Origin: Methanobrevibacter millerae
GTDB taxonomy: Archaea > Methanobacteriota > Methanobacteria > Methanobacteriales > Methanobacteriaceae
Length of the DNA: 64,000 nucleotides
Assembly: GCF_001477655.1 (NCBI RefSeq)
Contig: NZ_CP011266.1
Location: forward strand, 2,216,001-2,280,000
Direction: 5' to 3'
A program made the translations under genes and the position numbers. The notes beneath the pieces were generated by a model, which worked only from the letters and a program-made list of their open reading frames with translations, had not been told where the DNA came from and did not search any database. Shown piece by piece: positions 1 to 64,000 of the stretch. Positions within the stretch are counted from its first letter, which is position 1; every line of letters starts with the position of its first letter.

Positions 1-471
1 AATAGCTACAGAAAATGCAAAGATAGATATACATGCAGCACCAGCAATTTCAATAGTACATTGGAGCATGATAGGGATTTTCATACCTACAATTTTAGTT
101 GCAACAATAGCAATAATAGCACCAATAATAACAGCAACAACGAAAGCTACAATAGGTCCTGCAATAGGCATTTTAAGAATAGTTGCTAAACTGAGACCAG
201 TTAAAGCTGAAATAACACCAACAGATAATGACATGTAACCGATAGATGGTACACCAGTACCTAAACCGTAACTTGCTACTCTACGAATAGCATCTGATCC
301 CCATACGATAGCGAGAACAGCACCAATTGCTGCAATAACTGGACCAATGATACCTCCTACGATACCACCTAAATAAATACAAATTAATCCACCAACGATA
401 CCTAAAGCTAATAACATAGTTGAGCTTACTGCACCTGCAGCTGCACCGTCAGCACTTCCACCAGCAGACAT
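1..471 (-). CDS. mtrC: Tetrahydromethanopterin S-methyltransferase subunit C (partial)
   Basis: Integral membrane subunit of the Na+-pumping N5-methyl-H4MPT:coenzyme M methyltransferase. The reading frame begins with ATG at 471 and stays open for 157 codons to the window edge, so the C-terminal part is missing. The translation is almost wholly hydrophobic, with Gly/Ala/Ile-rich membrane segments and an early VWGSDAIRR loop. The Shine-Dalgarno sequence is built into the last codons of mtrD: AGGAGG lies just before the mtrD stop, and only one base separates that stop from this ATG. This implies tight translational coupling. Gene order E-D-C matches the mtrEDCBAFGH operon of Methanobacteriales, so B, A, F, G and H should follow to the left. 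The assignment rests on this order plus the membrane profile. Confidence 0.93.
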   Translation of the reverse strand, partial: MSAGGSADGAAAGAVSSTMLLALGIVGGLICIYLGGIVGGIIGPVIAAIGAVLAIVWGSDAIRRVASYGLGTGVPSIGYMSLSVGVISALTGLSLATILKMPIAGPIVAFVVAVIIGAIIAIVATKIVGMKIPIMLQCTIEIAGAACISIFAFSVAI

Positions 472-472
472 T

Positions 473-1174
473 TTATATACCTCCTGTTAAAATAACACAG
501 AAAATTCCGAGAACGACAGATGCGATAGCACATGCGAGTGCACCAGTACCAATTCTTTTGAATTTAGGGTCGTGCATACCTTCAATAGTACCACCAATGT
601 TATATGAAGCAATAACAGAGTTGATGAAGAAAACACCTACACCTAAAATAGCAGCTAAACCGATACTTACAGCAGGATCAGTTACAAAGGTACTATCATT
701 AACAGCAGTGTTAATACCATAGTATACTAATCCACCACCGAAACCACCAAGGAGACCTCCTATAAGACCACTTACAAATGAAGTAGTAGGTACACCGTGA
801 CCTTCGGTACCAGGAGTTTTGTATGCTTCTTGGTTACGTTTGGTAATCCAGTCAACAGGTACTTTAGATGCTGCAGGTACTACACCTACACCAAAGATGT
901 AGATAAAGTTAGCTATAAGCATAGTAATACCCATCATGATCATAGCACCTATTGCACCACTTATACATATTATATAAAATGGTTGACCAGACATAGATGC
1001 AGCAGTAATAAGACCAGTTAAACCTGCACCAGCAGCTAACATAGCAGTACCAGTACCTACACCGGTAGCTGTAGCCATTGCCGCAGGAGCCCCTCCTACA
1101 GGAATAAAGTGCACACCAGCACCAATCATAATACCGCCTATTGCGATGAATAAAATTAAACTAATTGGATCCAT
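473..1174 (-). CDS. mtrD: Tetrahydromethanopterin S-methyltransferase subunit D
   Basis: Membrane subunit of the Mtr complex, which couples methyl transfer from methyl-H4MPT to coenzyme M with sodium export. The 233 residues are about the usual MtrD length and form roughly six hydrophobic segments, with a polar loop near the middle (VDWITKRNQEAYKTPGTEG). An in-frame start upstream at 1225 is possible, but the ATG at 1174 is preferred. It has AAGGAGG seven bases upstream, in the 13-base gap after mtrE, and it gives the family-typical N-terminus MDPISLILFIAIGG. It is the second gene of the mtr transcript and is flanked by mtrE and mtrC. Confidence 0.96.
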   Translation of the reverse strand: MDPISLILFIAIGGIMIGAGVHFIPVGGAPAAMATATGVGTGTAMLAAGAGLTGLITAASMSGQPFYIICISGAIGAMIMMGITMLIANFIYIFGVGVVPAASKVPVDWITKRNQEAYKTPGTEGHGVPTTSFVSGLIGGLLGGFGGGLVYYGINTAVNDSTFVTDPAVSIGLAAILGVGVFFINSVIASYNIGGTIEGMHDPKFKRIGTGALACAIASVVLGIFCVILTGGI

Positions 1175-1187
1175 AATCGAAACCTCC

Positions 1188-2081
1188 TTATTCTTCCTCA
1201 TATGGTCCGTATTTATTTCTTGCAAATACTTCTAATCTGTCATTCATAATAATTAATAAAATAACGATTATAATACCTACAATAATACCGCCAGTAATTC
1301 CAAATACTACTGTATTCCAGAAACTAAAGAATACAACGAGACCGAAACAGAAACCAGTTAATGGTCCACCGAATTTAGCACAGAAGTTTACAACATCCAT
1401 AGAGTTTTTAGCACCTAATGGAGCTTTAGTAACGATATCCCCTTGAATAGCTACAGGAGTACCTCCACCAAATTCGAATTTTTGATATTCACTTTCTGCA
1501 CCATAGTGAACATCCCCAGTTGAGGAACCGATAGCTCCTAAAGCAATACCCCAAAGCATAGCTAAAAGAGGTAATGGGAATACGTGTAATGGGCCAGACA
1601 TACCAGTTGGAATAATCATTAAGTAAGAAATTCCAACAATACAAAAACTAGTTATAAATCCGTGACCTACAATAGGTCCTAAAGATTGTGATAATACATC
1701 CATAAATAATGGTTGTTCGAATTGTGATTGACCAACAATCCTACCCATGTGGGATGTAACAGTATAAATTGCGTGAACACAAGCAGCGACAGCAGCACCA
1801 ATTGCAATAGCGATTACTGGGAATCCAGGAACCATACCAAACATTGAAATTAATATATATGCAATAGCACCAGCTACACCACACCAAACACCATAAGCGA
1901 CCGGTTCACCAGAAGCCGCTTTGTTTATCATACGGTGTAAATGTCCCATTTGTGGAGCAAGTTGAACTTGTGAGTTAGGGTTACTTTGAGAACCGATATC
2001 AGATTCTAAGTCCTCTGCAGCCCCTCCGATAGTAGCAACTGCACCCATTAATGCAACAACACCTAATGTTACAGGGTCCAT
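1188..2081 (-). CDS. mtrE: Tetrahydromethanopterin S-methyltransferase subunit E
   Basis: First gene of the mtr operon. MtrE is a membrane subunit of the Na+-translocating methyltransferase. The protein has 297 residues and begins MDPVTLGVVALMGAVA. It has hydrophobic helices around residues 60-110, 135-185 and 225-280, and a soluble loop (SSTGDVHYGAESEYQKFEFG) near residues 185-205. The C-terminus is charged (ARNKYGPYEEE). The start is supported by GGAGG about six bases upstream. The leader of about 130 bases is full of hairpins (see 2082-2215). In Methanobacteriales the mtr operon directly follows the mcr operon, as here; the terminator hairpin after mcrA suggests separate transcription or partial read-through. 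Confidence 0.97.
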   Translation of the reverse strand: MDPVTLGVVALMGAVATIGGAAEDLESDIGSQSNPNSQVQLAPQMGHLHRMINKAASGEPVAYGVWCGVAGAIAYILISMFGMVPGFPVIAIAIGAAVAACVHAIYTVTSHMGRIVGQSQFEQPLFMDVLSQSLGPIVGHGFITSFCIVGISYLMIIPTGMSGPLHVFPLPLLAMLWGIALGAIGSSTGDVHYGAESEYQKFEFGGGTPVAIQGDIVTKAPLGAKNSMDVVNFCAKFGGPLTGFCFGLVVFFSFWNTVVFGITGGIIVGIIIVILLIIMNDRLEVFARNKYGPYEEE

Positions 2082-2215
2082 AATTTTTTTCCTCCATATT
2101 TTTTATTAAATTGATCATTTAATAAACGTGAAAAGAAACATTCTTTTTGAACATTTCATGAAGTGATTTTTATTCCATTAAAAATCACGAGTAATAAAAA
2201 AATTATTATTACTAA
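2082..2215 (-). promoter_or_regulatory. Structured leader of the mtr operon (four hairpins)
   Basis: Four perfect inverted repeats lie head to tail between the predicted transcription start (about 2212) and mtrE. They pair 2190-2197 with 2206-2213 (8 bp), 2163-2171 with 2180-2188 (9 bp, 8-base loop), 2131-2137 with 2141-2147 (7 bp, 3-base loop) and 2105-2111 with 2117-2123 (7 bp, 5-base loop). The repeats are seen directly; a regulatory role is inferred. Such a dense array is more than AT richness alone easily explains, but no conservation data are available here. Confidence 0.5.
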
Positions 2216-2231
2216 GTATAATTTTTTTAAT

Positions 2232-2244
2232 ATTAATATAAAAG
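2232..2244 (-). promoter_or_regulatory. Probable TATA box of the mtr operon
   Basis: Read on the minus strand this is TTTTATATTAATA, a good match to an archaeal TATA element. It would place the start of transcription near 2212, at the foot of the first leader hairpin. No experimental start is known. Confidence 0.45.
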
Positions 2245-2280
2245 TTTTACTAAATAATTTTAAGGTTTACTTAAATTTTT

Positions 2281-2315
2281 GAAGAAAAAATAAGTAGATG
2301 AAATTAATCATCTAC
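2281..2315 (-). terminator. Terminator hairpin after mcrA
   Basis: A perfect 8-bp inverted repeat (2294-2301 with 2308-2315, loop of six bases) lies about 20 bases past the mcrA stop. On the minus strand it is followed by a U-rich run (UUAUUUUUUCUUC). This is a typical terminator or 3'-end stabiliser for a highly expressed archaeal operon and separates mcr from mtr. Confidence 0.65.
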
Positions 2316-2334
2316 CTATTTAGTGTTTATCTAT

Positions 2335-3990
2335 CTATTTTGCTGGAGTGATTGCAGTTCTTTCACCTGCAGGTTCGAACTCTCTTAATGCACCTTTAGC
2401 AAATTCAGCACGTACTTGGCTGAAGTCGAAGCATAAGTTTTTGTCAGCAAATGCGATTTTGATTAATGGGTTGAAAGCCCAAGCGTCTCCACGAGCTGCG
2501 TGAGGAGCTTGTGCGATACCAGCGTATTCACCTTGGTGACCTACATTCATTGCGTAGTTAGGATAGTTTGGTCCTCTCATTTCGAGTGGTAATCCTTCAT
2601 CGTTTCTGATGGAGAATACGTTAGCAGCACCACATTGATCTTGTAAATCGTATCCGTAGAATCCTAATCTGGAGTGTTGTTCTTTGTGTAAGTACATAGC
2701 TAAGTACCATGCACTTAAACCAGTTTGTGCATTACCAGTAGCGAATGCAGTGGAACAACCAGCAGCTGCGGAAATAACGGAAGCTCTTTGAGATCCACCG
2801 AAGTGGGTTTCAAGTAAAGCTGGGTATTCTTCGTATTGGTCTAATGCGTAGAATGCTACTTCAGTACCAACATCTAAAACAGTGTCCATGTTGTTAGGTG
2901 CGGAACATAAGTCGCCGTATTTGTCTTCGACGTAGTCTTTACCATAGTAGGTGAAGTCGTCTAATACATTATCAGTATATGCTGCAGTAGCATATTGAGT
3001 GAATCCTACACCACCAGACATGTAAGAACCTAACCAAATTTGGTCGTATAAAGCAGCACCTAAAGCTACTACTTCTAATGAGGTTTTTACAGGGTCATCA
3101 GGTGAGACTCTGGAAGCTTGACAGATATCTGCCATGAATCCGAATGGAACTCCACCAAGTTCGTTTTCTGCTCTTGCTCTTCTTACAGGTAAGTAAGTAC
3201 CCATGTGAACAACTTCTGCGTGTTTGGATGCGTATGCGAAGTCACCAGTAGCTCCTTCACCAGCACATTGGTTGTATGCTGAAATCATTGACATACCAAT
3301 TTGCATTGCAGACCATCTGGAAGTGGTACCACCGTCACAAACTCTTCCTACGATAGATGGAATTCTTACAGCTTGCCATACAGCTCCGCCAACTTCAGCT
3401 TTTAAAGCTTCAGCTTGTTCTTCAGGGAACTCTTTGTTGATGTCCAATACAAATGCAGAGTCAATTTCGTCTGCTAATTCGTCGTCACCAGTAAATACTT
3501 TAACATAGGAATCTTGTACTACTAATGGGTCGGTTTCTACCATGTGTTCTTGAACAACTGCTGCACCAGGCATAGCGTGGTTTACAGTTTCTAAGTAATT
3601 GGTAATAGTTTCAGGAGTAACTTCAATACCTAATCTTTTTTCAAGAACGTTGTGAGCAGTGTTTAAACCTACGATTACAGTTCTTCTAATGTCATCCCAA
3701 GCTTGTTGGATAGCTGCGTTGTTAATGAAGTGTAAATCGTCACCTTCAACGAAAGTATCAGTAGTAGATAATTGGTAAGACATTAAAGCTCTTTGACCTA
3801 AAGGAGTACCAATGTCTGGGTTGTACATTGGAATTCCTCTTTTCTCAGCGATTTCTTTACCTTCATTTACAAATGCAGTTTTTCTTTCAGATTGAGTCCA
3901 ACCACCCATGTTATAGAATTGGGTTGTTTTTTCAGTTGGATCTTCACTGAATTTTTGTTTCATTGCATCTAAGAATTTTTTATCAGCCAT
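2335..3990 (-). CDS. mcrA: Methyl-coenzyme M reductase I subunit alpha
   Basis: Catalytic alpha subunit of methyl-coenzyme M reductase, which forms methane from methyl-CoM and CoB at nickel cofactor F430. The protein has 551 residues from ATG 3990, giving the standard start [14 protein letters not shown]; an alternative start four codons upstream would overlap mcrG. The F430-ligand glutamine is at about residue 147 (GAAVVQEHM). The post-translationally modified positions of the family are all present: His257 and Arg271 ([14 protein letters not shown]), and the GYDLQDQC motif at 446-453 holding the thioglycine, didehydro-aspartate and S-methyl-cysteine sites. It is the last gene of mcrBDCGA. 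The presence of mcrC identifies type I (mcr) rather than mrt. Confidence 0.99.
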
Positions 3991-3995
3991 GTTAA

Positions 3996-4754
3996 TTACC
4001 ATCCTGCGTTTGGATCAAATGCACCAAAGGATCTGGAAACGTGAATATTGTGTAATACTTCAACAGCTTCTTTATCATCTTTGTATGCTTCACCATCTAT
4101 TCTGTAAATAGTGGTTTTTGCTTTTAATGTTTCTTCGTCTAATGGTTCACCTAAGACTACAGGTTCGTCTAAGTCGACACCAATTTGGTCTCTTACCATT
4201 TCAACATTACCGGTTTCTTTGTTGAATACTTGTCTTCTGAGCATATCAAACATTAAACCGTTTTCATCTAATCTTAAGGAGTGACCGTGTACACCTGCAC
4301 CTCTAATACCAGTTCTTGCGGTATCGAAGTATTCAGTTTCTAATAAGATTTTGGATAATCTTTCGATATCTCTTTCTCTTGCTTCGATTACTTGTCTTCC
4401 TGATAATGTACCGGTATCAATTCCTCTCCATCTGCATAAGTAAGATCTAGCTCTTAAGTAAGGTTGAGCTGGAGCGAAGTACATGGAATCTACGAATTGA
4501 ATGTATCTAATTCTGTCCCCTGCTTTTGCACCATCAATAGGGGTTACTAATTCTCTTACAATGTCGTCAGGCTCATCCATTTCATCTAATGGTGGGTGAA
4601 CAGATTTGTATTCTTCACCTGGAGCTCTGTGACCTAATATTTTTACTACGTCTTCATCAGAGATTTCTCTTAACTTTTCTAACTCATGTTCAGGGTTACA
4701 AAAGTTTCTTCTATTTTGAGCAACCTGAGAAGTACCTGGATAAATTTGTACCAT
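3996..4754 (-). CDS. mcrG: Methyl-coenzyme M reductase I subunit gamma
   Basis: Gamma subunit of the McrA2B2G2 hexamer that makes methane. The protein has 252 residues, the normal size, with the family start [21 protein letters not shown] and the conserved stretches [17 protein letters not shown] and [18 protein letters not shown]. The McrG chain lines the F430 pocket from outside the alpha subunit. It follows mcrC after only two bases and its stop lies five bases before the mcrA start, so translation is likely coupled through the cluster. Confidence 0.99.
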
Positions 4755-4756
4755 AA

Positions 4757-5356
4757 TTATGCATCTCCTAATGCTAATTTAACTTTTCTAATAATTTCAT
4801 CTAATTTTTCCTGTGAAATTGTTTCACCACGGATAACGCCTGTAACAATATCGTCAATAGTACCTTCGGTTTTAATATCTTCATCTTTTGGCATGACTTT
4901 AGAAGTTTTTACTCCAATTTTAGCAAAATCTTCATGGTCAACTGGTGATTCACATATGATAATACAGTGTTTATCAATGTTCCTTAGAATTAATCTTGCT
5001 TTGTAAATAATATGATTTGCTACTCCACCTAAATGAATAACCAATAACTTGAAATTATCCATCTGCTGAACTTCACGGTCAGTAAGACCGAATAATGTTC
5101 CACCAGCAGCAGGAGCATCATGAGGAACACCCGCACCAGCATTTAAAACCATAGTACTTGTTAAAACATTAGCTTCACGTAAACCAAAAGTAATTTCACA
5201 AACAGGTTTAGTAATGTGTCTACGTCCAGGAGACATAGCTACTGCACATACATCAGTACCACATTCAGCAAAAGTCCCCCTTTGAGCAAGACTTCCGCCT
5301 TTTCCCATACCGCTTGTTTCCCTACAATCAACTACGTGAGTACAACGTCCTATCAT
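4757..5356 (-). CDS. mcrC: Methyl-coenzyme M reductase operon protein C
   Basis: McrC belongs to the MCR activation machinery: the family is known from the A3a complex that activates F430 reductively together with the ATPase AtwA. The sequence has the family motifs [20 protein letters not shown] at the N-terminus, [20 protein letters not shown] and [11 protein letters not shown]. Two starts are possible. ATG 5356 gives the classical N-terminus MIGRCTHVV and is used here. A TTG three codons upstream (5365) has a better-spaced AAAAAGGA and would overlap the mcrD stop. Presence of this gene separates mcr from mrt operons. Confidence 0.95.
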
Positions 5357-5357
5357 A

Positions 5358-5813
5358 TTAATCAAGAGTATCCTTTTTAATAATTTTCACATGGTCTTCA
5401 AAACTTGAATATTGATCAGTCATTCCAACTAACTCATCTGGTAAATCTATGTCACCATACTTAATTCTATCAGAAACAGTTGGTTCCTTTCTGATATAAT
5501 TAGTTCTAGATTGGTTTATATCAAAACCATAAGGAATATTCTTTTTGCAGACTTCCTCTATTTCTTTTATAGTAGATTCCATTGATAATTCAACAAAAAT
5601 TCTACCTGTTTTAACTTGTAAAGCTACATCTTCACCATTTACAGTGATTACTCTACGTTCACGATATTGTGGAGGTAAAGTCTCTTCTGTTTTAGGGAAT
5701 CTTGGACCATGAATAACAGTCCTTTTTACATCATCTATAGCTTCCAAGTCATTCAACAACTTTTCAGTTGTATCGCTTCCAAGAACTCTATGAGGAAATA
5801 TTTCAATATCCAT
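5358..5813 (-). CDS. mcrD: Methyl-coenzyme M reductase operon protein D
   Basis: Accessory protein encoded in mcr operons but not part of the final hexamer; it is thought to assist cofactor loading or assembly of apo-MCR. The 151 residues carry the family features [20 protein letters not shown] near the start, [19 protein letters not shown] in the middle and [17 protein letters not shown] toward the end. It lies between mcrB (33 bases upstream) and mcrC (which starts within or immediately after its stop codon). Its exact biochemical role is not shown by the sequence. Confidence 0.95.
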
Positions 5814-5846
5814 AGTAAAAACCCAAATTAGATTTGTTTAAATTAA

Positions 5847-7178
5847 TTAGATGTCACCTTTAATTTCTTCAGCTGCTTCTGCAACAGCGTTGATAGGTTC
5901 TCTAAATTCATCAATTTGACTGTATACTTCTTTAATTAAACCAGAAGTTGCTTCTGGTGAAAAGAGTTGTGTTCCTGCATCTAAGGACATAGCAGCAGCT
6001 ACACAAGGGATACAGAATCCTTTACTGTGTCTGGTTACAACGTGGTTACCGTTGAATAAACCAGGACCTCCTCCTCCGTAAATGGAGTGAGAGAAGAATG
6101 AGAATCCTACAGCTACACCTTCTGCTCTACCATAGTCGATACTTGGTAAACCAGTTGCGAATTCAATGTTGTCGTTGAAGTATAATAAAGTAGATGGTAC
6201 ACCTTGAGCAGCACGAGCAGCACCGATGTTAACCATGGTTGCAGCTACAGCACCAGCAGCAGCATATGCGTTCCATTTAGCTGCGTCGTCAGTGTTGTAA
6301 ATAGAGAAGTCAGTTAAATCTTTTTGAGGAGCGATAACTCCGTCAGCTTCTGCACGAGCAATAGTACCTTGTACAATACTACCAACAGTACCTTCTTCTG
6401 CATTGTCTTTTACTAAATCCATTACTAAATTATCAGCGTTTAAACCTTGGTAAGCTAAACCTAATAAGTGTAATCTTTCATAAGTACCTACTGCATCACC
6501 CATTTCAAACATAGCAGTTTGTTCGAAGATTGATGCTAAAGCGGTTGCTTGGAAAGTGTTTTTCAAAGTAGCAGCAGCGAAGTCGTTTGCTTTTACACCT
6601 CTTAATGCATAACCTGCACCTTCGAGTTTTTGTGGAATGTCTAACATTGTTGCAATGTTAGATCCTTTGTAATCTACAGATTGAGGATATCTACCTAATA
6701 CTGCAGCTTTTACGAAGTTTGCGTCGTAAATACTTACATCACATACATCGATAACAGATTGTACTAATGCAGTTGCGGTTGCTAAAGGAGCAACAGAGTA
6801 TTCAGCAGCAACGTCAATTCTTTGAGTTGGTACTTGTACTAATAACCTTTTTCCTCCGGAAATTGGTTCTACAGTAGTGTCGTCACCTTCAGAAATTTGA
6901 ATCATTTCTTTCATTTTTTCTGCGATTGCGCCTGAATTAGCTACAATATCGAGATCTAATTCTCTACCTAAGATTCTAGATTTGTCTCCACCAACAGCAC
7001 CGGTTTTAACGGATTTTTCAAGTCCTTCTAAGTTTACTGCAACAGTTCTTTTAACACCTTTTACGATGTTTTGAATTGCAGGGTTTCTGAGTGGACTTAT
7101 AGCTTCGATTGGTACGTCAGATGCAATTTCATTGCCTCTATCATCGAATAAATCGATTTTATCATCAAACTTTGCCAT
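5847..7178 (-). CDS. mcrB: Methyl-coenzyme M reductase I subunit beta
   Basis: Beta subunit of methyl-coenzyme M reductase and first gene of mcrBDCGA. The protein has 443 residues, full length. Recognisable family segments are [16 protein letters not shown] at the start, [18 protein letters not shown] near residue 105, and the glycine-rich active-site stretch [20 protein letters not shown] near residue 365. The start codon has AGGAGGG six bases upstream. The long upstream region holds a proposed structured leader and a TATA box (7179-7330). Confidence 0.99.
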
Positions 7179-7300
7179 TTTTTCCCTCCTAAATAAATAG
7201 AGTTTAACTAATATACCACTCTCAATGGTTACAATTTTTCACCAAATTGAGTAAAGCTACAAAGCAAGTTTTTGCAAATAGCCAGCCATATGGTATACAA
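7179..7300 (-). promoter_or_regulatory. mcr leader that can fold as a three-way junction
   Basis: The mcr 5' leader of about 120 bases contains three nested or adjacent helices. P1 pairs 7212-7218 with 7291-7297 (7 bp, extendable by one G-U). P2 is a hairpin with 7256-7259 paired to 7279-7282 and 7264-7267 to 7272-7275. P3 is a hairpin with 7221-7226 paired to 7246-7251 and 7227-7229 to 7241-7243. P1 encloses both hairpins, giving a compact three-way junction that would start at the 5' end of the transcript. The ribosome binding site (AGGAGGG, about 7184-7190) lies outside it. Pairing is seen in the sequence; function is inferred. Confidence 0.5.
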
Positions 7301-7317
7301 ATTTATCTTTAATTAAG

Positions 7318-7330
7318 ATATAATATAAAG
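7318..7330 (-). promoter_or_regulatory. Probable TATA box of the mcr operon
   Basis: The minus strand reads CTTTATATTATAT here. Transcription would begin about 25 bases downstream, near 7298-7300, at the foot of helix P1 of the proposed leader structure. A second TATA-like sequence (CTTTATAAAC, about 7353-7362) is an alternative. Confidence 0.45.
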
Positions 7331-7652
7331 ATTACCCTCAGAAATTTTTAGAAAAGTTTATAAAGAATAATATCACAAAAGCGATTTAAGAAAAAAGAGA
7401 TGAAAAGTAATACTTTTAAAAATTAATTTAATTTAGTTAAAATAAATATAAATAATAAATTTAAATTAATTTAATTAAAAATTAAGTATAATAATTTAAA
7501 TTTAATTATAAATAATAAATTATAAGATTTAGGATAAACTAATAAATTTAAAAAATTAATACTTTTATTAATGTTTGTAATAAATAATACTTTTTTTAAT
7601 ACTTTTTCAAGACAAATCTATTTATATAATACAAAACACAAAATTTAAGATT
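7331..7652. promoter_or_regulatory. AT-rich divergent control region between mcrB and mmp10
   Basis: No coding signal. The region is extremely AT rich, notably 7420-7560. It holds a 15-base palindrome AAAAGTA-A-TACTTTT (7403-7417) on the mcr side and three copies of TAATACTTTT (from 7557, 7585 and 7597) just upstream of the mmp10 TATA box TTTATATAAT (7621-7630). The TATA box lies about 28 bases before the mmp10 ATG at 7653, with no Shine-Dalgarno sequence, so mmp10 mRNA is probably leaderless. The repeated motif may be a shared operator for the two divergent units. Confidence 0.5.
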
Positions 7653-8897
7653 ATGCATGTAGTAGCAGATGTTGGAGGAATACCTGGAAAAGATTGTAAC
7701 GGTTTTTGCAAATACTGTTACTTCAGGAAGGTAAAGGAAATTAAAGTTTTTGGCTGTGCACACTGTCTTCCAAATAAAGTCGGTTGTGAAAGATGTTCCA
7801 AAGGCGTAGCTGACTCCCAAAGTGAATTCAAAAGTCCCTTTGAAGTATTCAGCAATGTTCAAAACACAATAATGATGAATATGGGAATGGGTGAAGTAAT
7901 AGCCGATATCAGCGGAGGCGGAGACATAAGCTGTTATCCACATTTAGAATCATTGACTGCGCAATTCAACCAATTTTCAATAAAGTCACACTTGGGATAT
8001 AGCTGCGGCAAAGGAATTAGTGATAGAGAGATAGCTTCCAGACTGATAAATAATGGTGTTGAAGAGGCTACATTCACAGTATTTTCAACAGATCCGAAAC
8101 TTAGACAGCAATGGGTTAGGGACAAACATCCCGAAGAGGCACTTAATGCATGCAGAATATTTTGTGAGAACATTAAACTGACTGGTGCTAGCGTAATCAT
8201 ACCCGGCGTTAATGATGGAGACGTGTTAAGACAGACGTGTGATGATTTGGAAAGCTGGGGTGCAAAAGGATTCATATTAATGAGATTTGCAAATACATTT
8301 AACGAAGGATTGATACTTGGAAATGAACCTATCCTAAAAGACCACGAATCCCAACCGGTAGAGGAATTTGGCCAACTAGTCAAAGATTTAAATAATGAAT
8401 ACAACTTCAGAATTACGGGAACACCACTATGCGATCCGGAAACCGGCGGACCATTTGCAATAGCTAAAGATGAAAATCAGATATTTTTACAGTTCATCAA
8501 ACCGGTCACAGGTGAAGCAACAATAATCACCTCAAAAATAGCTGCACCATATATACAAAACATCTTCGATAAGCTTGAAGTTGAAAGTGTAAATGTAGTG
8601 GCTGTCGAAAAGGAAATAGCATGCCTCATCACCAAAGAAGATTTGGAAACACTTGATTTGAGTGAGATAAAAGATGCGGTTATACTTCCAGGCAGATCAT
8701 TTGTTCACCAGCTTGACGCTGAAAGAATTTTAAGTGCTGATGGAATAGAACGCATTGTCGGACGTGGCCCTGATACATTAACTGTAGATGGAGAACTAAG
8801 CATTGACCTAACCGACGAAAATGTTATAGAACGAGAACTGGAAGACTTTAATGACTTGGTGGATGCGATTAATTTCTTCGGAATGAGAAGACTTTAA
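7653..8897 (+). CDS. mmp10: MCR arginine methyltransferase Mmp10 (radical SAM)
   Basis: Cobalamin-dependent radical SAM enzyme that methylates the conserved arginine of McrA to 5-methylarginine. The protein has 414 residues. The radical SAM cluster motif is C15-x3-C19-x2-C22 (CNGFCKYC), followed by a second cysteine group at 35, 38, 45 and 48 (FGCAHCLPNKVGCERC), both typical of the Mmp10 family. Central SAM-barrel strands include ISGGGDISCYP and SVIIPGVNDGD. It is transcribed divergently from mcrBDCGA, whose product carries the target residue (Arg271 in VRRAR). The gene lacks a ribosome binding site and is probably leaderless. Confidence 0.93.
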   Translation: MHVVADVGGIPGKDCNGFCKYCYFRKVKEIKVFGCAHCLPNKVGCERCSKGVADSQSEFKSPFEVFSNVQNTIMMNMGMGEVIADISGGGDISCYPHLESLTAQFNQFSIKSHLGYSCGKGISDREIASRLINNGVEEATFTVFSTDPKLRQQWVRDKHPEEALNACRIFCENIKLTGASVIIPGVNDGDVLRQTCDDLESWGAKGFILMRFANTFNEGLILGNEPILKDHESQPVEEFGQLVKDLNNEYNFRITGTPLCDPETGGPFAIAKDENQIFLQFIKPVTGEATIITSKIAAPYIQNIFDKLEVESVNVVAVEKEIACLITKEDLETLDLSEIKDAVILPGRSFVHQLDAERILSADGIERIVGRGPDTLTVDGELSIDLTDENVIERELEDFNDLVDAINFFGMRRL

Positions 8898-8905
8898 AAA
8901 AGAAA

Positions 8906-9829
8906 TTAGTTTGAGTCCTCAATAAGAGAACTTTCACTATTAATCTTTACTAAAATGTAATCATACATTTTAGACTTTTTAATTTCTGCAATTTCAGATA
9001 ACTTTTTACCGTCAATGACAATATTTTCAATCAGTTCATGGTATTTATCATAATTGATTTTTACACGTACACCATCAAGCTGAGTAGTTACCGGTGCAGG
9101 AGAGATTACATCCTTTATTTCAGGAATTTGATTTTCAATTGCATTTTTAACAACAATTGAAGGTACTAATGGCGGATCAAGATTCATTTCACGTTTTTTA
9201 TTATTTAGAATTTCTTCAATTGTTTCAACCAAAGTATCCAATGCTCTGATATCAGGTCCTCTTCTTAATCTCCTAGGAATTCTTCCAAGACCGCCAACAT
9301 AAGCATCAGCTCCAGGAAGTTCTTCTATTGGAATATCAGGTGCTCCAGTTACAATTACTGGAATGTTAATATCATCATATAAAAATGCTTTAGTTTTGAT
9401 GCATGTCTCAAAACTTCCAAGTGCAAATACAGCAATGTCATGTTCTTCAATCAATTGTTTTTCCTCTTCAGAAATACCTGAAGTTCCCTTACCATCACCC
9501 CTAGCAAGACCAATCATATTATCTTTTGCACCATATTCACGCAAATATTCAGAAATGTCACATGCCGCATGAGGCAAATGATGTCTTGCAAGTGTAGGAG
9601 AAACAATAGCTATTTCAGAACCAGCCATAGGGGCTACACTAAGTTTTGCCAATAACTCTTCAGATTTCTCTTCTATCTTATTTACATCATTTAATGGAAC
9701 GGCCATATTCAATACCAATTCCATTTGCATAATATTGTCTTGAAGAATGAATCCGCCCAAATCTTCAATCAATTCCTTGATTTCTTCACTTTTGTGAACT
9801 CCACCAGTAAATGTTAATGTTTCATACAT
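8906..9829 (-). CDS. mmp7: Methanogenesis marker protein 7
   Basis: Member of the methanogenesis marker 7 family, found only in methanogens and relatives and associated with methyl-coenzyme M reductase assembly or activation; its molecular role is unproven. The protein has 307 residues and appears soluble. Notable segments are [19 protein letters not shown], the glycine-rich [21 protein letters not shown] and [17 protein letters not shown]. It converges on mmp10 with eight bases between the stops. The unassigned gene at 9881-10399 lies just upstream on the same strand, so the two may form a small operon. Confidence 0.82.
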
Positions 9830-9880
9830 TTTAATACTCTCACATAAAGTCTATAGTAATATTAATTTTTTAAATTTAAT

Positions 9881-10399
9881 CTATATTAACTTTTCCAAAA
9901 TGGAATACCGAGCTTCGATTCTTTCAAAAGGGTTTTTGGATACGACAGTGTGTGATGGAATTTCAACCAGTTGGGAGGTCTCATCTTTCACTTTATCTGC
10001 CAAATAATCAGGATAGATTACATAATCATAATTTTTTGAAGTTATTTCAAAACCAATGTTTAAAACCATATCCTTTAAAAAATTGGAATATACCTTTACT
10101 TTAACATGTGAATTTTCATGATTTTCCAAATACTTCACACAAAGATTATAGTTCTTAAAAAATTCTAAAATTTCCGCATCAGACAATTCATTTTTTAATT
10201 TGGAAACTTCTTTAATACTTTCAAATAACTGTGAAGGAGTATTTAACTTGATGGCCAATGAATTCATTTCAACTTTGCTTTCAGACAGTAAAATCGCCAA
10301 ATCCCCATCTTCCAAATCAGGATTTTTATTGACTTTATAATCATTTATACCCGCAAGCATTACAACCTCTTCACACATTGGTGTTGTGACAATTCTCAT
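9881..10399 (-). CDS. Conserved hypothetical protein next to mmp7
   Basis: I do not recognise a family with certainty. The 172-residue protein is soluble, with no signal peptide or membrane segment. It starts MRIVTTPMCEEVVMLAGI, has a Lys/Glu-rich central helical region and ends with SHTVVSKNPFERIEARYSILE. The cysteines at 9 and about 87 do not form a metal motif. It lies 51 bases upstream of mmp7 on the same strand and divergent from comB across a 40-base gap. No ribosome binding site precedes its ATG, so the transcript may be leaderless. Context suggests a role in methanogenesis or coenzyme metabolism; this is inference only. Confidence 0.7.
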   Translation of the reverse strand: MRIVTTPMCEEVVMLAGINDYKVNKNPDLEDGDLAILLSESKVEMNSLAIKLNTPSQLFESIKEVSKLKNELSDAEILEFFKNYNLCVKYLENHENSHVKVKVYSNFLKDMVLNIGFEITSKNYDYVIYPDYLADKVKDETSQLVEIPSHTVVSKNPFERIEARYSILEKLI

Positions 10400-10439
10400 A
10401 GTATAATATTATATAAAGCACATTAATATATAGTAAACT
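10400..10439. promoter_or_regulatory. 40-base divergent promoter, both genes apparently leaderless
   Basis: Only 40 bases separate the start codons of the 172-residue gene and comB. The stretch is nearly all A/T, with TTATATAAA (about 10408-10416) some 27 bases before the comB ATG and a TATATATTA-like sequence in the other direction about 25 bases before the other ATG. Neither gene has a Shine-Dalgarno motif. Confidence 0.4.
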
Positions 10440-11132
10440 ATGAAAGTAACACTAAGTTTTGAGGAAAGTATAAGCAGAGATGTTTCAATAATGATTGATG
10501 TTTTGCGTGCAAGTACCACCATAACTACTGCTTTAGATAAATTTAATCAAATCATCCCTTGTTTTACCCCAGAAGATGCATTTAAACTTAAAAAAGAAAC
10601 AGGAGGAGTTATTGCAGGCGAACGTAAAGGAGCCAAAGTTGAAGGTTTCGATATTGGAAATTCACCAAATGCAATCTTAAACTTTAAAAGTGACTCAAAA
10701 ATATTGATATTGACCACAAGCAACGGCACCAGAATACTTGAAAATATGAATTCCCAAGTATTGATAGGATGCTTGAATAATGCCGAAGCTGTGGCCGAGG
10801 CAAGTATCAAATTAGCAAAAGATCATATCGACCTGGTCATGGCAGGAGTTTGGGGAAAATTTGCAATTGAAGATTATTTGGCTGCAGGAGAGATAATTCA
10901 CCAAATATCAAAAAAATGCAGTGACTGCGAAATAGATGAATATGCAAAATCCGCCATATTGGCAAGCAGGAATCCTAATCTGGTTAGAGATGCATTTTTT
11001 GATTCAACATCAGGACACAAGCTGAAAAATCTTGGATATGAAAATGACATAAGCTATGCATTATGCCAAAATTCAACTAAAAATGTTGGGTTATATAAGG
11101 GTAATAGTATAAATAAGATTAAGTTTAAATAA
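10440..11132 (+). CDS. comB: 2-phosphosulfolactate phosphatase
   Basis: ComB removes phosphate from 2-phosphosulfolactate, the second step of coenzyme M synthesis from phosphoenolpyruvate and sulfite; it is a Mg2+-dependent soluble enzyme. The protein has 230 residues, family length. Typical motifs are IDVLRASTTITTAL near residue 20, GVIAGERKGAKVEGFDIGNSP near 56-76, LTTSNGTR near 92 and VMAGVWGKFAIEDYLAAG near 138. The product feeds ComC, whose likely gene is at 26629-27660. The ATG has no ribosome binding site and lies just after a TATA-like sequence, suggesting a leaderless mRNA. Confidence 0.95.
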   Translation: MKVTLSFEESISRDVSIMIDVLRASTTITTALDKFNQIIPCFTPEDAFKLKKETGGVIAGERKGAKVEGFDIGNSPNAILNFKSDSKILILTTSNGTRILENMNSQVLIGCLNNAEAVAEASIKLAKDHIDLVMAGVWGKFAIEDYLAAGEIIHQISKKCSDCEIDEYAKSAILASRNPNLVRDAFFDSTSGHKLKNLGYENDISYALCQNSTKNVGLYKGNSINKIKFK

Positions 11133-11183
11133 TTGTAATTGATAAATTACATTTATATTTAATTTTTTAAGAGTGTTATATTA

Positions 11184-12344
11184 ATGAGACGTGAATGTTT
11201 AACAATTATTGGTACGGCCCACGTATCTGCTGAAAGTGTTGAAGAAGTAAAAGATAAGATTTATGAGATTCAACCGGACAGAGTGGCAATTGAACTTGAT
11301 TTAGCAAGATATACCAAGCTTAAAAACTCAATGATGGGAATAGAAGAAGACGACAGTATTTCAGTTACAAAAATAATTAAAGAAAACAAAGTGGGATTAT
11401 TTTTAGTGACAACAGTGCTTAGTTATTTCCAATCAAAAATAGGTGAGGAAGTGGACGTTGCCCCAGGTTCAGAAATGGTTGGTGCAATTGAAGCCGCAGA
11501 GGATTTAGGAATACCACTAGCTTTGATTGACCGTAATATCAATACAACATTGGAACGTGCATTAAATAGAATGTCTTTTATTGATAAAATTAAATTTTTA
11601 ATTGGATTGTTGACTACAGATACCGATGATGAAGAAATCGATATTGAAGAGTTAAAAAATCCCGATAAACTTGATGATTTGCTTGAAATGTTTAAAGATG
11701 AAGCACCAGGAATATATGAAGTATTAGTTCATGAAAGGGATGCTTATCTCGCAGGAAGCCTTTTGAGAATCCCTGAAGATAAAGTAGTGGCTGTTGTAGG
11801 TGCAGGCCATCAGCCAGGTATTAACAGATACCTTGACAATCCTGAAACAATACCACCACTTGAAGAACTGAATAAAATAATAGATAAAAAAGGAATCCCA
11901 TGGACAAAAATAATACTTGCGCTAATACCAATTTTGTTTGTTGTGATATTTTTTCTGGCATTTCTTAATGGGATAAATATTACGTATAATATTTACCAAT
12001 TTATTGGAATTAGTATGCTTATGGGATTTTTAGGTTCAATATTATCCGGATCAAAAATCCAGTCAGCAATTGTCGGAGGATTGGTTGCTCCATTAACTAT
12101 TATCCACCCGCTTCTTGCAGCAGGATGGTTTTCAGGATTGACTGAAGCAAAATACAGAAAAGTAAGGCAAAGAGACATTAAGAATTTAGCACACTTTGAT
12201 GGTTTCAGAGATTTATGGAACAATAATATTTTTAGAGTTTTGCTTGTTGTTATTGGAACAAACCTTGCAGTCAGTATAGCAACATTGGTTATTTTGCCAT
12301 CACAAGTATTCATTCCACTATTTATGCAGATATTCGGTGGATAA
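11184..12344 (+). CDS. TraB family membrane protein
   Basis: TraB/PrgY-type protein (pheromone-shutdown family), conserved in archaea with no settled function here. The N-terminal domain of about 230 residues carries the family motifs GTAHVSAESVEEV (near residue 10), PDRVAIELD (near 30) and VVAVVGAGHQPGI (near 202), which resemble the GX2H and GxxH signatures of TraB/TIKI-like hydrolases. The C-terminal part has about four membrane helices (near residues 243-265, 273-290, 293-320 and 350-380). Start ATG 11184 has a weak GAGTG upstream. It is followed by the small zinc-ribbon gene and the CNNM transporter, an order familiar from Methanothermobacter. Confidence 0.85.
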   Translation: MRRECLTIIGTAHVSAESVEEVKDKIYEIQPDRVAIELDLARYTKLKNSMMGIEEDDSISVTKIIKENKVGLFLVTTVLSYFQSKIGEEVDVAPGSEMVGAIEAAEDLGIPLALIDRNINTTLERALNRMSFIDKIKFLIGLLTTDTDDEEIDIEELKNPDKLDDLLEMFKDEAPGIYEVLVHERDAYLAGSLLRIPEDKVVAVVGAGHQPGINRYLDNPETIPPLEELNKIIDKKGIPWTKIILALIPILFVVIFFLAFLNGINITYNIYQFIGISMLMGFLGSILSGSKIQSAIVGGLVAPLTIIHPLLAAGWFSGLTEAKYRKVRQRDIKNLAHFDGFRDLWNNNIFRVLLVVIGTNLAVSIATLVILPSQVFIPLFMQIFGG

Positions 12345-12447
12345 TCTCCATAAATTTTCAATTTTTTTAACTAAATTATAATTTAATAAAAAGTTTTTTA
12401 TACTTATAAAAATAATCATTATATACTAAATTTTAAGGAATAATAAT

Positions 12448-12660
12448 ATGTATTATATATTTCGTTGTGACTGTGGAAGAGTTTTATATGCAAAGGAAGG
12501 TGTTGCGACCAGAAAATGTGTATGTGGAAAAACACTAAAAGTTAAAGGTCGAAGAATATTTAAAAAAGTAGAAACAAGAGAAGAAGCTTCCTATGCAGTC
12601 CAGAAAATGCAGGACGAAATATATGGAAACACTGGTTTTATTAAAGCCAGTGATTTATAA
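12448..12660 (+). CDS. DUF1922 zinc-ribbon protein
   Basis: Small 70-residue protein of the DUF1922 family, known in Methanothermobacter as a structurally solved zinc-ribbon protein of unknown function. Two metal-binding cysteine pairs are visible: C8-x-C10 (FRCDCG) and C24-x-C26 (RKCVCGK). A basic stretch KVKGRRIFKK follows and could contact nucleic acid. Start ATG 12448 has AAGGA seven to eight bases upstream. The stop is 17 bases before the CNNM gene, so they are probably co-transcribed. Confidence 0.85.
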   Translation: MYYIFRCDCGRVLYAKEGVATRKCVCGKTLKVKGRRIFKKVETREEASYAVQKMQDEIYGNTGFIKASDL

Positions 12661-12677
12661 TTTAAGGTCTGTTAAAA

Positions 12678-14003
12678 ATGGCTGGAACAATATTAGAAAT
12701 AGTAATAATTTTAATTTTAATAATACTTACAGGATATTTATCAATGGCAGAGCTTGCTGTTGTGTCGGTTAGAAAAGCAAAAATGCAAAAATACATCGAT
12801 GAAGGTAATGAAAATGCACAAATAGTTTTGGATTTGCTCGAAGATCCGAATGAATTTTTATCAACTGTTCAAATTGGAATTTCACTCATTGGTGTATTAA
12901 CTGGGGCTTTTGGTGGAGTAACACTTGCCGAACCTTTAGCCAAACTTATTTCATTTGTACCATACAACGGACCGATAAGTGTTATAATCGTCGTAGTGGT
13001 TACAACATATTTGACATTGGTTGTTGGAGAAATTGTACCTAAAGTAATTGCTTTAAATAATCCTGAAAGAGTTTCTCTCAAAGTTGCAAAAAGTATGATT
13101 ATTCTCTCTAAAATATCAAAGCCAGTTAGTTTTATTCTTGCAAAATCAAGCAGTTTTCTTTTATGGTTAATGAGAATTGAAAATAGAAATGATGATACCG
13201 TTACAGAAGAAGAAATCGAATTAATGATTAAAGAAGGAAGAGAAGATGGAACCATTGAACAAGAGGAAGAAGATATCATTAAAAGGGTTTTCAAACTTGA
13301 TGACCAGAAAGTTGAATCCATCATGACTCCACGTAATGAAATTATTTGGATTGATTTGGAAGATTCAAGAGATATCAATAAAGTTAAAATCATTGAAAGT
13401 AAAAGATCCATTTTCCCAATAGCTTCTGGAGAGCTAGATGATTTTATTGGAGTTGTTCAGGCAAAAGATATTCTTTCTTTAATGTTTAGTGATAAAGATT
13501 TTGATATTAACGCTATCGTTAAAGAGCCGTTAGTAGTATCCGAACATTTAGAAACATTGGAACTTCTAAGAGAATTTAAAGAAAACCAGGAATATGTGCA
13601 TATGTCCCTTGTCGTTGATGAATTCGGTAGTGTTGAAGGATTGATTACATTAAACGATTTGCTTGAAGGGATTGTTGGAGACATACCTGGCATTGATGAA
13701 GATGATGATCCGATTGCTACCAAAAGGGATGAAAATACATGGTTAATTGACGGTAGATTCAGCATTGATAAATTTAAAGAATTATTTGAAATTGAAGAGT
13801 CATTTCCAGATGAAGAAGAAGATGGATATACTACTCTTGCAGGTTTTATTTTAAGTATCAGCGGTACTGTACCTGATGTTAATGACAAATACCAATGGGA
13901 AAGATTCTGCTTTGAAATTGTTGATTTAGATGGACATCAAATCGACAAAATTCTTGTAACTGATTTAGGTAAAGATTATACAACAACAGAAGAGGAAAAA
14001 TAA
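12678..14003 (+). CDS. CNNM/CorC family transporter with CBS pair
   Basis: Hemolysin-C/CorC type membrane protein, a family implicated in Mg2+ or Co2+ transport. The 441 residues follow the standard order: a DUF21/CNNM transmembrane domain (residues 1-180, about four helices, motif GYLSMAELAVVSVRKAKMQK), a CBS pair (about 205-325, beginning VESIMTPRNEIIWIDLED and including LVVDEFGSVEGLITLNDLLE), and a C-terminal CorC/HlyC domain (about 350-430, DGYTTLAGFILSISGTVPDVN). The next gene, a Ca2+/Na+ antiporter, starts one base after the stop, so the two are probably translated together as a cation-homeostasis unit. Confidence 0.93.
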   Translation: MAGTILEIVIILILIILTGYLSMAELAVVSVRKAKMQKYIDEGNENAQIVLDLLEDPNEFLSTVQIGISLIGVLTGAFGGVTLAEPLAKLISFVPYNGPISVIIVVVVTTYLTLVVGEIVPKVIALNNPERVSLKVAKSMIILSKISKPVSFILAKSSSFLLWLMRIENRNDDTVTEEEIELMIKEGREDGTIEQEEEDIIKRVFKLDDQKVESIMTPRNEIIWIDLEDSRDINKVKIIESKRSIFPIASGELDDFIGVVQAKDILSLMFSDKDFDINAIVKEPLVVSEHLETLELLREFKENQEYVHMSLVVDEFGSVEGLITLNDLLEGIVGDIPGIDEDDDPIATKRDENTWLIDGRFSIDKFKELFEIEESFPDEEEDGYTTLAGFILSISGTVPDVNDKYQWERFCFEIVDLDGHQIDKILVTDLGKDYTTTEEEK

Positions 14004-14004
14004 T

Positions 14005-14952
14005 ATGGATTTTATTGGAATTGGAATACAGTTTATTTTATTGATTGTTGGATTTGTACTTTTGATTAAAGGATCAGACTTTTTTGTTGACGGATCAAGT
14101 AATATTGCATCAATATTAAAAATTCCTACACTAATTGTAGGTCTTACTATTGTTGCTTTTGGTACAAGCGCACCCGAAGCTGCAGTCAGTATTACCTCAT
14201 CACTTTCAGGAAATAATGCATTAGCAGTAAGTAACGTTATAGGGAGTAACCTATTCAACATGATGCTGATTATAGGTTTATGTGCACTTCTAAGAGAACT
14301 TAAAATTGGTCGTGATGTATTAAACAAGGATTTGCCATTTCTTGTTGTGATAACCGCAATATTATCTGGATTCATCATTATTGGATGGAGCATTTCAAGA
14401 GTTGAAGGAATCATATTATTCTTATTAATCATTGGATATGTTTCATATCTTGTTTATAGTGCTAAAAACACCAAAGAAGCACAAATTGTTGAAAAACCAA
14501 AAATGAGTCTTTTAAGAAGTATAATCTACATTGTTGGTGGTGTGGCAGGTATCATAATCGGTGCGGATTTTGTAGTTGACAGTGCATCATATATAGCAAT
14601 TGCATTCGGAATGAGTGAAACATTGGTAGGTTTAACTATTGTTGCTATAGGTACCTCTTTACCAGAACTTGTTACTTCACTTACTGCTTTAAAGAAAGAA
14701 GAAAATCAATTAATCATAGGGAATGTGATTGGTTCAAACATCTTCAATATTCTATTTGTACTTGGTGCAAGTAGCATAATAAGCCCAATCACAATAAATC
14801 CGAATATGATAGTAGATATCGCATTAATGCTTGGAGTTACAATATTATTCTTCATATTTGGTAAAACACAAGATAAATATGATAAAAAAGAAGGATTTAT
14901 ACTTGTAGCATTATTCATCGCATACATGGCTTTCGCAATCATGAGAAACTAG
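14005..14952 (+). CDS. Calcium/sodium antiporter (CaCA family, YrbG-like)
   Basis: Integral membrane exchanger of about ten helices. The two duplicated alpha repeats that form the ion site are clear: GLTIVAFGTSAPEAAVSITS (near residue 46) and GLTIVAIGTSLPELVTSLT (near 209), each followed by GNxIGSNxFN (NVIGSNLFN, NVIGSNIFN). The 315-residue length is typical. The SD (GAGG) lies within the end of the CNNM gene. The 3' end overlaps by about 42 bases the end of the convergent tRNA thiolase gene on the other strand. Confidence 0.94.
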   Translation: MDFIGIGIQFILLIVGFVLLIKGSDFFVDGSSNIASILKIPTLIVGLTIVAFGTSAPEAAVSITSSLSGNNALAVSNVIGSNLFNMMLIIGLCALLRELKIGRDVLNKDLPFLVVITAILSGFIIIGWSISRVEGIILFLLIIGYVSYLVYSAKNTKEAQIVEKPKMSLLRSIIYIVGGVAGIIIGADFVVDSASYIAIAFGMSETLVGLTIVAIGTSLPELVTSLTALKKEENQLIIGNVIGSNIFNILFVLGASSIISPITINPNMIVDIALMLGVTILFFIFGKTQDKYDKKEGFILVALFIAYMAFAIMRN

Positions 14953-15786
14953 CTCTTTTATCTCACAGGCCTTACAAATATTGGATGAAGTTGGCTCGCC
15001 GCAAATTTCACATTCATTTAAGTTAGTGGAAATATCATTTTCAAAGACTAGAATCTTTTTAAATGATTCCATTATATTATTTTTTAAACCAGGATATTTA
15101 TCTTCATTGACATTTAAAAATTCTTTAATTTTTGCTCTTAATGATAAATGGGAATAGGGACATTCTTCAAGATGAATATCAATATTATTTAGAACTGCCC
15201 ATAATCCAACATCTTTTTCTGGAGTATTCCATAACGGTTTAATTCGTGGAACAAGTTTAGGATGGATAACATCAAGTTCCGGTCCAAATTTAGAAAATTT
15301 TATAGTATCACCTCTGGCAAAACTCATCAAAAATGATTGGATTTCATCATCCAAATTATGGCCAGTAGCAATTTTATCAGCACCTACATCATATGCGGTT
15401 TTATTTAAAATATTTCTTCTAAAGACACCACAAGGAATACATGCACTTTTAAAATCAGAATATATATCATCTAATGTAAAACCTTCTTCTTCATAAAATG
15501 ATTTTTGAATTAATTCAACACCCAAATCCTTAGCGTTATTAACTGCAGCATCAATTCCATGGGATCTATAACCTTTTATCCCTTCATCTACACTTATAGC
15601 TACCAAATCAAAATCTAAAAATTCCTGATATCTTTTTAGAGCATGTAATGTTAAAACACTATCTTTTCCACCTGATAATGCAACAGCAATCATTTCATTT
15701 TCCTTAATTAATTCATAATCTCTAATCAGATTATTGATTCTAGTAAAAATCATTTCATTAAATTCATCATTGTCAAATTTTGCCAT
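14911..15786 (-). CDS. ncsA: NcsA/TtuA-like tRNA 2-thiolation enzyme
   Basis: PP-loop ATPase of the TtcA/TtuA/Ncs6 superfamily that activates a tRNA uridine by adenylation for 2-thiolation. The PP-loop SGGKDS is at residues 38-43. The cysteines expected to hold the Fe-S cluster are C116-x2-C119 (ACIPCG) and C209 (EECPYS). TGHNLDDEIQ (about 141-150) is the second nucleotide motif. A C-terminal zinc pair is present (CEICGEPTSSNICKACE). The usual N-terminal zinc finger is missing: the protein begins in what is normally the following helix, and an in-frame stop lies shortly upstream. Which uridine is modified (position 34 or 54) cannot be told from sequence. Confidence 0.85.
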   Translation of the reverse strand: MAKFDNDEFNEMIFTRINNLIRDYELIKENEMIAVALSGGKDSVLTLHALKRYQEFLDFDLVAISVDEGIKGYRSHGIDAAVNNAKDLGVELIQKSFYEEEGFTLDDIYSDFKSACIPCGVFRRNILNKTAYDVGADKIATGHNLDDEIQSFLMSFARGDTIKFSKFGPELDVIHPKLVPRIKPLWNTPEKDVGLWAVLNNIDIHLEECPYSHLSLRAKIKEFLNVNEDKYPGLKNNIMESFKKILVFENDISTNLNECEICGEPTSSNICKACEIKELVSHDCESHVCDE

Positions 15787-15835
15787 GACAAATGATTTAT
15801 AATTAAATTAATAAATAATTTTTTGAAGTGATAAT

Positions 15836-16141
15836 ATGATAACTTGTGATTTTGCAATATTGCCTGTTGGATGTAATTCAACAGAATGTAAAGACTATGT
15901 AACTGCTGCAGTGCAAGTAGTAAAAGATTCTGGACTAAACTGTCAATTAACTGGCATGGGCACCCAAATTGAGGCTGAAAACTTAAAAGATTTGTATGAC
16001 GTGATAGCTAAAGCCCAGGAAGCAGTTTTTGAAGTGGGAGTCGGAAGAGTTTATACAGTAATAAAAGTTGATGACAGAAGAGATATGGAAAATAGAACTT
16101 TAGATGCTAAAATAAAAACAGTAGAAGATATGTTAGACTAA
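15836..16141 (+). CDS. MTH1187-family thiamine-binding protein
   Basis: Small 101-residue protein of the MTH1187/YkoF-like family, some members of which bind thiamine or its pyrimidine. It has the family start FAILPVGCNSTECKDYVTAAV, then GMGTQIEAENLKDLYDVI and the C-terminal VGVGRVYTVIKVDDRRD, consistent with a ferredoxin-like fold that forms tetramers. SD GAAGTGA lies just before ATG. It runs convergently to the aminotransferase gene, with a shared hairpin terminator between them. No thiamine-related genes are adjacent, so the ligand here is unproven. Confidence 0.9.
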   Translation: MITCDFAILPVGCNSTECKDYVTAAVQVVKDSGLNCQLTGMGTQIEAENLKDLYDVIAKAQEAVFEVGVGRVYTVIKVDDRRDMENRTLDAKIKTVEDMLD

Positions 16142-16160
16142 AAGTCAAATTATGACTTTT
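16140..16160. terminator. Shared bidirectional hairpin terminator
   Basis: AAAAGTCA and TGACTTTT form an 8-bp stem with a loop of about five bases between the convergent 15836-16141 and 16159-17265 genes. A-rich and T-rich flanks give a U-run on both strands. Confidence 0.6.
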
Positions 16161-17265
16161 AATCCATTTTTTTAGAAGCAGTTTTAACCGCTTCAATTAC
16201 TAAATCCAAATCATCACTAGTCAATGATGGATGCACAGGCAAGGAAATTACACTGTTAGCAACTTTTTCGGCATTAGGACAATTTCCAGTGAATCCTAAT
16301 TTTTGATAGATTGGTTGATTGTATAATGGTATAGGATAGTGAACGCCAGTGCCTATTCCTTCTTCAGTTAAAATATCAATCCAATCATCCCTGTTTCCTT
16401 TTTCAACACGTATTGTGTATTGGTGATATACATGTATTGAACCTTCTCTTGCATAAGGGGTGATAACTCCATCGACATCGGCTAAGCCTTCATTCAGATA
16501 TGCTGCATTTTCGGCCCTTTTTTTGTTGAATTCATCAATTACATTTAATTGTGCAAGTCCAATAGCTGCAGAAATATCAGTCATTCTAAAGTTGTAGCCA
16601 ATATCGTCATGATGGTATTTTACACGAGACCCATGAGCTCTGAATATATGTGCTTCCTCAACGAATTCCTCATTATCTGTAGTAATCATACCACCTTCGG
16701 AAGTGGTCATGTTTTTAGTTGGATAAAAACTGAAACATGCCATATCAGCTAAACTGCCTACCTTTTTTCCGTTATATGTTGCACCATGTGCCTGAGCTGC
16801 ATCTTCAATTACAATCAAATCATGATCCTGTGCAATATCACAGATTGCATCCATTTCTGCAGATTGACCATACAACTGTACCGGCATTATGGCTTTTGTT
16901 TTATCAGTTATTAATGATTCAATGCTTTCCGGGTCTAATGTATATGTTTTTAAATCAATGTCACCGAAGACCGGTTTTGCTCCAGTGTAAACAATTGAAT
17001 TTCCACTTGCAATGAAAGTAAATGGAGTGGTAATTACCTCATCACCATCACCAATTCCTGCAGCCAATAAAGCAACATGCAATGCTGCAGTACCGGAGTT
17101 AGTTGCAACACCATAATCTGCACCAACCCATGATGAAAATTCTTTTTCAAATTCTGAAACTTTTGGTCCTTGAGCAATCATTCCAGATTTCAAAACCTCA
17201 ACTACATTATCTATTTCTTCTTGTCCAATTATCGGTTTTGCTATGGGAACTTTAATATCTGACAC
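16159..17265 (-). CDS. DegT/DnrJ/EryC1/StrS family aminotransferase
   Basis: PLP-dependent sugar aminotransferase, probably acting on a nucleotide-linked keto sugar for surface polysaccharide or glycan synthesis. The 368 residues show the family pattern: GQEEIDNVVEVLKSGMIAQG at the start, NSGTAALHVALLAAGIGDGD near residue 58, VIEDAAQAHGA near 152 (aspartate that contacts PLP) and FSFYPTKNMTTSEGGMI near 181, where the lysine forms the Schiff base. GTG is the start codon, preceded by AAGGTGA. It is most like perosamine-synthase-type enzymes, but the substrate cannot be read from sequence. No other sugar genes adjoin. Confidence 0.9.
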   Translation of the reverse strand: MSDIKVPIAKPIIGQEEIDNVVEVLKSGMIAQGPKVSEFEKEFSSWVGADYGVATNSGTAALHVALLAAGIGDGDEVITTPFTFIASGNSIVYTGAKPVFGDIDLKTYTLDPESIESLITDKTKAIMPVQLYGQSAEMDAICDIAQDHDLIVIEDAAQAHGATYNGKKVGSLADMACFSFYPTKNMTTSEGGMITTDNEEFVEEAHIFRAHGSRVKYHHDDIGYNFRMTDISAAIGLAQLNVIDEFNKKRAENAAYLNEGLADVDGVITPYAREGSIHVYHQYTIRVEKGNRDDWIDILTEEGIGTGVHYPIPLYNQPIYQKLGFTGNCPNAEKVANSVISLPVHPSLTSDDLDLVIEAVKTASKKMD

Positions 17266-17337
17266 AATATCACCTTTTTAAACTATACTAATATTTAAAT
17301 TTAATAATATTTAAAATATTAGTAATTAAGATTTAAA

Positions 17338-18510
17338 GTGATTAACTTGGACGATTATAAACTTAAAACAATAGAAGAAGGATTGACAAAAATTGAATTT
17401 CCTGAATATGAAAAAGTTTCATCAGACGCACCAGTTTTTTATAATCCACATATGGAGTTGAATAGAGACATATCTATTTTAGCACTCCAAACATTCCAAA
17501 AAGAACAGAACAGAGAAATAGATATCTGTGATTTATTCGGCGGAAGCGGAATACGTGGTGTTCGTTATAAAAATGAAATTGATGGTGTTGGACATGTATC
17601 AATAAACGACATAAGCGAACTTGCTAATGAATTTGAACAGCACAATGTTAATTTGAATAATCTTGAAGATATTTCAATACACAATCACGATGCAAGCATG
17701 TTTTTAAGGCAAAATCGTGGTAAATTTGATGTGATTGATATAGATCCATTTGGAACCCCATCACCATTTTTAGATTCAGCGGGCTATTGTGCTAGAAGAG
17801 AATCATTACTATGTGTGACTGCTACAGATACATCCGCATTATGCGGAACATATAAAGAACCATGCATTCGCAAATATAATTCCAAGCCATATAAAAGTGA
17901 ATATTGTCATGAAACAGGGATTAGGATCCTTGCAGGTTTTTGTGCATTGACATTATCAAAATATGCAAAATGCATTGAAGTCTTATTGTCACACAGTACT
18001 GAACATTATATGAGATTATATCTGAAAGTTAAAAAAGGTTCAAAAAGAAGTGATGAATCATTGAAAAATATTGGATACATCAGCCATTGTAAGGAATGTT
18101 TATACAGAGAATGTAATAAAGGATTAGCCACATCAATTCCAGACACTTGTCCGGAATGCGGTGAAAAACTAATTCAGGCAGGACCATTATGGCTTGGCGA
18201 AATTCAAAATAAAGACTTCATATCAAAAATGATAAAAGAATCTGAAAATAAAAAATTAAATAGTCAAAATCAATTATTAAAATTATTAAATGCATGTTTG
18301 ATAGAATCTGAATCTCCTGCAACTTTTTATGATGTTCACAGCATTTGCAGATCTTTAAAAATAAGTGCACCAAAATTAGATTTGATTTTTGATGAAATAA
18401 GAAACAATGGGTTTGAATGTGAAAAAACACATTTTAGCCCAATAGGAATTAAAACAAATGCTCCAATAAATAAAATAAAAAATATTTTAAAAAAATTAGA
18501 AAGTGAATAA
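17338..18510 (+). CDS. trm1: tRNA (guanine26-N2)-dimethyltransferase
   Basis: Trm1 dimethylates G26 of tRNA using S-adenosylmethionine. The 390 residues include the N-terminal motif EKVSSDAPVFYNPHMELNRD, the SAM-binding loop DLFGGSGIRGVRY (near residue 62), the catalytic DIDPFGTPSPFLDSA (near 138) and TDTSALCGT (near 163). The C-terminal domain has a zinc-binding cluster (CKECLYRECNKG, CPECGEK). The start appears to be GTG at 17338 without an obvious ribosome binding site. It is divergent from the aminotransferase gene across a very AT-rich 72-base gap. Confidence 0.95.
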   Translation: MINLDDYKLKTIEEGLTKIEFPEYEKVSSDAPVFYNPHMELNRDISILALQTFQKEQNREIDICDLFGGSGIRGVRYKNEIDGVGHVSINDISELANEFEQHNVNLNNLEDISIHNHDASMFLRQNRGKFDVIDIDPFGTPSPFLDSAGYCARRESLLCVTATDTSALCGTYKEPCIRKYNSKPYKSEYCHETGIRILAGFCALTLSKYAKCIEVLLSHSTEHYMRLYLKVKKGSKRSDESLKNIGYISHCKECLYRECNKGLATSIPDTCPECGEKLIQAGPLWLGEIQNKDFISKMIKESENKKLNSQNQLLKLLNACLIESESPATFYDVHSICRSLKISAPKLDLIFDEIRNNGFECEKTHFSPIGIKTNAPINKIKNILKKLESE

Positions 18511-18704
18511 ACAATCATTAAAATAATTAAACATAAATAAAAAATAATAAGAAAAAAGAAAAAATAGAATTATAAAATATTAACATAAAAAAATTTAAAT
18601 AAAAAATAAAACAGTATATAAAAAAATACATAATATTTAAATAATGCATAATATAAAATGATAATATATAATTATATTTTTAATTGTATAAGGAGGAGAA
18701 AATT

Positions 18705-19181
18705 ATGGTTAAGGAAAAAGATAACATAGTAAAGCTAGATGATACTGATATTAAAATATTAAAAATCATCAACAAAGATGTTAGAACATCTTACAGGCAA
18801 ATATCCAGAGATTTAGATGTATCTGTTGGTACTATCCACAACCGTATTGACAAAATGGTTAAAACTGGAGTAATTAAAAAATTCTCACCAGTAATCGATC
18901 ATGAAAAATTAGGATTTGTATTGACAACCATTATTGGAGTAAGAGTTAAAGGAGGAAAACTCAAAAATTGGGAAGAGAAAACATTCTTCAATAAAAATGT
19001 TGTGGGAATCTATGATGTTACTGGAGAATATGATGCTTTTCTGATTGCTAAATTTAGAAATACAAATGAATTAAACTCATTTATTAAAGAATTACTTAAA
19101 GATCCAATTATAGAAAGAACATACACCCAAACCGTTCTTGATGTAATCAAAGAGGACATGGGTTCATCAAACATATTATAA
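18705..19181 (+). CDS. Lrp/AsnC family transcriptional regulator
   Basis: Archaeal feast/famine-type regulator of 158 residues. The N-terminal winged helix-turn-helix spans about residues 10-65 (DDTDIKILKIINKD, SVGTIHNRIDKMVKTGVIKKF). It is followed by the AsnC ligand-binding and oligomerisation domain (GVRVKGGKLKNWE, GIYDVTGEYDAFLIAKF). ATG 18705 is chosen because AAGGAGGAG lies at a good distance upstream. It is monocistronic, with a strong hairpin after the stop and 190 bases of AT-rich sequence before it. The effector amino acid and regulon cannot be told from sequence. Confidence 0.93.
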   Translation: MVKEKDNIVKLDDTDIKILKIINKDVRTSYRQISRDLDVSVGTIHNRIDKMVKTGVIKKFSPVIDHEKLGFVLTTIIGVRVKGGKLKNWEEKTFFNKNVVGIYDVTGEYDAFLIAKFRNTNELNSFIKELLKDPIIERTYTQTVLDVIKEDMGSSNIL

Positions 19182-19202
19182 TACAGTAGATTTTCTACTG
19201 TA
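19182..19202 (+). terminator. Hairpin terminator after the Lrp gene
   Basis: A perfect 9-bp inverted repeat (19182-19190 with 19194-19202, loop TTT) starts immediately after the stop codon and is followed by a T-rich stretch. Confidence 0.7.
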
Positions 19203-19359
19203 CTATTCTATTTATTACCCGCACCATTAACAAAATTATATTTTTTTTAAGAAATTTTGAACATCACAATTAACTGTCTAATCAAATATTTAAAAAAACT
19301 AAATTTTTGTCTAAAAAAATAACTATTTTTTAGTTAAAATAATACTATCAAGTTTAAAT

Positions 19360-19375
19360 ATATTGAAAACAATAT
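19360..19375 (+). promoter_or_regulatory. Inverted repeat in the mptA promoter
   Basis: ATATTG-AAAA-CAATAT lies about 30 bases before the mptA start and directly after TTTAAATATA, a plausible TATA box. Its position around the expected transcription start would suit a repressor site. The 200 bases between here and the Lrp terminator are otherwise AT rich without coding signal. Confidence 0.3.
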
Positions 19376-19403
19376 AGTTATTATCAAATATTAATTAGAG
19401 GTT

Positions 19404-20348
19404 ATGAAATTGGCAATTTGTTTACCAGATACGCAAGATGATGCCCCAAATATTCCTATAAAACTAACTAGAGTAGGAGTAACCGGCGTTAAAAAACTCT
19501 TGCAACTTGAAAGACCAAATAAAAGGCCTATAATTCTATTACCAACATTTGATGCATTCGTTGATTTACCAAATAATCAAAAAGGAGTGCATATGTCAAG
19601 AAATCCTGAAGCTATCAGTGAAGTCTTAGACGGCATATCCAAAGATAAAGGTGTTGGTGTAGAATCATTATGTGCTCGTATAGTTGAAAAAATGATGGAC
19701 AAACACGAATATGCAAGACGTGTTGAAATTTCCATGACTACTGACTACATGTTCATGCGTGAGTCTCCTGTAACAAAACATGAAACTCAGGAAATGGCAA
19801 ATCTTAAAGCAAAAGCTGTTGGGTTAAGAGATGAAAAAGGAAACGTGGAAATCAGAAAAAGCATAGGTGCAGAGTTAATAGGAATGACAGTTTGTCCATG
19901 TGCTCAAGAGTCTGTTAGAGAATCCGATAAGAATAAATTATTAGAATTTTTAGATGAGGAAACTACACAAAAAGTGCTTGATACAGTAACTTTTGCATCC
20001 CACAACCAAAGGGGAATTGGAACTTTATTAATTGAAGTGCCTGAAGGATGGGAAGTAAAAGGAGAAGACATCATAGAAATCATCGAAAAATCAATGTCCT
20101 CACCTGTATGCGAACTTCTTAAAAGACCTGATGAAAATGCAACTGTTATGAATGCACATAGAAAACCTGTTTTTGTTGAAGATTGTGTTAGAAACATGAT
20201 GGAAATGATTGCAGAGAAATACTCTGATTTGCCTGACGACACATTAATTACTTCACGTCAAGAAAACCAAGAAAGTATTCACAGACATAATGCATTTGCA
20301 GAAAAAGTAACTACAATGGGCGAATTGAAAAAAGAATTGAACATGTAA
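19404..20348 (+). CDS. mptA: GTP cyclohydrolase MptA
   Basis: Fe(II)-dependent GTP cyclohydrolase of the type IB family that starts methanopterin synthesis by making 7,8-dihydroneopterin 2',3'-cyclic phosphate. The protein has 314 residues. Family motifs include LPDTQDDAPNIPIKLTRVGV at the start, GVHMSRNPEAISEVLDG near residue 60, MTVCPCAQE near 157 (metal and substrate-binding cysteine) and SHNQRGIGTL near 198. SD AGAGGT precedes the ATG. A gene of unknown function follows after a short gap, then cofG, suggesting a coenzyme-biosynthesis operon for the C1 and electron carriers of methanogenesis. Confidence 0.95.
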   Translation: MKLAICLPDTQDDAPNIPIKLTRVGVTGVKKLLQLERPNKRPIILLPTFDAFVDLPNNQKGVHMSRNPEAISEVLDGISKDKGVGVESLCARIVEKMMDKHEYARRVEISMTTDYMFMRESPVTKHETQEMANLKAKAVGLRDEKGNVEIRKSIGAELIGMTVCPCAQESVRESDKNKLLEFLDEETTQKVLDTVTFASHNQRGIGTLLIEVPEGWEVKGEDIIEIIEKSMSSPVCELLKRPDENATVMNAHRKPVFVEDCVRNMMEMIAEKYSDLPDDTLITSRQENQESIHRHNAFAEKVTTMGELKKELNM

Positions 20349-20393
20349 GGTCTTGGTGCGATGCAAAAGAAATATGAAATAGCAGGAAGTGTG

Positions 20394-20801
20394 ATGGGTT
20401 TTTTTGACTCATTTAAAGGATCTGCTCCAGCAATAGATAATGATAAAATATTAATTGTTAGAAGCAGATCAAGAAAAATCTTACCAATCAATGAGCTCGA
20501 AGATAAAATTTCAGAGATTGGAAAAGAAATTGGGGGTGTTGAAGTTCCTGCAACATCCGACAAAATAGAACAAATCTTAAAATCAGGCGACAAACATATA
20601 AAAGAAAGTGAAGTGGCTACTGGAGATATTGATTTTAGAGGTTTTACAAGAGTAAAAAAAGAATTGGAATCAATGGGATTAGTAGTTGCTTATAAAGTTT
20701 ATGAACTTCCTAGTTTTGATGTTATTATCGCAATTTGGGAAGATAAAAATGAACTTCCGCCATTATATGTTGAAGTAACTGTTTCTGAAAAAGAAGAGTG
20801 A
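20394..20801 (+). CDS. Conserved hypothetical protein between mptA and cofG
   Basis: Family not recognised. The protein has 135 residues from ATG 20394 (preceded by AGGAAGTG); an in-frame ATG at 20361 would add 11 residues. It is soluble, with alternating strands and charged helices: DKILIVRSRSRKILPINELED, then EVATGDIDFRGFTRVKKELESMG, then a C-terminal FDVIIAIWEDKNELPPLYVEV. There are no cysteines or obvious catalytic motif. The stop is three bases before cofG and mptA lies 45 bases upstream, so it is probably co-transcribed with these coenzyme genes. A role in methanopterin or F420 synthesis is a guess from position. Confidence 0.75.
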   Translation: MGFFDSFKGSAPAIDNDKILIVRSRSRKILPINELEDKISEIGKEIGGVEVPATSDKIEQILKSGDKHIKESEVATGDIDFRGFTRVKKELESMGLVVAYKVYELPSFDVIIAIWEDKNELPPLYVEVTVSEKEE

Positions 20802-20804
20802 AAA

Positions 20805-21902
20805 ATGATTAATTATTCAAAAAAAGATATTCTTTCTGTATTGAATGCAAAAGGTTCAGACATTATAAAATTTATGGCTGAAGCAAAACAATATCGAAAG
20901 AATAATCTTATTACTTATTCTAAAAATATTTTTATTCCACTGACTGAAATATGTAGAAACGATTGTGGATATTGCAATTTTAAAAAAAATCCTGATGACC
21001 CGGAAGCCATCATTCTAAAAACAAAAGATGAAGTTCTCAATGATTTAAAAATAGCTGAAAAGTATGGGTGTAAGGAAGCATTATTTACATTCGGTGAAGA
21101 TGCTGATGAAAATGAAGCTGTTTTAAAAAGATTGAATGAATTTGGCTATGACAATATAGTTGACTATACTTATGATATCTGCAAAATGACTTTAGATGAA
21201 ACAAATTTGCTTCCACATTCAAACGGAGGAAACTTTTCTTATGATGCATTGAAAAAACTTAAGGAAGTTAATGCATCAATGGGGCTAATGCTTGAAAATT
21301 CATCAAAACGATTAATGCAACTGCCTGCCCATAAAAAAAGTCCTGGTAAAAATCCGGAACTCCGATTAGATACAATTAGCAATGCAGGAAAATTAAAAAT
21401 CCCATATACTACTGGAATATTGATTGGTATTGGTGAGACTAAAGAAGAAATTGTTGAATCATTATTTAAAATCAGAGAAATCTTTGATAAATACGGACAT
21501 ATTCAGGAAATAATTATCCAAAATTTCACATCAACTCCAAATATTGAAATGTGCGATTGGCCAGAACCAAGCCTATTGGACATGATTCGTACAGTAACTG
21601 CTGCAACATTATTATTTTCAGATACTGATGTTAGCATTCAAGTCCCGCCAAACTTAAATTATGATACTGCACAAATCTTTTTATTATGTGGTGCTGATGA
21701 CTGGGGCGGAGTATCACCGGTAAGTCAGGATTATGTAAATCCAACTTCCCCATGGCCAACATTAGATGTTTTAACTGAATTAACAGAAGATGCTGGTTTT
21801 AATTTAGTGGAAAGATTATGTATTTATGAGAAATATATAAATGATGAATGGTTAAATGATACTCTTTTAGAAAAATCAACTAATCTATTAAAGCATCAAT
21901 AA
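20805..21902 (+). CDS. cofG: 7,8-didemethyl-8-hydroxy-5-deazariboflavin synthase subunit CofG
   Basis: Radical SAM enzyme that with CofH makes Fo, the deazaflavin chromophore of coenzyme F420. The protein has 365 residues. The cluster motif is C50-x3-C54-x2-C57 (CRNDCGYC). Other CofG landmarks are FGEDADENEAVLKRL, ENSSKRLMQLPAHKKSPGK near residue 165, TGILIGIGETKEEI near 202 and GADDWGGVSPVSQDYVNP near 300. It follows the 135-residue gene after three bases. The 3' end overlaps the convergent taw2 gene by 23 bases. No cofH is visible in the window. Confidence 0.96.
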   Translation: MINYSKKDILSVLNAKGSDIIKFMAEAKQYRKNNLITYSKNIFIPLTEICRNDCGYCNFKKNPDDPEAIILKTKDEVLNDLKIAEKYGCKEALFTFGEDADENEAVLKRLNEFGYDNIVDYTYDICKMTLDETNLLPHSNGGNFSYDALKKLKEVNASMGLMLENSSKRLMQLPAHKKSPGKNPELRLDTISNAGKLKIPYTTGILIGIGETKEEIVESLFKIREIFDKYGHIQEIIIQNFTSTPNIEMCDWPEPSLLDMIRTVTAATLLFSDTDVSIQVPPNLNYDTAQIFLLCGADDWGGVSPVSQDYVNPTSPWPTLDVLTELTEDAGFNLVERLCIYEKYINDEWLNDTLLEKSTNLLKHQ

Positions 21903-22602
21903 CTACATGCTCCACACCAGGAGCATATTTCTTAATTTTATTTATTTTTAAAAGTTCAACATCCCTATCGCCGGCTGCCTGCTTTATGCGTGAAATTGGT
22001 CTTGTTTCCAATAGCTTTTCAGGAACTGTTTCATGATAATGGATAATTCCTCCCTTATTCAAACTGTTTACAGCGACTTTAAGATAATGATGTGTAGTTT
22101 TAACATACCCCATCAAAATACGATCAGCATTATATTTCGGAGTTTCAACCAAACAGTCACCTAATACAGGAGTAATATTATCACATTTATTTAATTTGAC
22201 ATTTTCGCACAAATAATAATAAGAATTAGGATTTATTTCAATAGAAATTACTTTTCGGGCATTTGAATGAACACCGATAGGTATGGAAAAATATCCAATT
22301 CCAGCAAACATGTCCAGAACAGTTTCATTATCCCGAACTAATTTAGCAATTCTTAAGCGTTCATTGACATTACCCTTAGACCACATCACTTTTGATAAAT
22401 CCAATTTAAACAGGCATTTATTTTCCTTGTTAATTGTTTCAGTTTCGCTGCCGAACAAAATTTTATAAACAGGTTCTCTTTTTGTGCCTTGAATATGGTC
22501 AATTTTCATGATTGTTTTAACATTATGTTTTTCAGCCAATTCTTCAAGATTGTCTGAATCATCATTTAAAATTAATATATCTCCTATTTTTTTATATTTC
22601 AT
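21880..22602 (-). CDS. taw2: tRNA(Phe) wyosine aminocarboxypropyltransferase Taw2
   Basis: Class I SAM-dependent enzyme of the Trm5/TYW2 family. It probably transfers the 3-amino-3-carboxypropyl group of SAM to C7 of 4-demethylwyosine at position 37 of tRNA(Phe). SAM-binding motifs are LDMFAGIGYFSIPIGV (near residue 95) and ISIEINPNSYYYLCENV (near 119). TYW2-type motifs are ILMGYVKTTHHYL (near 162) and GGIIHYHETVPEKL (near 184), instead of the Trm5 pattern. The end KKYAPGVEHVVIDA also matches archaeal Taw2. The protein has 240 residues, on the short side. It converges with cofG. Confidence 0.85.
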   Translation of the reverse strand: MKYKKIGDILILNDDSDNLEELAEKHNVKTIMKIDHIQGTKREPVYKILFGSETETINKENKCLFKLDLSKVMWSKGNVNERLRIAKLVRDNETVLDMFAGIGYFSIPIGVHSNARKVISIEINPNSYYYLCENVKLNKCDNITPVLGDCLVETPKYNADRILMGYVKTTHHYLKVAVNSLNKGGIIHYHETVPEKLLETRPISRIKQAAGDRDVELLKINKIKKYAPGVEHVVIDALID

Positions 22603-22710
22603 TGAAAATCCCTAAATTATCAATAAACAAAAGCATTATTATTTTTAGATATGAAACTATTTAAAAATATTTATGAAAAATTATAATTTAATTACAAACA
22701 TTAAGAAAAC

Positions 22711-22720
22711 TTTATATACT
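22711..22720 (+). promoter_or_regulatory. TATA box upstream of psmB
   Basis: TTTATATACT is preceded by a purine-rich BRE-like AAGAAAAC. A start near 22742 would fall on the palindrome AGTTTAAACT (22745-22754) and give a leader of about 115 bases. The rest of 22603-22857 shows no coding signal. Confidence 0.5.
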
Positions 22721-22857
22721 TAGAATGGCTAATAATTAATTGTTAGTTTAAACTGACATATTGATTCTGATTTTAAATAAAATTAAATAATATTTTATTG
22801 ACGATAACCTAAAAGTAGTTGAAATTATATTTTAAATACTTATAGAGGTGTTTTTAA

Positions 22858-23472
22858 ATGGATGACAAAATTTTAGAAGGTACAACAACCGTAGGTATAA
22901 CCTGTAAAGATGGTGTTGTATTTGCAAGCGAAAGAAGAGCTAGTATGGGTAACTTAGTAGCTCATAAAGTCGCAGAAAAAATATTTAAAATTGATGATCA
23001 CATCGTAACAACCATAGCTGGTTCTGTTGGAGATGCACAAAGTCTAATGAAAATAATTGAAGCGGAAGTTTCACTTTATCAAATGAGAAACGACGATGCA
23101 ATTAGCGTTAAAGCTGCAGCATCCTTGACTGCTAACATATTACGTTCCGGACCAATGTATGTTCAAACATTACTCGGTGGTATGGATGGAGATAAACCTT
23201 CACTTTACTCACTCGACCCAGCTGGTGGTATGATTGAAGATACTTACATATCAACCGGATCTGGTTCTATTGTAGCATACGGTGTTTTAGAAGACAGATT
23301 CCGCGATGATCTTACAACTGATGAAGGAATTGAAATAGCCATAAGAGCTATAAGAGCCGCTGCTGAACGTGACACATTCTCAGGTAATGGATATTTGGTC
23401 GCTAAAGTAGATAAAGACGGCTTTGAAATGTTAGATAATGAAAAAATTAATGAGATTCTTGAAAAAATATAA
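22858..23472 (+). CDS. psmB: Proteasome subunit beta
   Basis: Catalytic beta subunit of the archaeal 20S proteasome. The 204-residue precursor has an eight-residue propeptide (MDDKILEG) followed by the processed sequence TTTVGITCKDGVV, so Thr9 becomes the N-terminal nucleophile after autocleavage. The active-site lysine lies in AHKVAEKIFKI and the SGS loop in STGSGSIVAYGVLEDRF. SD AGAGGTG precedes the ATG. The gene for the termination nuclease FttA follows 134 bases downstream, with a hairpin in between. The alpha subunit gene is not in the window. Confidence 0.97.
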   Translation: MDDKILEGTTTVGITCKDGVVFASERRASMGNLVAHKVAEKIFKIDDHIVTTIAGSVGDAQSLMKIIEAEVSLYQMRNDDAISVKAAASLTANILRSGPMYVQTLLGGMDGDKPSLYSLDPAGGMIEDTYISTGSGSIVAYGVLEDRFRDDLTTDEGIEIAIRAIRAAAERDTFSGNGYLVAKVDKDGFEMLDNEKINEILEKI

Positions 23473-23500
23473 GCGATAACTAATTTTTCATAAACTAACT

Positions 23501-23606
23501 ATTTTTTATATAAATCAGTGTACATAGTTTGTGAAGTTTGACTAATTATAGCTAAAAGCTTTTCACAGACTATTTTATTACACTAAACTTTTTTTGAAGG
23601 GATTAT
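23501..23606 (+). promoter_or_regulatory. psmB-fttA intergenic control region with long hairpin
   Basis: A TATA-like TTTTTATATAAA (about 23503-23514) is followed by a 12-bp inverted repeat with one G-U pair (23524-23535 with 23562-23573). It encloses AAAAGCTTTT-type self-complementary sequence and is flanked by an outer GTGTA/TACAC pair. It may be the psmB terminator, or a leader or operator that controls fttA. SD GAAGGG lies just before the fttA ATG. Confidence 0.45.
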
Positions 23607-25520
23607 ATGACTTCAGACATTTTAGATGAAATTAAAAAAGAAATTTTGGCTAAATTACCTAAAGATACACAGGTTACAAAAGTTGAATTTGAAGGACCTG
23701 AAGTGGTAGTTTATACAAAAAATCCACAAGTTATTACTGAAAACGGTGATCTAGTACGTTCACTTGCTAAAGAACTCAGAAAGAGAATTATTATTAGATC
23801 TGACAAAAGTGCTTTACTTGGCCCTGAAGAAACTATTAACAAAATACACGAAATTGTTCCCGAAGGTGCTGAAATTACAGACATCTACTTTGACACTGTA
23901 ACTGGTGAAGTTGTAATTACTGCTAAAAAACCAGGACTTGTTATTGGTAAATATGGGGCTACTTCAAGAAATATTGTTAAAAATACTGGTTGGGCACCTA
24001 AAATTTTAAGAACTCCACCAATTAGTTCAGATGTTATTGGAAAAATAAGAACTACATTGAAAAACAGCAGTAAAGACAGAAAAAAATTATTACAAAGACT
24101 TGGACGTCAAATTCACCAGGGAAGCAAATATCCTAATGATTGGGCTAGAGTAACTTCTATGGGAGGATTTAAAGAAGTAGGACGTTCATCTATGCTTTTA
24201 CAAACACCAAATAGTCGTGTATTATTAGATTGTGGTGTTAATGTGGCTGCACCAGATAATAAAACCGCATTTCCATATTTGAATGCACCAGAATTTTCAA
24301 TAGAAGAATTGGATGCAGTCATTATTTCTCACGCTCACTTGGACCATTGTGGATTTGTACCATACCTTTATCACTACGGATATGAAGGACCGGTATATTG
24401 TACAACCCCAACAAGAGATTTGACTACATTACTGCAATTAGACCACATTGATATTGCTCAAAGAGAAGGAAATCCCTTACCTTTCAATGTAAAGCACATT
24501 CACAAAGCAATTAAAAATACCATTACACTTGATTATGGAGAAGTTACTGATATCTCCCCAGATATTAGATTAACATTACACAATGCAGGACACATTTTAG
24601 GTTCAGCAATTTCCCATATGCACATTGGTGACGGTGCACATAACCTTGTCTATACAGGGGACTTTAAATATGAACCATCAAGATTACTTGAACCTGCAAC
24701 AATCAGATTCCCAAGAGCAGAAACTGTAATTATGGAAAGTACCTATGGTGGTAGGGAAGATGTTCAACCATCAAGAAACTCTGCAGAAAAAGAAATGATG
24801 AAAACCATCTATAAAACTTTAAAACGTGGAGGAAAAGTATTGGTACCGGTATTTGCAGTGGGAAGAGCACAAGAGCTAATGGTAGTTCTTGAAGAATACA
24901 TGAGACATGGAATGATAGATGAAGTTCCTATTTACATTGACGGTATGATTTGGGAAGCTACTGCAATCCACACAGCCAGACCAGAATACTTGAGTAAAGA
25001 TTTAAGAGACCAAATTTTCCACATGGGAAGAAATCCGTTTGTCTCAGATATGTTTAAAAAAGTACAAAACTACAATCAAAGAAAGGATATTGTTGAGAGT
25101 CCTCAACCAGCAATCATTTTATCAACTTCAGGTATGTTGACTGGAGGTAATTCAGTTGAATACTTCAAATGGTTATGTGAAGATGAAAGAAACACATTAA
25201 TCTTTGTGGGATACCAATCCGAAGGATCTTTAGGTAGAAGAATCCAAAAAGGAAGAAAAGACGTACCTCTTGAAGATGATGATGGAAGAACTAAAGAATT
25301 CCATGTTAATATGGAAACCAAAACCATACATGGATTCAGTGGTCACTCTAACAGAAGACAATTAATGGAATATGTCAAAAGACTTAATCCAAGACCTGAA
25401 AAAGTCATTACTTGTCACGGAGACCCTAAAAAAGCTGTTGACTTAGCTTCATCAATCCATAGAAGTTATAAAATTGAAACAAGGACTCCAATTAATTTAG
25501 ACTGTGTTAGAATTCATTAA
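23607..25520 (+). CDS. fttA: Transcription termination nuclease FttA (aCPSF1)
   Basis: KH-domain metallo-beta-lactamase/beta-CASP ribonuclease that cleaves nascent RNA at U-rich sites and terminates archaeal transcription. The protein has 637 residues, full length. Residues 1-145 form the tandem KH region, including [20 protein letters not shown]. The metallo-beta-lactamase motif HAHLDH is at 242-247. [12 protein letters not shown] and ESTYGGRE are later metal and beta-CASP signatures. [18 protein letters not shown] and the C-terminal [11 protein letters not shown] and CHGDPKK carry the remaining metal ligands. The upstream hairpin region is a candidate control point. Confidence 0.96.
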
Positions 25521-25598
25521 TAAAAATTATATACTAATTAATACAAATATTTAAATAATATAAATTAATTTTTTATAAAAAAATGCAATGGTGAATAT

Positions 25599-26618
25599 AT
25601 GGTTACTTATTCAGAATCTGGTGTTGATATTGATTTAGAGGCAAAAACTGTTTCACAAATAGCAGAAAAACTCCAATCAACATTAGAATGTAGAGATATA
25701 ATTACTGATAGCGGCCATTATGCTGCTTTAGTTAAATTAGGTAATAAAGGTATTGCAATGAGTACCGACGGTGTTGGAAGTAAAATTTTAATAGCTGAAA
25801 TGTTAAACAAATACGATACTGTGGGAATTGACTGTATTGCAATGGTTGTAAACGATATTTTATGTGTTGGTGCTGAACCAATAGCTTTAGTAGATTACCT
25901 TGCTGTTGAAAAACCTGATCCTCAAAGAGCAGCTGAAATCGCAGAAGGTCTTGTTAAAGGAGCTAATGAATCAAATATAGCAATTATTGGTGGAGAAACC
26001 GCTTCACTTCCAGGAATTATTAAAGATTTTGATTTGGCTGGAACTGGTATAGGATTTGTTGATATAGATAAAATCATAAGCGGTGCAGATATCGAACCGG
26101 GAAATGTTTTAATCGGTATTAACAGTAATGGTCTTCACTCAAATGGATACAGTTTAGCTAGAAAAGCAATTTTTGAAGATGCAGGATTGACTATTGATGA
26201 TAAAATGCCTAATGGTGAAACTACTATCGGCGAAGAATTAATTAGGCCAACTGAACTATATGTTAAACCTATTGTAGCATTATTCGAAAAAGAATATAAT
26301 ATTAATGGATTAGCTCACATTACTGGTGGTGGATTCACAAACCTCAGACGTTTGAAAAAGGGAGTAGGTTATGAAATTACTGACTTACCTGAAACACCAG
26401 AAATATTCAAATTAATTTATGAACAGAATGTTGACATTAAAGAAATGTATAAAGTATTCAATATGGGAATAGGTTTTGTCGTTATCGCTGAAGAAGACGA
26501 AGCTGAAAAAATAATGGATACCTTAAAAGAATACTGCCAATGCCAAATTATTGGTAAGGTAACTGATGATGAAAAAATTGTTGTAAAAGCTTTCGAAGGC
26601 TCAACAATTGAGTATTAG
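25599..26618 (+). CDS. purM: Phosphoribosylformylglycinamidine cyclo-ligase
   Basis: AIR synthetase, fifth step of purine synthesis; ATP-dependent ring closure of FGAM. The protein has 339 residues with family motifs [18 protein letters not shown] at the start, [28 protein letters not shown] near residue 55, [18 protein letters not shown] near 90, [10 protein letters not shown] near 128 and [20 protein letters not shown] near 230. Start ATG 25599 has GGTGA upstream. The next gene begins 10 bases after the stop with its own AGGAGGG, so both may be co-transcribed. Confidence 0.97.
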
Positions 26619-26628
26619 GAGGGTAAAT

Positions 26629-27660
26629 ATGAAGATAATGAAGGATAACGAAATTGCTCTTGTAAAAGAAATATTGAAAAAATTAGGAGCAAGTGAAGAA
26701 GATTGCGAGTTAGTAGCAGAAGCTACAATCGATGCGGATTTAAAAGGATTTACATCCCACGGACTTGGAAGATTCCCACAATATTTGATTAGTATTGAAG
26801 CAGGAACCATCAACTTAGAAGACAATATTACTATTGAAAAAGAAACTCCTGCTATTGCATTAATCAATGGTAACAGTGGATTTGGACAAGCAGTATCCTA
26901 TAAAGCAATGCAAATTGCTATTAAAAAAGCAAAAGAAGTAGGTATTGGTTGTGTTGGAGTTCACAATACAAATCACTTTGGAGTAACTGGATTTTACTCT
27001 GATTTAGCATTAAGAGAAAATGTTATTGGAATGGTTATTGCAAATACTGATCCGGCTATTGCACCATTAGGTGGAAAAGAAGCACTAATTGGTACAAATC
27101 CTATAGCAATCGGTATTCCTTCAGAAACATATATTACTGTAGATATGGCTACATCAGTTACTGCACGTGGAAAAATTATTGAATCAAGAAGAAAAGGATT
27201 AGATTTACCTGAAGGTTGGGCTTTAGATAAAGATGGAAATCCAACAACTGATCCTGAAGCTGCACTTGATGGAGGGTCAATTTTACCATTTGGTGGATTT
27301 AAAGGATATGCTCTTGCATTGATGGTTGAAATATTAACAGGACCATTAGTACAGGCAGGTTATGGTACAGGCGTTACAGGTACTGCTTCACCAACAAAAG
27401 ATTGTACCAAAGGAGATTTATACATAGCAATAGATCCATCAAAATTTGGGGACTTCGGTGATTTTGTAGCAAATACTGAAGACTTTGTATCTCAAGTAAG
27501 AGCAACCGGTGAAACTGTTGCAATTCCAGGAGATTTAGAAGTAAAAAGAATTGCTGAAGCTGAAGAAAATGGAATTGAAATTGATGCTAAATTATACGAA
27601 CAACTAAAAGGAATCTGTGATGATTTAGATATTGATATAGATTCTTATCTTGAAGATTAA
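26629..27660 (+). CDS. comC: L-sulfolactate/malate dehydrogenase (ComC family)
   Basis: Member of the LDH2/MDH2 family of NAD(P)-dependent 2-hydroxyacid dehydrogenases, which in Methanobacteriales includes the ComC sulfolactate dehydrogenase that also reduces oxaloacetate. The protein has 343 residues from ATG 26629, chosen for AGGAGGG upstream. Motifs are TIDADLKGFTSHGLGRFPQYL near residue 40, GCVGVHNTNHFGVTGFYSDLA near 110, IGTNPIAIGIPSE near 158 and ILPFGGFKGYALALMVEIL near 220. A role after ComB in coenzyme M synthesis is likely, but malate activity alone cannot be excluded from sequence. Confidence 0.88.
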   Translation: MKIMKDNEIALVKEILKKLGASEEDCELVAEATIDADLKGFTSHGLGRFPQYLISIEAGTINLEDNITIEKETPAIALINGNSGFGQAVSYKAMQIAIKKAKEVGIGCVGVHNTNHFGVTGFYSDLALRENVIGMVIANTDPAIAPLGGKEALIGTNPIAIGIPSETYITVDMATSVTARGKIIESRRKGLDLPEGWALDKDGNPTTDPEAALDGGSILPFGGFKGYALALMVEILTGPLVQAGYGTGVTGTASPTKDCTKGDLYIAIDPSKFGDFGDFVANTEDFVSQVRATGETVAIPGDLEVKRIAEAEENGIEIDAKLYEQLKGICDDLDIDIDSYLED

Positions 27661-27665
27661 CTAAA

Positions 27666-28025
27666 ATGTTTGAATATAGAGTAAAAGGAAGAAATCTGGC
27701 GAAAATAGTTTCCTATGGATATTTAATCATAGGGGCTCTGTTAATAATAGTGACTTTTGCACTTAACAATAATGAAGGAGCTCTTGCGTTAGCCCAAAGA
27801 GGAACTAGCATAATAGTGTTAATATTTGGGGACGTAATGTACTTTATTTTTGCCGGAACCATATATTTCCTATCAACCAAATATGAAAATGATAAAATGC
27901 TTTGGAAAATTTATATTGCCATTGCAATATTAAACTTCATCATTATCGGATTTAGTCCAATAATTTTAGCATTTTCAATATTGCTTGTCGTTGCAGGCAA
28001 TGACATAAGAAAAGAATTGCAATAA
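27666..28025 (+). CDS. Small membrane protein of unknown function
   Basis: The 119-residue protein has about four hydrophobic helices (near residues 13-30, 42-68, 80-97 and 98-113) and short charged ends (VKGRNLAK at the start, NDIRKELQ at the end). Family not recognised. It starts five bases after comC without a clear ribosome binding site, suggesting coupled translation. The stop is 22 bases from the convergent end of polB1. There are no catalytic motifs, and its function cannot be guessed from the neighbours. Confidence 0.75.
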   Translation: MFEYRVKGRNLAKIVSYGYLIIGALLIIVTFALNNNEGALALAQRGTSIIVLIFGDVMYFIFAGTIYFLSTKYENDKMLWKIYIAIAILNFIIIGFSPIILAFSILLVVAGNDIRKELQ

Positions 28026-28046
28026 TTCTTTTTTACTTTTTTATAA

Positions 28047-29831
28047 TTATTTTTTCACATATTTCGCATAAAAACCATCAGTATCAGCATAAATAGCTTT
28101 AAATCCATATTTTTCAGATTCTTTCATTGCATACTTAATATACTGTCTTCCCCAAGAAGTAATGGCTTTTGCACATTCAAATGAATACCACCTGAAACGC
28201 GGAAATCCATAAATACCATACATTGTATTTGCAAGTCTTTTAATAGCTTGTTGCTGTACATCCAATGCCTTTTTCTCAGTTGGATCATCACATGCCTTCA
28301 TTTCTCGCTTTATCCTAAAGCGTTCCTGCAGTATCTTATCTATAACTGATGGAATAAAACCCTGTGGTGTTTTCATGAATTTCAAATCATGTTCTGGAGA
28401 TACATTATATTCCCCAGAATCCTCAACATCATCTTCAACCAAAACATCCGGAGAAATGTTTTTAGAAATGATTATGCTTGGATACAGGCTCCTGAAATCA
28501 AATTGCACCAAGTTTTCATGCAACCCCTTGTCAGGTTCAAGAACAAAACCTCCTTCGTTATCTTCAGCATTTGCACGGTCGGTGAAATTTGAACCCTGCT
28601 TATTCGGCACAACCTCCTCATCAAAATATGCCTGTTTTACTAAAAACCATTCTGCTTGCTGGCCGGTTGCCATACGACTTACATCAAATAAAGGCTGGCC
28701 AATAATACGAGTCAATTCTAAGTTAAGAGGTAAAGTCTGCTCTGCAATTTTTAAAGTTGATACGACATCATCCAGAGAATAATCAAATAGATTATCCAAT
28801 TCTTCACCACCATTATCCCAGAATTCCCATATCCTTTCTCCGGGAACATCAATTTTTTCTTCACCGAATAGTTCATAGTAGACTCTTTCCAAGGTATATC
28901 TCTCCAGAGTCATGTATCTCCTCATTACCAAGTATAAATCTACATGAATTAAACCTTTCATTGATGCTGCATTTGTAAATCCTCTTTTAATAAATCGTAT
29001 ATCAGAGCCATCCATTCCCAAATCCAAATCTACATCATTTATTTTTGCTCTGTCAATTAAATAGGGAAAATCAAAGTTATCTGAGTTATATCCGACAATA
29101 ATATCCACATTGTTTTCTTTTATGATATCTGCAAATGTTTGTATCATTTCTTTTTCTGATGATACCTGACATACAAAATCATCCCTTTCAGGAGAGTTTT
29201 TCTTTGTTGAAATTACCTGGTTTATCCCAAAGTTACTTGCAACACCAATCATGATTATTTCATCTTCCTGAGAATCAGGCATTCCATGAGGATTTCTAAC
29301 CTCCAAGTCAAAGCTAAGAATTCTAAAATCATTAAAATTTTCATCAACTCTTTGCAATGCTTTATCCAATTTTATTATTTCAACATCATGTTTTTCACTG
29401 TCAAGAGCAGAAAATGAATCTAACTTTTCACCGGACGCCTTTACTTTAGTCATAGGTATGACATCACGATCCATCAGATATCTCCTGTAAAATGGAATAT
29501 CAAATTCCCTGATTTGCACTACACTATCCAAATCCCTTATTTCATCTCTGTGTTTGGATAGCTCCTGAGGATGAGTAAATGTTACCTTAATGAATGTTTT
29601 TTCTATTTGGAAATCTTTTTTATTTAATTTTTCTATCTTGACATTATCCAATAATTCATCCAAATCATCAATGCACTCATCAGGGTCATTACTATATACA
29701 TACAAATAAGGTACAAATGAGTCATCTATTAAAATGACATTTTTATCACCATCTTTTGAAAATAAACGAATTACAGGCTTATCTTCATATGATATATAGT
29801 CAATATCTAAAATAACTACTTCCCTTTCCAT
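28047..29831 (-). CDS. polB1: DNA polymerase family B, large fragment PolB1 (split gene)
   Basis: N-terminal and palm part of a two-subunit family B replicative polymerase. The protein has 594 residues. Exonuclease motifs are FDLEVRNP, VGYNSDNFDFPYL and YSLDDVVSTL; polymerase motifs are A DFRSLYPSIIIS, B KRLANTMYGIYG and C YADTDG. The protein ends (FYAKYVKK) just after motif C, so the thumb and the rest must come from a separate polB2 gene elsewhere. This split is characteristic of Methanobacteriales such as Methanothermobacter, so it is not a pseudogene. Start ATG 29831 overlaps the stop of the upstream AI-2E family gene by one base (TAATG). Confidence 0.95.
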   Translation of the reverse strand: MEREVVILDIDYISYEDKPVIRLFSKDGDKNVILIDDSFVPYLYVYSNDPDECIDDLDELLDNVKIEKLNKKDFQIEKTFIKVTFTHPQELSKHRDEIRDLDSVVQIREFDIPFYRRYLMDRDVIPMTKVKASGEKLDSFSALDSEKHDVEIIKLDKALQRVDENFNDFRILSFDLEVRNPHGMPDSQEDEIIMIGVASNFGINQVISTKKNSPERDDFVCQVSSEKEMIQTFADIIKENNVDIIVGYNSDNFDFPYLIDRAKINDVDLDLGMDGSDIRFIKRGFTNAASMKGLIHVDLYLVMRRYMTLERYTLERVYYELFGEEKIDVPGERIWEFWDNGGEELDNLFDYSLDDVVSTLKIAEQTLPLNLELTRIIGQPLFDVSRMATGQQAEWFLVKQAYFDEEVVPNKQGSNFTDRANAEDNEGGFVLEPDKGLHENLVQFDFRSLYPSIIISKNISPDVLVEDDVEDSGEYNVSPEHDLKFMKTPQGFIPSVIDKILQERFRIKREMKACDDPTEKKALDVQQQAIKRLANTMYGIYGFPRFRWYSFECAKAITSWGRQYIKYAMKESEKYGFKAIYADTDGFYAKYVKK

Positions 29832-30844
29832 TATTTAGACTCCTTCAATTCCTTTCTAAAACTATCCAAAACTGTAAATGTAATACCAAGTATTAGCGGC
29901 CCCACTATGAAACCCACTATCCCATAAACCAAAGGTCCGGATAAAAATCCTACCAGAAGAATCAACGGATGTATATCTGCATGATGTGAGGAAATCGCAG
30001 GTCTTATGTACATGTCCACCCAACTTAAGAAAAATCCAAACAGCAAAACAACAACTACTCTTGGATAATTGCCGTTCATAGCATCTATAATAGCTAAAGC
30101 CCAATAGATTGGCCATGGCCCAAATATAGGAATTAATTGTAAAATTCCCGTTATTACACCTAAAAATATCCCATAAGGATAACCCAATAGAGAATAACCT
30201 ATGGCAGCAAAAATTCCAATAATTACTGATGTTAAAAAGTGACCATAAAAAATACTTTTTAGGACATTTTCTACAGATTTAACAGTTCTTTCGAAAAAAT
30301 CAATTTGCTCATCAGGAACAAAAGACTTAATGAAATTAAAACATTTATCACCATCTTGAACAAAATAATAAACTGAACATATCAATATAAATAAATCTAG
30401 AGTAATGTTTGCAAAAGACCCTAATTTAGAAACCAGATAATTAAGCACATATTTTGCACCATCACCAATAGCCGGAACAATATTGTTTCCATCAAAAAAT
30501 GGATTTTGTGGAATATACATTGATATCTGAGATATTGCATAGTTTATATCCAGATTTGGATTTGACATGAAAAAATCATTCAACATGCCAGATATCGCAA
30601 ATGCAATATATGCCACAAGCAAAATCAATGGTACTAAAACTAAAAACATTGAAATAAATATGGAAATAGATTTGACTTTTAATTTAGATTGAATTTTTAA
30701 GGCTAATGGCCTTATACCATAAGCCAAAATCGCACCAAGAATAATCATGTTTAAAACTGGAAATATAAATATCAATGAAACTGCCAGCAAAAACAATACC
30801 AACATTATTGGAGGAGTAATATATTCTTTTAAATCTTTTTCCAT
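29831..30844 (-). CDS. AI-2E family (PerM-like) membrane protein
   Basis: The 337-residue integral membrane protein has seven to eight helices and the AI-2E/PerM family layout: two N-terminal helices (about 12-50), a helix near 60-90, a soluble part with PNLDINYAISQISMYIPQNP, and a C-terminal bundle including GIFLGVITGILQLIPIFGPW (near 225) and LVGFLSGPLVYGIVGFIVGP (near 290). Members are putative exporters; some act as Na+/H+ antiporters, others are linked to signal export. The substrate is unknown here. It lies directly upstream of polB1 (one-base overlap) and ten bases after pyrK. Confidence 0.9.
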   Translation of the reverse strand: MEKDLKEYITPPIMLVLFLLAVSLIFIFPVLNMIILGAILAYGIRPLALKIQSKLKVKSISIFISMFLVLVPLILLVAYIAFAISGMLNDFFMSNPNLDINYAISQISMYIPQNPFFDGNNIVPAIGDGAKYVLNYLVSKLGSFANITLDLFILICSVYYFVQDGDKCFNFIKSFVPDEQIDFFERTVKSVENVLKSIFYGHFLTSVIIGIFAAIGYSLLGYPYGIFLGVITGILQLIPIFGPWPIYWALAIIDAMNGNYPRVVVVLLFGFFLSWVDMYIRPAISSHHADIHPLILLVGFLSGPLVYGIVGFIVGPLILGITFTVLDSFRKELKESK

Positions 30845-30854
30845 AGTATCACAA

Positions 30855-31640
30855 TTAATATTTTACACCTGATGCATCTCTTCTGTATTTTCCAAATTCG
30901 TCAATTAATTTTATTTGTTCACTGTCAAAAACAGGCCCTTCAACACATATTCTCCAACCAGTATTATCTACACAGCACTGACCACATACTCCAAGCGCAC
31001 ATTTCATATACCTTTCAAGAGAATAATCGGCAGGTATGTTTGCTTCTTCAAGGATATTGTATATTCCTATCATCATTATCTCAGGCCCGCAAACAAATGC
31101 ATAATCATAGGATGTATCTTCAAGCAAACTTAATAGGCAGTTTGAGGCATAACCTTCAAAACCATATGACCCGTCATCAGTACATGGATGCAAGTTAACA
31201 TCAAGACTTTCATAAGTATCCAAGAACAATAATTCATCTTTGGTTGTTGCGGCAAGCAAAACATCCACATCATTATCTTTAATTAATTCATAAGTTAAAG
31301 CAGTTACCGGAGCCATACCGACCCCACCACCAATGACTAATAATTTTTTATCTTTAAAGTCTGTTTTAAATCCATTACCATAACTGCCCCTAACTCCAAT
31401 CATATCGCCAACTTCAAGCTCATGTAGTTTGGATGTAAACTCTCCAATATTTTTAACAGTAATTGAAAGTTCATTATCTCCAATATTGGATATGGACATT
31501 GGTTTTTCATCACTAACATTCCAAACCATTAAAAATTCGCCAGGATTCGCTTTAATGTCCGTGTCGAATTTGAAAGTTTTAATAGTTGGAGTTTCATCTA
31601 TGATTTCCTTAATCTTTACCGCCTGTGGTGCTCTAATCAT
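30855..31640 (-). CDS. pyrK: Dihydroorotate dehydrogenase electron transfer subunit
   Basis: Iron-sulfur flavoprotein that passes electrons from PyrD to NAD+ in type 1B dihydroorotate dehydrogenase. The protein has 261 residues from ATG 31640, which follows the pyrD stop by one base and has GGAGGTGA upstream. FAD domain (about 1-95, including PMSISNIGDNELSITVKNIG), NAD domain (about 95-210, LLVIGGGVGMAPVTALTYEL), and the C-terminal [2Fe-2S] motif with cysteines in CALGVCGQCC and RICVEGP. Both pyrD and pyrK are present, so the whole enzyme is encoded. Confidence 0.95.
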   Translation of the reverse strand: MIRAPQAVKIKEIIDETPTIKTFKFDTDIKANPGEFLMVWNVSDEKPMSISNIGDNELSITVKNIGEFTSKLHELEVGDMIGVRGSYGNGFKTDFKDKKLLVIGGGVGMAPVTALTYELIKDNDVDVLLAATTKDELLFLDTYESLDVNLHPCTDDGSYGFEGYASNCLLSLLEDTSYDYAFVCGPEIMMIGIYNILEEANIPADYSLERYMKCALGVCGQCCVDNTGWRICVEGPVFDSEQIKLIDEFGKYRRDASGVKY

Positions 31641-31641
31641 T

Positions 31642-32553
31642 TCAGTCACCTCCATGAGCAATACCAACCATTTCATCAATGGATGAATAACCTTTATCCT
31701 TCATGAATACTTCCAAGTCCGCATTGATTTTTGAGAAAACTTCAACGCCTTCATCCATTATAGCAGTACCAATTTGAACTGCCCTTGCGCCAGCAAAAAT
31801 AAATTCAACAACATCCTCAAAATTATAAACTCCACCGACACCAATTATAGGCACGTCAACTGCCTCATAAACTGAATAAACATTACTTATTGCAATCGGC
31901 TTAATTGCTTTTCCGCTCATTCCACCAAATTTATTAAATAAAACCGGCCTTGCAAGATCTATGTTAATTTTCATTCCAGGACCTAAAGTATTGATTAAAC
32001 TCAATGCATCAGCACCAGCATCTTCACAGGTCTTTGCAATTTCTGTAATATCAGTGACATTAGGAGTTAATTTAGCAATAATAGGAACTTCACTAGCATC
32101 CTTTGAAGCAGCCACAATTGTATGACTTAAATTACAATCTTGACCAATAGAAGCACCATAACCTTCCATAGCATGAGGACAAGAAATATTTAACTCAATC
32201 ATATCAACCAAAGGATTGATCTGTTCTACTAAACTGCTGAATTCATCTGGAGTAGCACCATAAATGGATGCAATAACAACATTATCTTTCCTATTAATTT
32301 CTTTTAATTCTTCTTTAAAATTATCGACACCTGGATTTGATAAACCGATTGCATTAATGATACCACCATCAACACCAACTGTCGTAGGGTTTTTATACCC
32401 CGGATGTGGTTTTAAAGAGAATGATTTACTAACAACACCTGCAGCACCGGATTCCAAAATCCAATTCATGGAAGAAGCCGTACTTCCCATGATACCTGCA
32501 GCCAACATTAAAGGATTTCTAAAACGAATTCCACAAACATCAGTTTCTAACAT
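31642..32553 (-). CDS. pyrD: Dihydroorotate dehydrogenase catalytic subunit
   Basis: Class 1B PyrD, a FMN enzyme that oxidises dihydroorotate to orotate in pyrimidine synthesis. The protein has 303 residues with the family motifs NPLMLAAGIMGSTASSMNWI near residue 13, VDGGIINAIGLSNPGVDNF near 60, IELNISCPHAMEGYGASIGQ near 120 (cysteine base) and PIIGVGGVYNFEDVVEFIFAGA near 232. The pyrK start lies one base past the stop, so the two proteins are made together. Confidence 0.96.
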   Translation of the reverse strand: MLETDVCGIRFRNPLMLAAGIMGSTASSMNWILESGAAGVVSKSFSLKPHPGYKNPTTVGVDGGIINAIGLSNPGVDNFKEELKEINRKDNVVIASIYGATPDEFSSLVEQINPLVDMIELNISCPHAMEGYGASIGQDCNLSHTIVAASKDASEVPIIAKLTPNVTDITEIAKTCEDAGADALSLINTLGPGMKINIDLARPVLFNKFGGMSGKAIKPIAISNVYSVYEAVDVPIIGVGGVYNFEDVVEFIFAGARAVQIGTAIMDEGVEVFSKINADLEVFMKDKGYSSIDEMVGIAHGGD

Positions 32554-32650
32554 GATTTTCCACCAAAATTTTTATTATAATTAAATCTTTATAAAACAAG
32601 TAATTTAAAATTAGTGGAAAAGAAAATATTAAAAAAAATATATGGGAAAA

Positions 32651-33184
32651 TTACTTGTCATATTTTTCAAGCAATTGACGATAATTATCATTTTGGCGTT
32701 TTAAAGTGATTATTGTTGTTTTGTTAGATTTCATCATTTCATCTTTTTCTTTTAACAACAAATTAATGTTTTCATCTTGTTTTTCAATAATTTTGTCTTT
32801 TTGAGCAAGCAATCCTTCATAAGTTTTAGAAATTTTTCTAAGCTGGATTTCCAGGTTTTCAGTATTTTCCTTTACCTGTGTTTTATAATCATCAATTAAT
32901 GACCTTAGATATTTTACCTGATCCTGCTTATCATCAATGATATCTTCTTTTTCTTTAATTTTTTTATCCAAATCATCAAGCTCTTTTATCTTAGCTTTTT
33001 CATTGTTGATTTCATTATCCAATTTATATTCAAGATTTTCCTTTTGATACTTCAGCTTAGTGGAATATAATTTCAATTTGTTAATTTCCTCTTTTTTGCT
33101 TTCAAGTTCCATGGTAAGCTCATCTATTTCTGCATCTTTTAATTCAATTGTTTCCTTTAAATCTCTAAAACTTTGTTTTGACAT
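32651..33184 (-). CDS. Predicted coiled-coil protein
   Basis: The protein has 177 residues from ATG 33184 (a TTG one codon upstream is possible). Almost the entire length is charged heptad-like sequence rich in Lys, Glu, Asp and Leu (for example ELTMELESKKEEINKLKL and DKKIKEKEDIIDDKQDQ), predicting one long coiled coil without membrane or signal segments. There is no recognisable family; coiled coils match many unrelated proteins. The start lacks a ribosome binding site. It is divergent from nop5 across 80 bases, so a link to snoRNP genes is only positional. Confidence 0.7.
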   Translation of the reverse strand: MSKQSFRDLKETIELKDAEIDELTMELESKKEEINKLKLYSTKLKYQKENLEYKLDNEINNEKAKIKELDDLDKKIKEKEDIIDDKQDQVKYLRSLIDDYKTQVKENTENLEIQLRKISKTYEGLLAQKDKIIEKQDENINLLLKEKDEMMKSNKTTIITLKRQNDNYRQLLEKYDK

Positions 33185-33264
33185 CAATAGAAATATTAAA
33201 CTTTAAATAATTTAAAACTTTTCAAAGCCAATCTTTATTAGAAATAAAAAAATAACATAAAAAC

Positions 33265-34398
33265 ATGGAATGTTATGTAACTTACAGCATTAAAGGATTT
33301 TATGCATTTAATGAAAATAATGAATTGATTGGTGAAAAATTATTCAAAGAGGAAGAAATTCTTCAAAAGCTTATTGAAATTGACAATAAAGAAATTCCAA
33401 CAGAAGAAAGTGAATTGATTAAAGAATTGTCCTCAAATTATGATACAATAATTATTGAATCAAATAAACGATCATCAGATTATTCCAATAGCAAGGTAAA
33501 AGTTAAAAATCCTAATCAGGGTGGAGATTATTTAAGAAGCGAATATAATTTGGATATTGATAATGACATCTATCAAAAATTAGCAATTTACAGAATGAAA
33601 AAAGCCCAGGCAGGAGAAGATAAACATTTAATTCAGGCAATCAATTCCATTGATGAAATTGATGAATCCATTTCTAAATTAATAGAAAGAATTCGTGAAT
33701 GGTATGCACTATACTTCCCAGAGATGGATTTAATAAAAAATAATGAGACTTATATTAAATTAATTTATGAAAATAAAACAAAAGAAGAAATCATTAACGC
33801 TAAAAGTGATGCATTTCCTAGTGATATGCTAGATATTGAAGATGACATTAACCCCGAAGATTTGAACATAATGAATAACTATGCCAAATCAATTTATGAA
33901 CTTCAACAAACAAGGAAAAATATTATAAATTATATCGATTCAAAAATGGATTCAATTGCACCAAATTTAAAGTTGCTTGTTGGTTCATCACTTGGAGCTA
34001 AATTGATATCCCATGCAGGAGGACTTAAAAGACTGGCTACCTATCCATCAAGTACTGTCCAAATCATGGGTGCTGAAAAAGCATTGTTTAGACATTTAAA
34101 AAGTGGAGATCGTCCCCCAAAATATGGTTTAATCTATCAACACCCACAGGTTCGGGGTGCAAAATGGTGGAATCGTGGAAAAATAGCCAGACTACTTGCA
34201 GGAAGGATATCACTTGCCGTTAGAAAAGATGTTTTTACACATGATTTTAATCCAGAAATATTTAATGAATTTAGTGATAGAGTTGAAGAAATAGAAAAAA
34301 ATAATCCATTTCCAACTAAAACTACTAAAAAAAGAAAAGAAGAGAAACGAAAACCGAAAAATAAACGCAAAAAAGGTAAAAAAAGAAGGAGGCATTAG
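33265..34398 (+). CDS. nop5: Nop5/Nop56 family C/D RNP protein
   Basis: Scaffold protein of the archaeal C/D box RNP that directs 2'-O-methylation of rRNA and tRNA with fibrillarin and L7Ae. The protein has 377 residues. The N-terminal fibrillarin-binding domain is followed by a coiled coil (about 125-240) and the Nop domain with SSLGAKLISHAGGLKRLATYP and the GAEKALFRHLKSGDRPPKYGLI segment near residue 270. The C-terminal 40 residues are a Lys/Arg tail, as in eukaryotic Nop56. Fibrillarin starts three bases after the stop, a conserved operon pairing. Confidence 0.96.
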   Translation: MECYVTYSIKGFYAFNENNELIGEKLFKEEEILQKLIEIDNKEIPTEESELIKELSSNYDTIIIESNKRSSDYSNSKVKVKNPNQGGDYLRSEYNLDIDNDIYQKLAIYRMKKAQAGEDKHLIQAINSIDEIDESISKLIERIREWYALYFPEMDLIKNNETYIKLIYENKTKEEIINAKSDAFPSDMLDIEDDINPEDLNIMNNYAKSIYELQQTRKNIINYIDSKMDSIAPNLKLLVGSSLGAKLISHAGGLKRLATYPSSTVQIMGAEKALFRHLKSGDRPPKYGLIYQHPQVRGAKWWNRGKIARLLAGRISLAVRKDVFTHDFNPEIFNEFSDRVEEIEKNNPFPTKTTKKRKEEKRKPKNKRKKGKKRRRH

Positions 34399-34401
34399 AA
34401 A

Positions 34402-35043
34402 ATGGATGTTTTTTTAAAAGGTGATGAAGTAGCAACACGAAACCTGACACCAGGAATTAGTGTTTATGGAGAAGAGCTAATCACTGAAGATGTTGAATAT
34501 AGATTATGGAATCCTCGAAGGTCAAAATTATCTGCTGCTATTTTAAATGGATTATCTTCCTTGAAAATTGAAAATGACTATAAAATATTATATCTTGGTG
34601 CATCAACCGGTACAACCGTTTCACATATTTCAGATATTGCATACAATGGGAAAATTTATGCAGTTGAATTTTCTCCAGTAACAGCCAAAAAGTTAACTAG
34701 ACTGTCACGTCAAAGACCAAATATTTATCCCATACTCGCAGATGCGACAAAACCTAAAGAATATATGAACATTATTGAAAAAGTTGATTTTCTATATTGT
34801 GATGTTGCCCAACCCACACAGACAGAATTATTTATGAAAAATATGAATTTATTCTCAAAAGATGATGCATTAGGAATGATAACAATAAAAGCTAGAAGTA
34901 TTGATGTTATACAGAAACCTAAAAAGATTTTTAAGCAAGAAGAAAAGAAATTGAAAGAAAAAGGTTTTAAAATTATTGAAAAAATAAAACTGGAACCTTA
35001 CGAAAAAGACCATATAGCATTCCTAGTAGAGAAAAATTTTTAA
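34402..35043 (+). CDS. flpA: Fibrillarin-like rRNA/tRNA 2'-O-methyltransferase
   Basis: SAM-dependent methyltransferase of C/D box RNPs. The 213-residue protein is slightly short but complete, with the N-terminal signature GISVYGEELI, EYRLWNPRRSKLSAAILNG, the SAM motif LYLGASTGTTVSHISDIA near residue 70, YAVEFSPVTAKKL near 92, and DVAQPTQTELF near 135. It follows nop5 with a three-base gap, the usual operon. An AT-rich region with an orphan hairpin RNA candidate lies downstream. Confidence 0.96.
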   Translation: MDVFLKGDEVATRNLTPGISVYGEELITEDVEYRLWNPRRSKLSAAILNGLSSLKIENDYKILYLGASTGTTVSHISDIAYNGKIYAVEFSPVTAKKLTRLSRQRPNIYPILADATKPKEYMNIIEKVDFLYCDVAQPTQTELFMKNMNLFSKDDALGMITIKARSIDVIQKPKKIFKQEEKKLKEKGFKIIEKIKLEPYEKDHIAFLVEKNF

Positions 35044-35171
35044 TAAAAAACAGTAAATCTAGACAACATATTTAGTGAAAAACTTCCTTAAAATTTTATT
35101 CAAAAATGTTAATAAATACCCAAAAAAGTATTACTTCAATAGCTTTATATACCATAAAATTAAATATAATA
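35044..35171 (+). promoter_or_regulatory. Promoter region of an orphan transcript
   Basis: No coding signal. The palindrome AAGTA-T-TACTT (35126-35136) lies a few bases before the TATA-like CTTTATATA (35143-35151). The same palindrome class occurs at the mcr/mmp10 region (7403-7417) and, weaker, at 35339-35347. A start near 35172 is predicted. Confidence 0.35.
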
Positions 35172-35300
35172 TATGCTAATGCAAATAAAATAAAAGTTCA
35201 CTAAATAATCCTTTAGGTAAATTCACTCTACTAATCACTTCATTTAAGTAAATCCTAAAGGATTGAACTTATTTTATCAATTAACCTTTTTTTATTGATT
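35172..35300 (+). ncRNA. Candidate structured non-coding RNA
   Basis: An 11-bp perfect stem (35207-35217 with 35254-35264) sits directly inside a 6-bp stem (35194-35199 with 35265-35270), with a 7-base bulge on the 5' side and a 36-base apical loop. A TATA-like box with a palindrome lies upstream, and a hairpin (35276-35281 with 35294-35299) followed by T-runs lies downstream. No open reading frame of note is present. It is not a tRNA and shows no C/D box pattern I can read. The hairpins are seen in the sequence; transcription is inferred. Confidence 0.4.
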
Positions 35301-35645
35301 TTTGTTTTTAAGTTAAAATACTGTCTTTTTATCAAAAAAGTATTACTAAAAATTTATTTTTTTCCACATAAATAACATGATAAAAGCAATATTGACATTA
35401 ACTTAACAGAGACATAATTTTAAAAAAATCACTAATTTTTAAATTAAGATTTAATGAAAAGAGAGCATAGAATACCATTAAGTTTTACCAAATCAAGAAA
35501 GGAAAAAAATCAAAGAACAAAAACAACTAATTTAAATGAATTCATACTTAATGAAAAATATGATTAATAAAAATAAATTAAAAATATTTATCGAAAAATC
35601 AATAATTTTAACTGTTGTTGGTAAAAAATAATAATAGCAATAAGC
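35301..35645. other. AT-rich intergenic sequence, nothing recognised
   Basis: About 345 bases downstream of the RNA candidate and 3' of coaB. It is very AT rich and holds short poly-A/T runs and one AGTATTACT copy at 35339-35347. I see no gene or clear hairpin. Confidence 0.4.
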
Positions 35646-36305
35646 TCATCTACATGAAGTCCTATCAGAAATTATTTTCATTATGATTTTAGCAATTTCA
35701 TCTTTGCTTGCAAGAGGAACAGACAAAACATCATCATCAATGATTAAAACCTCATTCATATCAGATCCAAAGTTACAGTCTTTGTGGGAAACATCATTTG
35801 CAATAACAATATCAGTTCCCGCATCATTAATCTGCTTTCTAGCACAATAAATTATCTCTTCACGAGTTATGTTAAATTCCGCTTTGAAACCAACCAGAAA
35901 TATATCTGGATTAATCTTTTTAATATTACGAATAATTTTTATTGTGGGCTTTAAACTAATAGATAGAGAAGAATCAGAACTAATTTTTTTATTTTTTCGC
36001 CCTACAACTTCAAAATCTGAAATTGCTGCTGTTGAAATAAAAATATCAAAATCCTTTACCAAATCAAAAGTAACTTTAGCCATTTCTTTAGACGTTTCAA
36101 CATGAATAACATTAAAAAGAGGAGAAATATCAACACTGACATGAGCTGCAATTAACGTGACATCTGCACCCAGAATATAGGCCTGTTTTGCAAGAGCCAA
36201 ACCCATTTTACCTGAAGATCTATTGGTTATGCCCCTTACAGAGTCAAGTGGTTCAAAAGTTCCACCCAAACTTATTAAGACTTTCTTTCCACGAATAATA
36301 ATCAC
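35646..36305 (-). CDS. coaB: Phosphopantothenate-cysteine ligase (CoaB half of a split CoaBC)
   Basis: Joins 4'-phosphopantothenate to cysteine in coenzyme A synthesis; archaeal and bacterial CoaB is usually the C-terminal half of a fused CoaBC. The 219 residues start KKVLISLGGTFEPLDSVRGITNRSSGKMGLALAKQAY in register with the CoaB nucleotide-binding fold, continue with TAAISDFEV near 93, the catalytic-lysine region LKPTIKIIRNIKK and FLVGFKAE near 138, and end with ANDVSHKDCNFGSDMNEV. GTG is the start codon and overlaps the coaC stop by four bases (GTGA). The motifs suggest a working enzyme made as a separate protein. Confidence 0.85.
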   Translation of the reverse strand: MIIIRGKKVLISLGGTFEPLDSVRGITNRSSGKMGLALAKQAYILGADVTLIAAHVSVDISPLFNVIHVETSKEMAKVTFDLVKDFDIFISTAAISDFEVVGRKNKKISSDSSLSISLKPTIKIIRNIKKINPDIFLVGFKAEFNITREEIIYCARKQINDAGTDIVIANDVSHKDCNFGSDMNEVLIIDDDVLSVPLASKDEIAKIIMKIISDRTSCR

Positions 36306-36811
36306 TTCTTAGATATATTAATACATCTTAAAGATTCAAGCACAATATCTTCTGTTGAAGGGAATTTTGCTTTTCCTTCATCCATAACCGGAGGCATGAA
36401 ATAAGCAGAACCTTCAGATTTAATTTTTTCAATATTATCTTCAATGGCTCTGAACATAGAATCATGCATTGAAGGAACAAATAAAATAGGAGTATCATGT
36501 CCATATGCAGTAATCAATAATGTGGAAATAGGATTATCAGCTATTTTATATGCAAATTTACTTATAGTATTTGCAGTAGCAGGGGCAACAAGAACCAAAT
36601 CTTCCTGAGAATATTTGACATGTTCAATTTTTCCAGTCAGTTCAGTGACAACATCATTTCCCGTAGCAAATTCCATGGAATTTGGATGTAATATTTCACA
36701 AGCAGCCTCACTCATGAAACATTTTACTTCCTGACCTTGTCTTCTAAATTCTCTTGCCACCTTAACCGCCTGACTAGCGGCAACACTACCAGTAACACAT
36801 AAAACAATCAT
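36302..36811 (-). CDS. coaC: Phosphopantothenoylcysteine decarboxylase (CoaC half)
   Basis: Flavoprotein decarboxylase of CoA synthesis, normally the N-terminal half of CoaBC. The protein has 169 residues from ATG 36811 (GAGGT upstream), with TGSVAASQAVKVAREFRRQG at the start, the flavin motif VAPATANTISKFAYKIADN near residue 73 and MHDSMFRAIEDNIEKIKSEG near 113, which corresponds to the PAMxxxM region. The sequence ends at the point where fused proteins continue into CoaB. Overlap with coaB by GTGA suggests translational coupling; a frameshift in an ancestral fusion could have produced the split. Confidence 0.88.
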   Translation of the reverse strand: MIVLCVTGSVAASQAVKVAREFRRQGQEVKCFMSEAACEILHPNSMEFATGNDVVTELTGKIEHVKYSQEDLVLVAPATANTISKFAYKIADNPISTLLITAYGHDTPILFVPSMHDSMFRAIEDNIEKIKSEGSAYFMPPVMDEGKAKFPSTEDIVLESLRCINISKK

Positions 36812-36833
36812 GAAATACCTCAAAAATGAAAAA

Positions 36834-37406
36834 TTAGTTGAATTGAATATGGCTCATAATATAATCTGCAGCCGCCAAGTTCGCTTCATACTTATCAACA
36901 GGAGCACTATACATTATGACATAAGCCTGATTACCTTTTTCAAACCATAAAGCCTTATGCTCTTTTACAAGACCATTACTGGAACTTGAAGTGTAAATAT
37001 ATTCTAATGCCTTATCATTATTTACAGCCACTTCACCTGAAGAAACCAGGGAAAAAGACTTATCTGCTTGAATGTTAGTATATGATTTATTAACAAATGA
37101 ATTGAAGTCACCTGAAAATTCTTTTTTCTCAACATTAATATTGACCTGACCAACTTCAAGATTATCTACAGCACTTTTTTTAGAAATTGCAATAATAGAG
37201 TTATTAGAAGTCGCTTGAGACAATACCCAGTTTGAAGGGTAATTAACAGTAACTCCACCTTTTGACATGGTTTGCATAGTCACAGTTTCATTTGAAGCAG
37301 AACTAGAACTACTATGACTAACATCAACATTATTAAAAATAATGTATCCGAATACTGCAATAACAACTACAAGTATTACAACACCAATTATCGTAATTTT
37401 TTTCAT
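36834..37406 (-). CDS. Membrane-anchored PsbP-like protein
   Basis: The 190-residue protein has an N-terminal hydrophobic segment (ITIIGVVILVVVIAVFGYII, residues 4-23) that anchors it in the membrane, then a Ser-rich linker and a soluble outer domain. That domain resembles the PsbP-related fold found in methanogen envelope proteins: GVTVNYPSNWVLSQATSNNS, INVEKKEFSGDFNSFVN and EYIYTSSSSNGLVKEHKALWFEKG. Function unknown. The next gene upstream on the same strand is the Ser/Gly-rich envelope protein, so they may be expressed together. Start ATG 37406 has a weak GGTG upstream. Confidence 0.75.
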   Translation of the reverse strand: MKKITIIGVVILVVVIAVFGYIIFNNVDVSHSSSSSASNETVTMQTMSKGGVTVNYPSNWVLSQATSNNSIIAISKKSAVDNLEVGQVNINVEKKEFSGDFNSFVNKSYTNIQADKSFSLVSSGEVAVNNDKALEYIYTSSSSNGLVKEHKALWFEKGNQAYVIMYSAPVDKYEANLAAADYIMSHIQFN

Positions 37407-37427
37407 AAATTCACCATAAATAAAATA

Positions 37428-38129
37428 TTATGTAGGAGCTGCGCCCCCACCTTCGGAACTACTTCCACCTTGAGAACTACCTCCACCTTGAGAACTACTT
37501 CCACTATCAGAACTACTTCCACCATTATAAGATCCGGAACCAGAAGAACTGGAACTGGAACTAGAACTAGAACTAGACGAAGTATCCGTAGTAGTCTGTA
37601 TTTGAGTGTTAGTAGCAGATGAAGAACTAGTATTAGATGCAGTATTATTGGATGCAGTGGCATTTACATTAATATCAGCTACATCAGGAAATGCTGTGTC
37701 AGTGACAATAGCTGAAGCATTGGTATCTGCAAAAGATGCAAAATCAAAAGAGAATACACCAAATCCAGCACCAACAGTAAAACCAAGAGCTAAAATTAAA
37801 ATAGCTAAAAGTTTAAAAGTTCCGGAATCCATAGGAGCTTTTTCTTCTATTTGCTTATCTCCTTTCTTTGGATTAATAATATACTTTTGAACTAAATCCT
37901 CTTCTTCTTTTTTTTCATTTCTTGTAATTTTTTTATTTTTAGGAGAATCAGAAGGCTTACCTTGCATAGATCTAATTCTATTAGTGGCTTCTCTAGCATC
38001 TAAAGCATTTAACCGATCTTCATATTTAGAACGGAAATAAACATATTTTTCTCTAGATATTTTTCCATGAGCATAATCAGACTCTAAACTATCCATGATT
38101 TGCAAAAGTTTATCTCTATCATTAGACAT
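37428..38129 (-). CDS. Ser/Gly-rich membrane protein
   Basis: The 233-residue protein has a soluble, charged N-terminal region (about 1-100, with REKYVYFRSKYEDRLNALDAR and many Lys/Glu), one membrane helix (KLLAILILALGFTVGAGFGV, about 104-123) and an outside tail that is Asn/Thr-rich and then nearly pure Ser/Gly (about 180-230). The tail DNA holds repeats (37456-37527). This looks like a cell-surface-exposed anchor with a flexible linker. Family not recognised. Upstream of the PsbP-like gene, same strand, 22 bases apart. Confidence 0.7.
   Translation of the reverse strand: MSNDRDKLLQIMDSLESDYAHGKISREKYVYFRSKYEDRLNALDAREATNRIRSMQGKPSDSPKNKKITRNEKKEEEDLVQKYIINPKKGDKQIEEKAPMDSGTFKLLAILILALGFTVGAGFGVFSFDFASFADTNASAIVTDTAFPDVADINVNATASNNTASNTSSSSATNTQIQTTTDTSSSSSSSSSSSSSGSGSYNGGSSSDSGSSSQGGGSSQGGSSSEGGGAAPT
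37456..37527 (-). repeat. Four 18-bp tandem repeats in the Ser/Gly tail
   Basis: Four consecutive 18-bp units beginning GAACTAC (plus strand) start at 37456, 37474, 37492 and 37510, with only a few differences. They encode a six-residue Ser/Gly unit. A further run of 6-bp GGAACT/AGAACT units lies just beyond (about 37546-37578). Such repeats are prone to length change by slippage. Confidence 0.85.
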
Positions 38130-38187
38130 GCCAACCCTCCTTAATTAATTTAATATTATTAATTATATTAAAACATTAATTTATAGT

Positions 38188-38997
38188 TTACCTAAATTCT
38201 GGATAAGAACCCAATACTTTAAAAAAATAAGTATCATCATCTATGTCCATGATAATTTTTTTAATAATATCATCCTTATAATGACCATAAAAATCTACAA
38301 AGAACAAATATTTACCCAAACCCTGCTTAGACGGTCTTGATTCAATTTTAGTTAAGTTAATATTATATTTTTCAAATATGCCCAGTATATTATACAAAGC
38401 ACCAGGATGGTCTTCATAAATTGAAAAAATAATGGATGTTTTGTCATTACCTGTAGGAGCAGTCTCTTCTTTTGATAAAACTACAAAACGAGTGGCATTG
38501 TTATCGATATCCTGAATATTAGATTCAAGAATTTCCAAATCATAGAGTTCTGCACTTTTAACATGCCCTATTGCTGCTTTAGATTTATCTCCCACAATAC
38601 TTTTTGCGGCACTGGCTGTACTGACCGTGTAATGAGGTTGAAGGCTATGTTTACTAATAAAACTTTGACATTGAGAAATAGCTTGTTGATGAGAATAAAC
38701 ATCTTCAATATCTTCAATTTTACTTCCAGGATTTACAATTAAATTCTGATTAATGGAAATAACAATCTCACCAATGATATTCAAGTCAAACTCATGGGCA
38801 AGAGAATCCAAGGTTATTCCAACAGGACCTTCAATAGAATTTTCAATAGGAACTATTCCTTTTGCACATTGACCTGATTCCACACTTTCCATAACTGCAG
38901 GAATAGTGCAAAATGGAACTAAATCATGTCCCAAAATTGATGCTGCTTCATGAGAAAATGTTCCTTTGGGACCTAAAAAAGAAACTATTTCTTTCAT
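38188..38997 (-). CDS. pheA: Prephenate dehydratase
   Basis: Converts prephenate to phenylpyruvate in phenylalanine synthesis. The 269 residues comprise the catalytic domain (about 1-180: FLGPKGTFSHEAASI at the start, GIVPIENSIEGPVGITLDSL near 47, NNATRFVVLS near 168 with the Thr-Arg-Phe motif) and a C-terminal ACT domain for feedback by phenylalanine (IIFSIYEDHPGALYNILGIF and ESRPSKQGLGKYLFFVDF). It is a stand-alone form without chorismate mutase. Transcribed on the minus strand after the CBS genes. Confidence 0.95.
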   Translation of the reverse strand: MKEIVSFLGPKGTFSHEAASILGHDLVPFCTIPAVMESVESGQCAKGIVPIENSIEGPVGITLDSLAHEFDLNIIGEIVISINQNLIVNPGSKIEDIEDVYSHQQAISQCQSFISKHSLQPHYTVSTASAAKSIVGDKSKAAIGHVKSAELYDLEILESNIQDIDNNATRFVVLSKEETAPTGNDKTSIIFSIYEDHPGALYNILGIFEKYNINLTKIESRPSKQGLGKYLFFVDFYGHYKDDIIKKIIMDIDDDTYFFKVLGSYPEFR

Positions 38998-39046
38998 AAC
39001 ATCACCTATAAAAAAAGTTTAAAAAGTATAGCTAAAACTAGCTACA

Positions 39047-39847
39047 CTATGCTTCTAATTTTGAAATTAGTCTTAAAATATCGGTTTGAGTTATTATACC
39101 AATAACTTTATCATCTTCGACAACAGGTAAACCATTGTATCCTGTTTCAATCATGATTTTTGAAACCTCAGTAATAGGAACATCTTTTGTTACTACACGA
39201 GGATTTCTAGACATGATATCTTCAACCAATACTTCTTTAATTTGAGATTTTTGATATTTTTCTGGAACTTTTTTTCTAAAGTCAATGAAAGCTCTCATTA
39301 AATCTTTAGATGTTATCATTCCAACCAAATCTTCATCATCTATAACTGGAAGTCTGCCCACTTTTGCATCAATGATAACTCTTCTAGCATGAACAAGTCT
39401 TTCAGACGGTGAAACTGAAGTAACGTCTTTAGACATGATATCTTTAGTACATACATTATCATATTCGCCATCAATAGCTAATGTAACAAAATCCGCTTTT
39501 GAAACAATACCTACCATTTTATCATCATCTATAACAGGCACAGATCCAATTCCATTTTCAAGCATGATATCAGCAACTTCAGCCAAACGCATGGATTGAG
39601 GAACTGAAATAATATCTTTAACCATTACAGATGAAACATGGAGCCTTGAAGCTGGCATACTTTCATATTTTGAAGAACCGAGCTTTTTAGCAATGTCTCT
39701 TTCTGAAACAATACCTACTAATTCTTTATTGTTAAGAACTGGTAGACGTGAGATTTTATTTTTTCTAAGTAACTTTAATGCATCACTAAGACTTTGGTCT
39801 TTATCAATGGTTATTAAAGTTGTAGACATTAAATTTTTAATTTGCAT
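39047..39847 (-). CDS. Four-CBS-domain protein
   Basis: The 266-residue protein is made of two CBS pairs. Each CBS repeat has the usual V/I-x-D-x-x-x-L-V/I-G-I-V-S/T ending: NNKELVGIVSERDIAKKLG, DDDKMVGIVSKADFVTLA, DDEDLVGMITSKDLMRAF and EDDKVIGIITQTDILRLIS. Such modules bind adenine nucleotides or SAM and regulate partners. No other domain is attached, so a partner is not indicated. Start ATG 39847 has GGGAGGT at good distance. It lies 22 bases downstream of a second, similar protein, forming a tandem pair. Confidence 0.9.
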   Translation of the reverse strand: MQIKNLMSTTLITIDKDQSLSDALKLLRKNKISRLPVLNNKELVGIVSERDIAKKLGSSKYESMPASRLHVSSVMVKDIISVPQSMRLAEVADIMLENGIGSVPVIDDDKMVGIVSKADFVTLAIDGEYDNVCTKDIMSKDVTSVSPSERLVHARRVIIDAKVGRLPVIDDEDLVGMITSKDLMRAFIDFRKKVPEKYQKSQIKEVLVEDIMSRNPRVVTKDVPITEVSKIMIETGYNGLPVVEDDKVIGIITQTDILRLISKLEA

Positions 39848-39869
39848 TGGTCTACCTCCCAATATATGT

Positions 39870-40736
39870 TTATAATTTTTTAACAGCTCTTAAAATATCT
39901 CTTTCAGTTATAATACCTATTACAACATCATCTTTAACTACTGGCACACCACCAATATTACTAATTTTAAATAATTCACAGATTTCACCAATAGTGTCTT
40001 CTGCTTCAACAATGATTGCATCCTTAACCATAATGTCGGAAACTTTAGTTTTTTCTAAAACTTCACTGGCAGCATTTGAATTTAAATTATCAAAGAATTC
40101 TTTTGCATTGAAGAAACGGATAAGGTCAGTTGAAGTTACGATTCCTAATAATTTTTTAGCTGCTTTGGAAATGTCTGCTTCCCCACCAACAATAGGAATT
40201 CTTCTTAATCCATTTCTAACCATAATTTTACATGCACTTTCAATAGGTGTGCCTGGAGTAGTGGTGAAAACTTTTGTACTCATATAATCTTGTGCAGTTC
40301 TATCATCTATTTCACCTGCGAGGGATAGTGCAATGTCTCTTTCAGTTACAATACCCACAAGATTTTCATCACCATCAACAATAGGAAGAGCACCTATTTG
40401 ATTTGCAAGCATTACATCAACAACATCATAAATGGATGATTTTTCAGATAAACATATGACATCACGAGACATGATTTCACGTACAGGTTCATTGATAGCT
40501 GCTAAAAAGTTGTCAGAATATTTTTTCTCAATAATGTTAAATTTATTTCCTCCACCAAAGAAATCTAAAATATCCATTACAGTTACAATACCTAAAACTT
40601 TACCAGAACCAGGATCGGTGACTGGCAATCTTCTGAATTGGTGTTCCATCATTACTTTTGCAGTATCTTTAATACTTTTACTTGGAGGAATTGATATAAC
40701 ATCTTTAGATGCTATTTTCATTATATTTTCATTCAT
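39870..40736 (-). CDS. Four-CBS-domain protein (tandem paralogue)
   Basis: The 288-residue protein has four CBS repeats in two pairs: FRRLPVTDPGSGKVLGIVT, IGALPIVDGDENLVGIVTER, LRRIPIVGGEADISKAAKKL and IGGVPVVKDDVVIGIITERD. A linker between the first pair (GGGNKFNIIEKKYSDNFLAA) is specific to this copy. ATG 40736 has AGAGGTG upstream. It is similar in plan to its neighbour (39047-39847), probably by duplication. Energy or adenylate sensing is the family role; the target is unknown. Confidence 0.9.
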   Translation of the reverse strand: MNENIMKIASKDVISIPPSKSIKDTAKVMMEHQFRRLPVTDPGSGKVLGIVTVMDILDFFGGGNKFNIIEKKYSDNFLAAINEPVREIMSRDVICLSEKSSIYDVVDVMLANQIGALPIVDGDENLVGIVTERDIALSLAGEIDDRTAQDYMSTKVFTTTPGTPIESACKIMVRNGLRRIPIVGGEADISKAAKKLLGIVTSTDLIRFFNAKEFFDNLNSNAASEVLEKTKVSDIMVKDAIIVEAEDTIGEICELFKISNIGGVPVVKDDVVIGIITERDILRAVKKL

Positions 40737-40780
40737 ATATTCACCTCTAATATTATAATTATCGCCTGTATAAAATCATT

Positions 40781-41479
40781 TTACTCGATATTCAAAATCT
40801 TATGAATTTGAGGAATGGTGGAAACTTCAAAATATTTACCAACGACTTCAGAAAATTCAAATAAACAATTAGAAAGATTATTCCATTCGTTTAAAGGACT
40901 GGAAGGTTGGATAATAAATTGAACATTATTCTTATCAATAATTTCATTATCAATTTTTTCAATAACCTCTTCAAATGATTTTATTTTTAAGCATGGCAAA
41001 ATAACTACTTTACAATATACATTTATAGATTTTTCTATTAATAAATTTAGTGATTTAATTTCATTTAAAAAAATATCTTCTTTAAAATCACCATCAAATT
41101 GTTCTTTTAGTTTAATATCTAACGAAACAATATCTAAATTATCAATCAAACCAATATTTGCCGGCAATGTACCGTTAGTCTCAAGCATTATATCGAGGTC
41201 CGTAAGTTTTGAAACTTCATTTATAAATTCCGGATATAATGATGGCTCACCACCGGTAAAAGATATAGTATGACAGTCAGGAGTTAAAATACTTTCGATT
41301 TTTGAGACGACTTCCTCAGGAGTCATAAGTGTTCCTTCCTTTTTAGAAATACTATTTTTTGTATCACAATAAGCACAATTTAAATTACAACCTGCGAAAC
41401 GTACAAAAATTTGTCTTTGACCTATTAAAATACCCTCCCCCTGAAAAGAAGAAAATATCTCAATAATTGGAGCTTTCAT
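40781..41479 (-). CDS. queE: 7-carboxy-7-deazaguanine synthase
   Basis: Radical SAM enzyme that converts 6-carboxytetrahydropterin to 7-carboxy-7-deazaguanine on the way to preQ0, used in archaea for archaeosine in tRNA. The protein has 232 residues with IEIFSSFQGEGILIGQRQIF at the start, the cluster motif C31-x3-C35-x2-C38 (CNLNCAYC) and TISFTGGEPSLYPEFI near residue 73. It is the last gene of a DUF366-queD-queE set, following queD after two bases. Confidence 0.95.
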   Translation of the reverse strand: MKAPIIEIFSSFQGEGILIGQRQIFVRFAGCNLNCAYCDTKNSISKKEGTLMTPEEVVSKIESILTPDCHTISFTGGEPSLYPEFINEVSKLTDLDIMLETNGTLPANIGLIDNLDIVSLDIKLKEQFDGDFKEDIFLNEIKSLNLLIEKSINVYCKVVILPCLKIKSFEEVIEKIDNEIIDKNNVQFIIQPSSPLNEWNNLSNCLFEFSEVVGKYFEVSTIPQIHKILNIE

Positions 41480-41481
41480 AG

Positions 41482-42003
41482 TTATTCCACAAATTCTTTT
41501 TTATACTGTGCACCCTGTCCGATTCCTTCATTGACACAAACTGAAATATAATCCAGATTATCATAAGTTTCAGCCAATTTTCGTGAAAGTGTTTCTGCAA
41601 AGAATTTTGAAAGTTCTTCTGCGGATGTATAAGGAAGCGGCAGCAATACACAATCAACTGATGGAAGAGAATATCCTTTGCCGTCAATTTTAAATGATAT
41701 TGTTTTTTGCTTTTTCAACTCAAAAATTGAATCAGTCTCTATGTCAAAATCTTTAAAGTCTATTAATTTATTATATACCGGAATTAAAACCCTGTGATCA
41801 AGTTCATCACAAATAGCTTTTGTATATTTTTTCACATCTTTAAAATCTACAACAAATTCAAATTTACCTGCCCTTTCACCTTCAATTTCAATATCAACAA
41901 AATATGAATGACCATGTATAAATCCACAGGATTCATGGCCCGGAATTACATGGGCAGATGAAAATCTTAAATTAGATTGAATACCATTTACTAAAATCTT
42001 CAT
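41482..42003 (-). CDS. queD: 6-carboxytetrahydropterin synthase
   Basis: Zinc enzyme of the PTPS/QueD family that makes 6-carboxy-5,6,7,8-tetrahydropterin from dihydroneopterin triphosphate, upstream of QueE in the preQ0 pathway. The 173 residues contain [20 protein letters not shown] near residue 14, giving the zinc histidines and catalytic cysteine, DLDHRVLIP-like [12 protein letters not shown] near 66, and the C-terminal glutamate region [13 protein letters not shown]. Its start overlaps the upstream gene by four bases. Confidence 0.94.
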
Positions 42004-42587
42004 AATAACACCTTAGTTTTACTAATATCCTTTTCAATTGTTTCTATTTCATCAATAAATCTATTAACAACATCAAATATTAAATCCTTCAAATTATTTT
42101 CATTAAAGACATTTCCATCATCAATATCATATAATCCGATGGTATCAACATCCCCTGGAGTTCCTTTATCTTCCAGATTAAGTGCAAAATGAATCTTTGC
42201 AGAACTTAAGGAAACACTTGCTATTGATATGCTTAGTTTTCTTCCATCTACAAAAATGTCATCGCCTTCACGAGTGGTTTTGACTCCTTTTTCTGTTAAT
42301 ATTTCTCTAAAAATCATTACAAGAAGTCTTTGACGAAGATAAGCGATTCTCATATTTGTTGGCTGTTGGTCAAAGAATTCACAAATGAAATTAACCATAT
42401 TATTTGATTTGATTTCCAAACCCACATCAGCAAAATCCTTTAAGTTGTCCGGAGTGATATTGACCGGTCCAATCCATGTAACGATTGATGAACCGTATAT
42501 TCCAAATTCCTGAAATGCCCATGAGGGATTGATTTGACTGCCATCATATTCAAAAATGTCTTCAACATGCTTATGAGTTATATTCAT
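42000..42587 (-). CDS. DUF366-like protein with preQ0 genes
   Basis: The 195-residue soluble protein resembles the archaeal DUF366 family (tentative). It has [21 protein letters not shown] at the start, [16 protein letters not shown] near residue 36, [17 protein letters not shown] near 80 and [20 protein letters not shown] near 122, with a conserved-looking HFALNL. Biochemical function is unknown. It is the first gene of an apparent operon with queD (four-base overlap) and queE, so it may take part in archaeosine precursor synthesis; that is inference. Confidence 0.7.
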
Positions 42588-42861
42588 TTTAAAACCTATG
42601 TATAATTTATAAATTTAGTTAGTTACTTTCCAATAATAATATTTAGTTAAAGTTATATTTATTTATGGTTTAGTTAAATCCATTATTTTAATTAAAATAA
42701 CAATTAAAAATCATGAAATTTAATGAAAAAAATACTATTTGGATAATGCTATTGTATTTTAATTGAATGAGAGTATTTTATGAAATAATATTAATTTACT
42801 TGTATATACTCAAAGATTTAAAATATTAAAAAAATAAAAAGATAATTAAGGAGTTATGTTT
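42588..42861. promoter_or_regulatory. Divergent promoter region with TTTAGTTA repeats
   Basis: Non-coding, very AT rich. Three direct copies of TTTAGTTA start at 42614, 42642 and 42669, 28 and 27 bases apart, on the side of the DUF366-queD-queE promoter. The other end has AAGGAG (42848-42853) for the nucleotidyltransferase gene. Confidence 0.35.
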
Positions 42862-43932
42862 ATGCAAGTTAGAACAAGAGATTTTATTTACACAACTGAT
42901 GGAATGTATTTTGCATCAACCAATTATATCCATCCGGAAGATAGATACATCTCATTTTTAAGATATATCCCTGATGAAAATGGTGACCGTGAAAAAGACG
43001 GAATAAAATATAGAAAAGTAGGCTCAGAAGAAGCCTATTCATATTTACGTGAAAATTATCCGGATTACCTATATTTCTGTGACGTTACCAATGTAGAAAT
43101 GATGGGTGTACCTCTCGATAAAGTTGAAAGAGTGATAAAACCTGAAAATAGGTTACTGGGTCTTAAAAAAACATTTGAATCTGGTGGAGAAGTCAAAAAT
43201 CCCGAAATCATATCAAAATTAATGGACGTATGTGACTTTTTCCACTACATTGCAGGAATAGATTATGAAGACATGGGAATATCTGGATCAATATTACCTG
43301 GACTTCAAAAGGATGACGTATCCGACCTGGATTATGTAATTTATGGCCTTGATAACCACAGAAAAGCCATCGAAGCATTCAAAAAACACAGAAATGAAGA
43401 AGTATATATTGAAGAAGTGGACAAACACATCACATTAAACGGAATAACCGATGACTATTGGGATTTCGTATACAACAAAAGAATGAGCGATTCAAGTTTA
43501 ACTCCAGAAGAATTCAAATGGTATGAAAACAGAAAGGCTAATCGCGGAACAATAGATGGTACCTTATTCGACATCCTAGCTACAAAAGGATACGAGGAAA
43601 TTGAAGGAACTTGGGGAGATACTGTGTACGAACCTCAAGGAATAGCTAAAATAGAATGTGATATCGTTAGTGCACTTGGAGCATTTGACAATCCCTCATT
43701 ATACACCATCGAAAATGTTGAAATCCTTGAAGGAGTTGAAAAGGATTTGAAAGAAGTTGTTTCATTTACTCACACATATGCAGGCGAAGTAGTTGACGGA
43801 GAACACGTTATTGCAAAAGGAAAAGTTGAAAAAGTAATAACTGAAGGAAAAGAAGATTATTTCAGACTTGTTGTTGGAACTACCCGCGAGGCTATAGACG
43901 AGTACCTCAAGTTAAAAATTCCACCAGCATGA
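42862..43932 (+). CDS. Nucleotidyltransferase-domain protein
   Basis: The 356-residue protein carries a nucleotidyltransferase-like motif, GSILPGLQKDDVSDLDYVIY near residue 143 (G-S-x...D-x-D), suggesting a pol-beta-type transfer domain. The N-terminal 120 residues (MQVRTRDFIYTTDGMYFAST, SFLRYIPDENGDREKDGI) and the C-terminal 100 (EVVSFTHTYAGEVVDGEHVI) match archaeal proteins annotated as DNA polymerase beta subunits without experimental proof. ATG 42862 is preferred because AAGGAG lies eight bases upstream; the ATG at 42856 is too close. The substrate is unknown. Confidence 0.8.
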   Translation: MQVRTRDFIYTTDGMYFASTNYIHPEDRYISFLRYIPDENGDREKDGIKYRKVGSEEAYSYLRENYPDYLYFCDVTNVEMMGVPLDKVERVIKPENRLLGLKKTFESGGEVKNPEIISKLMDVCDFFHYIAGIDYEDMGISGSILPGLQKDDVSDLDYVIYGLDNHRKAIEAFKKHRNEEVYIEEVDKHITLNGITDDYWDFVYNKRMSDSSLTPEEFKWYENRKANRGTIDGTLFDILATKGYEEIEGTWGDTVYEPQGIAKIECDIVSALGAFDNPSLYTIENVEILEGVEKDLKEVVSFTHTYAGEVVDGEHVIAKGKVEKVITEGKEDYFRLVVGTTREAIDEYLKLKIPPA

Positions 43933-44089
43933 AATAATTGCCTTAGGAAATAAAAATTAAACTATAATAATTTTATTTAACCAACATCACCATATTTTCT
44001 TATTTTATAAAAATTAAAAGAATTTAAAACCTCTATTTATTTATAATAGGATAAACAATCTATAATTACAAAATTCAAGAGGTTAAAAA

Positions 44090-44884
44090 ATGATAAGCAT
44101 ATCTTCAATAAGATCACACATGTACTGTCCCATGAAACTGTATTTACAAACACATGTAGACACAGAAGAAAACAACAATATACAGTTAAACATTGAATTG
44201 AAAAAAATAAAAATTGATACACAGGATTTAGTGCAAAAAAATATGAGAAAACTGAAAAAAGAAATGAGTATTGCAGAAATTGAAGACACATTATCCGAAA
44301 ACGTAGCCAACTATCTAGAAAGCACATTCATATCCATTCAAAATATGAATTTAGGGCTCACAACAGACCAGATTCTAGAAATAAACAATGAAACATATTT
44401 CAGCATTAAAAATTATGCTCTTAAAGCAAAACAATCAATGGAACTATTAGGAAAAAATGGATATGGAATTGTAGATATGTTTTTTCCCAATTGTATGTAT
44501 TCATACCATTTGAAAGACACGAGATTAGAGGTTTCTGGATTATGTGACAAAATAGAAATTATCGATGGAAAGTATTATCCTATTTCAATTAAGCATTCAA
44601 CACCGCCGATAAAAGGCGTCTGGGACCAGGATGCAATTGACTTGGCTGCAACAGCAATACTGATAGAAGAAGAATTTGAAACTGAGGTTTTTGTAGGATT
44701 TATAGATTATACAAAAATAAATGAAAGAAGACCAGTTGTGATGGACGTAAACCTGAGAAAAGCATTATTTGATATAATTAACGAAGTAAAAGAAATAGAA
44801 TATGACAAAAAAGTGCCAACAGTGAAAATAAATGATAGAAAATGTGGAAATTGTGAATATAAAAATATATGTATAAAAGAATAG
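44090..44884 (+). CDS. cas4: Orphan Cas4-like exonuclease homologue
   Basis: Cas4 family protein of 264 residues: MISISSIRSHMYCPMKLYLQ at the start, a helical insertion, then the nuclease core VSGLCDKIEIIDGKYYPISIKHS and a C-terminal cluster motif CGNCEYKNIC. With the N-terminal cysteine this supplies the four [4Fe-4S] ligands. The core usually ends in E-x-K; here the position reads S-I-K, so the second acidic residue of PD-(D/E)xK seems to be serine. No other cas gene or repeat array is in the window. It may be a stand-alone DNA-processing or defence protein. Confidence 0.82.
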   Translation: MISISSIRSHMYCPMKLYLQTHVDTEENNNIQLNIELKKIKIDTQDLVQKNMRKLKKEMSIAEIEDTLSENVANYLESTFISIQNMNLGLTTDQILEINNETYFSIKNYALKAKQSMELLGKNGYGIVDMFFPNCMYSYHLKDTRLEVSGLCDKIEIIDGKYYPISIKHSTPPIKGVWDQDAIDLAATAILIEEEFETEVFVGFIDYTKINERRPVVMDVNLRKALFDIINEVKEIEYDKKVPTVKINDRKCGNCEYKNICIKE

Positions 44885-44896
44885 GGATTTTCCCTA
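44882..44896 (+). terminator. Hairpin terminator after cas4
   Basis: TAGGGA-TTT-TCCCTA forms a perfect 6-bp stem overlapping the cas4 stop codon and is followed by TTCTTTTT. It also lies at the 3' end of the convergent ABC transporter genes. Confidence 0.7.
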
Positions 44897-44903
44897 ATTC
44901 TTT

Positions 44904-45587
44904 TTAATCATAGAATTTTCCTAGGAAATCTTTCATTCTTTGATTATCTGAAGAAAATACATCTTCAGGAGTTCCTTCTTCAATTATAACTCCATCATCC
45001 ATAAAAATTATTTTATCAGCAACATTACGTGCAAAAGTCATCTCGTGAGTAACGATAACCATAGTCATGTGTTCAGCCGCCAAATCCCTTATTACAACAA
45101 GAATCTCAGAAGTCAATTCAGGATCCAATGCGGAAGTAGGTTCATCGAAAAATAAAATATCCGGATTCATTGCAAGAGCACGAGCAATAGAAACCCTTTG
45201 TTGCTGTCCACCAGACAATTCATGAGGATAAGCATCTTCCTTATCTTCCAAGCCCATTTTTTTGAGCAATTCACGAGCGGATTTTAAAACCTCGGCCTTA
45301 TCTCTTTTTTGAACTTTTAAGGGAGCATTAGTAATGTTTTTTAAAACAGAATGATGTGGGAATAAATTAAAATCTTGAAATACCAGCCCGAAAGCTCCGT
45401 CAAAATTAATGTCACCACTGTCTTCATGGTCTAATTTAGTTATGCAACGAAGTAATGTGGATTTACCTGAACCTGAAGGTCCGATAATACATAATACTTC
45501 ACCCTTTTCAACATTAAGGGAAATATCTTTAAGCACAACATTATCATCGAAACTTTTTTTAAGATTTTTAACTTCTAATAAACTCAT
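44904..45587 (-). CDS. Polar amino acid ABC transporter ATP-binding protein
   Basis: GlnQ-type ATPase of 227 residues. Walker [10 protein letters not shown] (near residue 34), Q-loop [17 protein letters not shown], signature [17 protein letters not shown], Walker [16 protein letters not shown], and the switch histidine in VTHEMTFAR. It is the last gene of a three-gene set (substrate-binding protein, permease, ATPase) on the minus strand. The family imports polar or cationic amino acids; the specific ligand is unknown. Confidence 0.94.
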
Positions 45588-45597
45588 AATAATCCCC

Positions 45598-46248
45598 TTA
45601 ATTTAAATAATTATAACGATTTTCAAGACGTCCCATTACAAATGCCACAAGTACATTGAATACATAATAGAATATACCTGCAACCAATAATGCTGCAATT
45701 GATGCATCAGCCGCTGCAATTTGTTTTGCAACAGTGAACATTTCCGGTACTGCAATTACAAATGATAATGATGTATCTTTTACAAGAGTAATTACTTCAT
45801 TTGTTACTGAAGGAAGAATAATCCTAAACACTTGAGGCAGTATGATTGTGAAAAACGTTTGAAATTTACTATAACCTAACACTTGTGCAGCTTCATATTG
45901 GCCTTTAGGAATAGCTTCAATTCCTCCACGATAAATTTCAGCGAAATATGCAGCATAATTTAAGGAAAATGCAATAATTACTGCAATAAAACGATAATCG
46001 GGTGAAAGAGTTGCACCAAATATATAGTAAGGACCAAAGAATACAACAATTAACTGCAACATCAATGGAGTACCCCTCATGATAGAAATATAAACTTTCA
46101 TTAGCCATCTAAGAGGTGCAAAACCACCCATTCTTCCAAATGCAATTAATAATCCTAATGGAAGTGAAAATAATAAAGTAAGTAGGAAAATTAAAATAGA
46201 TGTAACCATACCATCCAATAATAATCCTACCATTGATTCTAACATCAT
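45598..46248 (-). CDS. Polar amino acid ABC transporter permease
   Basis: Membrane subunit of the same importer, 216 residues, with about five helices. The coupling loop that contacts the ATPase is [36 protein letters not shown], spread over residues 103-138 and typical of HisM/GlnP permeases. The N-terminal part [19 protein letters not shown] and the adjacent [16 protein letters not shown] are also family marks. ATG 46248 or 46245 could be used; GAGGT lies upstream. Ten bases separate it from the ATPase gene. Confidence 0.94.
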
Positions 46249-46273
46249 ATGCTATTATACCTCAAATCAAAAT

Positions 46274-47110
46274 CTATTTTTTAATAAGAGAACCTGGAAC
46301 ACCATAAGATGAATAGTTTTCTGCAATTTTAGAAACAGTACCGTCAGCGTACATTTCATCTAAAGTTTTTTGTACTTGATCTTTTAATGCAGTGTTACCT
46401 AATTTAAATCCAATACCATACTGTTCAGATGAAATACTATCATTCAATATTTTTAATCCAGTATTGTTTCCGTTAGTAACTTGATATTGTGCTACACCAA
46501 TATCCAATGCAACAGCATCACAAGCACCAGATTTTAAATCCATAATACCTGTATTATAATCTGCGACTTCAACTAATTTAGCAAAACTATCTCCAAGAGT
46601 TTTATTATCTCCTTTAAGAGCTGCCAATGCAGATGAATCTTTTTGTGTTTCTACAGTTTTACCTTTCAAATCAGCAAGAGAATTAATGCCAGAATCCTCT
46701 TTTACAACAACTACTTGTTTGTTGTCAATGTAAGCTTGAGACCAAGTATAATCTTTTTCCCTACCATTTATAGTAAATCCATTCCAAATACAATCAATAG
46801 TTCCAGAATTTAATTCAGCATCTTTTGCATCCCAGTCAATCGGTTGTTTTACCAAAGTCCAATTGTTTCTGTTACAGACTTCTTGTGCTAAATCTAAATC
46901 AAAACCTTGATATCCCCCTTTACCATCTGAGAAACCATATGGTGGAAACTCAGAATCAAAACCAACGATAAATGTATTATTATCATTGGTTACTCTAGTG
47001 GAATTATTATTTCCGCCATTTAAAAAGTCAAATATGCCTGCACTTGCAGAGCCCATGACCAAAAAGGCAATAAAAACTAAAGCCAAAATAAAACCTATTT
47101 TTTTATTCAT
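46274..47110 (-). CDS. Amino acid ABC transporter substrate-binding protein
   Basis: Extracellular family 3 solute-binding protein. The 278 residues begin with a signal or anchor (MNKKIGFILALVFIAFLVMG, ending ASA). The mature part has GFDSEFPPYGFSDGKGGYQGFDLDLA near residue 50, ETQKDSSALAALKG near 145 and GIGFKLGNTALKDQVQKTLD near 230. There is no lipobox cysteine, so it is held by the N-terminal helix or released. ATG 47110 is chosen with GGTG upstream. First gene of the operon; the other two components follow. Confidence 0.94.
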   Translation of the reverse strand: MNKKIGFILALVFIAFLVMGSASAGIFDFLNGGNNNSTRVTNDNNTFIVGFDSEFPPYGFSDGKGGYQGFDLDLAQEVCNRNNWTLVKQPIDWDAKDAELNSGTIDCIWNGFTINGREKDYTWSQAYIDNKQVVVVKEDSGINSLADLKGKTVETQKDSSALAALKGDNKTLGDSFAKLVEVADYNTGIMDLKSGACDAVALDIGVAQYQVTNGNNTGLKILNDSISSEQYGIGFKLGNTALKDQVQKTLDEMYADGTVSKIAENYSSYGVPGSLIKK

Positions 47111-47205
47111 TAAAAACACCAATTTATCATTATTAGAATAGAAATATCTTCTAGTCTATACAAATATTATATATTTTAATATATTTAATAGTATAAGATT
47201 GAACC

Positions 47206-47229
47206 TCTCCAGCTTAAAGAATCCGGAGA
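47206..47229. promoter_or_regulatory. Inverted repeat upstream of the ABC transporter operon
   Basis: TCTCCAG and CCGGAGA, one mismatch in 7 bp, separated by ten bases. They lie about 20 bases upstream of a TATA-like AATATATTAAA on the minus strand and about 60 bases past the ehbQ stop. The position fits an activator or operator site for the transporter, or a 3' hairpin of ehb. Confidence 0.3.
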
Positions 47230-47287
47230 ATTCATGCACAAAAATGTTAAATTAATACCAATGAATAAAAAATTATTAAAAAATAGA

Positions 47288-47947
47288 TTAAAACTTAATA
47301 TTTTCACCCAAACGTGAAATATCAAATACAGCAGTGTCTGCGATTGACATGACCGCCATAACACCTGCCTGAATAGGATCCGTCACAATCAAATCAGCAT
47401 ATTGTGTAACACTGCCCGGCATATTTAAACATATTACAGTCAAATTATTTTCTTTTTTAACCTGCTTAACAGATTCGGTGATTTCACCACCCATCAAAGA
47501 ACCAGCAAGAACCAGTGCACTGACACGAGGCAAACGAGAAATAGCTTCAACAGCTTCGGCAATATTTTTTTCTCCAACCAAAGGAATGGTATCTATACTG
47601 ATACGTTCACCACGTATATTATGCCGGTCTGCTTCCGATATAGCACCCATAGCCACTTGAGATACCTGGGCTCCCCCACCAACTATAATAATACGTTTTC
47701 CATAAATATCCAATTGAGAACCATGCAATTCAACAGATTGAACTTCAGAAATCTTTTCCAAATCCTCAATTAAACTGTCAATGTCGCCAACATGTTCAAG
47801 TTCCAAATTAATGGAACCCATGTTATTTTTTTCTATATAAAGATGAGTATAACGGATATTAACACCATAACTACTAATTACAGCAGTAATATCGTCCAAA
47901 ACACCTTTTTTCTCATAAGTTATAATATTTATACTATAATCATTCAT
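47288..47947 (-). CDS. ehbQ: Energy-converting hydrogenase B subunit Q (ACT domain)
   Basis: Last gene of the ehb cluster, 219 residues. The N-terminal ACT domain ([20 protein letters not shown] and an ILELEHV-like NLELEHVGD segment, residues 1-75) suggests amino acid sensing. The rest is a DUF5612-type domain with a Rossmann-like loop ([20 protein letters not shown]) and the [20 protein letters not shown] segment. It is soluble and not an electron carrier, so it may regulate Ehb rather than form part of the pump. Overlaps ehbP by eight bases. Confidence 0.85.
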
Positions 47948-48203
47948 TTTGTGGCCTGATTTTGTCTAATTCAGCATGAGATTTTTTCCATAACCGTAAA
48001 AAGTTATCTTCACGACTAACTGGAATCACATCCAAACCCAAATCACGATGTTCACTAATCCATTCTTCATGAAATACCGGAATTTCAACTTTTATTGGTT
48101 CAGAGGTTTTATTTACTACTATAAGATTCCTATAAGGAAAATCCCACTCAACAATATAGCCTCCAAGACTTACCATATGATACGGCCTCATAACAAATTT
48201 CAA
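47940..48203 (-). CDS. ehbP: Energy-converting hydrogenase B subunit P
   Basis: Small soluble protein of the Ehb complex with no known cofactor. The start chosen is TTG 48203 ([20 protein letters not shown]), with GAGGTGA eight bases upstream; ATG 48191 is also possible and gives a shorter form. The sequence contains [12 protein letters not shown] and [18 protein letters not shown]. It overlaps ehbQ and starts 12 bases after ehbO, as in other Methanobacteriales. Confidence 0.8.
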
Positions 48204-48214
48204 AATAATCACCT

Positions 48215-49213
48215 CTATAATAATCCAAGCACAATAGACAATATTCCAAGTAATGTAGCACCAAGTATTGTAGGTAAAAGCTGCCTATTTGTAAACACTG
48301 GAGTGAATGCGGAAAATATTCCCATCATCAATACAAATACCAAAACAACAATTATATTTAGAATTATTGTTGGAGAGAATATTGTTGCCGGAACACCAAT
48401 GAATAATACAGAAAACAATATACCTAAAGTAAACATCAAAAATCCTCTTGTAATAAAGACAACAGAACGATATCTTGATGCATATTCCATATATGGTCCT
48501 TCAATAACATCACATTTTGCCTTAATTATTGAAAATGGATATTCATTCAAAACAATCATATATCCTATGAAAAATACAATAGCTGCAATTCCACCAGATA
48601 CTGTGAATAAGAATGGTCCGTGAGCTTGCTGGTATGCTACGATATCATAAAGAAAAATACTTCTTGCAGCAGTTACCGGAGCAAATAAAGCCAGATATAA
48701 TGGAAATGAACCATATGTAATCATTCTTAATGATCTTTTAGCACTTATATCCTCAATGAATGAGAGCGTAGTATTCGGATGAACTGCACCTTTTACCCTA
48801 TCCGGGAAAGGCATTCTAACTGACATTATTGATTTGGATAAAGAACCCATCAACACATAACAAATTTCTTCAACCTTTAAAAGACCGACAATTGCAACCA
48901 GACTTGCAAGAGCAGGAATTGCAAATGCATAAGGAGTAAGAGCAATTAACATACATAAAACAACAATGAAACATATGATAGGCAATGCCTTATATAATCC
49001 AGGTACGGGTGAAGAAGGCTTTATATTTTCTTTAAACAAGAATTTAATTGGAGCCATTATCCCTGGACTGGTAACTGGAGGCCCTATCCTTTGTTGAATT
49101 CTAGCATGAACGTATTTTCTTTCAATTCCAGGCAATAATGTTGATATTATAAAACAAACGACAACAGTAATGATTACTGCTAGAATTGAATTTGTTAAAG
49201 TAGTTTCAAACAT
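48215..49213 (-). CDS. ehbO: Energy-converting hydrogenase B subunit O (NuoH-like)
   Basis: Membrane subunit homologous to NuoH/EchB that links the hydrogenase module to ion translocation. The 332 residues form about eight helices. The typical segments ERKYVHARIQQRIGPPVTSPG near residue 31 and FPFSIIKAKCDVIEGPYMEYASRYRS (across residues 225-250) carry the conserved Glu and charged loop seen in complex I NuoH. It follows ehbN after four bases. Confidence 0.95.
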   Translation of the reverse strand: MFETTLTNSILAVIITVVVCFIISTLLPGIERKYVHARIQQRIGPPVTSPGIMAPIKFLFKENIKPSSPVPGLYKALPIICFIVVLCMLIALTPYAFAIPALASLVAIVGLLKVEEICYVLMGSLSKSIMSVRMPFPDRVKGAVHPNTTLSFIEDISAKRSLRMITYGSFPLYLALFAPVTAARSIFLYDIVAYQQAHGPFLFTVSGGIAAIVFFIGYMIVLNEYPFSIIKAKCDVIEGPYMEYASRYRSVVFITRGFLMFTLGILFSVLFIGVPATIFSPTIILNIIVVLVFVLMMGIFSAFTPVFTNRQLLPTILGATLLGILSIVLGLL

Positions 49214-49217
49214 GATT

Positions 49218-50345
49218 CTATCTCCTTATAATTTCTATTGCCCTATCAGTACAGGTAAAACAAGGGTCACATTGTACAATACATAACTGTGCATCTGTGA
49301 CATGGTCTCCAATACAGGCATATTGCATTGCTCCAATATTAGCCATTGATGGAGTTCTAATGATAGAGTGTCTTATTCTTCCACTTTCAAGTGCATATGA
49401 ATGATAAAGAGTTCCTCTTGGAACTTCAATATAACTTTCAATAATGTCCGTGTCAAACATTTCCCAATCCCTGTTGACCACTTTTCCATCAGGAATATTT
49501 GCAATGGCTTGACGAATAATTTTAATGGATTCAAATGATTCTAATGCTCTCATCAATAAGTTTGATTTCACATCACCGTCAGGTTGAGTGACAACATTAA
49601 AATCAAAGTCATCATATTCAAACATTGTTGTTCTTAAATCTCTTGCAACACCTGTTGCCCTTAAGGAAGGTCCAGTAACAGCCAATCTAATAGCTTGCTT
49701 TGCAGGAAGAACACCTACACCTGTGACTCTTGAAATTAGAATAGAATCCGCCATGAATCTTTGAGCAAAATCTGTTAAACCTTCTTCCAATTTATCCAAA
49801 TCATCTTTAAGTCTTTGTAATTTGGCTTCATCCAAATCACATCTTGGCCTTACACCACCAATAACAGAACAACCGTATTGAACTCTATTTCCCCCAATCA
49901 TTGCAAGGAGTTCCATTACAATTTCCCTTAAGTAGAATACTCTCATGGAAAATGTTTCATGAGCTACTGTTTCACAACCGTGAGCCAAATAAAGGAAATG
50001 TGAATGCAATCTTTCAAGCTCCCCCATTATAATACGAATATAACGAGCTCTTTCAGGAATTTCAATATCAAGACCGATTTCTGCGGTTCTGCATGAATTC
50101 CATATATGTGAGTTTGAACATATTCCGCAAATTTTTTCAGTCAAAGCGTTGGCCTTCTCCACAGGCAAACCTTCCATAATTCTTTCAATACCTCTATGGT
50201 TAACACCAATTGTTATTTCAGCCTCTTGAACTATTTCATCTTCAACAAAAAGCCTTACTCTATAAGGTTCCAATGCAGCAGGGTGAACTGTACCCATTGG
50301 AATTTCTGTTTCAATAATATTGCTTCTCGGTACTTTTTCCTCCAT
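49218..50345 (-). CDS. ehbN: Energy-converting hydrogenase B large subunit (EhbN)
   Basis: Catalytic [NiFe] large subunit of the Ehb hydrogenase, which uses the ion gradient to reduce ferredoxin with H2 for carbon assimilation. The 375 residues have both nickel CxxC motifs: C73-x2-C76 (KICGIC) and C362-x2-C365 (DPCFTC). [19 protein letters not shown] near 115 is also typical. Only ten residues follow the last cysteine, so a cleavable C-terminal extension seems absent. All four cysteines are intact. Eight bases upstream is ehbM. Confidence 0.96.
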
Positions 50346-50353
50346 TTAATCAC

Positions 50354-50800
50354 CTAATCCGCATCTAATAATGTTGGTAATAATGATACTACCCCAGCCA
50401 AAACATCTTGAGGCCTTACTGCACATCCAGGAACTTTTGCAGCAACAGGTATGATGTTTTCAACCGGCCCTTCAATTTCTTCAGACGGAATATCACCATG
50501 AATATTTTTATATACCCCACCCATCAAAGCACAACTTCCAGCAGCTACAACCAATTTAGGATCAGGAATAGCTTCATAAATTGCTTCAAGAGGTTTTCTA
50601 TTCAGGCTTGTAACAGGTCCTGTTACCACCAATACATCTGCCTCACGAGGATTCCATGTTAAGAAAACCTTATACTGTTCAGCATCAAATCTTGGAGATA
50701 ATATTGAGTTTACAATTTCAATATCGCAACCGTTACAACCGCCAGTATAAACCAGCATTACGTGAATTGCTCTTGCTCTTGAAAAAGATTTAATACTCAT
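50354..50800 (-). CDS. ehbM: Energy-converting hydrogenase B small subunit (EhbM)
   Basis: NuoB/EchC-like small subunit carrying the proximal [4Fe-4S] cluster. The 148 residues have the expected cysteines C22-x2-C25 ([11 protein letters not shown]), C90 ([10 protein letters not shown]) and C126 (VPGCAVRPQ). The [15 protein letters not shown] segment is also typical. It pairs with EhbN. The stop-start junction to ehbL is immediate. Confidence 0.96.
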
Positions 50801-51292
50801 TTATTCACCGTCCTCTCTATTTTTTAATATAGTTTTGTCTGAAAGATAAGTTGAAATAACTTTAAGTTTATCTTCTGAAATTTTAACTGGCTGTTTGATT
50901 AATTCATCAACATTAACTTCCTGATCTCCAACACAACTTGGATGAATTGTTCCTTTTTGTCCATAAAGTGAAAATACTGGACAAAAATCATGACAGTAAT
51001 AACAAACAATACATTTTTCAAGATTAATTTCAGGTACTTGATCTTTAATCCAATCATCAGTTATTTTAACAGGAGATGTTAGATTTTTCATTTCAATAGC
51101 ATTAGTCGGACAAACATTAGCACAACCAGCACATCCTATGCATGCAGATTCATCAACCCGATCATCCACTTCGACTGACAGAGTGGAGATTTGCTTTCTT
51201 AAATCCATATCGGTTACCCTATCAGCAGCAAAAAAGATTCTTTTAAAGTTAGTAAACGCTCCTTCCAAAGCTACTCTTAGCATACTTTTCAT
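50801..51292 (-). CDS. ehbL: Energy-converting hydrogenase B ferredoxin subunit L
   Basis: Electron-transfer subunit of 163 residues with two [4Fe-4S] motifs: CIGCAGCANVCP near residue 52 and CIVCYYCHDFCP near 95. They connect the small subunit with the polyferredoxin. The remainder is charged and soluble (KLKVISTYLSDKTILKNRED). The next gene upstream is ehbK, with no spacer. Confidence 0.93.
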   Translation of the reverse strand: MKSMLRVALEGAFTNFKRIFFAADRVTDMDLRKQISTLSVEVDDRVDESACIGCAGCANVCPTNAIEMKNLTSPVKITDDWIKDQVPEINLEKCIVCYYCHDFCPVFSLYGQKGTIHPSCVGDQEVNVDELIKQPVKISEDKLKVISTYLSDKTILKNREDGE

Positions 51293-52693
51293 TTAAATAC
51301 CCTCTATTGAATCTTTAAAATTTCTCTCGAAGATAAATGCATTAGCAGGACAACTGTTTTTACATGCTCCACAATATTCACATTTTTCTTCATTAACTAT
51401 AAATTCACCATTAATCTCATCAATTGCATCATATGGACAAACCTTATGGCATAAACCACAATGCATACACAGTTTTTGGTCAATCAAATTGAATCCATCT
51501 GAAATTACCGATTTATACATTGTTGTTTTCGGAATTGCATCGACAGGACAGTGCACAGCACAGTTTTCACACAAGATACATTTTTCCAAGTTTACTGAAA
51601 TTGTGCCCCTGTTCAAGGTTATTGCATCTTCCTGACATACTTCACAGCAGATTCCACAAGAAATACAGTCATCTGAAACACTTCCATCCCACTTAGCCAC
51701 CATATATTGTCTTGCACCAATCAAATCACAAACTTGAACACATTTTCCACAGCTCACACAGAACCCAGAAATTGTTGGAAGCTCCTTGTCTTCAAATTCA
51801 TCATAGACAAACATCTCTTCATCTTCATGCAATGTTTTGATTGGACAGTGACTAATGGCTATTTCATGAGTTGAATCAATATCCTTAGTCGGGTCATACC
51901 TTAAGCAGTTAAGTTCTTTTTTAAGTGAACCGTTCTCACATAAATCTGCACACAATCCACAATTAATACATGAAATAATGTAACCATTTGCCTTTTGATT
52001 AATCTTATTTACAATTAGCTTAAAGTTATCCATGGATATTGCATTGTTTGGACAAGCCTTCATACAATTTAAACAAAGAGTACATGATGCATTATTGATA
52101 ATTTGGAATTTATTCATTGATCCGTTAGGACAGACATCATAACAAATTCTACATTCACTACAAATTCCTTCAGCCCTATCCTGAACTACTTTAATTGCAC
52201 TTGTTGGACAATACTCAGAACATCTTCCACAAAATATACATTTATCAAAGTCAGTCCCCATGTATCCCCTTGATACTTCTTTAACATCATTGGATTTGAA
52301 AGGAAGATTATCATAATTTGGAATCAATACATTCATTGATTTGATAAATGTGATTTGTTTATCTCGGGTAAATTCAGCACCATCAACTCTTGAAGGACAG
52401 ACCTCAGTACAAACTCCACAACGTGAGCATAATCCATAAACAATACCATCTTCTATATGAATATTGTTTGTAGGGCAGTTATACATACATATTCCACAGC
52501 CATTACATTTGGCCCTGTCTATAACATATCCTCCATAACTGTTAATGAAAATAGCATCATTTGGACAATTTTCATAACAAATTCCACAAGTAAGGCAGCT
52601 GAAAGCTTTACCGTTAATTAAACGAATCGCTTTAGTAGGACATTGTTTAATACATTCTCCTTTTCCATCACATGTATTAGTTGATAAAAACAT
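51293..52693 (-). CDS. ehbK: Polyferredoxin EhbK
   Basis: The 466-residue soluble polyferredoxin is built from repeated ferredoxin folds. I count 12 canonical C-x2-C-x2-C-x3-C motifs (for example CLTCGICYENCP, CIFCGRCSEYCP, CMHCGLCHKVCP, CEYCGACKNSCP) plus a first, noncanonical one (CDGKGECIKQC). That implies 12 or 13 [4Fe-4S] clusters in a chain. It probably carries electrons between the Ehb hydrogenase and low-potential acceptors. Cluster count may differ from other species. Confidence 0.93.
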   Translation of the reverse strand: MFLSTNTCDGKGECIKQCPTKAIRLINGKAFSCLTCGICYENCPNDAIFINSYGGYVIDRAKCNGCGICMYNCPTNNIHIEDGIVYGLCSRCGVCTEVCPSRVDGAEFTRDKQITFIKSMNVLIPNYDNLPFKSNDVKEVSRGYMGTDFDKCIFCGRCSEYCPTSAIKVVQDRAEGICSECRICYDVCPNGSMNKFQIINNASCTLCLNCMKACPNNAISMDNFKLIVNKINQKANGYIISCINCGLCADLCENGSLKKELNCLRYDPTKDIDSTHEIAISHCPIKTLHEDEEMFVYDEFEDKELPTISGFCVSCGKCVQVCDLIGARQYMVAKWDGSVSDDCISCGICCEVCQEDAITLNRGTISVNLEKCILCENCAVHCPVDAIPKTTMYKSVISDGFNLIDQKLCMHCGLCHKVCPYDAIDEINGEFIVNEEKCEYCGACKNSCPANAFIFERNFKDSIEGI

Positions 52694-52704
52694 TTAAACC
52701 CTCC

Positions 52705-52956
52705 TTAGCTACTCCTTGCGATTATAAATTTAGACAACAAAATACCTATCAAAGCTGAGGCAAAGCCGGTTGATAATGGGAAATAATCATAAAATGGAAA
52801 TTCCCCCAATTGCCATGCCATGATTAATGCAGCTATTATGATAACCACATAAGAGGACGTCTTAAAAGCAGTGTCACTAATGTTACCTGTTTTAATTTGA
52901 GATCCTATTATCAAGCCCAAAATGAAACCGCAAACGATTGATCCTATAGCAATCAT
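52705..52956 (-). CDS. ehbJ: Energy-converting hydrogenase B subunit J
   Basis: Small membrane protein, 83 residues, with two to three helices (IGSIVCGFILGLIIGSQI and SSYVVIIIAALIMAWQLG). It is assigned from its position between ehbI and the polyferredoxin and from its size. It overlaps ehbI by four bases (ATGA). No cofactor motif; presumed structural. Confidence 0.85.
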   Translation of the reverse strand: MIAIGSIVCGFILGLIIGSQIKTGNISDTAFKTSSYVVIIIAALIMAWQLGEFPFYDYFPLSTGFASALIGILLSKFIIARSS

Positions 52957-53426
52957 TTTTCCACATCCTCTTCAGTTAATTTTTTAAATCCGGCAAATGC
53001 AATAACTATTGCACTTAAACCCACAAATACTTTTAAACCTACAAAAATATTTAGGTAAGGAATAATACCTGCATTTGTATTGTCCGGATAATGGAAAATA
53101 GCTTGAATTGATGCAGGAATAATATTTAAAATATCTGCTCCTACATTATACAGGAAAAATCCTCCTGCAAATAAACCAACCAAACCTAAAATAATAAAGC
53201 CTAATGCTCCAATAGATTCAAATACTTCAATATAAGTATGTGAAAATTCTAAAGGAGAGTTACCTAACCCATAAGTAACAATAGACAATATAACTCCTGC
53301 TGCAATCATAGCTCCACCTTGGAAACCTCCACCAGGAGTTATATGACCTCCCAGAATTGTCATTATACCTAAACAAATCAAAATAATTGAAATTGGTAAA
53401 GATACTAATTTAAGAATTTGACTCAT
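52953..53426 (-). CDS. ehbI: Energy-converting hydrogenase B subunit I (MnhB-like)
   Basis: Membrane protein of 157 residues similar to MnhB/MrpB antiporter subunits, with motif GGHITPGGGFQGGAMIAAGVI near residue 26 that is characteristic of that family. About four helices. It lies in a chain of overlapping genes (four bases with ehbH and ehbJ), which indicates stoichiometric expression of the ion-pumping module. Confidence 0.92.
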   Translation of the reverse strand: MSQILKLVSLPISIILICLGIMTILGGHITPGGGFQGGAMIAAGVILSIVTYGLGNSPLEFSHTYIEVFESIGALGFIILGLVGLFAGGFFLYNVGADILNIIPASIQAIFHYPDNTNAGIIPYLNIFVGLKVFVGLSAIVIAFAGFKKLTEEDVEK

Positions 53427-53707
53427 AGTTTGCCCCCTAATTTTTCTTTACCAATGATAAGTAAGACTACCAGTCCTGCAGTCAGCAATATAATTGATTC
53501 TCCTAATGTATCATAACCTCTGAAATCAAAAATTACTGCAGTTACCATGTTTGGTGCAATTTGAGTTCCTAAAGAATTATAAATATTACTTACACCAGGA
53601 GTAATCATAGTACTTATATGAAATACTGCATCAAATAAAGTAACAGCCAAAATTGCAGTTATGACAGCAGCAAATAAATTTCTAATATTATTAGACAAGA
53701 GTACCAC
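53423..53707 (-). CDS. ehbH: Energy-converting hydrogenase B subunit H
   Basis: Small membrane protein, 94 residues, with two or three helices and the short MrpA-tail-like motif DFRGYDTLGESIILLTAGL, which links it to the antiporter-type subunits. It overlaps ehbI by four bases and ehbG by 17. Confidence 0.88.
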   Translation of the reverse strand: MVLLSNNIRNLFAAVITAILAVTLFDAVFHISTMITPGVSNIYNSLGTQIAPNMVTAVIFDFRGYDTLGESIILLTAGLVVLLIIGKEKLGGKL

Positions 53708-54026
53708 CCCAATATAAGAATATTACAATCATTCCTAAGACAATGATTGCATAGAATAACATTTTCTCCAAAGAATCCTCTTGCTCAATTTTAAATTTAG
53801 GAATAAGAGGAATGGAAAAAATCAACACAATAGCTAGAATTAAAGTCACTAATCCTGCAAGTAACACGTTAATGTGCCTAAGCAATAATGAAGCAATTAC
53901 AATTGAAACAATTAAAAATATTTCAGCAGTTAAACTTCCTGAAACATCCGCATTTGTTACAGGACCTGGTGAAAACAACTCTTTAAATTTTTTAACTACA
54001 TTAAAGATTTGATCATAAAGCTTCAT
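53691..54026 (-). CDS. ehbG: Energy-converting hydrogenase B subunit G
   Basis: Membrane protein of 111 residues. The N-terminus is soluble ([21 protein letters not shown]) and is followed by three helices. Its position between ehbF and ehbH identifies it. There are no catalytic motifs. It overlaps ehbF by four bases. Confidence 0.85.
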   Translation of the reverse strand: MKLYDQIFNVVKKFKELFSPGPVTNADVSGSLTAEIFLIVSIVIASLLLRHINVLLAGLVTLILAIVLIFSIPLIPKFKIEQEDSLEKMLFYAIIVLGMIVIFLYWGGTLV

Positions 54027-55480
54027 AGCAACATACCTCCAACATAATTAGAAATACCGTTTGTTACAATATCAGGGAAAATACCTAATGCAATAATTAC
54101 TATTAATAAAATTGCCATTGCAAATACCATAGCTCTTGGAACATCATTGTCAACAACTTCTAAATCATGTGGTTTTGGACTTAAAAACATAGAGTAGAAT
54201 GTTTTTACAAATACTACAAAGGTTGCTATACTAACCATTATAGTTAAAATGGACAATTCGGGATACCCACAATTTAAAGAAGCCTGAACAAGCATTAATT
54301 TAGATTGGAAACCACTTAATGGAGGTACTCCAGCCATAGCCAAACCTCCAATTAGCAGCATAATTCCAACTTTAGGATGGTATGCTAAAAGACCACCCAG
54401 TTTACGTGTGTCTACTTCATTGGTAGCATGCACAATAGCTCCAAATCCTATGAATAACAATGCAGTAATAACAATTTCATTTAAAGCTTGGAACAAACCA
54501 GCAGTTATTGCAAATTGAGTTCCAAGACCAATACCCAATCCTATGAAACCTAACTCTCCAACAGCTAAAAATCCAATCATACGTCTAAAGTCCGTTTGAG
54601 TTAAAGCCATAGATACACCTAAAATCATGGCGATTACTGAAAATAATACAATAAGGACTTCAAATATAGGCAACTGAGAATATATCCTAAACATCAATAT
54701 TACAATAGAAATCATTGAAATTACTGTGAATGACTGGAGAAGTGCTGCTCCATGAGGTTCAGCTTTACTATAAATTCCAGATTTAATCGTATGGAACGGA
54801 GGCAATCCTGATGCATATAACCATCCGAAGAATATTAAAGCCAGTGAAGTTAAAAATACCGGAGAAGTCACATCCAATAGACCACTACGAATGATGGAAA
54901 CGATATCTGTAACATTAACGGTACCTGTCATAGCTAATAGGAAGCCTATTCCTAAAAGCATCATAGGACTACCAATAGAACCTAAAATCATATATTTTAA
55001 AGCCATTTCAGTACTGTAGTCTATTGATGAGGCTGCTACAATACCTACCTGTGCAAGTGCCAATATTTCAAAGAACACAAACATATGGAAAATATCATCA
55101 GTCAATATTAAAGCAGTTACAGAAGCAGTACCCATAAATAACAAGAATAAATAGGAACCTGAAACTTTTTTATACTTGGTCAAGTAAATAAAGATGACCA
55201 GGAATGTTAAAATTCCAATCATTGCTATGAATATCTGTTGCATGAATGTAAATGAATAGGTAATTGCCGGATGATAAACAATATTTGTGACATTATCCAC
55301 CATAGGCTGATAACCGCCAAAGAAATGCAATCCGTAATTTGATGCAATTGGAATAATCGGCAAAATGATTGCAACAACAAAAGCCAATACTTTAATTACT
55401 TTATTGAATTTTGAAAAAGCACTTAAAAGCAAAGCAGCCATCATAGGAACAATAACCATTAATGGAATTAATTCATTCAT
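54023..55480 (-). CDS. ehbF: Energy-converting hydrogenase B subunit F (antiporter-like)
   Basis: The largest membrane subunit, 485 residues and about 14 helices, homologous to NuoN/MrpD ion-translocating subunits. Recognisable segments are [19 protein letters not shown] near residue 135, the lysine-containing [24 protein letters not shown] (residues 221-244) and [19 protein letters not shown] near 388. These carry the conserved charged residues of the proton or Na+ path. It overlaps ehbE by eight bases. Full length, no disruption. Confidence 0.95.
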
Positions 55481-55862
55481 TGTATTCCTCCTGTTTTGAT
55501 GTGTCAGCCAACATTACCTTAGTACTTAATGTTCCATACTTTTTATAAAGAACCATCACTAAAGCAAGCATTACTGCTAAAGTGGAAGCCCCAATTACAA
55601 TACTTGTAAGTACTAAACCATAAGGAAGCGGATATGAAGCATTTGATGCGAACCAAGTTGGATCCATATTCGGCATCAAGATTGGGACAATACCTCCAGC
55701 CTTATAACCAATTCCAACAATGAATAAATTGGCTCCCTCTTCTATAAAGCTGATACCTATGATTTTTTTAATAATGTTATCTACAAAGATTGCAGCATAA
55801 AGACCTATTACAACTAAAGCAATAGATGTGAATAATATAGCAAGTTGAGTTTCAGCCATCAT
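55473..55862 (-). CDS. ehbE: Energy-converting hydrogenase B subunit E (MnhC/NuoK-like)
   Basis: Membrane protein of 129 residues with three helices and the MnhC/NuoK-type segment [22 protein letters not shown], which carries the glutamates of the family. The later [20 protein letters not shown] is the third helix. It overlaps ehbF and ehbD by a few bases. Confidence 0.92.
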
Positions 55863-56107
55863 GCATCACCCCATTGTGTTTTTTTAACTGCCAACGCAAT
55901 AAATACCGGTACAATAGCTGCACCAACAATAGCCTGAGTCAATGCAACATCAGGAGCAAGTAAAATTTGGAATAGCACTGCAAGAGCTCCTCCAGAAAAT
56001 CCGGTCAATATTGCTGCTTTCAATAAATCCTTTTGAATGAGAGCAAGAATAGCACTTACAATAGTTATTATCATTAATATAAACTCTATCATCTTACTCC
56101 TCCTCAA
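55859..56107 (-). CDS. ehbD: Energy-converting hydrogenase B subunit D
   Basis: Small membrane protein of 82 residues like the C-terminal or DUF4040 part of Mrp[21 protein letters not shown] and [20 protein letters not shown] are the marker sequences. Probable start ATG 56107, or an internal ATG at 56092 (after RRSK). It overlaps the neighbouring genes, as in the rest of the cluster. Confidence 0.9.
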
Positions 56108-56522
56108 TAATTTCTAAAGTTGAAATTGTAAATCGATCATCAGTCTTAAGTTTTTCAGAATCCTTTTGTTCCAATTCCTGAACTTTAGACTTGTTTACAA
56201 TGAATGGATTTGAATTATCCTCATCCTCTTCAACTACATTCAATTCAACATTATTCTCAACATCTTCACTTTTAAAGAATGCATTAGCTATTGCATGTGC
56301 TGTAAATGGTGCTAGAATAAAGTAAATTCCTGCAAGCAAATATTGGCCTAAACCAATCATTGCAATAACGCAAGCAATATCAAAAATACCTACAATATGA
56401 ATTCTACCATATACAACATTTTTCATGTCTTTAGAAAGACTTATGAAACCAACAGCAGATACGATTACTAAAAATGCTGCAATTAATAGGAGAGCAGATT
56501 GTATATACTCCACAATCATCAT
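56094..56522 (-). CDS. ehbC: Energy-converting hydrogenase B subunit C (MnhG-like)
   Basis: The 142-residue protein has three membrane helices (about 5-85, MnhG pattern with [20 protein letters not shown]) and an acidic, soluble C-terminal extension ([18 protein letters not shown]). It starts at ATG 56522 overlapping ehbB by four bases (ATGA). Confidence 0.9.
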
Positions 56523-56782
56523 TTATCGCCTCCCAAAACAACAGAAAAAGCAACAGTACCTACAAATCCAAAGAATATTAAAGCTAATGATATATCCCTA
56601 TAAAAAGTGAGATTATACATTTCTCCAAAAACAAGTAATGCTACTGAAAACGCTACCACTACAACAGAACTTCCAAGCAATCCCATAGAGGTAGTTTTAT
56701 AAGCACTTGCCCTTAGAGCTACAATCATCATAATGATGAGTGCTATAATCAAAATATATTTTGAAATAATCAATATGTCCAT
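56519..56782 (-). CDS. ehbB: Energy-converting hydrogenase B subunit B (MnhF-like)
   Basis: Small three-helix membrane protein of 87 residues like MnhF. Segments MIVALRASAYKTTSMGLLGSS and [20 protein letters not shown] are typical. It is the second gene of the operon, 53 bases after ehbA. Confidence 0.9.
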   Translation of the reverse strand: MDILIISKYILIIALIIMMIVALRASAYKTTSMGLLGSSVVVVAFSVALLVFGEMYNLTFYRDISLALIFFGFVGTVAFSVVLGGDK

Positions 56783-56835
56783 TAGTATCCCACTCGATTA
56801 ATTAAATAAAAAGAAATGTTATTTAATACATAAAT

Positions 56836-57150
56836 CTACTCTAACATTTTCTTAATATACTTTTCAAAAGGAATTATATCCTCTTTACTTCTTGGAGAAA
56901 TAGCAGCTACTTTAATAATTTGATTTTCAGAATCTAAATCTACAGATAAAGTTCCTGGAGTTAAAGAAATACTATTTGCCAAAATTGTTTGTGAAACAGG
57001 TCTTTCTAAAACAGTTTCAACATCTATAACTACAGGATTAATATCTCTTCTCATTATTTTATTAAAAACAACATCAACGGTTGATTTAATAATTTCATAA
57101 ATAAGGTCTAAGAAATAAATAATTCCATAACCAATTCTAGTCAAAAACAT
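56836..57150 (-). CDS. ehbA: Energy-converting hydrogenase B subunit A (MnhE-like)
   Basis: First gene of ehb, 104 residues. An N-terminal helix (GYGIIYFLDLIYEIIKSTVDV) is followed by a soluble domain with the MnhE-type sequence TILANSISLTPGTLSVDLDS near residue 55. An operator-like palindrome and TATA box lie just upstream (57181-57205). The order ehbA to ehbQ is complete in the window, so all 17 subunits are encoded. Confidence 0.9.
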   Translation of the reverse strand: MFLTRIGYGIIYFLDLIYEIIKSTVDVVFNKIMRRDINPVVIDVETVLERPVSQTILANSISLTPGTLSVDLDSENQIIKVAAISPRSKEDIIPFEKYIKKMLE

Positions 57151-57180
57151 TAAACAAGCTCCATTTCATTTGAATTTAAA

Positions 57181-57205
57181 GTCAAAATCTTGACTATATA
57201 AACAT
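57181..57205 (-). promoter_or_regulatory. ehb promoter with operator-like palindrome
   Basis: On the minus strand GTTTATATAGTC (TATA at about 57194-57205) is followed at once by GTCAA-GATT-TTGAC (57181-57194). A start near 57175 and a short leader of about 25 bases fit. A palindrome between TATA box and start is a typical place for a repressor. This control is inferred. Confidence 0.5.
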
Positions 57206-57529
57206 ACATTATTATTTATCATGATTATTTATTATAAATGTATGCTTTTGTTGAAAAAAATTTATAACAATGCCAATAAAAAATTAAAAAAATAATAAGA
57301 ATTATCCAAATTTGATAAAGTATATGTTTAAAACAGATTAAATAATAAAATACCCTATAAAAAGAGAATAAGAAAAAAATAAAGAAAAAAACAATAAAAA
57401 AATTTATGATAATTAAATTATAATAAAAATAGAAATAAATAATTTTAAACAAGAATAAAGAAATTATAAAAAAAATATATAAGCAATTAAAGATATAAGA
57501 AATAATAATTAACTAAATGAGGTGATTAC
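57206..57529. other. AT-rich intergenic sequence between ehbA and the TM2-like gene
   Basis: Very A/T rich. Apart from the ehb TATA region at one end and the ribosome binding site GAGGTGA before 57530 at the other, I see no gene, repeat or clear hairpin. Confidence 0.4.
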
Positions 57530-57748
57530 ATGGCAAATCCAATACTCGCTGCAATTTTATCTTTTATTCTTCCAGGAATAGGTCAAATCTATGCTGGAGA
57601 TACTCAAAAAGGTATTATATTTATTGTAGTTGCAATAGTTCTTGGACTTATTATAAGACTTATATTAAGACAATGGTTTGGTAAAATTATAGATTTAGCA
57701 TACCACATTTACGCAGCTTATGATGCATACCAAATGGCCAAATACTAA
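57530..57748 (+). CDS. Small TM2-like membrane protein
   Basis: The 72-residue protein has two hydrophobic segments (ILAAILSFILPGIGQIYAG and GIIFIVVAIVLGLIIRLIL) and the TM2-like motif LPGIGQIYAGDTQKGI. It ends in YHIYAAYDAYQMAKY. Similar small proteins are common in Methanobrevibacter; function unknown. SD GAGGTGA lies eight bases before ATG. Just downstream lies the left flank of the mobile island; the gene itself is not interrupted. Confidence 0.85.
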   Translation: MANPILAAILSFILPGIGQIYAGDTQKGIIFIVVAIVLGLIIRLILRQWFGKIIDLAYHIYAAYDAYQMAKY

Positions 57749-57780
57749 ATCTTTTCTTTTTTCTTTTTTATCTTTATAAT

Positions 57781-57808
57781 GCAAGAATACCATGACCTCT
57801 TTAGGTCG
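57781..57808 (+). mobile_element. Hairpin resembling a solo TnpB-element right end (intron target)
   Basis: GACCT-CTTT-AGGTC (57794-57807) is a 5-bp hairpin directly before the intron; its continuation after the intron is GGGATGAATTGC (60054-60065). Joined, the pattern (GAAT, a hairpin with loop CTTT, then GGG-rich tail) is like the right-end hairpin of the intact TnpB element at 61571-61610. I read it as a remnant or target-like end; no TnpB gene is attached, so this is tentative. Confidence 0.4.
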
Positions 57809-58448
57809 GTGCGACGAGCAATTGCCTTTTAATTTGTTATACAATCTTGGATTGTATGTTAGTGTAGTCATTATGACTGATAATCCTGTTGTGCGGGTTA
57901 TTCTCGCTCGAAACTGCATTATTGGTGACAATAATGTGGGTTGCATGAGAGTTTAAAGTCTAATCAATAACCATGCTCCGGGTTATTGAGGGCAAGAGAA
58001 AGATTAGTATCGGTTAACGTTATGTGAACTTTCGTTTGAAGTCTCGTTAAGAGGAACAATGTTTTATAAAAGGAGTTTAAATGATTCCATTGTGTTAACA
58101 AGCCAATTATAAGTCATACGCTTTTCGACCTTGGCGTATATAGGATACAACCTTTTAGTGCTTGTTCGGGGCATAGAAAGAACCTAACCTAATCGTGTCT
58201 AACAAAAGGTAAACTCGGTAAGTCTCATAAAGTCTAAAAAAAAAATTTTTTTAGTAGGGTGACCGTGAGGAAACTTGAATTCTTTATGAGATAAAGGATG
58301 TTAAGGAAGCAAAAGCCATTAATACTCGAAAGACAGCAGGAAACTGACAAATTTTAATAACTGTGAATGGATAGGCTGACTTTAACAGGTGAACAACATG
58401 TATATAAAACGAATATTTTTTGGTTTTATCCAAAGATTGGAGGTATAA

Positions 58449-59942
58449 ATGATGAGTAATACACAAAATAATACGTTTGTGTCCACTACTTCAAACATTA
58501 CTAACTGGTCTTCCATTAATTGGAAGAAAGCAGAAAAGTATGTAGATAAAATTCAAAAGCGGATATATCGTGCTGAAAGTGAAGGTGATTATCGAAAAGT
58601 AAGAGATTTACAACGTTTATTAGGACGTAGTGCCTATGTACAACTATTAGCAATTAGAAGAGTTACTCAAACTAATAAAGGTAAGAGAACTGCAGGTATT
58701 GACGGATTTAGAGCATTATCTGATAAACAGAGAATGGATTTATTTTATAAAATTCGTAACCGAAATATTAACTTACATAAGCCTAAACCGGCTTTACGTA
58801 AGTATATTGAGAAAAAGAATGGTAAAATGCGTCCGTTAAGTATCCCAGTTATTATGGATAGAATTTATCAAGAAATTCTTCGTATGGTATTGGAACCACA
58901 ATGGGAGTTCCGCTTTGAACCGACAAGTTATGGTTTCCGCCCTAAAAGAAGTATCCATGATGCTGCAGAAAGAATATTTAATTATATTCATCCAGGCAAT
59001 TGGGTTTACGTTTATGAGGGAGATTTCAAGTCGTGCTTTGATAATCTTGACCATGATTTTATTTTGGAACAAATCAAAGGATTTCCATATATTAAATTGA
59101 TTGAAAGATTTCTTAAAGCAGGATATGTTGATAATAGTATGTTTTATCATACTGATAAAGGTACTCCTCAGGGAGGTTTATTGTCCCCCCTGTTGGCTAA
59201 CATAGCCTTAAATGGGATGGAGGACTGTTTAAACATTTCCTACAAAGAAGTTACATACAATAGGAATGGTAAACCCTATACTACTTATAAAACTCATGGT
59301 AAATATCGTATGACTCGATATGCCGATGATTTTGTAATATTTGCAAAAACAGAGGAAGATATACTTGAAATTCCTAATATTCTTGAACCTTATTTAGTTA
59401 AAAGGGGCTTGACCCTTGCTGAAGACAAGACCAAAATTTCTCATCTACGTGATGGTTTTGATTTTTTAGGACTGAATTTCAGAGTACACTATAATAAAAA
59501 AGGACATAAAACTTTAATTAAACCTTCTAAAGATAGTATTAAGAAAGCCAGAAATAAAATATCGGACATTTACGAAATGATGAAAGGAAGCAATGTGGAC
59601 AGTCTAATTGAGGTTGTTAATCCTGTTATCCGAGGAATTGCAAACTTTTGGAAACCCTACGTTTCCAAGGAAATATTTAGTCAAATGGATCATTACATTT
59701 GGATTAAAAACAATAAATTCCTCAAATGGCTCCATCCTAAGAAAAGTAAGAAATGGATTAAATCAAAATATTATCCTCCTTACGACGATGGAAGACACAA
59801 AGATAATTGGACGTTAACCGGCCCAAAGAACGGACAACATATTGTTAAAATGGCATGGTATCCCATCAAAAGACATACCATGATTAAATTTAACTATAGT
59901 CCATACGACGCTAGTAAATCAGATTATTTTGCGAATAGATAA
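58449..59942 (+). CDS. ltrA: Group II intron reverse transcriptase/maturase
   Basis: Intron-encoded protein of 497 residues, located in the usual domain IV position. RT motifs are complete: GDFKSCFDNLDHDFI (first catalytic Asp192), GTPQGGLLSPLLANI (QGG 241-243) and the active-site YADD (291-294). GFDFLGLNFR follows, then the maturase (X) domain with IEVVNPVIRGIANFWKPYVS and a Lys/Trp-rich end. No HNH endonuclease motif is visible at the C-terminus, so mobility may rely on other priming. Start ATG 58449 with GGAGG five bases upstream. The frame is intact. Confidence 0.95.
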   Translation: MMSNTQNNTFVSTTSNITNWSSINWKKAEKYVDKIQKRIYRAESEGDYRKVRDLQRLLGRSAYVQLLAIRRVTQTNKGKRTAGIDGFRALSDKQRMDLFYKIRNRNINLHKPKPALRKYIEKKNGKMRPLSIPVIMDRIYQEILRMVLEPQWEFRFEPTSYGFRPKRSIHDAAERIFNYIHPGNWVYVYEGDFKSCFDNLDHDFILEQIKGFPYIKLIERFLKAGYVDNSMFYHTDKGTPQGGLLSPLLANIALNGMEDCLNISYKEVTYNRNGKPYTTYKTHGKYRMTRYADDFVIFAKTEEDILEIPNILEPYLVKRGLTLAEDKTKISHLRDGFDFLGLNFRVHYNKKGHKTLIKPSKDSIKKARNKISDIYEMMKGSNVDSLIEVVNPVIRGIANFWKPYVSKEIFSQMDHYIWIKNNKFLKWLHPKKSKKWIKSKYYPPYDDGRHKDNWTLTGPKNGQHIVKMAWYPIKRHTMIKFNYSPYDASKSDYFANR

Positions 59943-59978
59943 TTGTATAATCTTACAATTTCAGATAAAGGTTTGCTT

Positions 59979-60012
59979 GAGCCCATTGTGATGAAAGTCA
60001 CACGATGGGTTC
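59979..60012 (+). other. Group II intron domain V
   Basis: The hairpin starts GAGCCCATTGTGATGAAAGT and closes with CACGATGGGTTC; it has the catalytic AGC triad, the GAAA tetraloop and the standard 34-base length. It is the most diagnostic RNA element of the intron. Confidence 0.9.
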
Positions 60013-60053
60013 TGAGGAGAGAAGGAGGAGGCGACTCCTCTGACTTATCCTAC

Positions 60054-60404
60054 GGGATGAATTGCACTGTTGTGTGTACTATCTTTTTTTAATAACTTTT
60101 ATCATTTTTATTTCTTTATTTTGTGTTTTTATGGATGTTATTTTTTTTCAGTATACATTTTTTTTATGTTGATTGTAATATTGTTTTGAGTGTGAAAAAT
60201 TGTTCTGAGTACGTTATTTGATTACTTACCAAATGCTCTTACTCTTTTTTTATATATAACTAATTTACAAAGGATATATTATGCAATATTAATTGTGGGT
60301 TTAAAAAAAAGAGTCAAAAAGATAAAAAAATTTTCTTTTAGTTTCTTTTTTTTGATTATGAATAATCAATAATGTAAAACTGTGAATAGGAGGTGGATTT
60401 TTTT
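60054..60404 (+). other. 3' exon and upstream region of tnpB
   Basis: About 350 bases without a gene. It begins with the 3' exon (GGGATGAATTGC), then very AT-rich sequence. A perfect 8-bp inverted repeat TTGATTAT-GA-ATAATCAA (60352-60369) lies 35 bases before tnpB and may be the left-end hairpin or a promoter element. SD AGGAGGT is at 60388-60394. Confidence 0.45.
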
Positions 60405-61544
60405 ATGGGTGATTTTATTCGAGGATTGGTTGTTAAACTTCATGTAACTCCCGAACAAGAAGTAGAATTTAAAAAGAACTATGGTTGTACTCGTAAAATC
60501 TATAATGAACTTTTAAACAAATACAAAGCCGAACATGGTGAGGATTCAACTGAAATTCCAACTCAAAAAGAATTAAATCAATTCTTAAAAGAAACTAAAA
60601 AAGAATTACCCTACCTGAAGGAAACAGAGTCCACCAGTCTTCAGCAGGCACGTGATGATTTGCATAAAAGTTTTAAAAATTGTCATAAAAGCAAAAGGCA
60701 TAATCCTCCAGTTTATCATTCTAAAAAGAAAACACGACCTAGCTTCAGACAAACCGTCAGAAAAGATAAAAGACCGGTAGAAAACAACACATTAACATTA
60801 AGAAAACATGGGAAAGTAACATTCAGCACAAGCATAGAATATCTGGATTTACTAAACCACCCAGACACTAAATTCAACAGCATAACAGTATACTTTGATG
60901 GATTAAATCACTATGCATCATTCAACATAGAAACTAATCCGCCAGAACATCTAGAATTAACTGAAAAATATATTGGGTGTGATATTAATTCTAATAAAAA
61001 TGGATGGTTAGTCACAAGCGAAATGCAGAAGGAATTTTTTGATGTTGATCATGAAAACCAAATGATCAAACACATCAACAAATTAATGTCACAATGCAGA
61101 AACATGAGCAGGCGATGGAAAAAACTACAAAAAAGACTACAAAAATGGTACAACAAAAGAACAAACCAATTAAATGACTACATTGAAAAATTAACTTACA
61201 ATCTAGTCAAAAAATATGATATAATAGTCTTTGAAGAAAACTACTCTACTATCAAGATTTTAATTGGAGGGGAGGAAAACATGATATTTCCTCTATCGCG
61301 ATTCATAAAAAGATTAAAAGACAAATTCCAACTCTACAAACCCGAAGCAGACGGCGTACAATTCGTAAAACCACACAACACAAGCAGAACATGCCGCCAC
61401 TGCGGACACATAAACAAAGAGTTAAAAGTCAAAAAACGCAACTGGAAATGTCCAAAATGCGGAAAAATACTTGATAGGGACACAAACGCAGCAATTAATA
61501 TTCTAAACCGCTGGTTCAACGGGAATAGCCTGAAAAAACATTAA
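60405..61544 (+). CDS. tnpB: TnpB RNA-guided nuclease of an IS605/IS1341-type element
   Basis: The 379-residue TnpB protein has all RuvC residues: Asp193 (IGCDINSN), Glu277 (IVFEENYS) and Asp357/Asp359 in LDRDTNAAINI. The zinc finger has cysteines 330, 333, 349 and 352 (CRHCG, CPKCG). The N-terminal helix-turn-helix (GDFIRGLVVKLHVTP, CTRKIYNELLNKYK) is present. TnpB cleaves DNA guided by an RNA from the element right end and promotes its own retention. No TnpA transposase is nearby, so the element is TnpB-only and would need TnpA in trans. ATG 60405 has AGGAGGT upstream; GTG 60393 is an alternative. Confidence 0.93.
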   Translation: MGDFIRGLVVKLHVTPEQEVEFKKNYGCTRKIYNELLNKYKAEHGEDSTEIPTQKELNQFLKETKKELPYLKETESTSLQQARDDLHKSFKNCHKSKRHNPPVYHSKKKTRPSFRQTVRKDKRPVENNTLTLRKHGKVTFSTSIEYLDLLNHPDTKFNSITVYFDGLNHYASFNIETNPPEHLELTEKYIGCDINSNKNGWLVTSEMQKEFFDVDHENQMIKHINKLMSQCRNMSRRWKKLQKRLQKWYNKRTNQLNDYIEKLTYNLVKKYDIIVFEENYSTIKILIGGEENMIFPLSRFIKRLKDKFQLYKPEADGVQFVKPHNTSRTCRHCGHINKELKVKKRNWKCPKCGKILDRDTNAAINILNRWFNGNSLKKH

Positions 61545-61570
61545 AATTAACCCATCAAATGAAAAAAAAA

Positions 61571-61610
61571 TTCAGGAATCCCCACCCTCTTTAAGGGTGG
61601 GGTGGTTCAA
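61571..61610 (+). mobile_element. Right end and guide-RNA hairpin of the TnpB element
   Basis: CCCCACCCT (61580-61588) pairs perfectly with AGGGTGGGG (61594-61602) around the loop CTTTA. GTGGTTCAA follows to 61610 or nearby. This strong 9-bp hairpin a few dozen bases after tnpB is the usual 3' end of an IS605-type element and of its reRNA. The bases right after the end would act as the guide. Confidence 0.7.
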
Positions 61611-61718
61611 TAACAATCGAATACAAAAAACCTAAACAAATAATCATCATTATAAAAATAATAAAATATTAAATACTTTAAAATACATATTTAGTCATAC
61701 CTAAATAATGGTGTTTTG

Positions 61719-62687
61719 ATGGATTTAATTGAAAAAATAGAACCAATAATTTTAATATTTGCAATAATAATTGGATTAATTTCCAGCAATATCCAGATTT
61801 TATCAAACAATACTGGAAATTTAATTAATTTATTCTTATGCATAATGTTGTATGGTTTATTTTTAGAAGTTCCTCTCAAAAATTTAAAAAAAAGCTTTAC
61901 AAATATTAAATTTACATCAACGACTCTTATAATTAATTTTATATGGACACCATTATTTGGGTATTTTCTTGGAAACCTATTTTTAAATGGAAATATTGAT
62001 ATTTTCATCGGATTTTTTATGTTAATATTAACTCCATGTACAGATTGGTATTTAGTATTCACAAAAATGGCAAAAGGAGATTTAAATTTAAGTCTTTCAC
62101 TGCTTCCAATCAATCTAATATTGCAGATTATCCTTCTGCCAGTCTATCTGATAATATTCTTTTCAAGCAACAACTCAATGAGTTATATTGATCTTGGATA
62201 TTCAATATTGATAGTAATTGTAATACCATTTATCCTGGCCCAATTAACCAAAGTAATATTAAATGATGATATAACTGAAAAAGCATCAGACTTTTTTTCA
62301 AATTATCAAATCGTATTCCTTGCACTGGCCGTTTTTGCAATATTCAACAGTACAGGAGAATTATTATTCAAGAATTTGAATTCAGTGTTAACAATATTCA
62401 TTCCATTAATAATCTTTTTTATAACAAATACAATTATAGATTTATTGCTGTGTGAAAAAATTAATTTCACATATGAAGAATATGCGAGCCTGACCATGAC
62501 AACACTAGCACGCAATTCACCATTGGCGCTGGCCATTGCAATTAACTCATTTCCCGGACGTGAATTAATAGCGATTGCACTTGTAATAGGCCCATTGATT
62601 GAACTGCCTGTTTTATATATTGTTTCAAGATTCGTATTATACATCAAAAAATCAGGACTGTTCTTTACATGCAAAATTAATTTGTAG
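61719..62687 (+). CDS. BASS/Acr3-like transporter
   Basis: The 322-residue protein has about ten membrane helices and motifs like Acr3/bile acid symporter (BASS) proteins: ILTPCTDWYLVFTKMAKGDLN near residue 104 (Acr3 has a similar cysteine-containing motif) and TMTTLARNSPLALAIAINSFPG near 265. It is probably an exporter or Na+ symporter; arsenite export is possible but no arsenic genes are adjacent. ATG 61719 is chosen with GGTG upstream (TTG 61716 adds one residue). Its 3' end overlaps the convergent gdx gene slightly. Confidence 0.75.
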   Translation: MDLIEKIEPIILIFAIIIGLISSNIQILSNNTGNLINLFLCIMLYGLFLEVPLKNLKKSFTNIKFTSTTLIINFIWTPLFGYFLGNLFLNGNIDIFIGFFMLILTPCTDWYLVFTKMAKGDLNLSLSLLPINLILQIILLPVYLIIFFSSNNSMSYIDLGYSILIVIVIPFILAQLTKVILNDDITEKASDFFSNYQIVFLALAVFAIFNSTGELLFKNLNSVLTIFIPLIIFFITNTIIDLLLCEKINFTYEEYASLTMTTLARNSPLALAIAINSFPGRELIAIALVIGPLIELPVLYIVSRFVLYIKKSGLFFTCKINL

Positions 62688-62997
62688 TCAGATTAAGACC
62701 AATAACGCCAGCCACAATTAATGCAATGAAAAATATCCTCAAAGCATCTGCTGACTCACCTAAAAACATCATTCCAAATACAATTACACCAACTGCACCA
62801 ATGGCCGTCCAACAGGCATAAGCTGTCCCCATAGGAATTGATTTAAAAGAAATAGATAACAATACTAAACTTAAAATCATGAATATTACAAAAAGTGCTG
62901 TGTAAAAAATATTAGAGAAATTATTTGAGAATTTGAGAGCCAAAACCCATGCCATTTCAAAAAGGCCTGCAAATACCAGTATTATCCATGAATTCAT
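62677..62997 (-). CDS. gdx: SMR family transporter, Gdx/SugE type
   Basis: Small multidrug resistance protein of 106 residues with four helices. The active glutamate is in AGLFEMAWVLALKFS (residue 13), followed by the Gdx-like W-x-x-x-L-K pattern. MGTAYACWTAIGAVGVIVFG near residue 55 is also typical. SugE/Gdx proteins export guanidinium or quaternary ammonium compounds. Only a single gene is present; homodimer expected. It overlaps the end of the transporter gene at 61719-62687. Confidence 0.9.
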   Translation of the reverse strand: MNSWIILVFAGLFEMAWVLALKFSNNFSNIFYTALFVIFMILSLVLLSISFKSIPMGTAYACWTAIGAVGVIVFGMMFLGESADALRIFFIALIVAGVIGLNLTTN

Positions 62998-63015
62998 GAA
63001 TATGATATTTAGATT

Positions 63016-63717
63016 TTAATAGTTAATAAAATTTTCAAATAATTTGAATAGAAGTGGAATGCGGACAATTAAAGCTAAAATCACCAAAACACATATTGCA
63101 CCAATTGCGAAGTTTTTATAATACTTTTTAGACGATACCGGAGCAAATAGCTTAACACCTGCTGGTGTTGTTGCATCCAAGACTACATGAGAGAACAATC
63201 CCAAAAATAAAGCTAAAACTATCTGAATATAAGTTATTTCAAAAGATTGTAAAACAACCACTGAAATAAAAAATAATGGAAGAAAAATTGGTAGTAACCT
63301 TTTGTTAAGGAATAGAAAACTTAATAGAGCTATTAAAATTGCAATTAAGTAGTTATTTGGAAGGATAGTTACATTAATTATTAATTCCCAAGCCCATATT
63401 AATATTAATGAAACAGCAGAAGCCAAAATTATAGTTCCAGGGATAGAATGTGTAAAACTTCTGTGTTCAGAAAAATAAAAGGTTACACCCAAAAATACAA
63501 TAATTAAACCAATGAAATAAGGTAATTTTAGGATATATAATGATATAAAAATCAATAAACCTAAAATAATAATCTTATAAACATTTTCCTTTTTAAATTT
63601 ATGGTCAAAATCCGGAATATTAGCACCAATAACGGCTAAAGCAATTATCAGAGGATTAAAAGAAAACATCAATGCCAATATCAATGCAAATAAAGAATGA
63701 CCTTTATAGGAAGACAT
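63016..63717 (-). CDS. DUF457/YdjM-like membrane protein
   Basis: The 233-residue protein has about seven helices and the conserved histidine/aspartate motifs of the YdjM/DUF457 family annotated as metal-dependent hydrolases: SYKGHSLFALI at the start, GANIPDFDHKF near residue 33, SEHRSFTHSIPGTI near 83 and FLGLFSHVVLDATTPAGVKL near 180. These residues could bind a metal. The substrate is not known. ATG 63717 is chosen with AAGGTGGG upstream. Confidence 0.85.
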   Translation of the reverse strand: MSSYKGHSLFALILALMFSFNPLIIALAVIGANIPDFDHKFKKENVYKIIILGLLIFISLYILKLPYFIGLIIVFLGVTFYFSEHRSFTHSIPGTIILASAVSLILIWAWELIINVTILPNNYLIAILIALLSFLFLNKRLLPIFLPLFFISVVVLQSFEITYIQIVLALFLGLFSHVVLDATTPAGVKLFAPVSSKKYYKNFAIGAICVLVILALIVRIPLLFKLFENFINY

Positions 63718-63895
63718 GTTTAATCCCACCTTATTTAATGAAAATCCCAATGGATTTCATATCATATTTAACTTAATTTAAATATAAGTAACTTATCCAA
63801 GAGCATTTGACAAGTAATAATTGAAATTACCCATATAAAAAGTATAATATAATGTAAATCAATAATATAACATATTGGATTATAGGTTTGGCAAA

Positions 63896-64000
63896 ATGTT
63901 TGAAAAACAAAAAACTAAATTGAACAATTATAATAAAATTGTGATAATATTCACAGTATTATTAATTACAAATATTATTTTTTACATTTCATTATTGATT
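63896..64000 (+). CDS. Unidentified gene, N-terminal part only
   Basis: An open frame starts at ATG 63896 and runs off the right edge after 35 codons. It encodes a charged start (MFEKQKTKLNNYNKIVIIF) and then a hydrophobic helix, as in a membrane protein. A TATA-like AGTATAATATAA lies about 55 bases upstream and a weak AGGT near the ATG. Too short to identify. Confidence 0.45.
   Translation, partial: MFEKQKTKLNNYNKIVIIFTVLLITNIIFYISLLI

Follow-up and report, generated by a model that had tools for sequence, protein, structure and literature searches.

The window analyzed here, a 64,000-bp stretch corresponding to bases 2216001-2280000 of the complete 2.54 Mb genome of Methanobrevibacter millerae, contains a TnpB element of the IS200/IS605-like type that is interrupted by a group II intron, hereafter intron A. 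The features of this locus, all on the forward strand, are as follows.

57772..61610, +, TnpB (IS200/IS605-like) element bearing intron A, 1.6 kb without the intron, delimited by the start of the sequence shared by four copies and by the right-end TTCAA at 61610
57781..57808, +, 5' part of the TnpB left-end hairpin, that is, the 5' exon, GCAAGAATACCATGACCTCTTTAGGTCG
57796..57801, +, IBS2 (CCTCTT, positions -13 to -8), pairing with EBS2 at 6/6 positions
57803..57808, +, IBS1 (AGGTCG), pairing with EBS1 at 6/6 positions
57809..60053, +, group II intron A, IIB-like, 2245 bp, with Rfam D5/D6 at the 3' end and an intact maturase reverse transcriptase (RT)
58049..58054, +, EBS2 (AAGAGG)
58126..58131, +, EBS1 (CGACCT), in the loop of a stem
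58449..59942, +, intron-encoded reverse transcriptase/maturase, 497 aa, intact, without an endonuclease domain (RVT_1, RVT_N, GIIM; TIGR04416, 326 bits, above cut-off)
59977..60053, +, domains V and VI (RF00029, Rfam group II D5/D6, 56.3 bits, E 2.3e-08)
60054..60065, +, 3' part of the TnpB left end, that is, the 3' exon, GGGATGAATTGC
60222..60239, +, promoter-upstream motif TTACTTACCAAATGCTCT, an empty target site of intron lineage B, which occupies this motif in antisense orientation in L011 (the sister element) and L010
60405..61544, +, tnpB, intact (Cas12f1-like_TNB, OrfB_IS605; NF040570, 165.7 bits)
61576..61610, +, TnpB right-end hairpin GAATCCCCACCCTCTTTAAGGGTGGGGTGGTTCAA, ending in TTCAA, from the sequence

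Intron A starts with GTGCGACGAG at 57809, where a 5' end of the GUGYG type is present (GTGCGACG), and ends with TTATCCTAC at 60053. The class is given as IIB-like on the basis of the form of domain V, the GTGCGAC start and the closest solved protein; the Rfam search of the window detected no intron other than group II and, in particular, no group I intron of the IStron type. The best solved relative of the intron A protein is the maturase reverse transcriptase 6me0_C (1.6e-91), which we take to be the TeI4h protein of T. elongatus. The alignment spans residues 11-478 of the 562 aa of 6me0_C; the C-terminal part, the expected position of an endonuclease, is absent from the intron A protein, in which a Pfam search found no C-terminal HNH endonuclease domain, a feature of the chloroplast-like (CL) class of intron-encoded proteins. 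The closest RT relatives are encoded in Methanobrevibacter genomes; a more distant relative from Virgibacillus (L076, 54% RT identity) continues into an HNH-like sequence, which is absent from the archaeal introns.

The element hosting intron A can be delineated by comparison with other copies. Four copies share a common sequence from TTTATCTTTATAATGCAAG onward and diverge upstream, with the homology beginning at TTTAT adjoining the hairpin, and TTTAT at 57767-57771 is probably the target-side sequence of the TnpB element. Without the intron, the length from GCAA to TTCAA is 1585 bp, compared with 1593 bp in three other elements. Removal of the intron yields GCAAGAATACCATGACCTCTTTAGGTCGGGGATGAATTGC, in which the joined exons have the layout given in the preliminary description: GAAT, a 5-bp stem (GACCT/AGGTC), a CTTT loop and the GGGATGAATTGC tail. 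Also in agreement with that description, CCTCTTTA, which covers IBS2, is shared by the hairpin and the right end (61576-61610), and IBS2 pairs exactly with EBS2.

The same description identified the hairpin as a TnpB right end, and this reading has to be rejected. The left-end pattern GCAAGAATN{10,40}GATGAATTGC has seven matches in the genome and none in the reversed control, and a tnpB ORF of the same orientation follows each of the seven, in the same layout, at a distance of ~0.35-0.65 kb or, in two copies with intron B in between, 2.6-2.8 kb. The sequence comparison thus shows, beyond chance, that the hairpin at intron A is the left end of the same TnpB element, with tnpB downstream. The pattern is present in 48 of the 67 genomes of the genus, again without matches in the reversed control. 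The 29 distinct left ends adopt a single fold: a ~9-bp stem plus an outer GCAA/TTGC pairing. This fold is formed by 26 different sets of pairs, so that the shape of the left end is kept while the sequence changes. Because the stem of the intact element exceeds 5 bp, the insertion point of intron A falls within the 3' arm, and three stem bases remain beyond the intron; the proposed insertion directly after a hairpin is therefore correct with respect to the hairpin itself, which is real, but not to the insertion point.

Subterminal hairpins, left and right, flank the tnpB ORF, as in IS200/IS605-like TnpB elements. The TnpA (Y1 transposase) gene is absent from the intron-bearing element and is represented by one copy in the genome, at 364745-365104. 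The insertion of intron A divides the left end at the level of the DNA; tnpB and the promoter motif, both downstream of intron A, are uninterrupted, which would fit the suggestion of the preliminary description that the intron spreads without harming genes. The promoter-upstream motif TTACTTNTCAAATGCTCT is found at 60222-60239 and at ~30 further sites in the genome, and, at tnpB and one or more other genes (one being an integrase at 547 kb), precedes a TATA-like box; it looks like a shared promoter element that is a target of several intron lineages.

Intron-free versions of the insertion site exist in two genomes. The search for the joined exon without the intron, which was suggested in the preliminary description, identified the 40-bp site at 40/40 identity in two copies in another genome of the genus (G058), each followed by ~190-220 bp matching the left end of the window element, on contigs that stop before tnpB. 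In the M. millerae genome itself, a sister element with a tnpB gene 98% identical to that in the window contains, upstream of this gene, the uninterrupted site GGTCGTGGATG, with one base different (39/40). The sister lacks intron A and carries a lineage B intron, antisense, at the promoter-upstream motif; as the window element is empty at the B motif and the sister is empty at the A site, each of the two elements displays the empty site of the other.

The EBS1 and EBS2 sequences of intron A pair with the left-end hairpin at 12 of 12 positions (6/6 each) without a mismatch, and the 12 paired target bases, in the spacing of intron A, occur exactly twice in the genome, once at this locus and once in the sister's left end. 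Across 36 related introns, pairing with the intron's own target averages 10.6 of 12 positions vs 7.05 for shuffled targets, with none of the 20 000 shuffles as high. In the copy from G051, the change of EBS1 from CGACC to CGCCC is matched by the change of the target from GGTCG to GGGCG. These sequences indicate that intron A recognizes its site by base pairing; recognition of a hairpin of the IIC type does not appear to be required, although the hairpin may assist. Assignment of intron A to group IIC was considered and rejected because IBS2 and EBS2 pair at 6/6 positions.

The other copies of the intron were collected by comparing its first 640 bases with the genomes of the genus, a search that is independent of TnpB. 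Five A-type copies with a readable 5' junction were found in five genomes, with 88-100% identity over the compared 5' sequence, and all five junctions are located in end hairpins of TnpB elements, at the left end in four cases and at the right end in one. Apart from the window copy, these are as follows.

G070, 5' junction after AACACCCCGACCTCTTAGGTCGG, 3' exon GGATGAATTGCACTG, left end
G081, 5' junction after GAATACCCAACCTCTTTAAGGTTG, variant left end
G091, 5' junction after GCAAGAATACCACGACCTCTTCAAGGTCG, left end
G051, 5' junction after GAATCCCCGCCCTCTACAGGGCG, right end, downstream of an intact tnpB ORF (~60 bp from its stop codon)

The variant in G081 is considered a TnpB left end because in two other genomes, G074 and G086, the same variant adjoins tnpB. 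Three of the five A-type contigs stop before tnpB, so that the link to TnpB there comes from the end hairpin alone, and just four of the A-type copies have readable EBS sequences. In G086, a sixth copy (RT 98%) is truncated by 106 bases at its 5' end and is located ~120 bp into the left region of a TnpB element; its 3' junction lies beyond the contig edge. The upstream flanks differ among all these copies, the sixth included, those of the five with readable junctions being unrelated, and the insertion points in the window and in G070 are one base apart. None of the 80 loci from viral contigs is close to intron A. The presence of close relatives in this type of hairpin in four other genomes suggests that TnpB ends serve these introns as home sites, and the suggestion of the preliminary description that the intron homes to the ends of TnpB elements is largely borne out by the five junctions and the intron-free sites.

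The association with TnpB extends to the wider intron family. Among the 33 non-nested insertions of this family in the genus that have readable 5' junctions, 18 are within TnpB elements, compared with ~1% expected (binomial probability <1e-20 at 2%); the loci were assigned manually for this tally, and not all of the copies are independent. The ten TnpB elements of ~1.6-1.9 kb comprise ~0.7% of the genome. Nearly half of the insertions of the wider family are outside TnpB elements, in unrelated sites or in other introns. The sites used by related lineages in TnpB elements are the following.

Left-end 5' arm: G038 and a fragment at 278093
Promoter-upstream motif: lineages B, B2 and D
tnpB start: G089
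tnpB ORF end: G074 and G071
Right-end/flank border, after TTCAA: 281405 in the genome of the window, and L075; lineage C is inserted exactly there (L012:3406, L075:5337)

The TnpB guide RNA would start at the border used by lineage C. Mapped on the RT tree, the TnpB label requires six changes, so that the habit of targeting TnpB must have arisen more than once. No tnpB was found near 65 loci of distant relatives. The view of lineage B as a homer to TnpB only was not upheld, given that the genome contains its motif ~30 times and that B-type introns are also found at non-TnpB sites. Nested introns are observed within sequences encoding RT motifs (after FEGDF, GGLLSP and YADDF) and in domain VI after GGAGAGA (L012, L013, L071, L073, L180 and L181-L183). 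In another genus of the family (L190, L194, L196, L198 and L200), related introns are repeatedly located 3' of GGAGGAGCAA-like sequences, in what appear to be protein-coding genes with similar motifs. Contigs labelled Bacillales, Bacilli or Ruminococcaceae (L071, L073 and L075) carry Methanobrevibacter-like introns or TnpB elements, which reflects either misbinning or transfer.

In all likelihood, a mobile, IIB-like, endonuclease-less intron has retrohomed into the left-end hairpin of a TnpB element, and its lineage tracks TnpB ends via EBS pairing. The position of intron A, its boundaries, the empty sites, the pairing, the recurrence and the matched change of EBS1 and target are all read directly from the sequences; insertion by retrohoming and splicing of the intron would account for them as the probable processes. 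EBS2 would read the 5' arm and the loop of the left-end hairpin, and EBS1 would read the 3' arm. As such ends are a feature of the TnpB elements of the genus, these elements would offer a dispersed set of similar, non-essential target sites, so that the intron lineage could follow TnpB ends across species and switch between left and right ends through matched EBS1 changes. By analogy with RmInt1, for which the use of single-stranded DNA at replication forks in the absence of an endonuclease is described (PMC8914252), the lack of the endonuclease probably makes intron A use such DNA as well.

It could be argued instead that the hairpin is recognized as a structure, in the manner of group IIC introns at terminator or attC hairpins, and that the TnpB sequence is incidental: all five A-type insertions are 3' of a stem-loop with pairing arms, and a 2021 paper points to a possible relevance of upstream secondary structure in group IIB introns of halophiles (PMC7923331). 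This is unlikely, however, given that an IBS2 is present in the target of intron A and fully paired, unlike in IIC, that relatives with equally good pairing reside at sites without a direct upstream hairpin (the promoter motif and the tnpB ORF end), that the EBS1 changes follow the target sequence, and that A-type copies are found in no other class of hairpins. A single ancestral insertion, after which the intron spread as a passenger of TnpB transposition, is quite improbable. Introns and left ends do co-occur in several genomes, and the one TnpA gene of the genome could work in trans, but the hairpin sequences vary among the copies, one of which is in a right end, the insertion point is shifted by one base between the window and G070, EBS1 varies with the target, the nearest sister element has, in place of intron A, a different intron at a different place, and the insertion splits the left end. 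The location of the hairpin 3' of a TM2-like gene (57530-57748) and a T-rich stretch would also fit an ordinary terminator, or a chance stem-loop, that has no relation to TnpB. This hardly conceivable reading is rejected because it is refuted by the seven tnpB-linked copies of the pattern, absent from the reversed control, and by the homology of four copies that starts right next to the hairpin.

In a further, rather doubtful scenario, TnpB elements would offer several intron lineages more than a safe location: TnpB, guided by RNA, would cut emptied sites, and repair by copying of the intron-bearing element would help to hold the intron and the element together, so that the introns would live off the system for TnpB retention. 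If this were the case, the insertion of lineage C at the scaffold/guide border would make the formation of the TnpB guide depend on splicing. A 2022 survey reported almost no group II introns in most archaeal phyla outside Halobacterota and Thermoplasmatota (PMC8919778). An archaeal group nearly devoid of such introns in that survey thus appears to harbor a family that repeatedly evolves guides against TnpB elements, with relatives of the Cas12 nucleases as targets. The natural pairs of EBS and target, together with the empty sites, could serve as a test bed for intron retargeting, and they raise the question whether introns at the left end, promoter, ORF end and guide border alter TnpB expression, the guide RNA or transposition.

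The closest precedent comes from T. elongatus, where three introns of family F4 share a conserved insertion site in ISEL1, which belongs to the IS200 family, and where insertion elements or other introns were listed as targets that enable spread (Mohr et al. 2010, PMC2882425). Common to both cases are IIB introns, divergence of EBS between families and several copies at one IS200-family site, with others nested; in T. elongatus, however, one site in one element of one cyanobacterium is involved, whereas here the host is an archaeon, the end hairpins on the left and right are used, and five or more lineages and many species participate. RmInt1 of Sinorhizobium, which homes to ISRm2011-2 (PMC5894124), is likewise an endonuclease-less group II intron with a multi-copy insertion sequence as its natural home, but ISRm2011-2 belongs to the IS630 family rather than IS200/IS605, and a target in a transposon-end hairpin is not described in that paper. 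Group IIC and IIC-attC introns resemble intron A in inserting next to a stem-loop, but substitute the hairpin for IBS2 (PMC7923331), which in intron A is fully paired. In Methanosarcina acetivorans, archaeal introns home into other group II introns and become nested (reviewed in PMC4424553); intron-in-intron nesting is also observed in the present genome, but in M. acetivorans it does not involve TnpB elements. In IStrons (PMC4227781), an intron and an IS200/IS605-type element similarly form one unit, but there a group I intron is joined to the element and moves with it, whereas intron A is a group II intron that encodes its own reverse transcriptase and is inserted into the element. The literature search, with most subscription journals outside its reach, yielded no report of group II introns within TnpB elements. 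Given the ISEL1 and ISRm2011-2 precedents, the kind of association is already known; what is new is the archaeal hosts, the transposon end hairpins on both sides as targets, and the repeated convergence.
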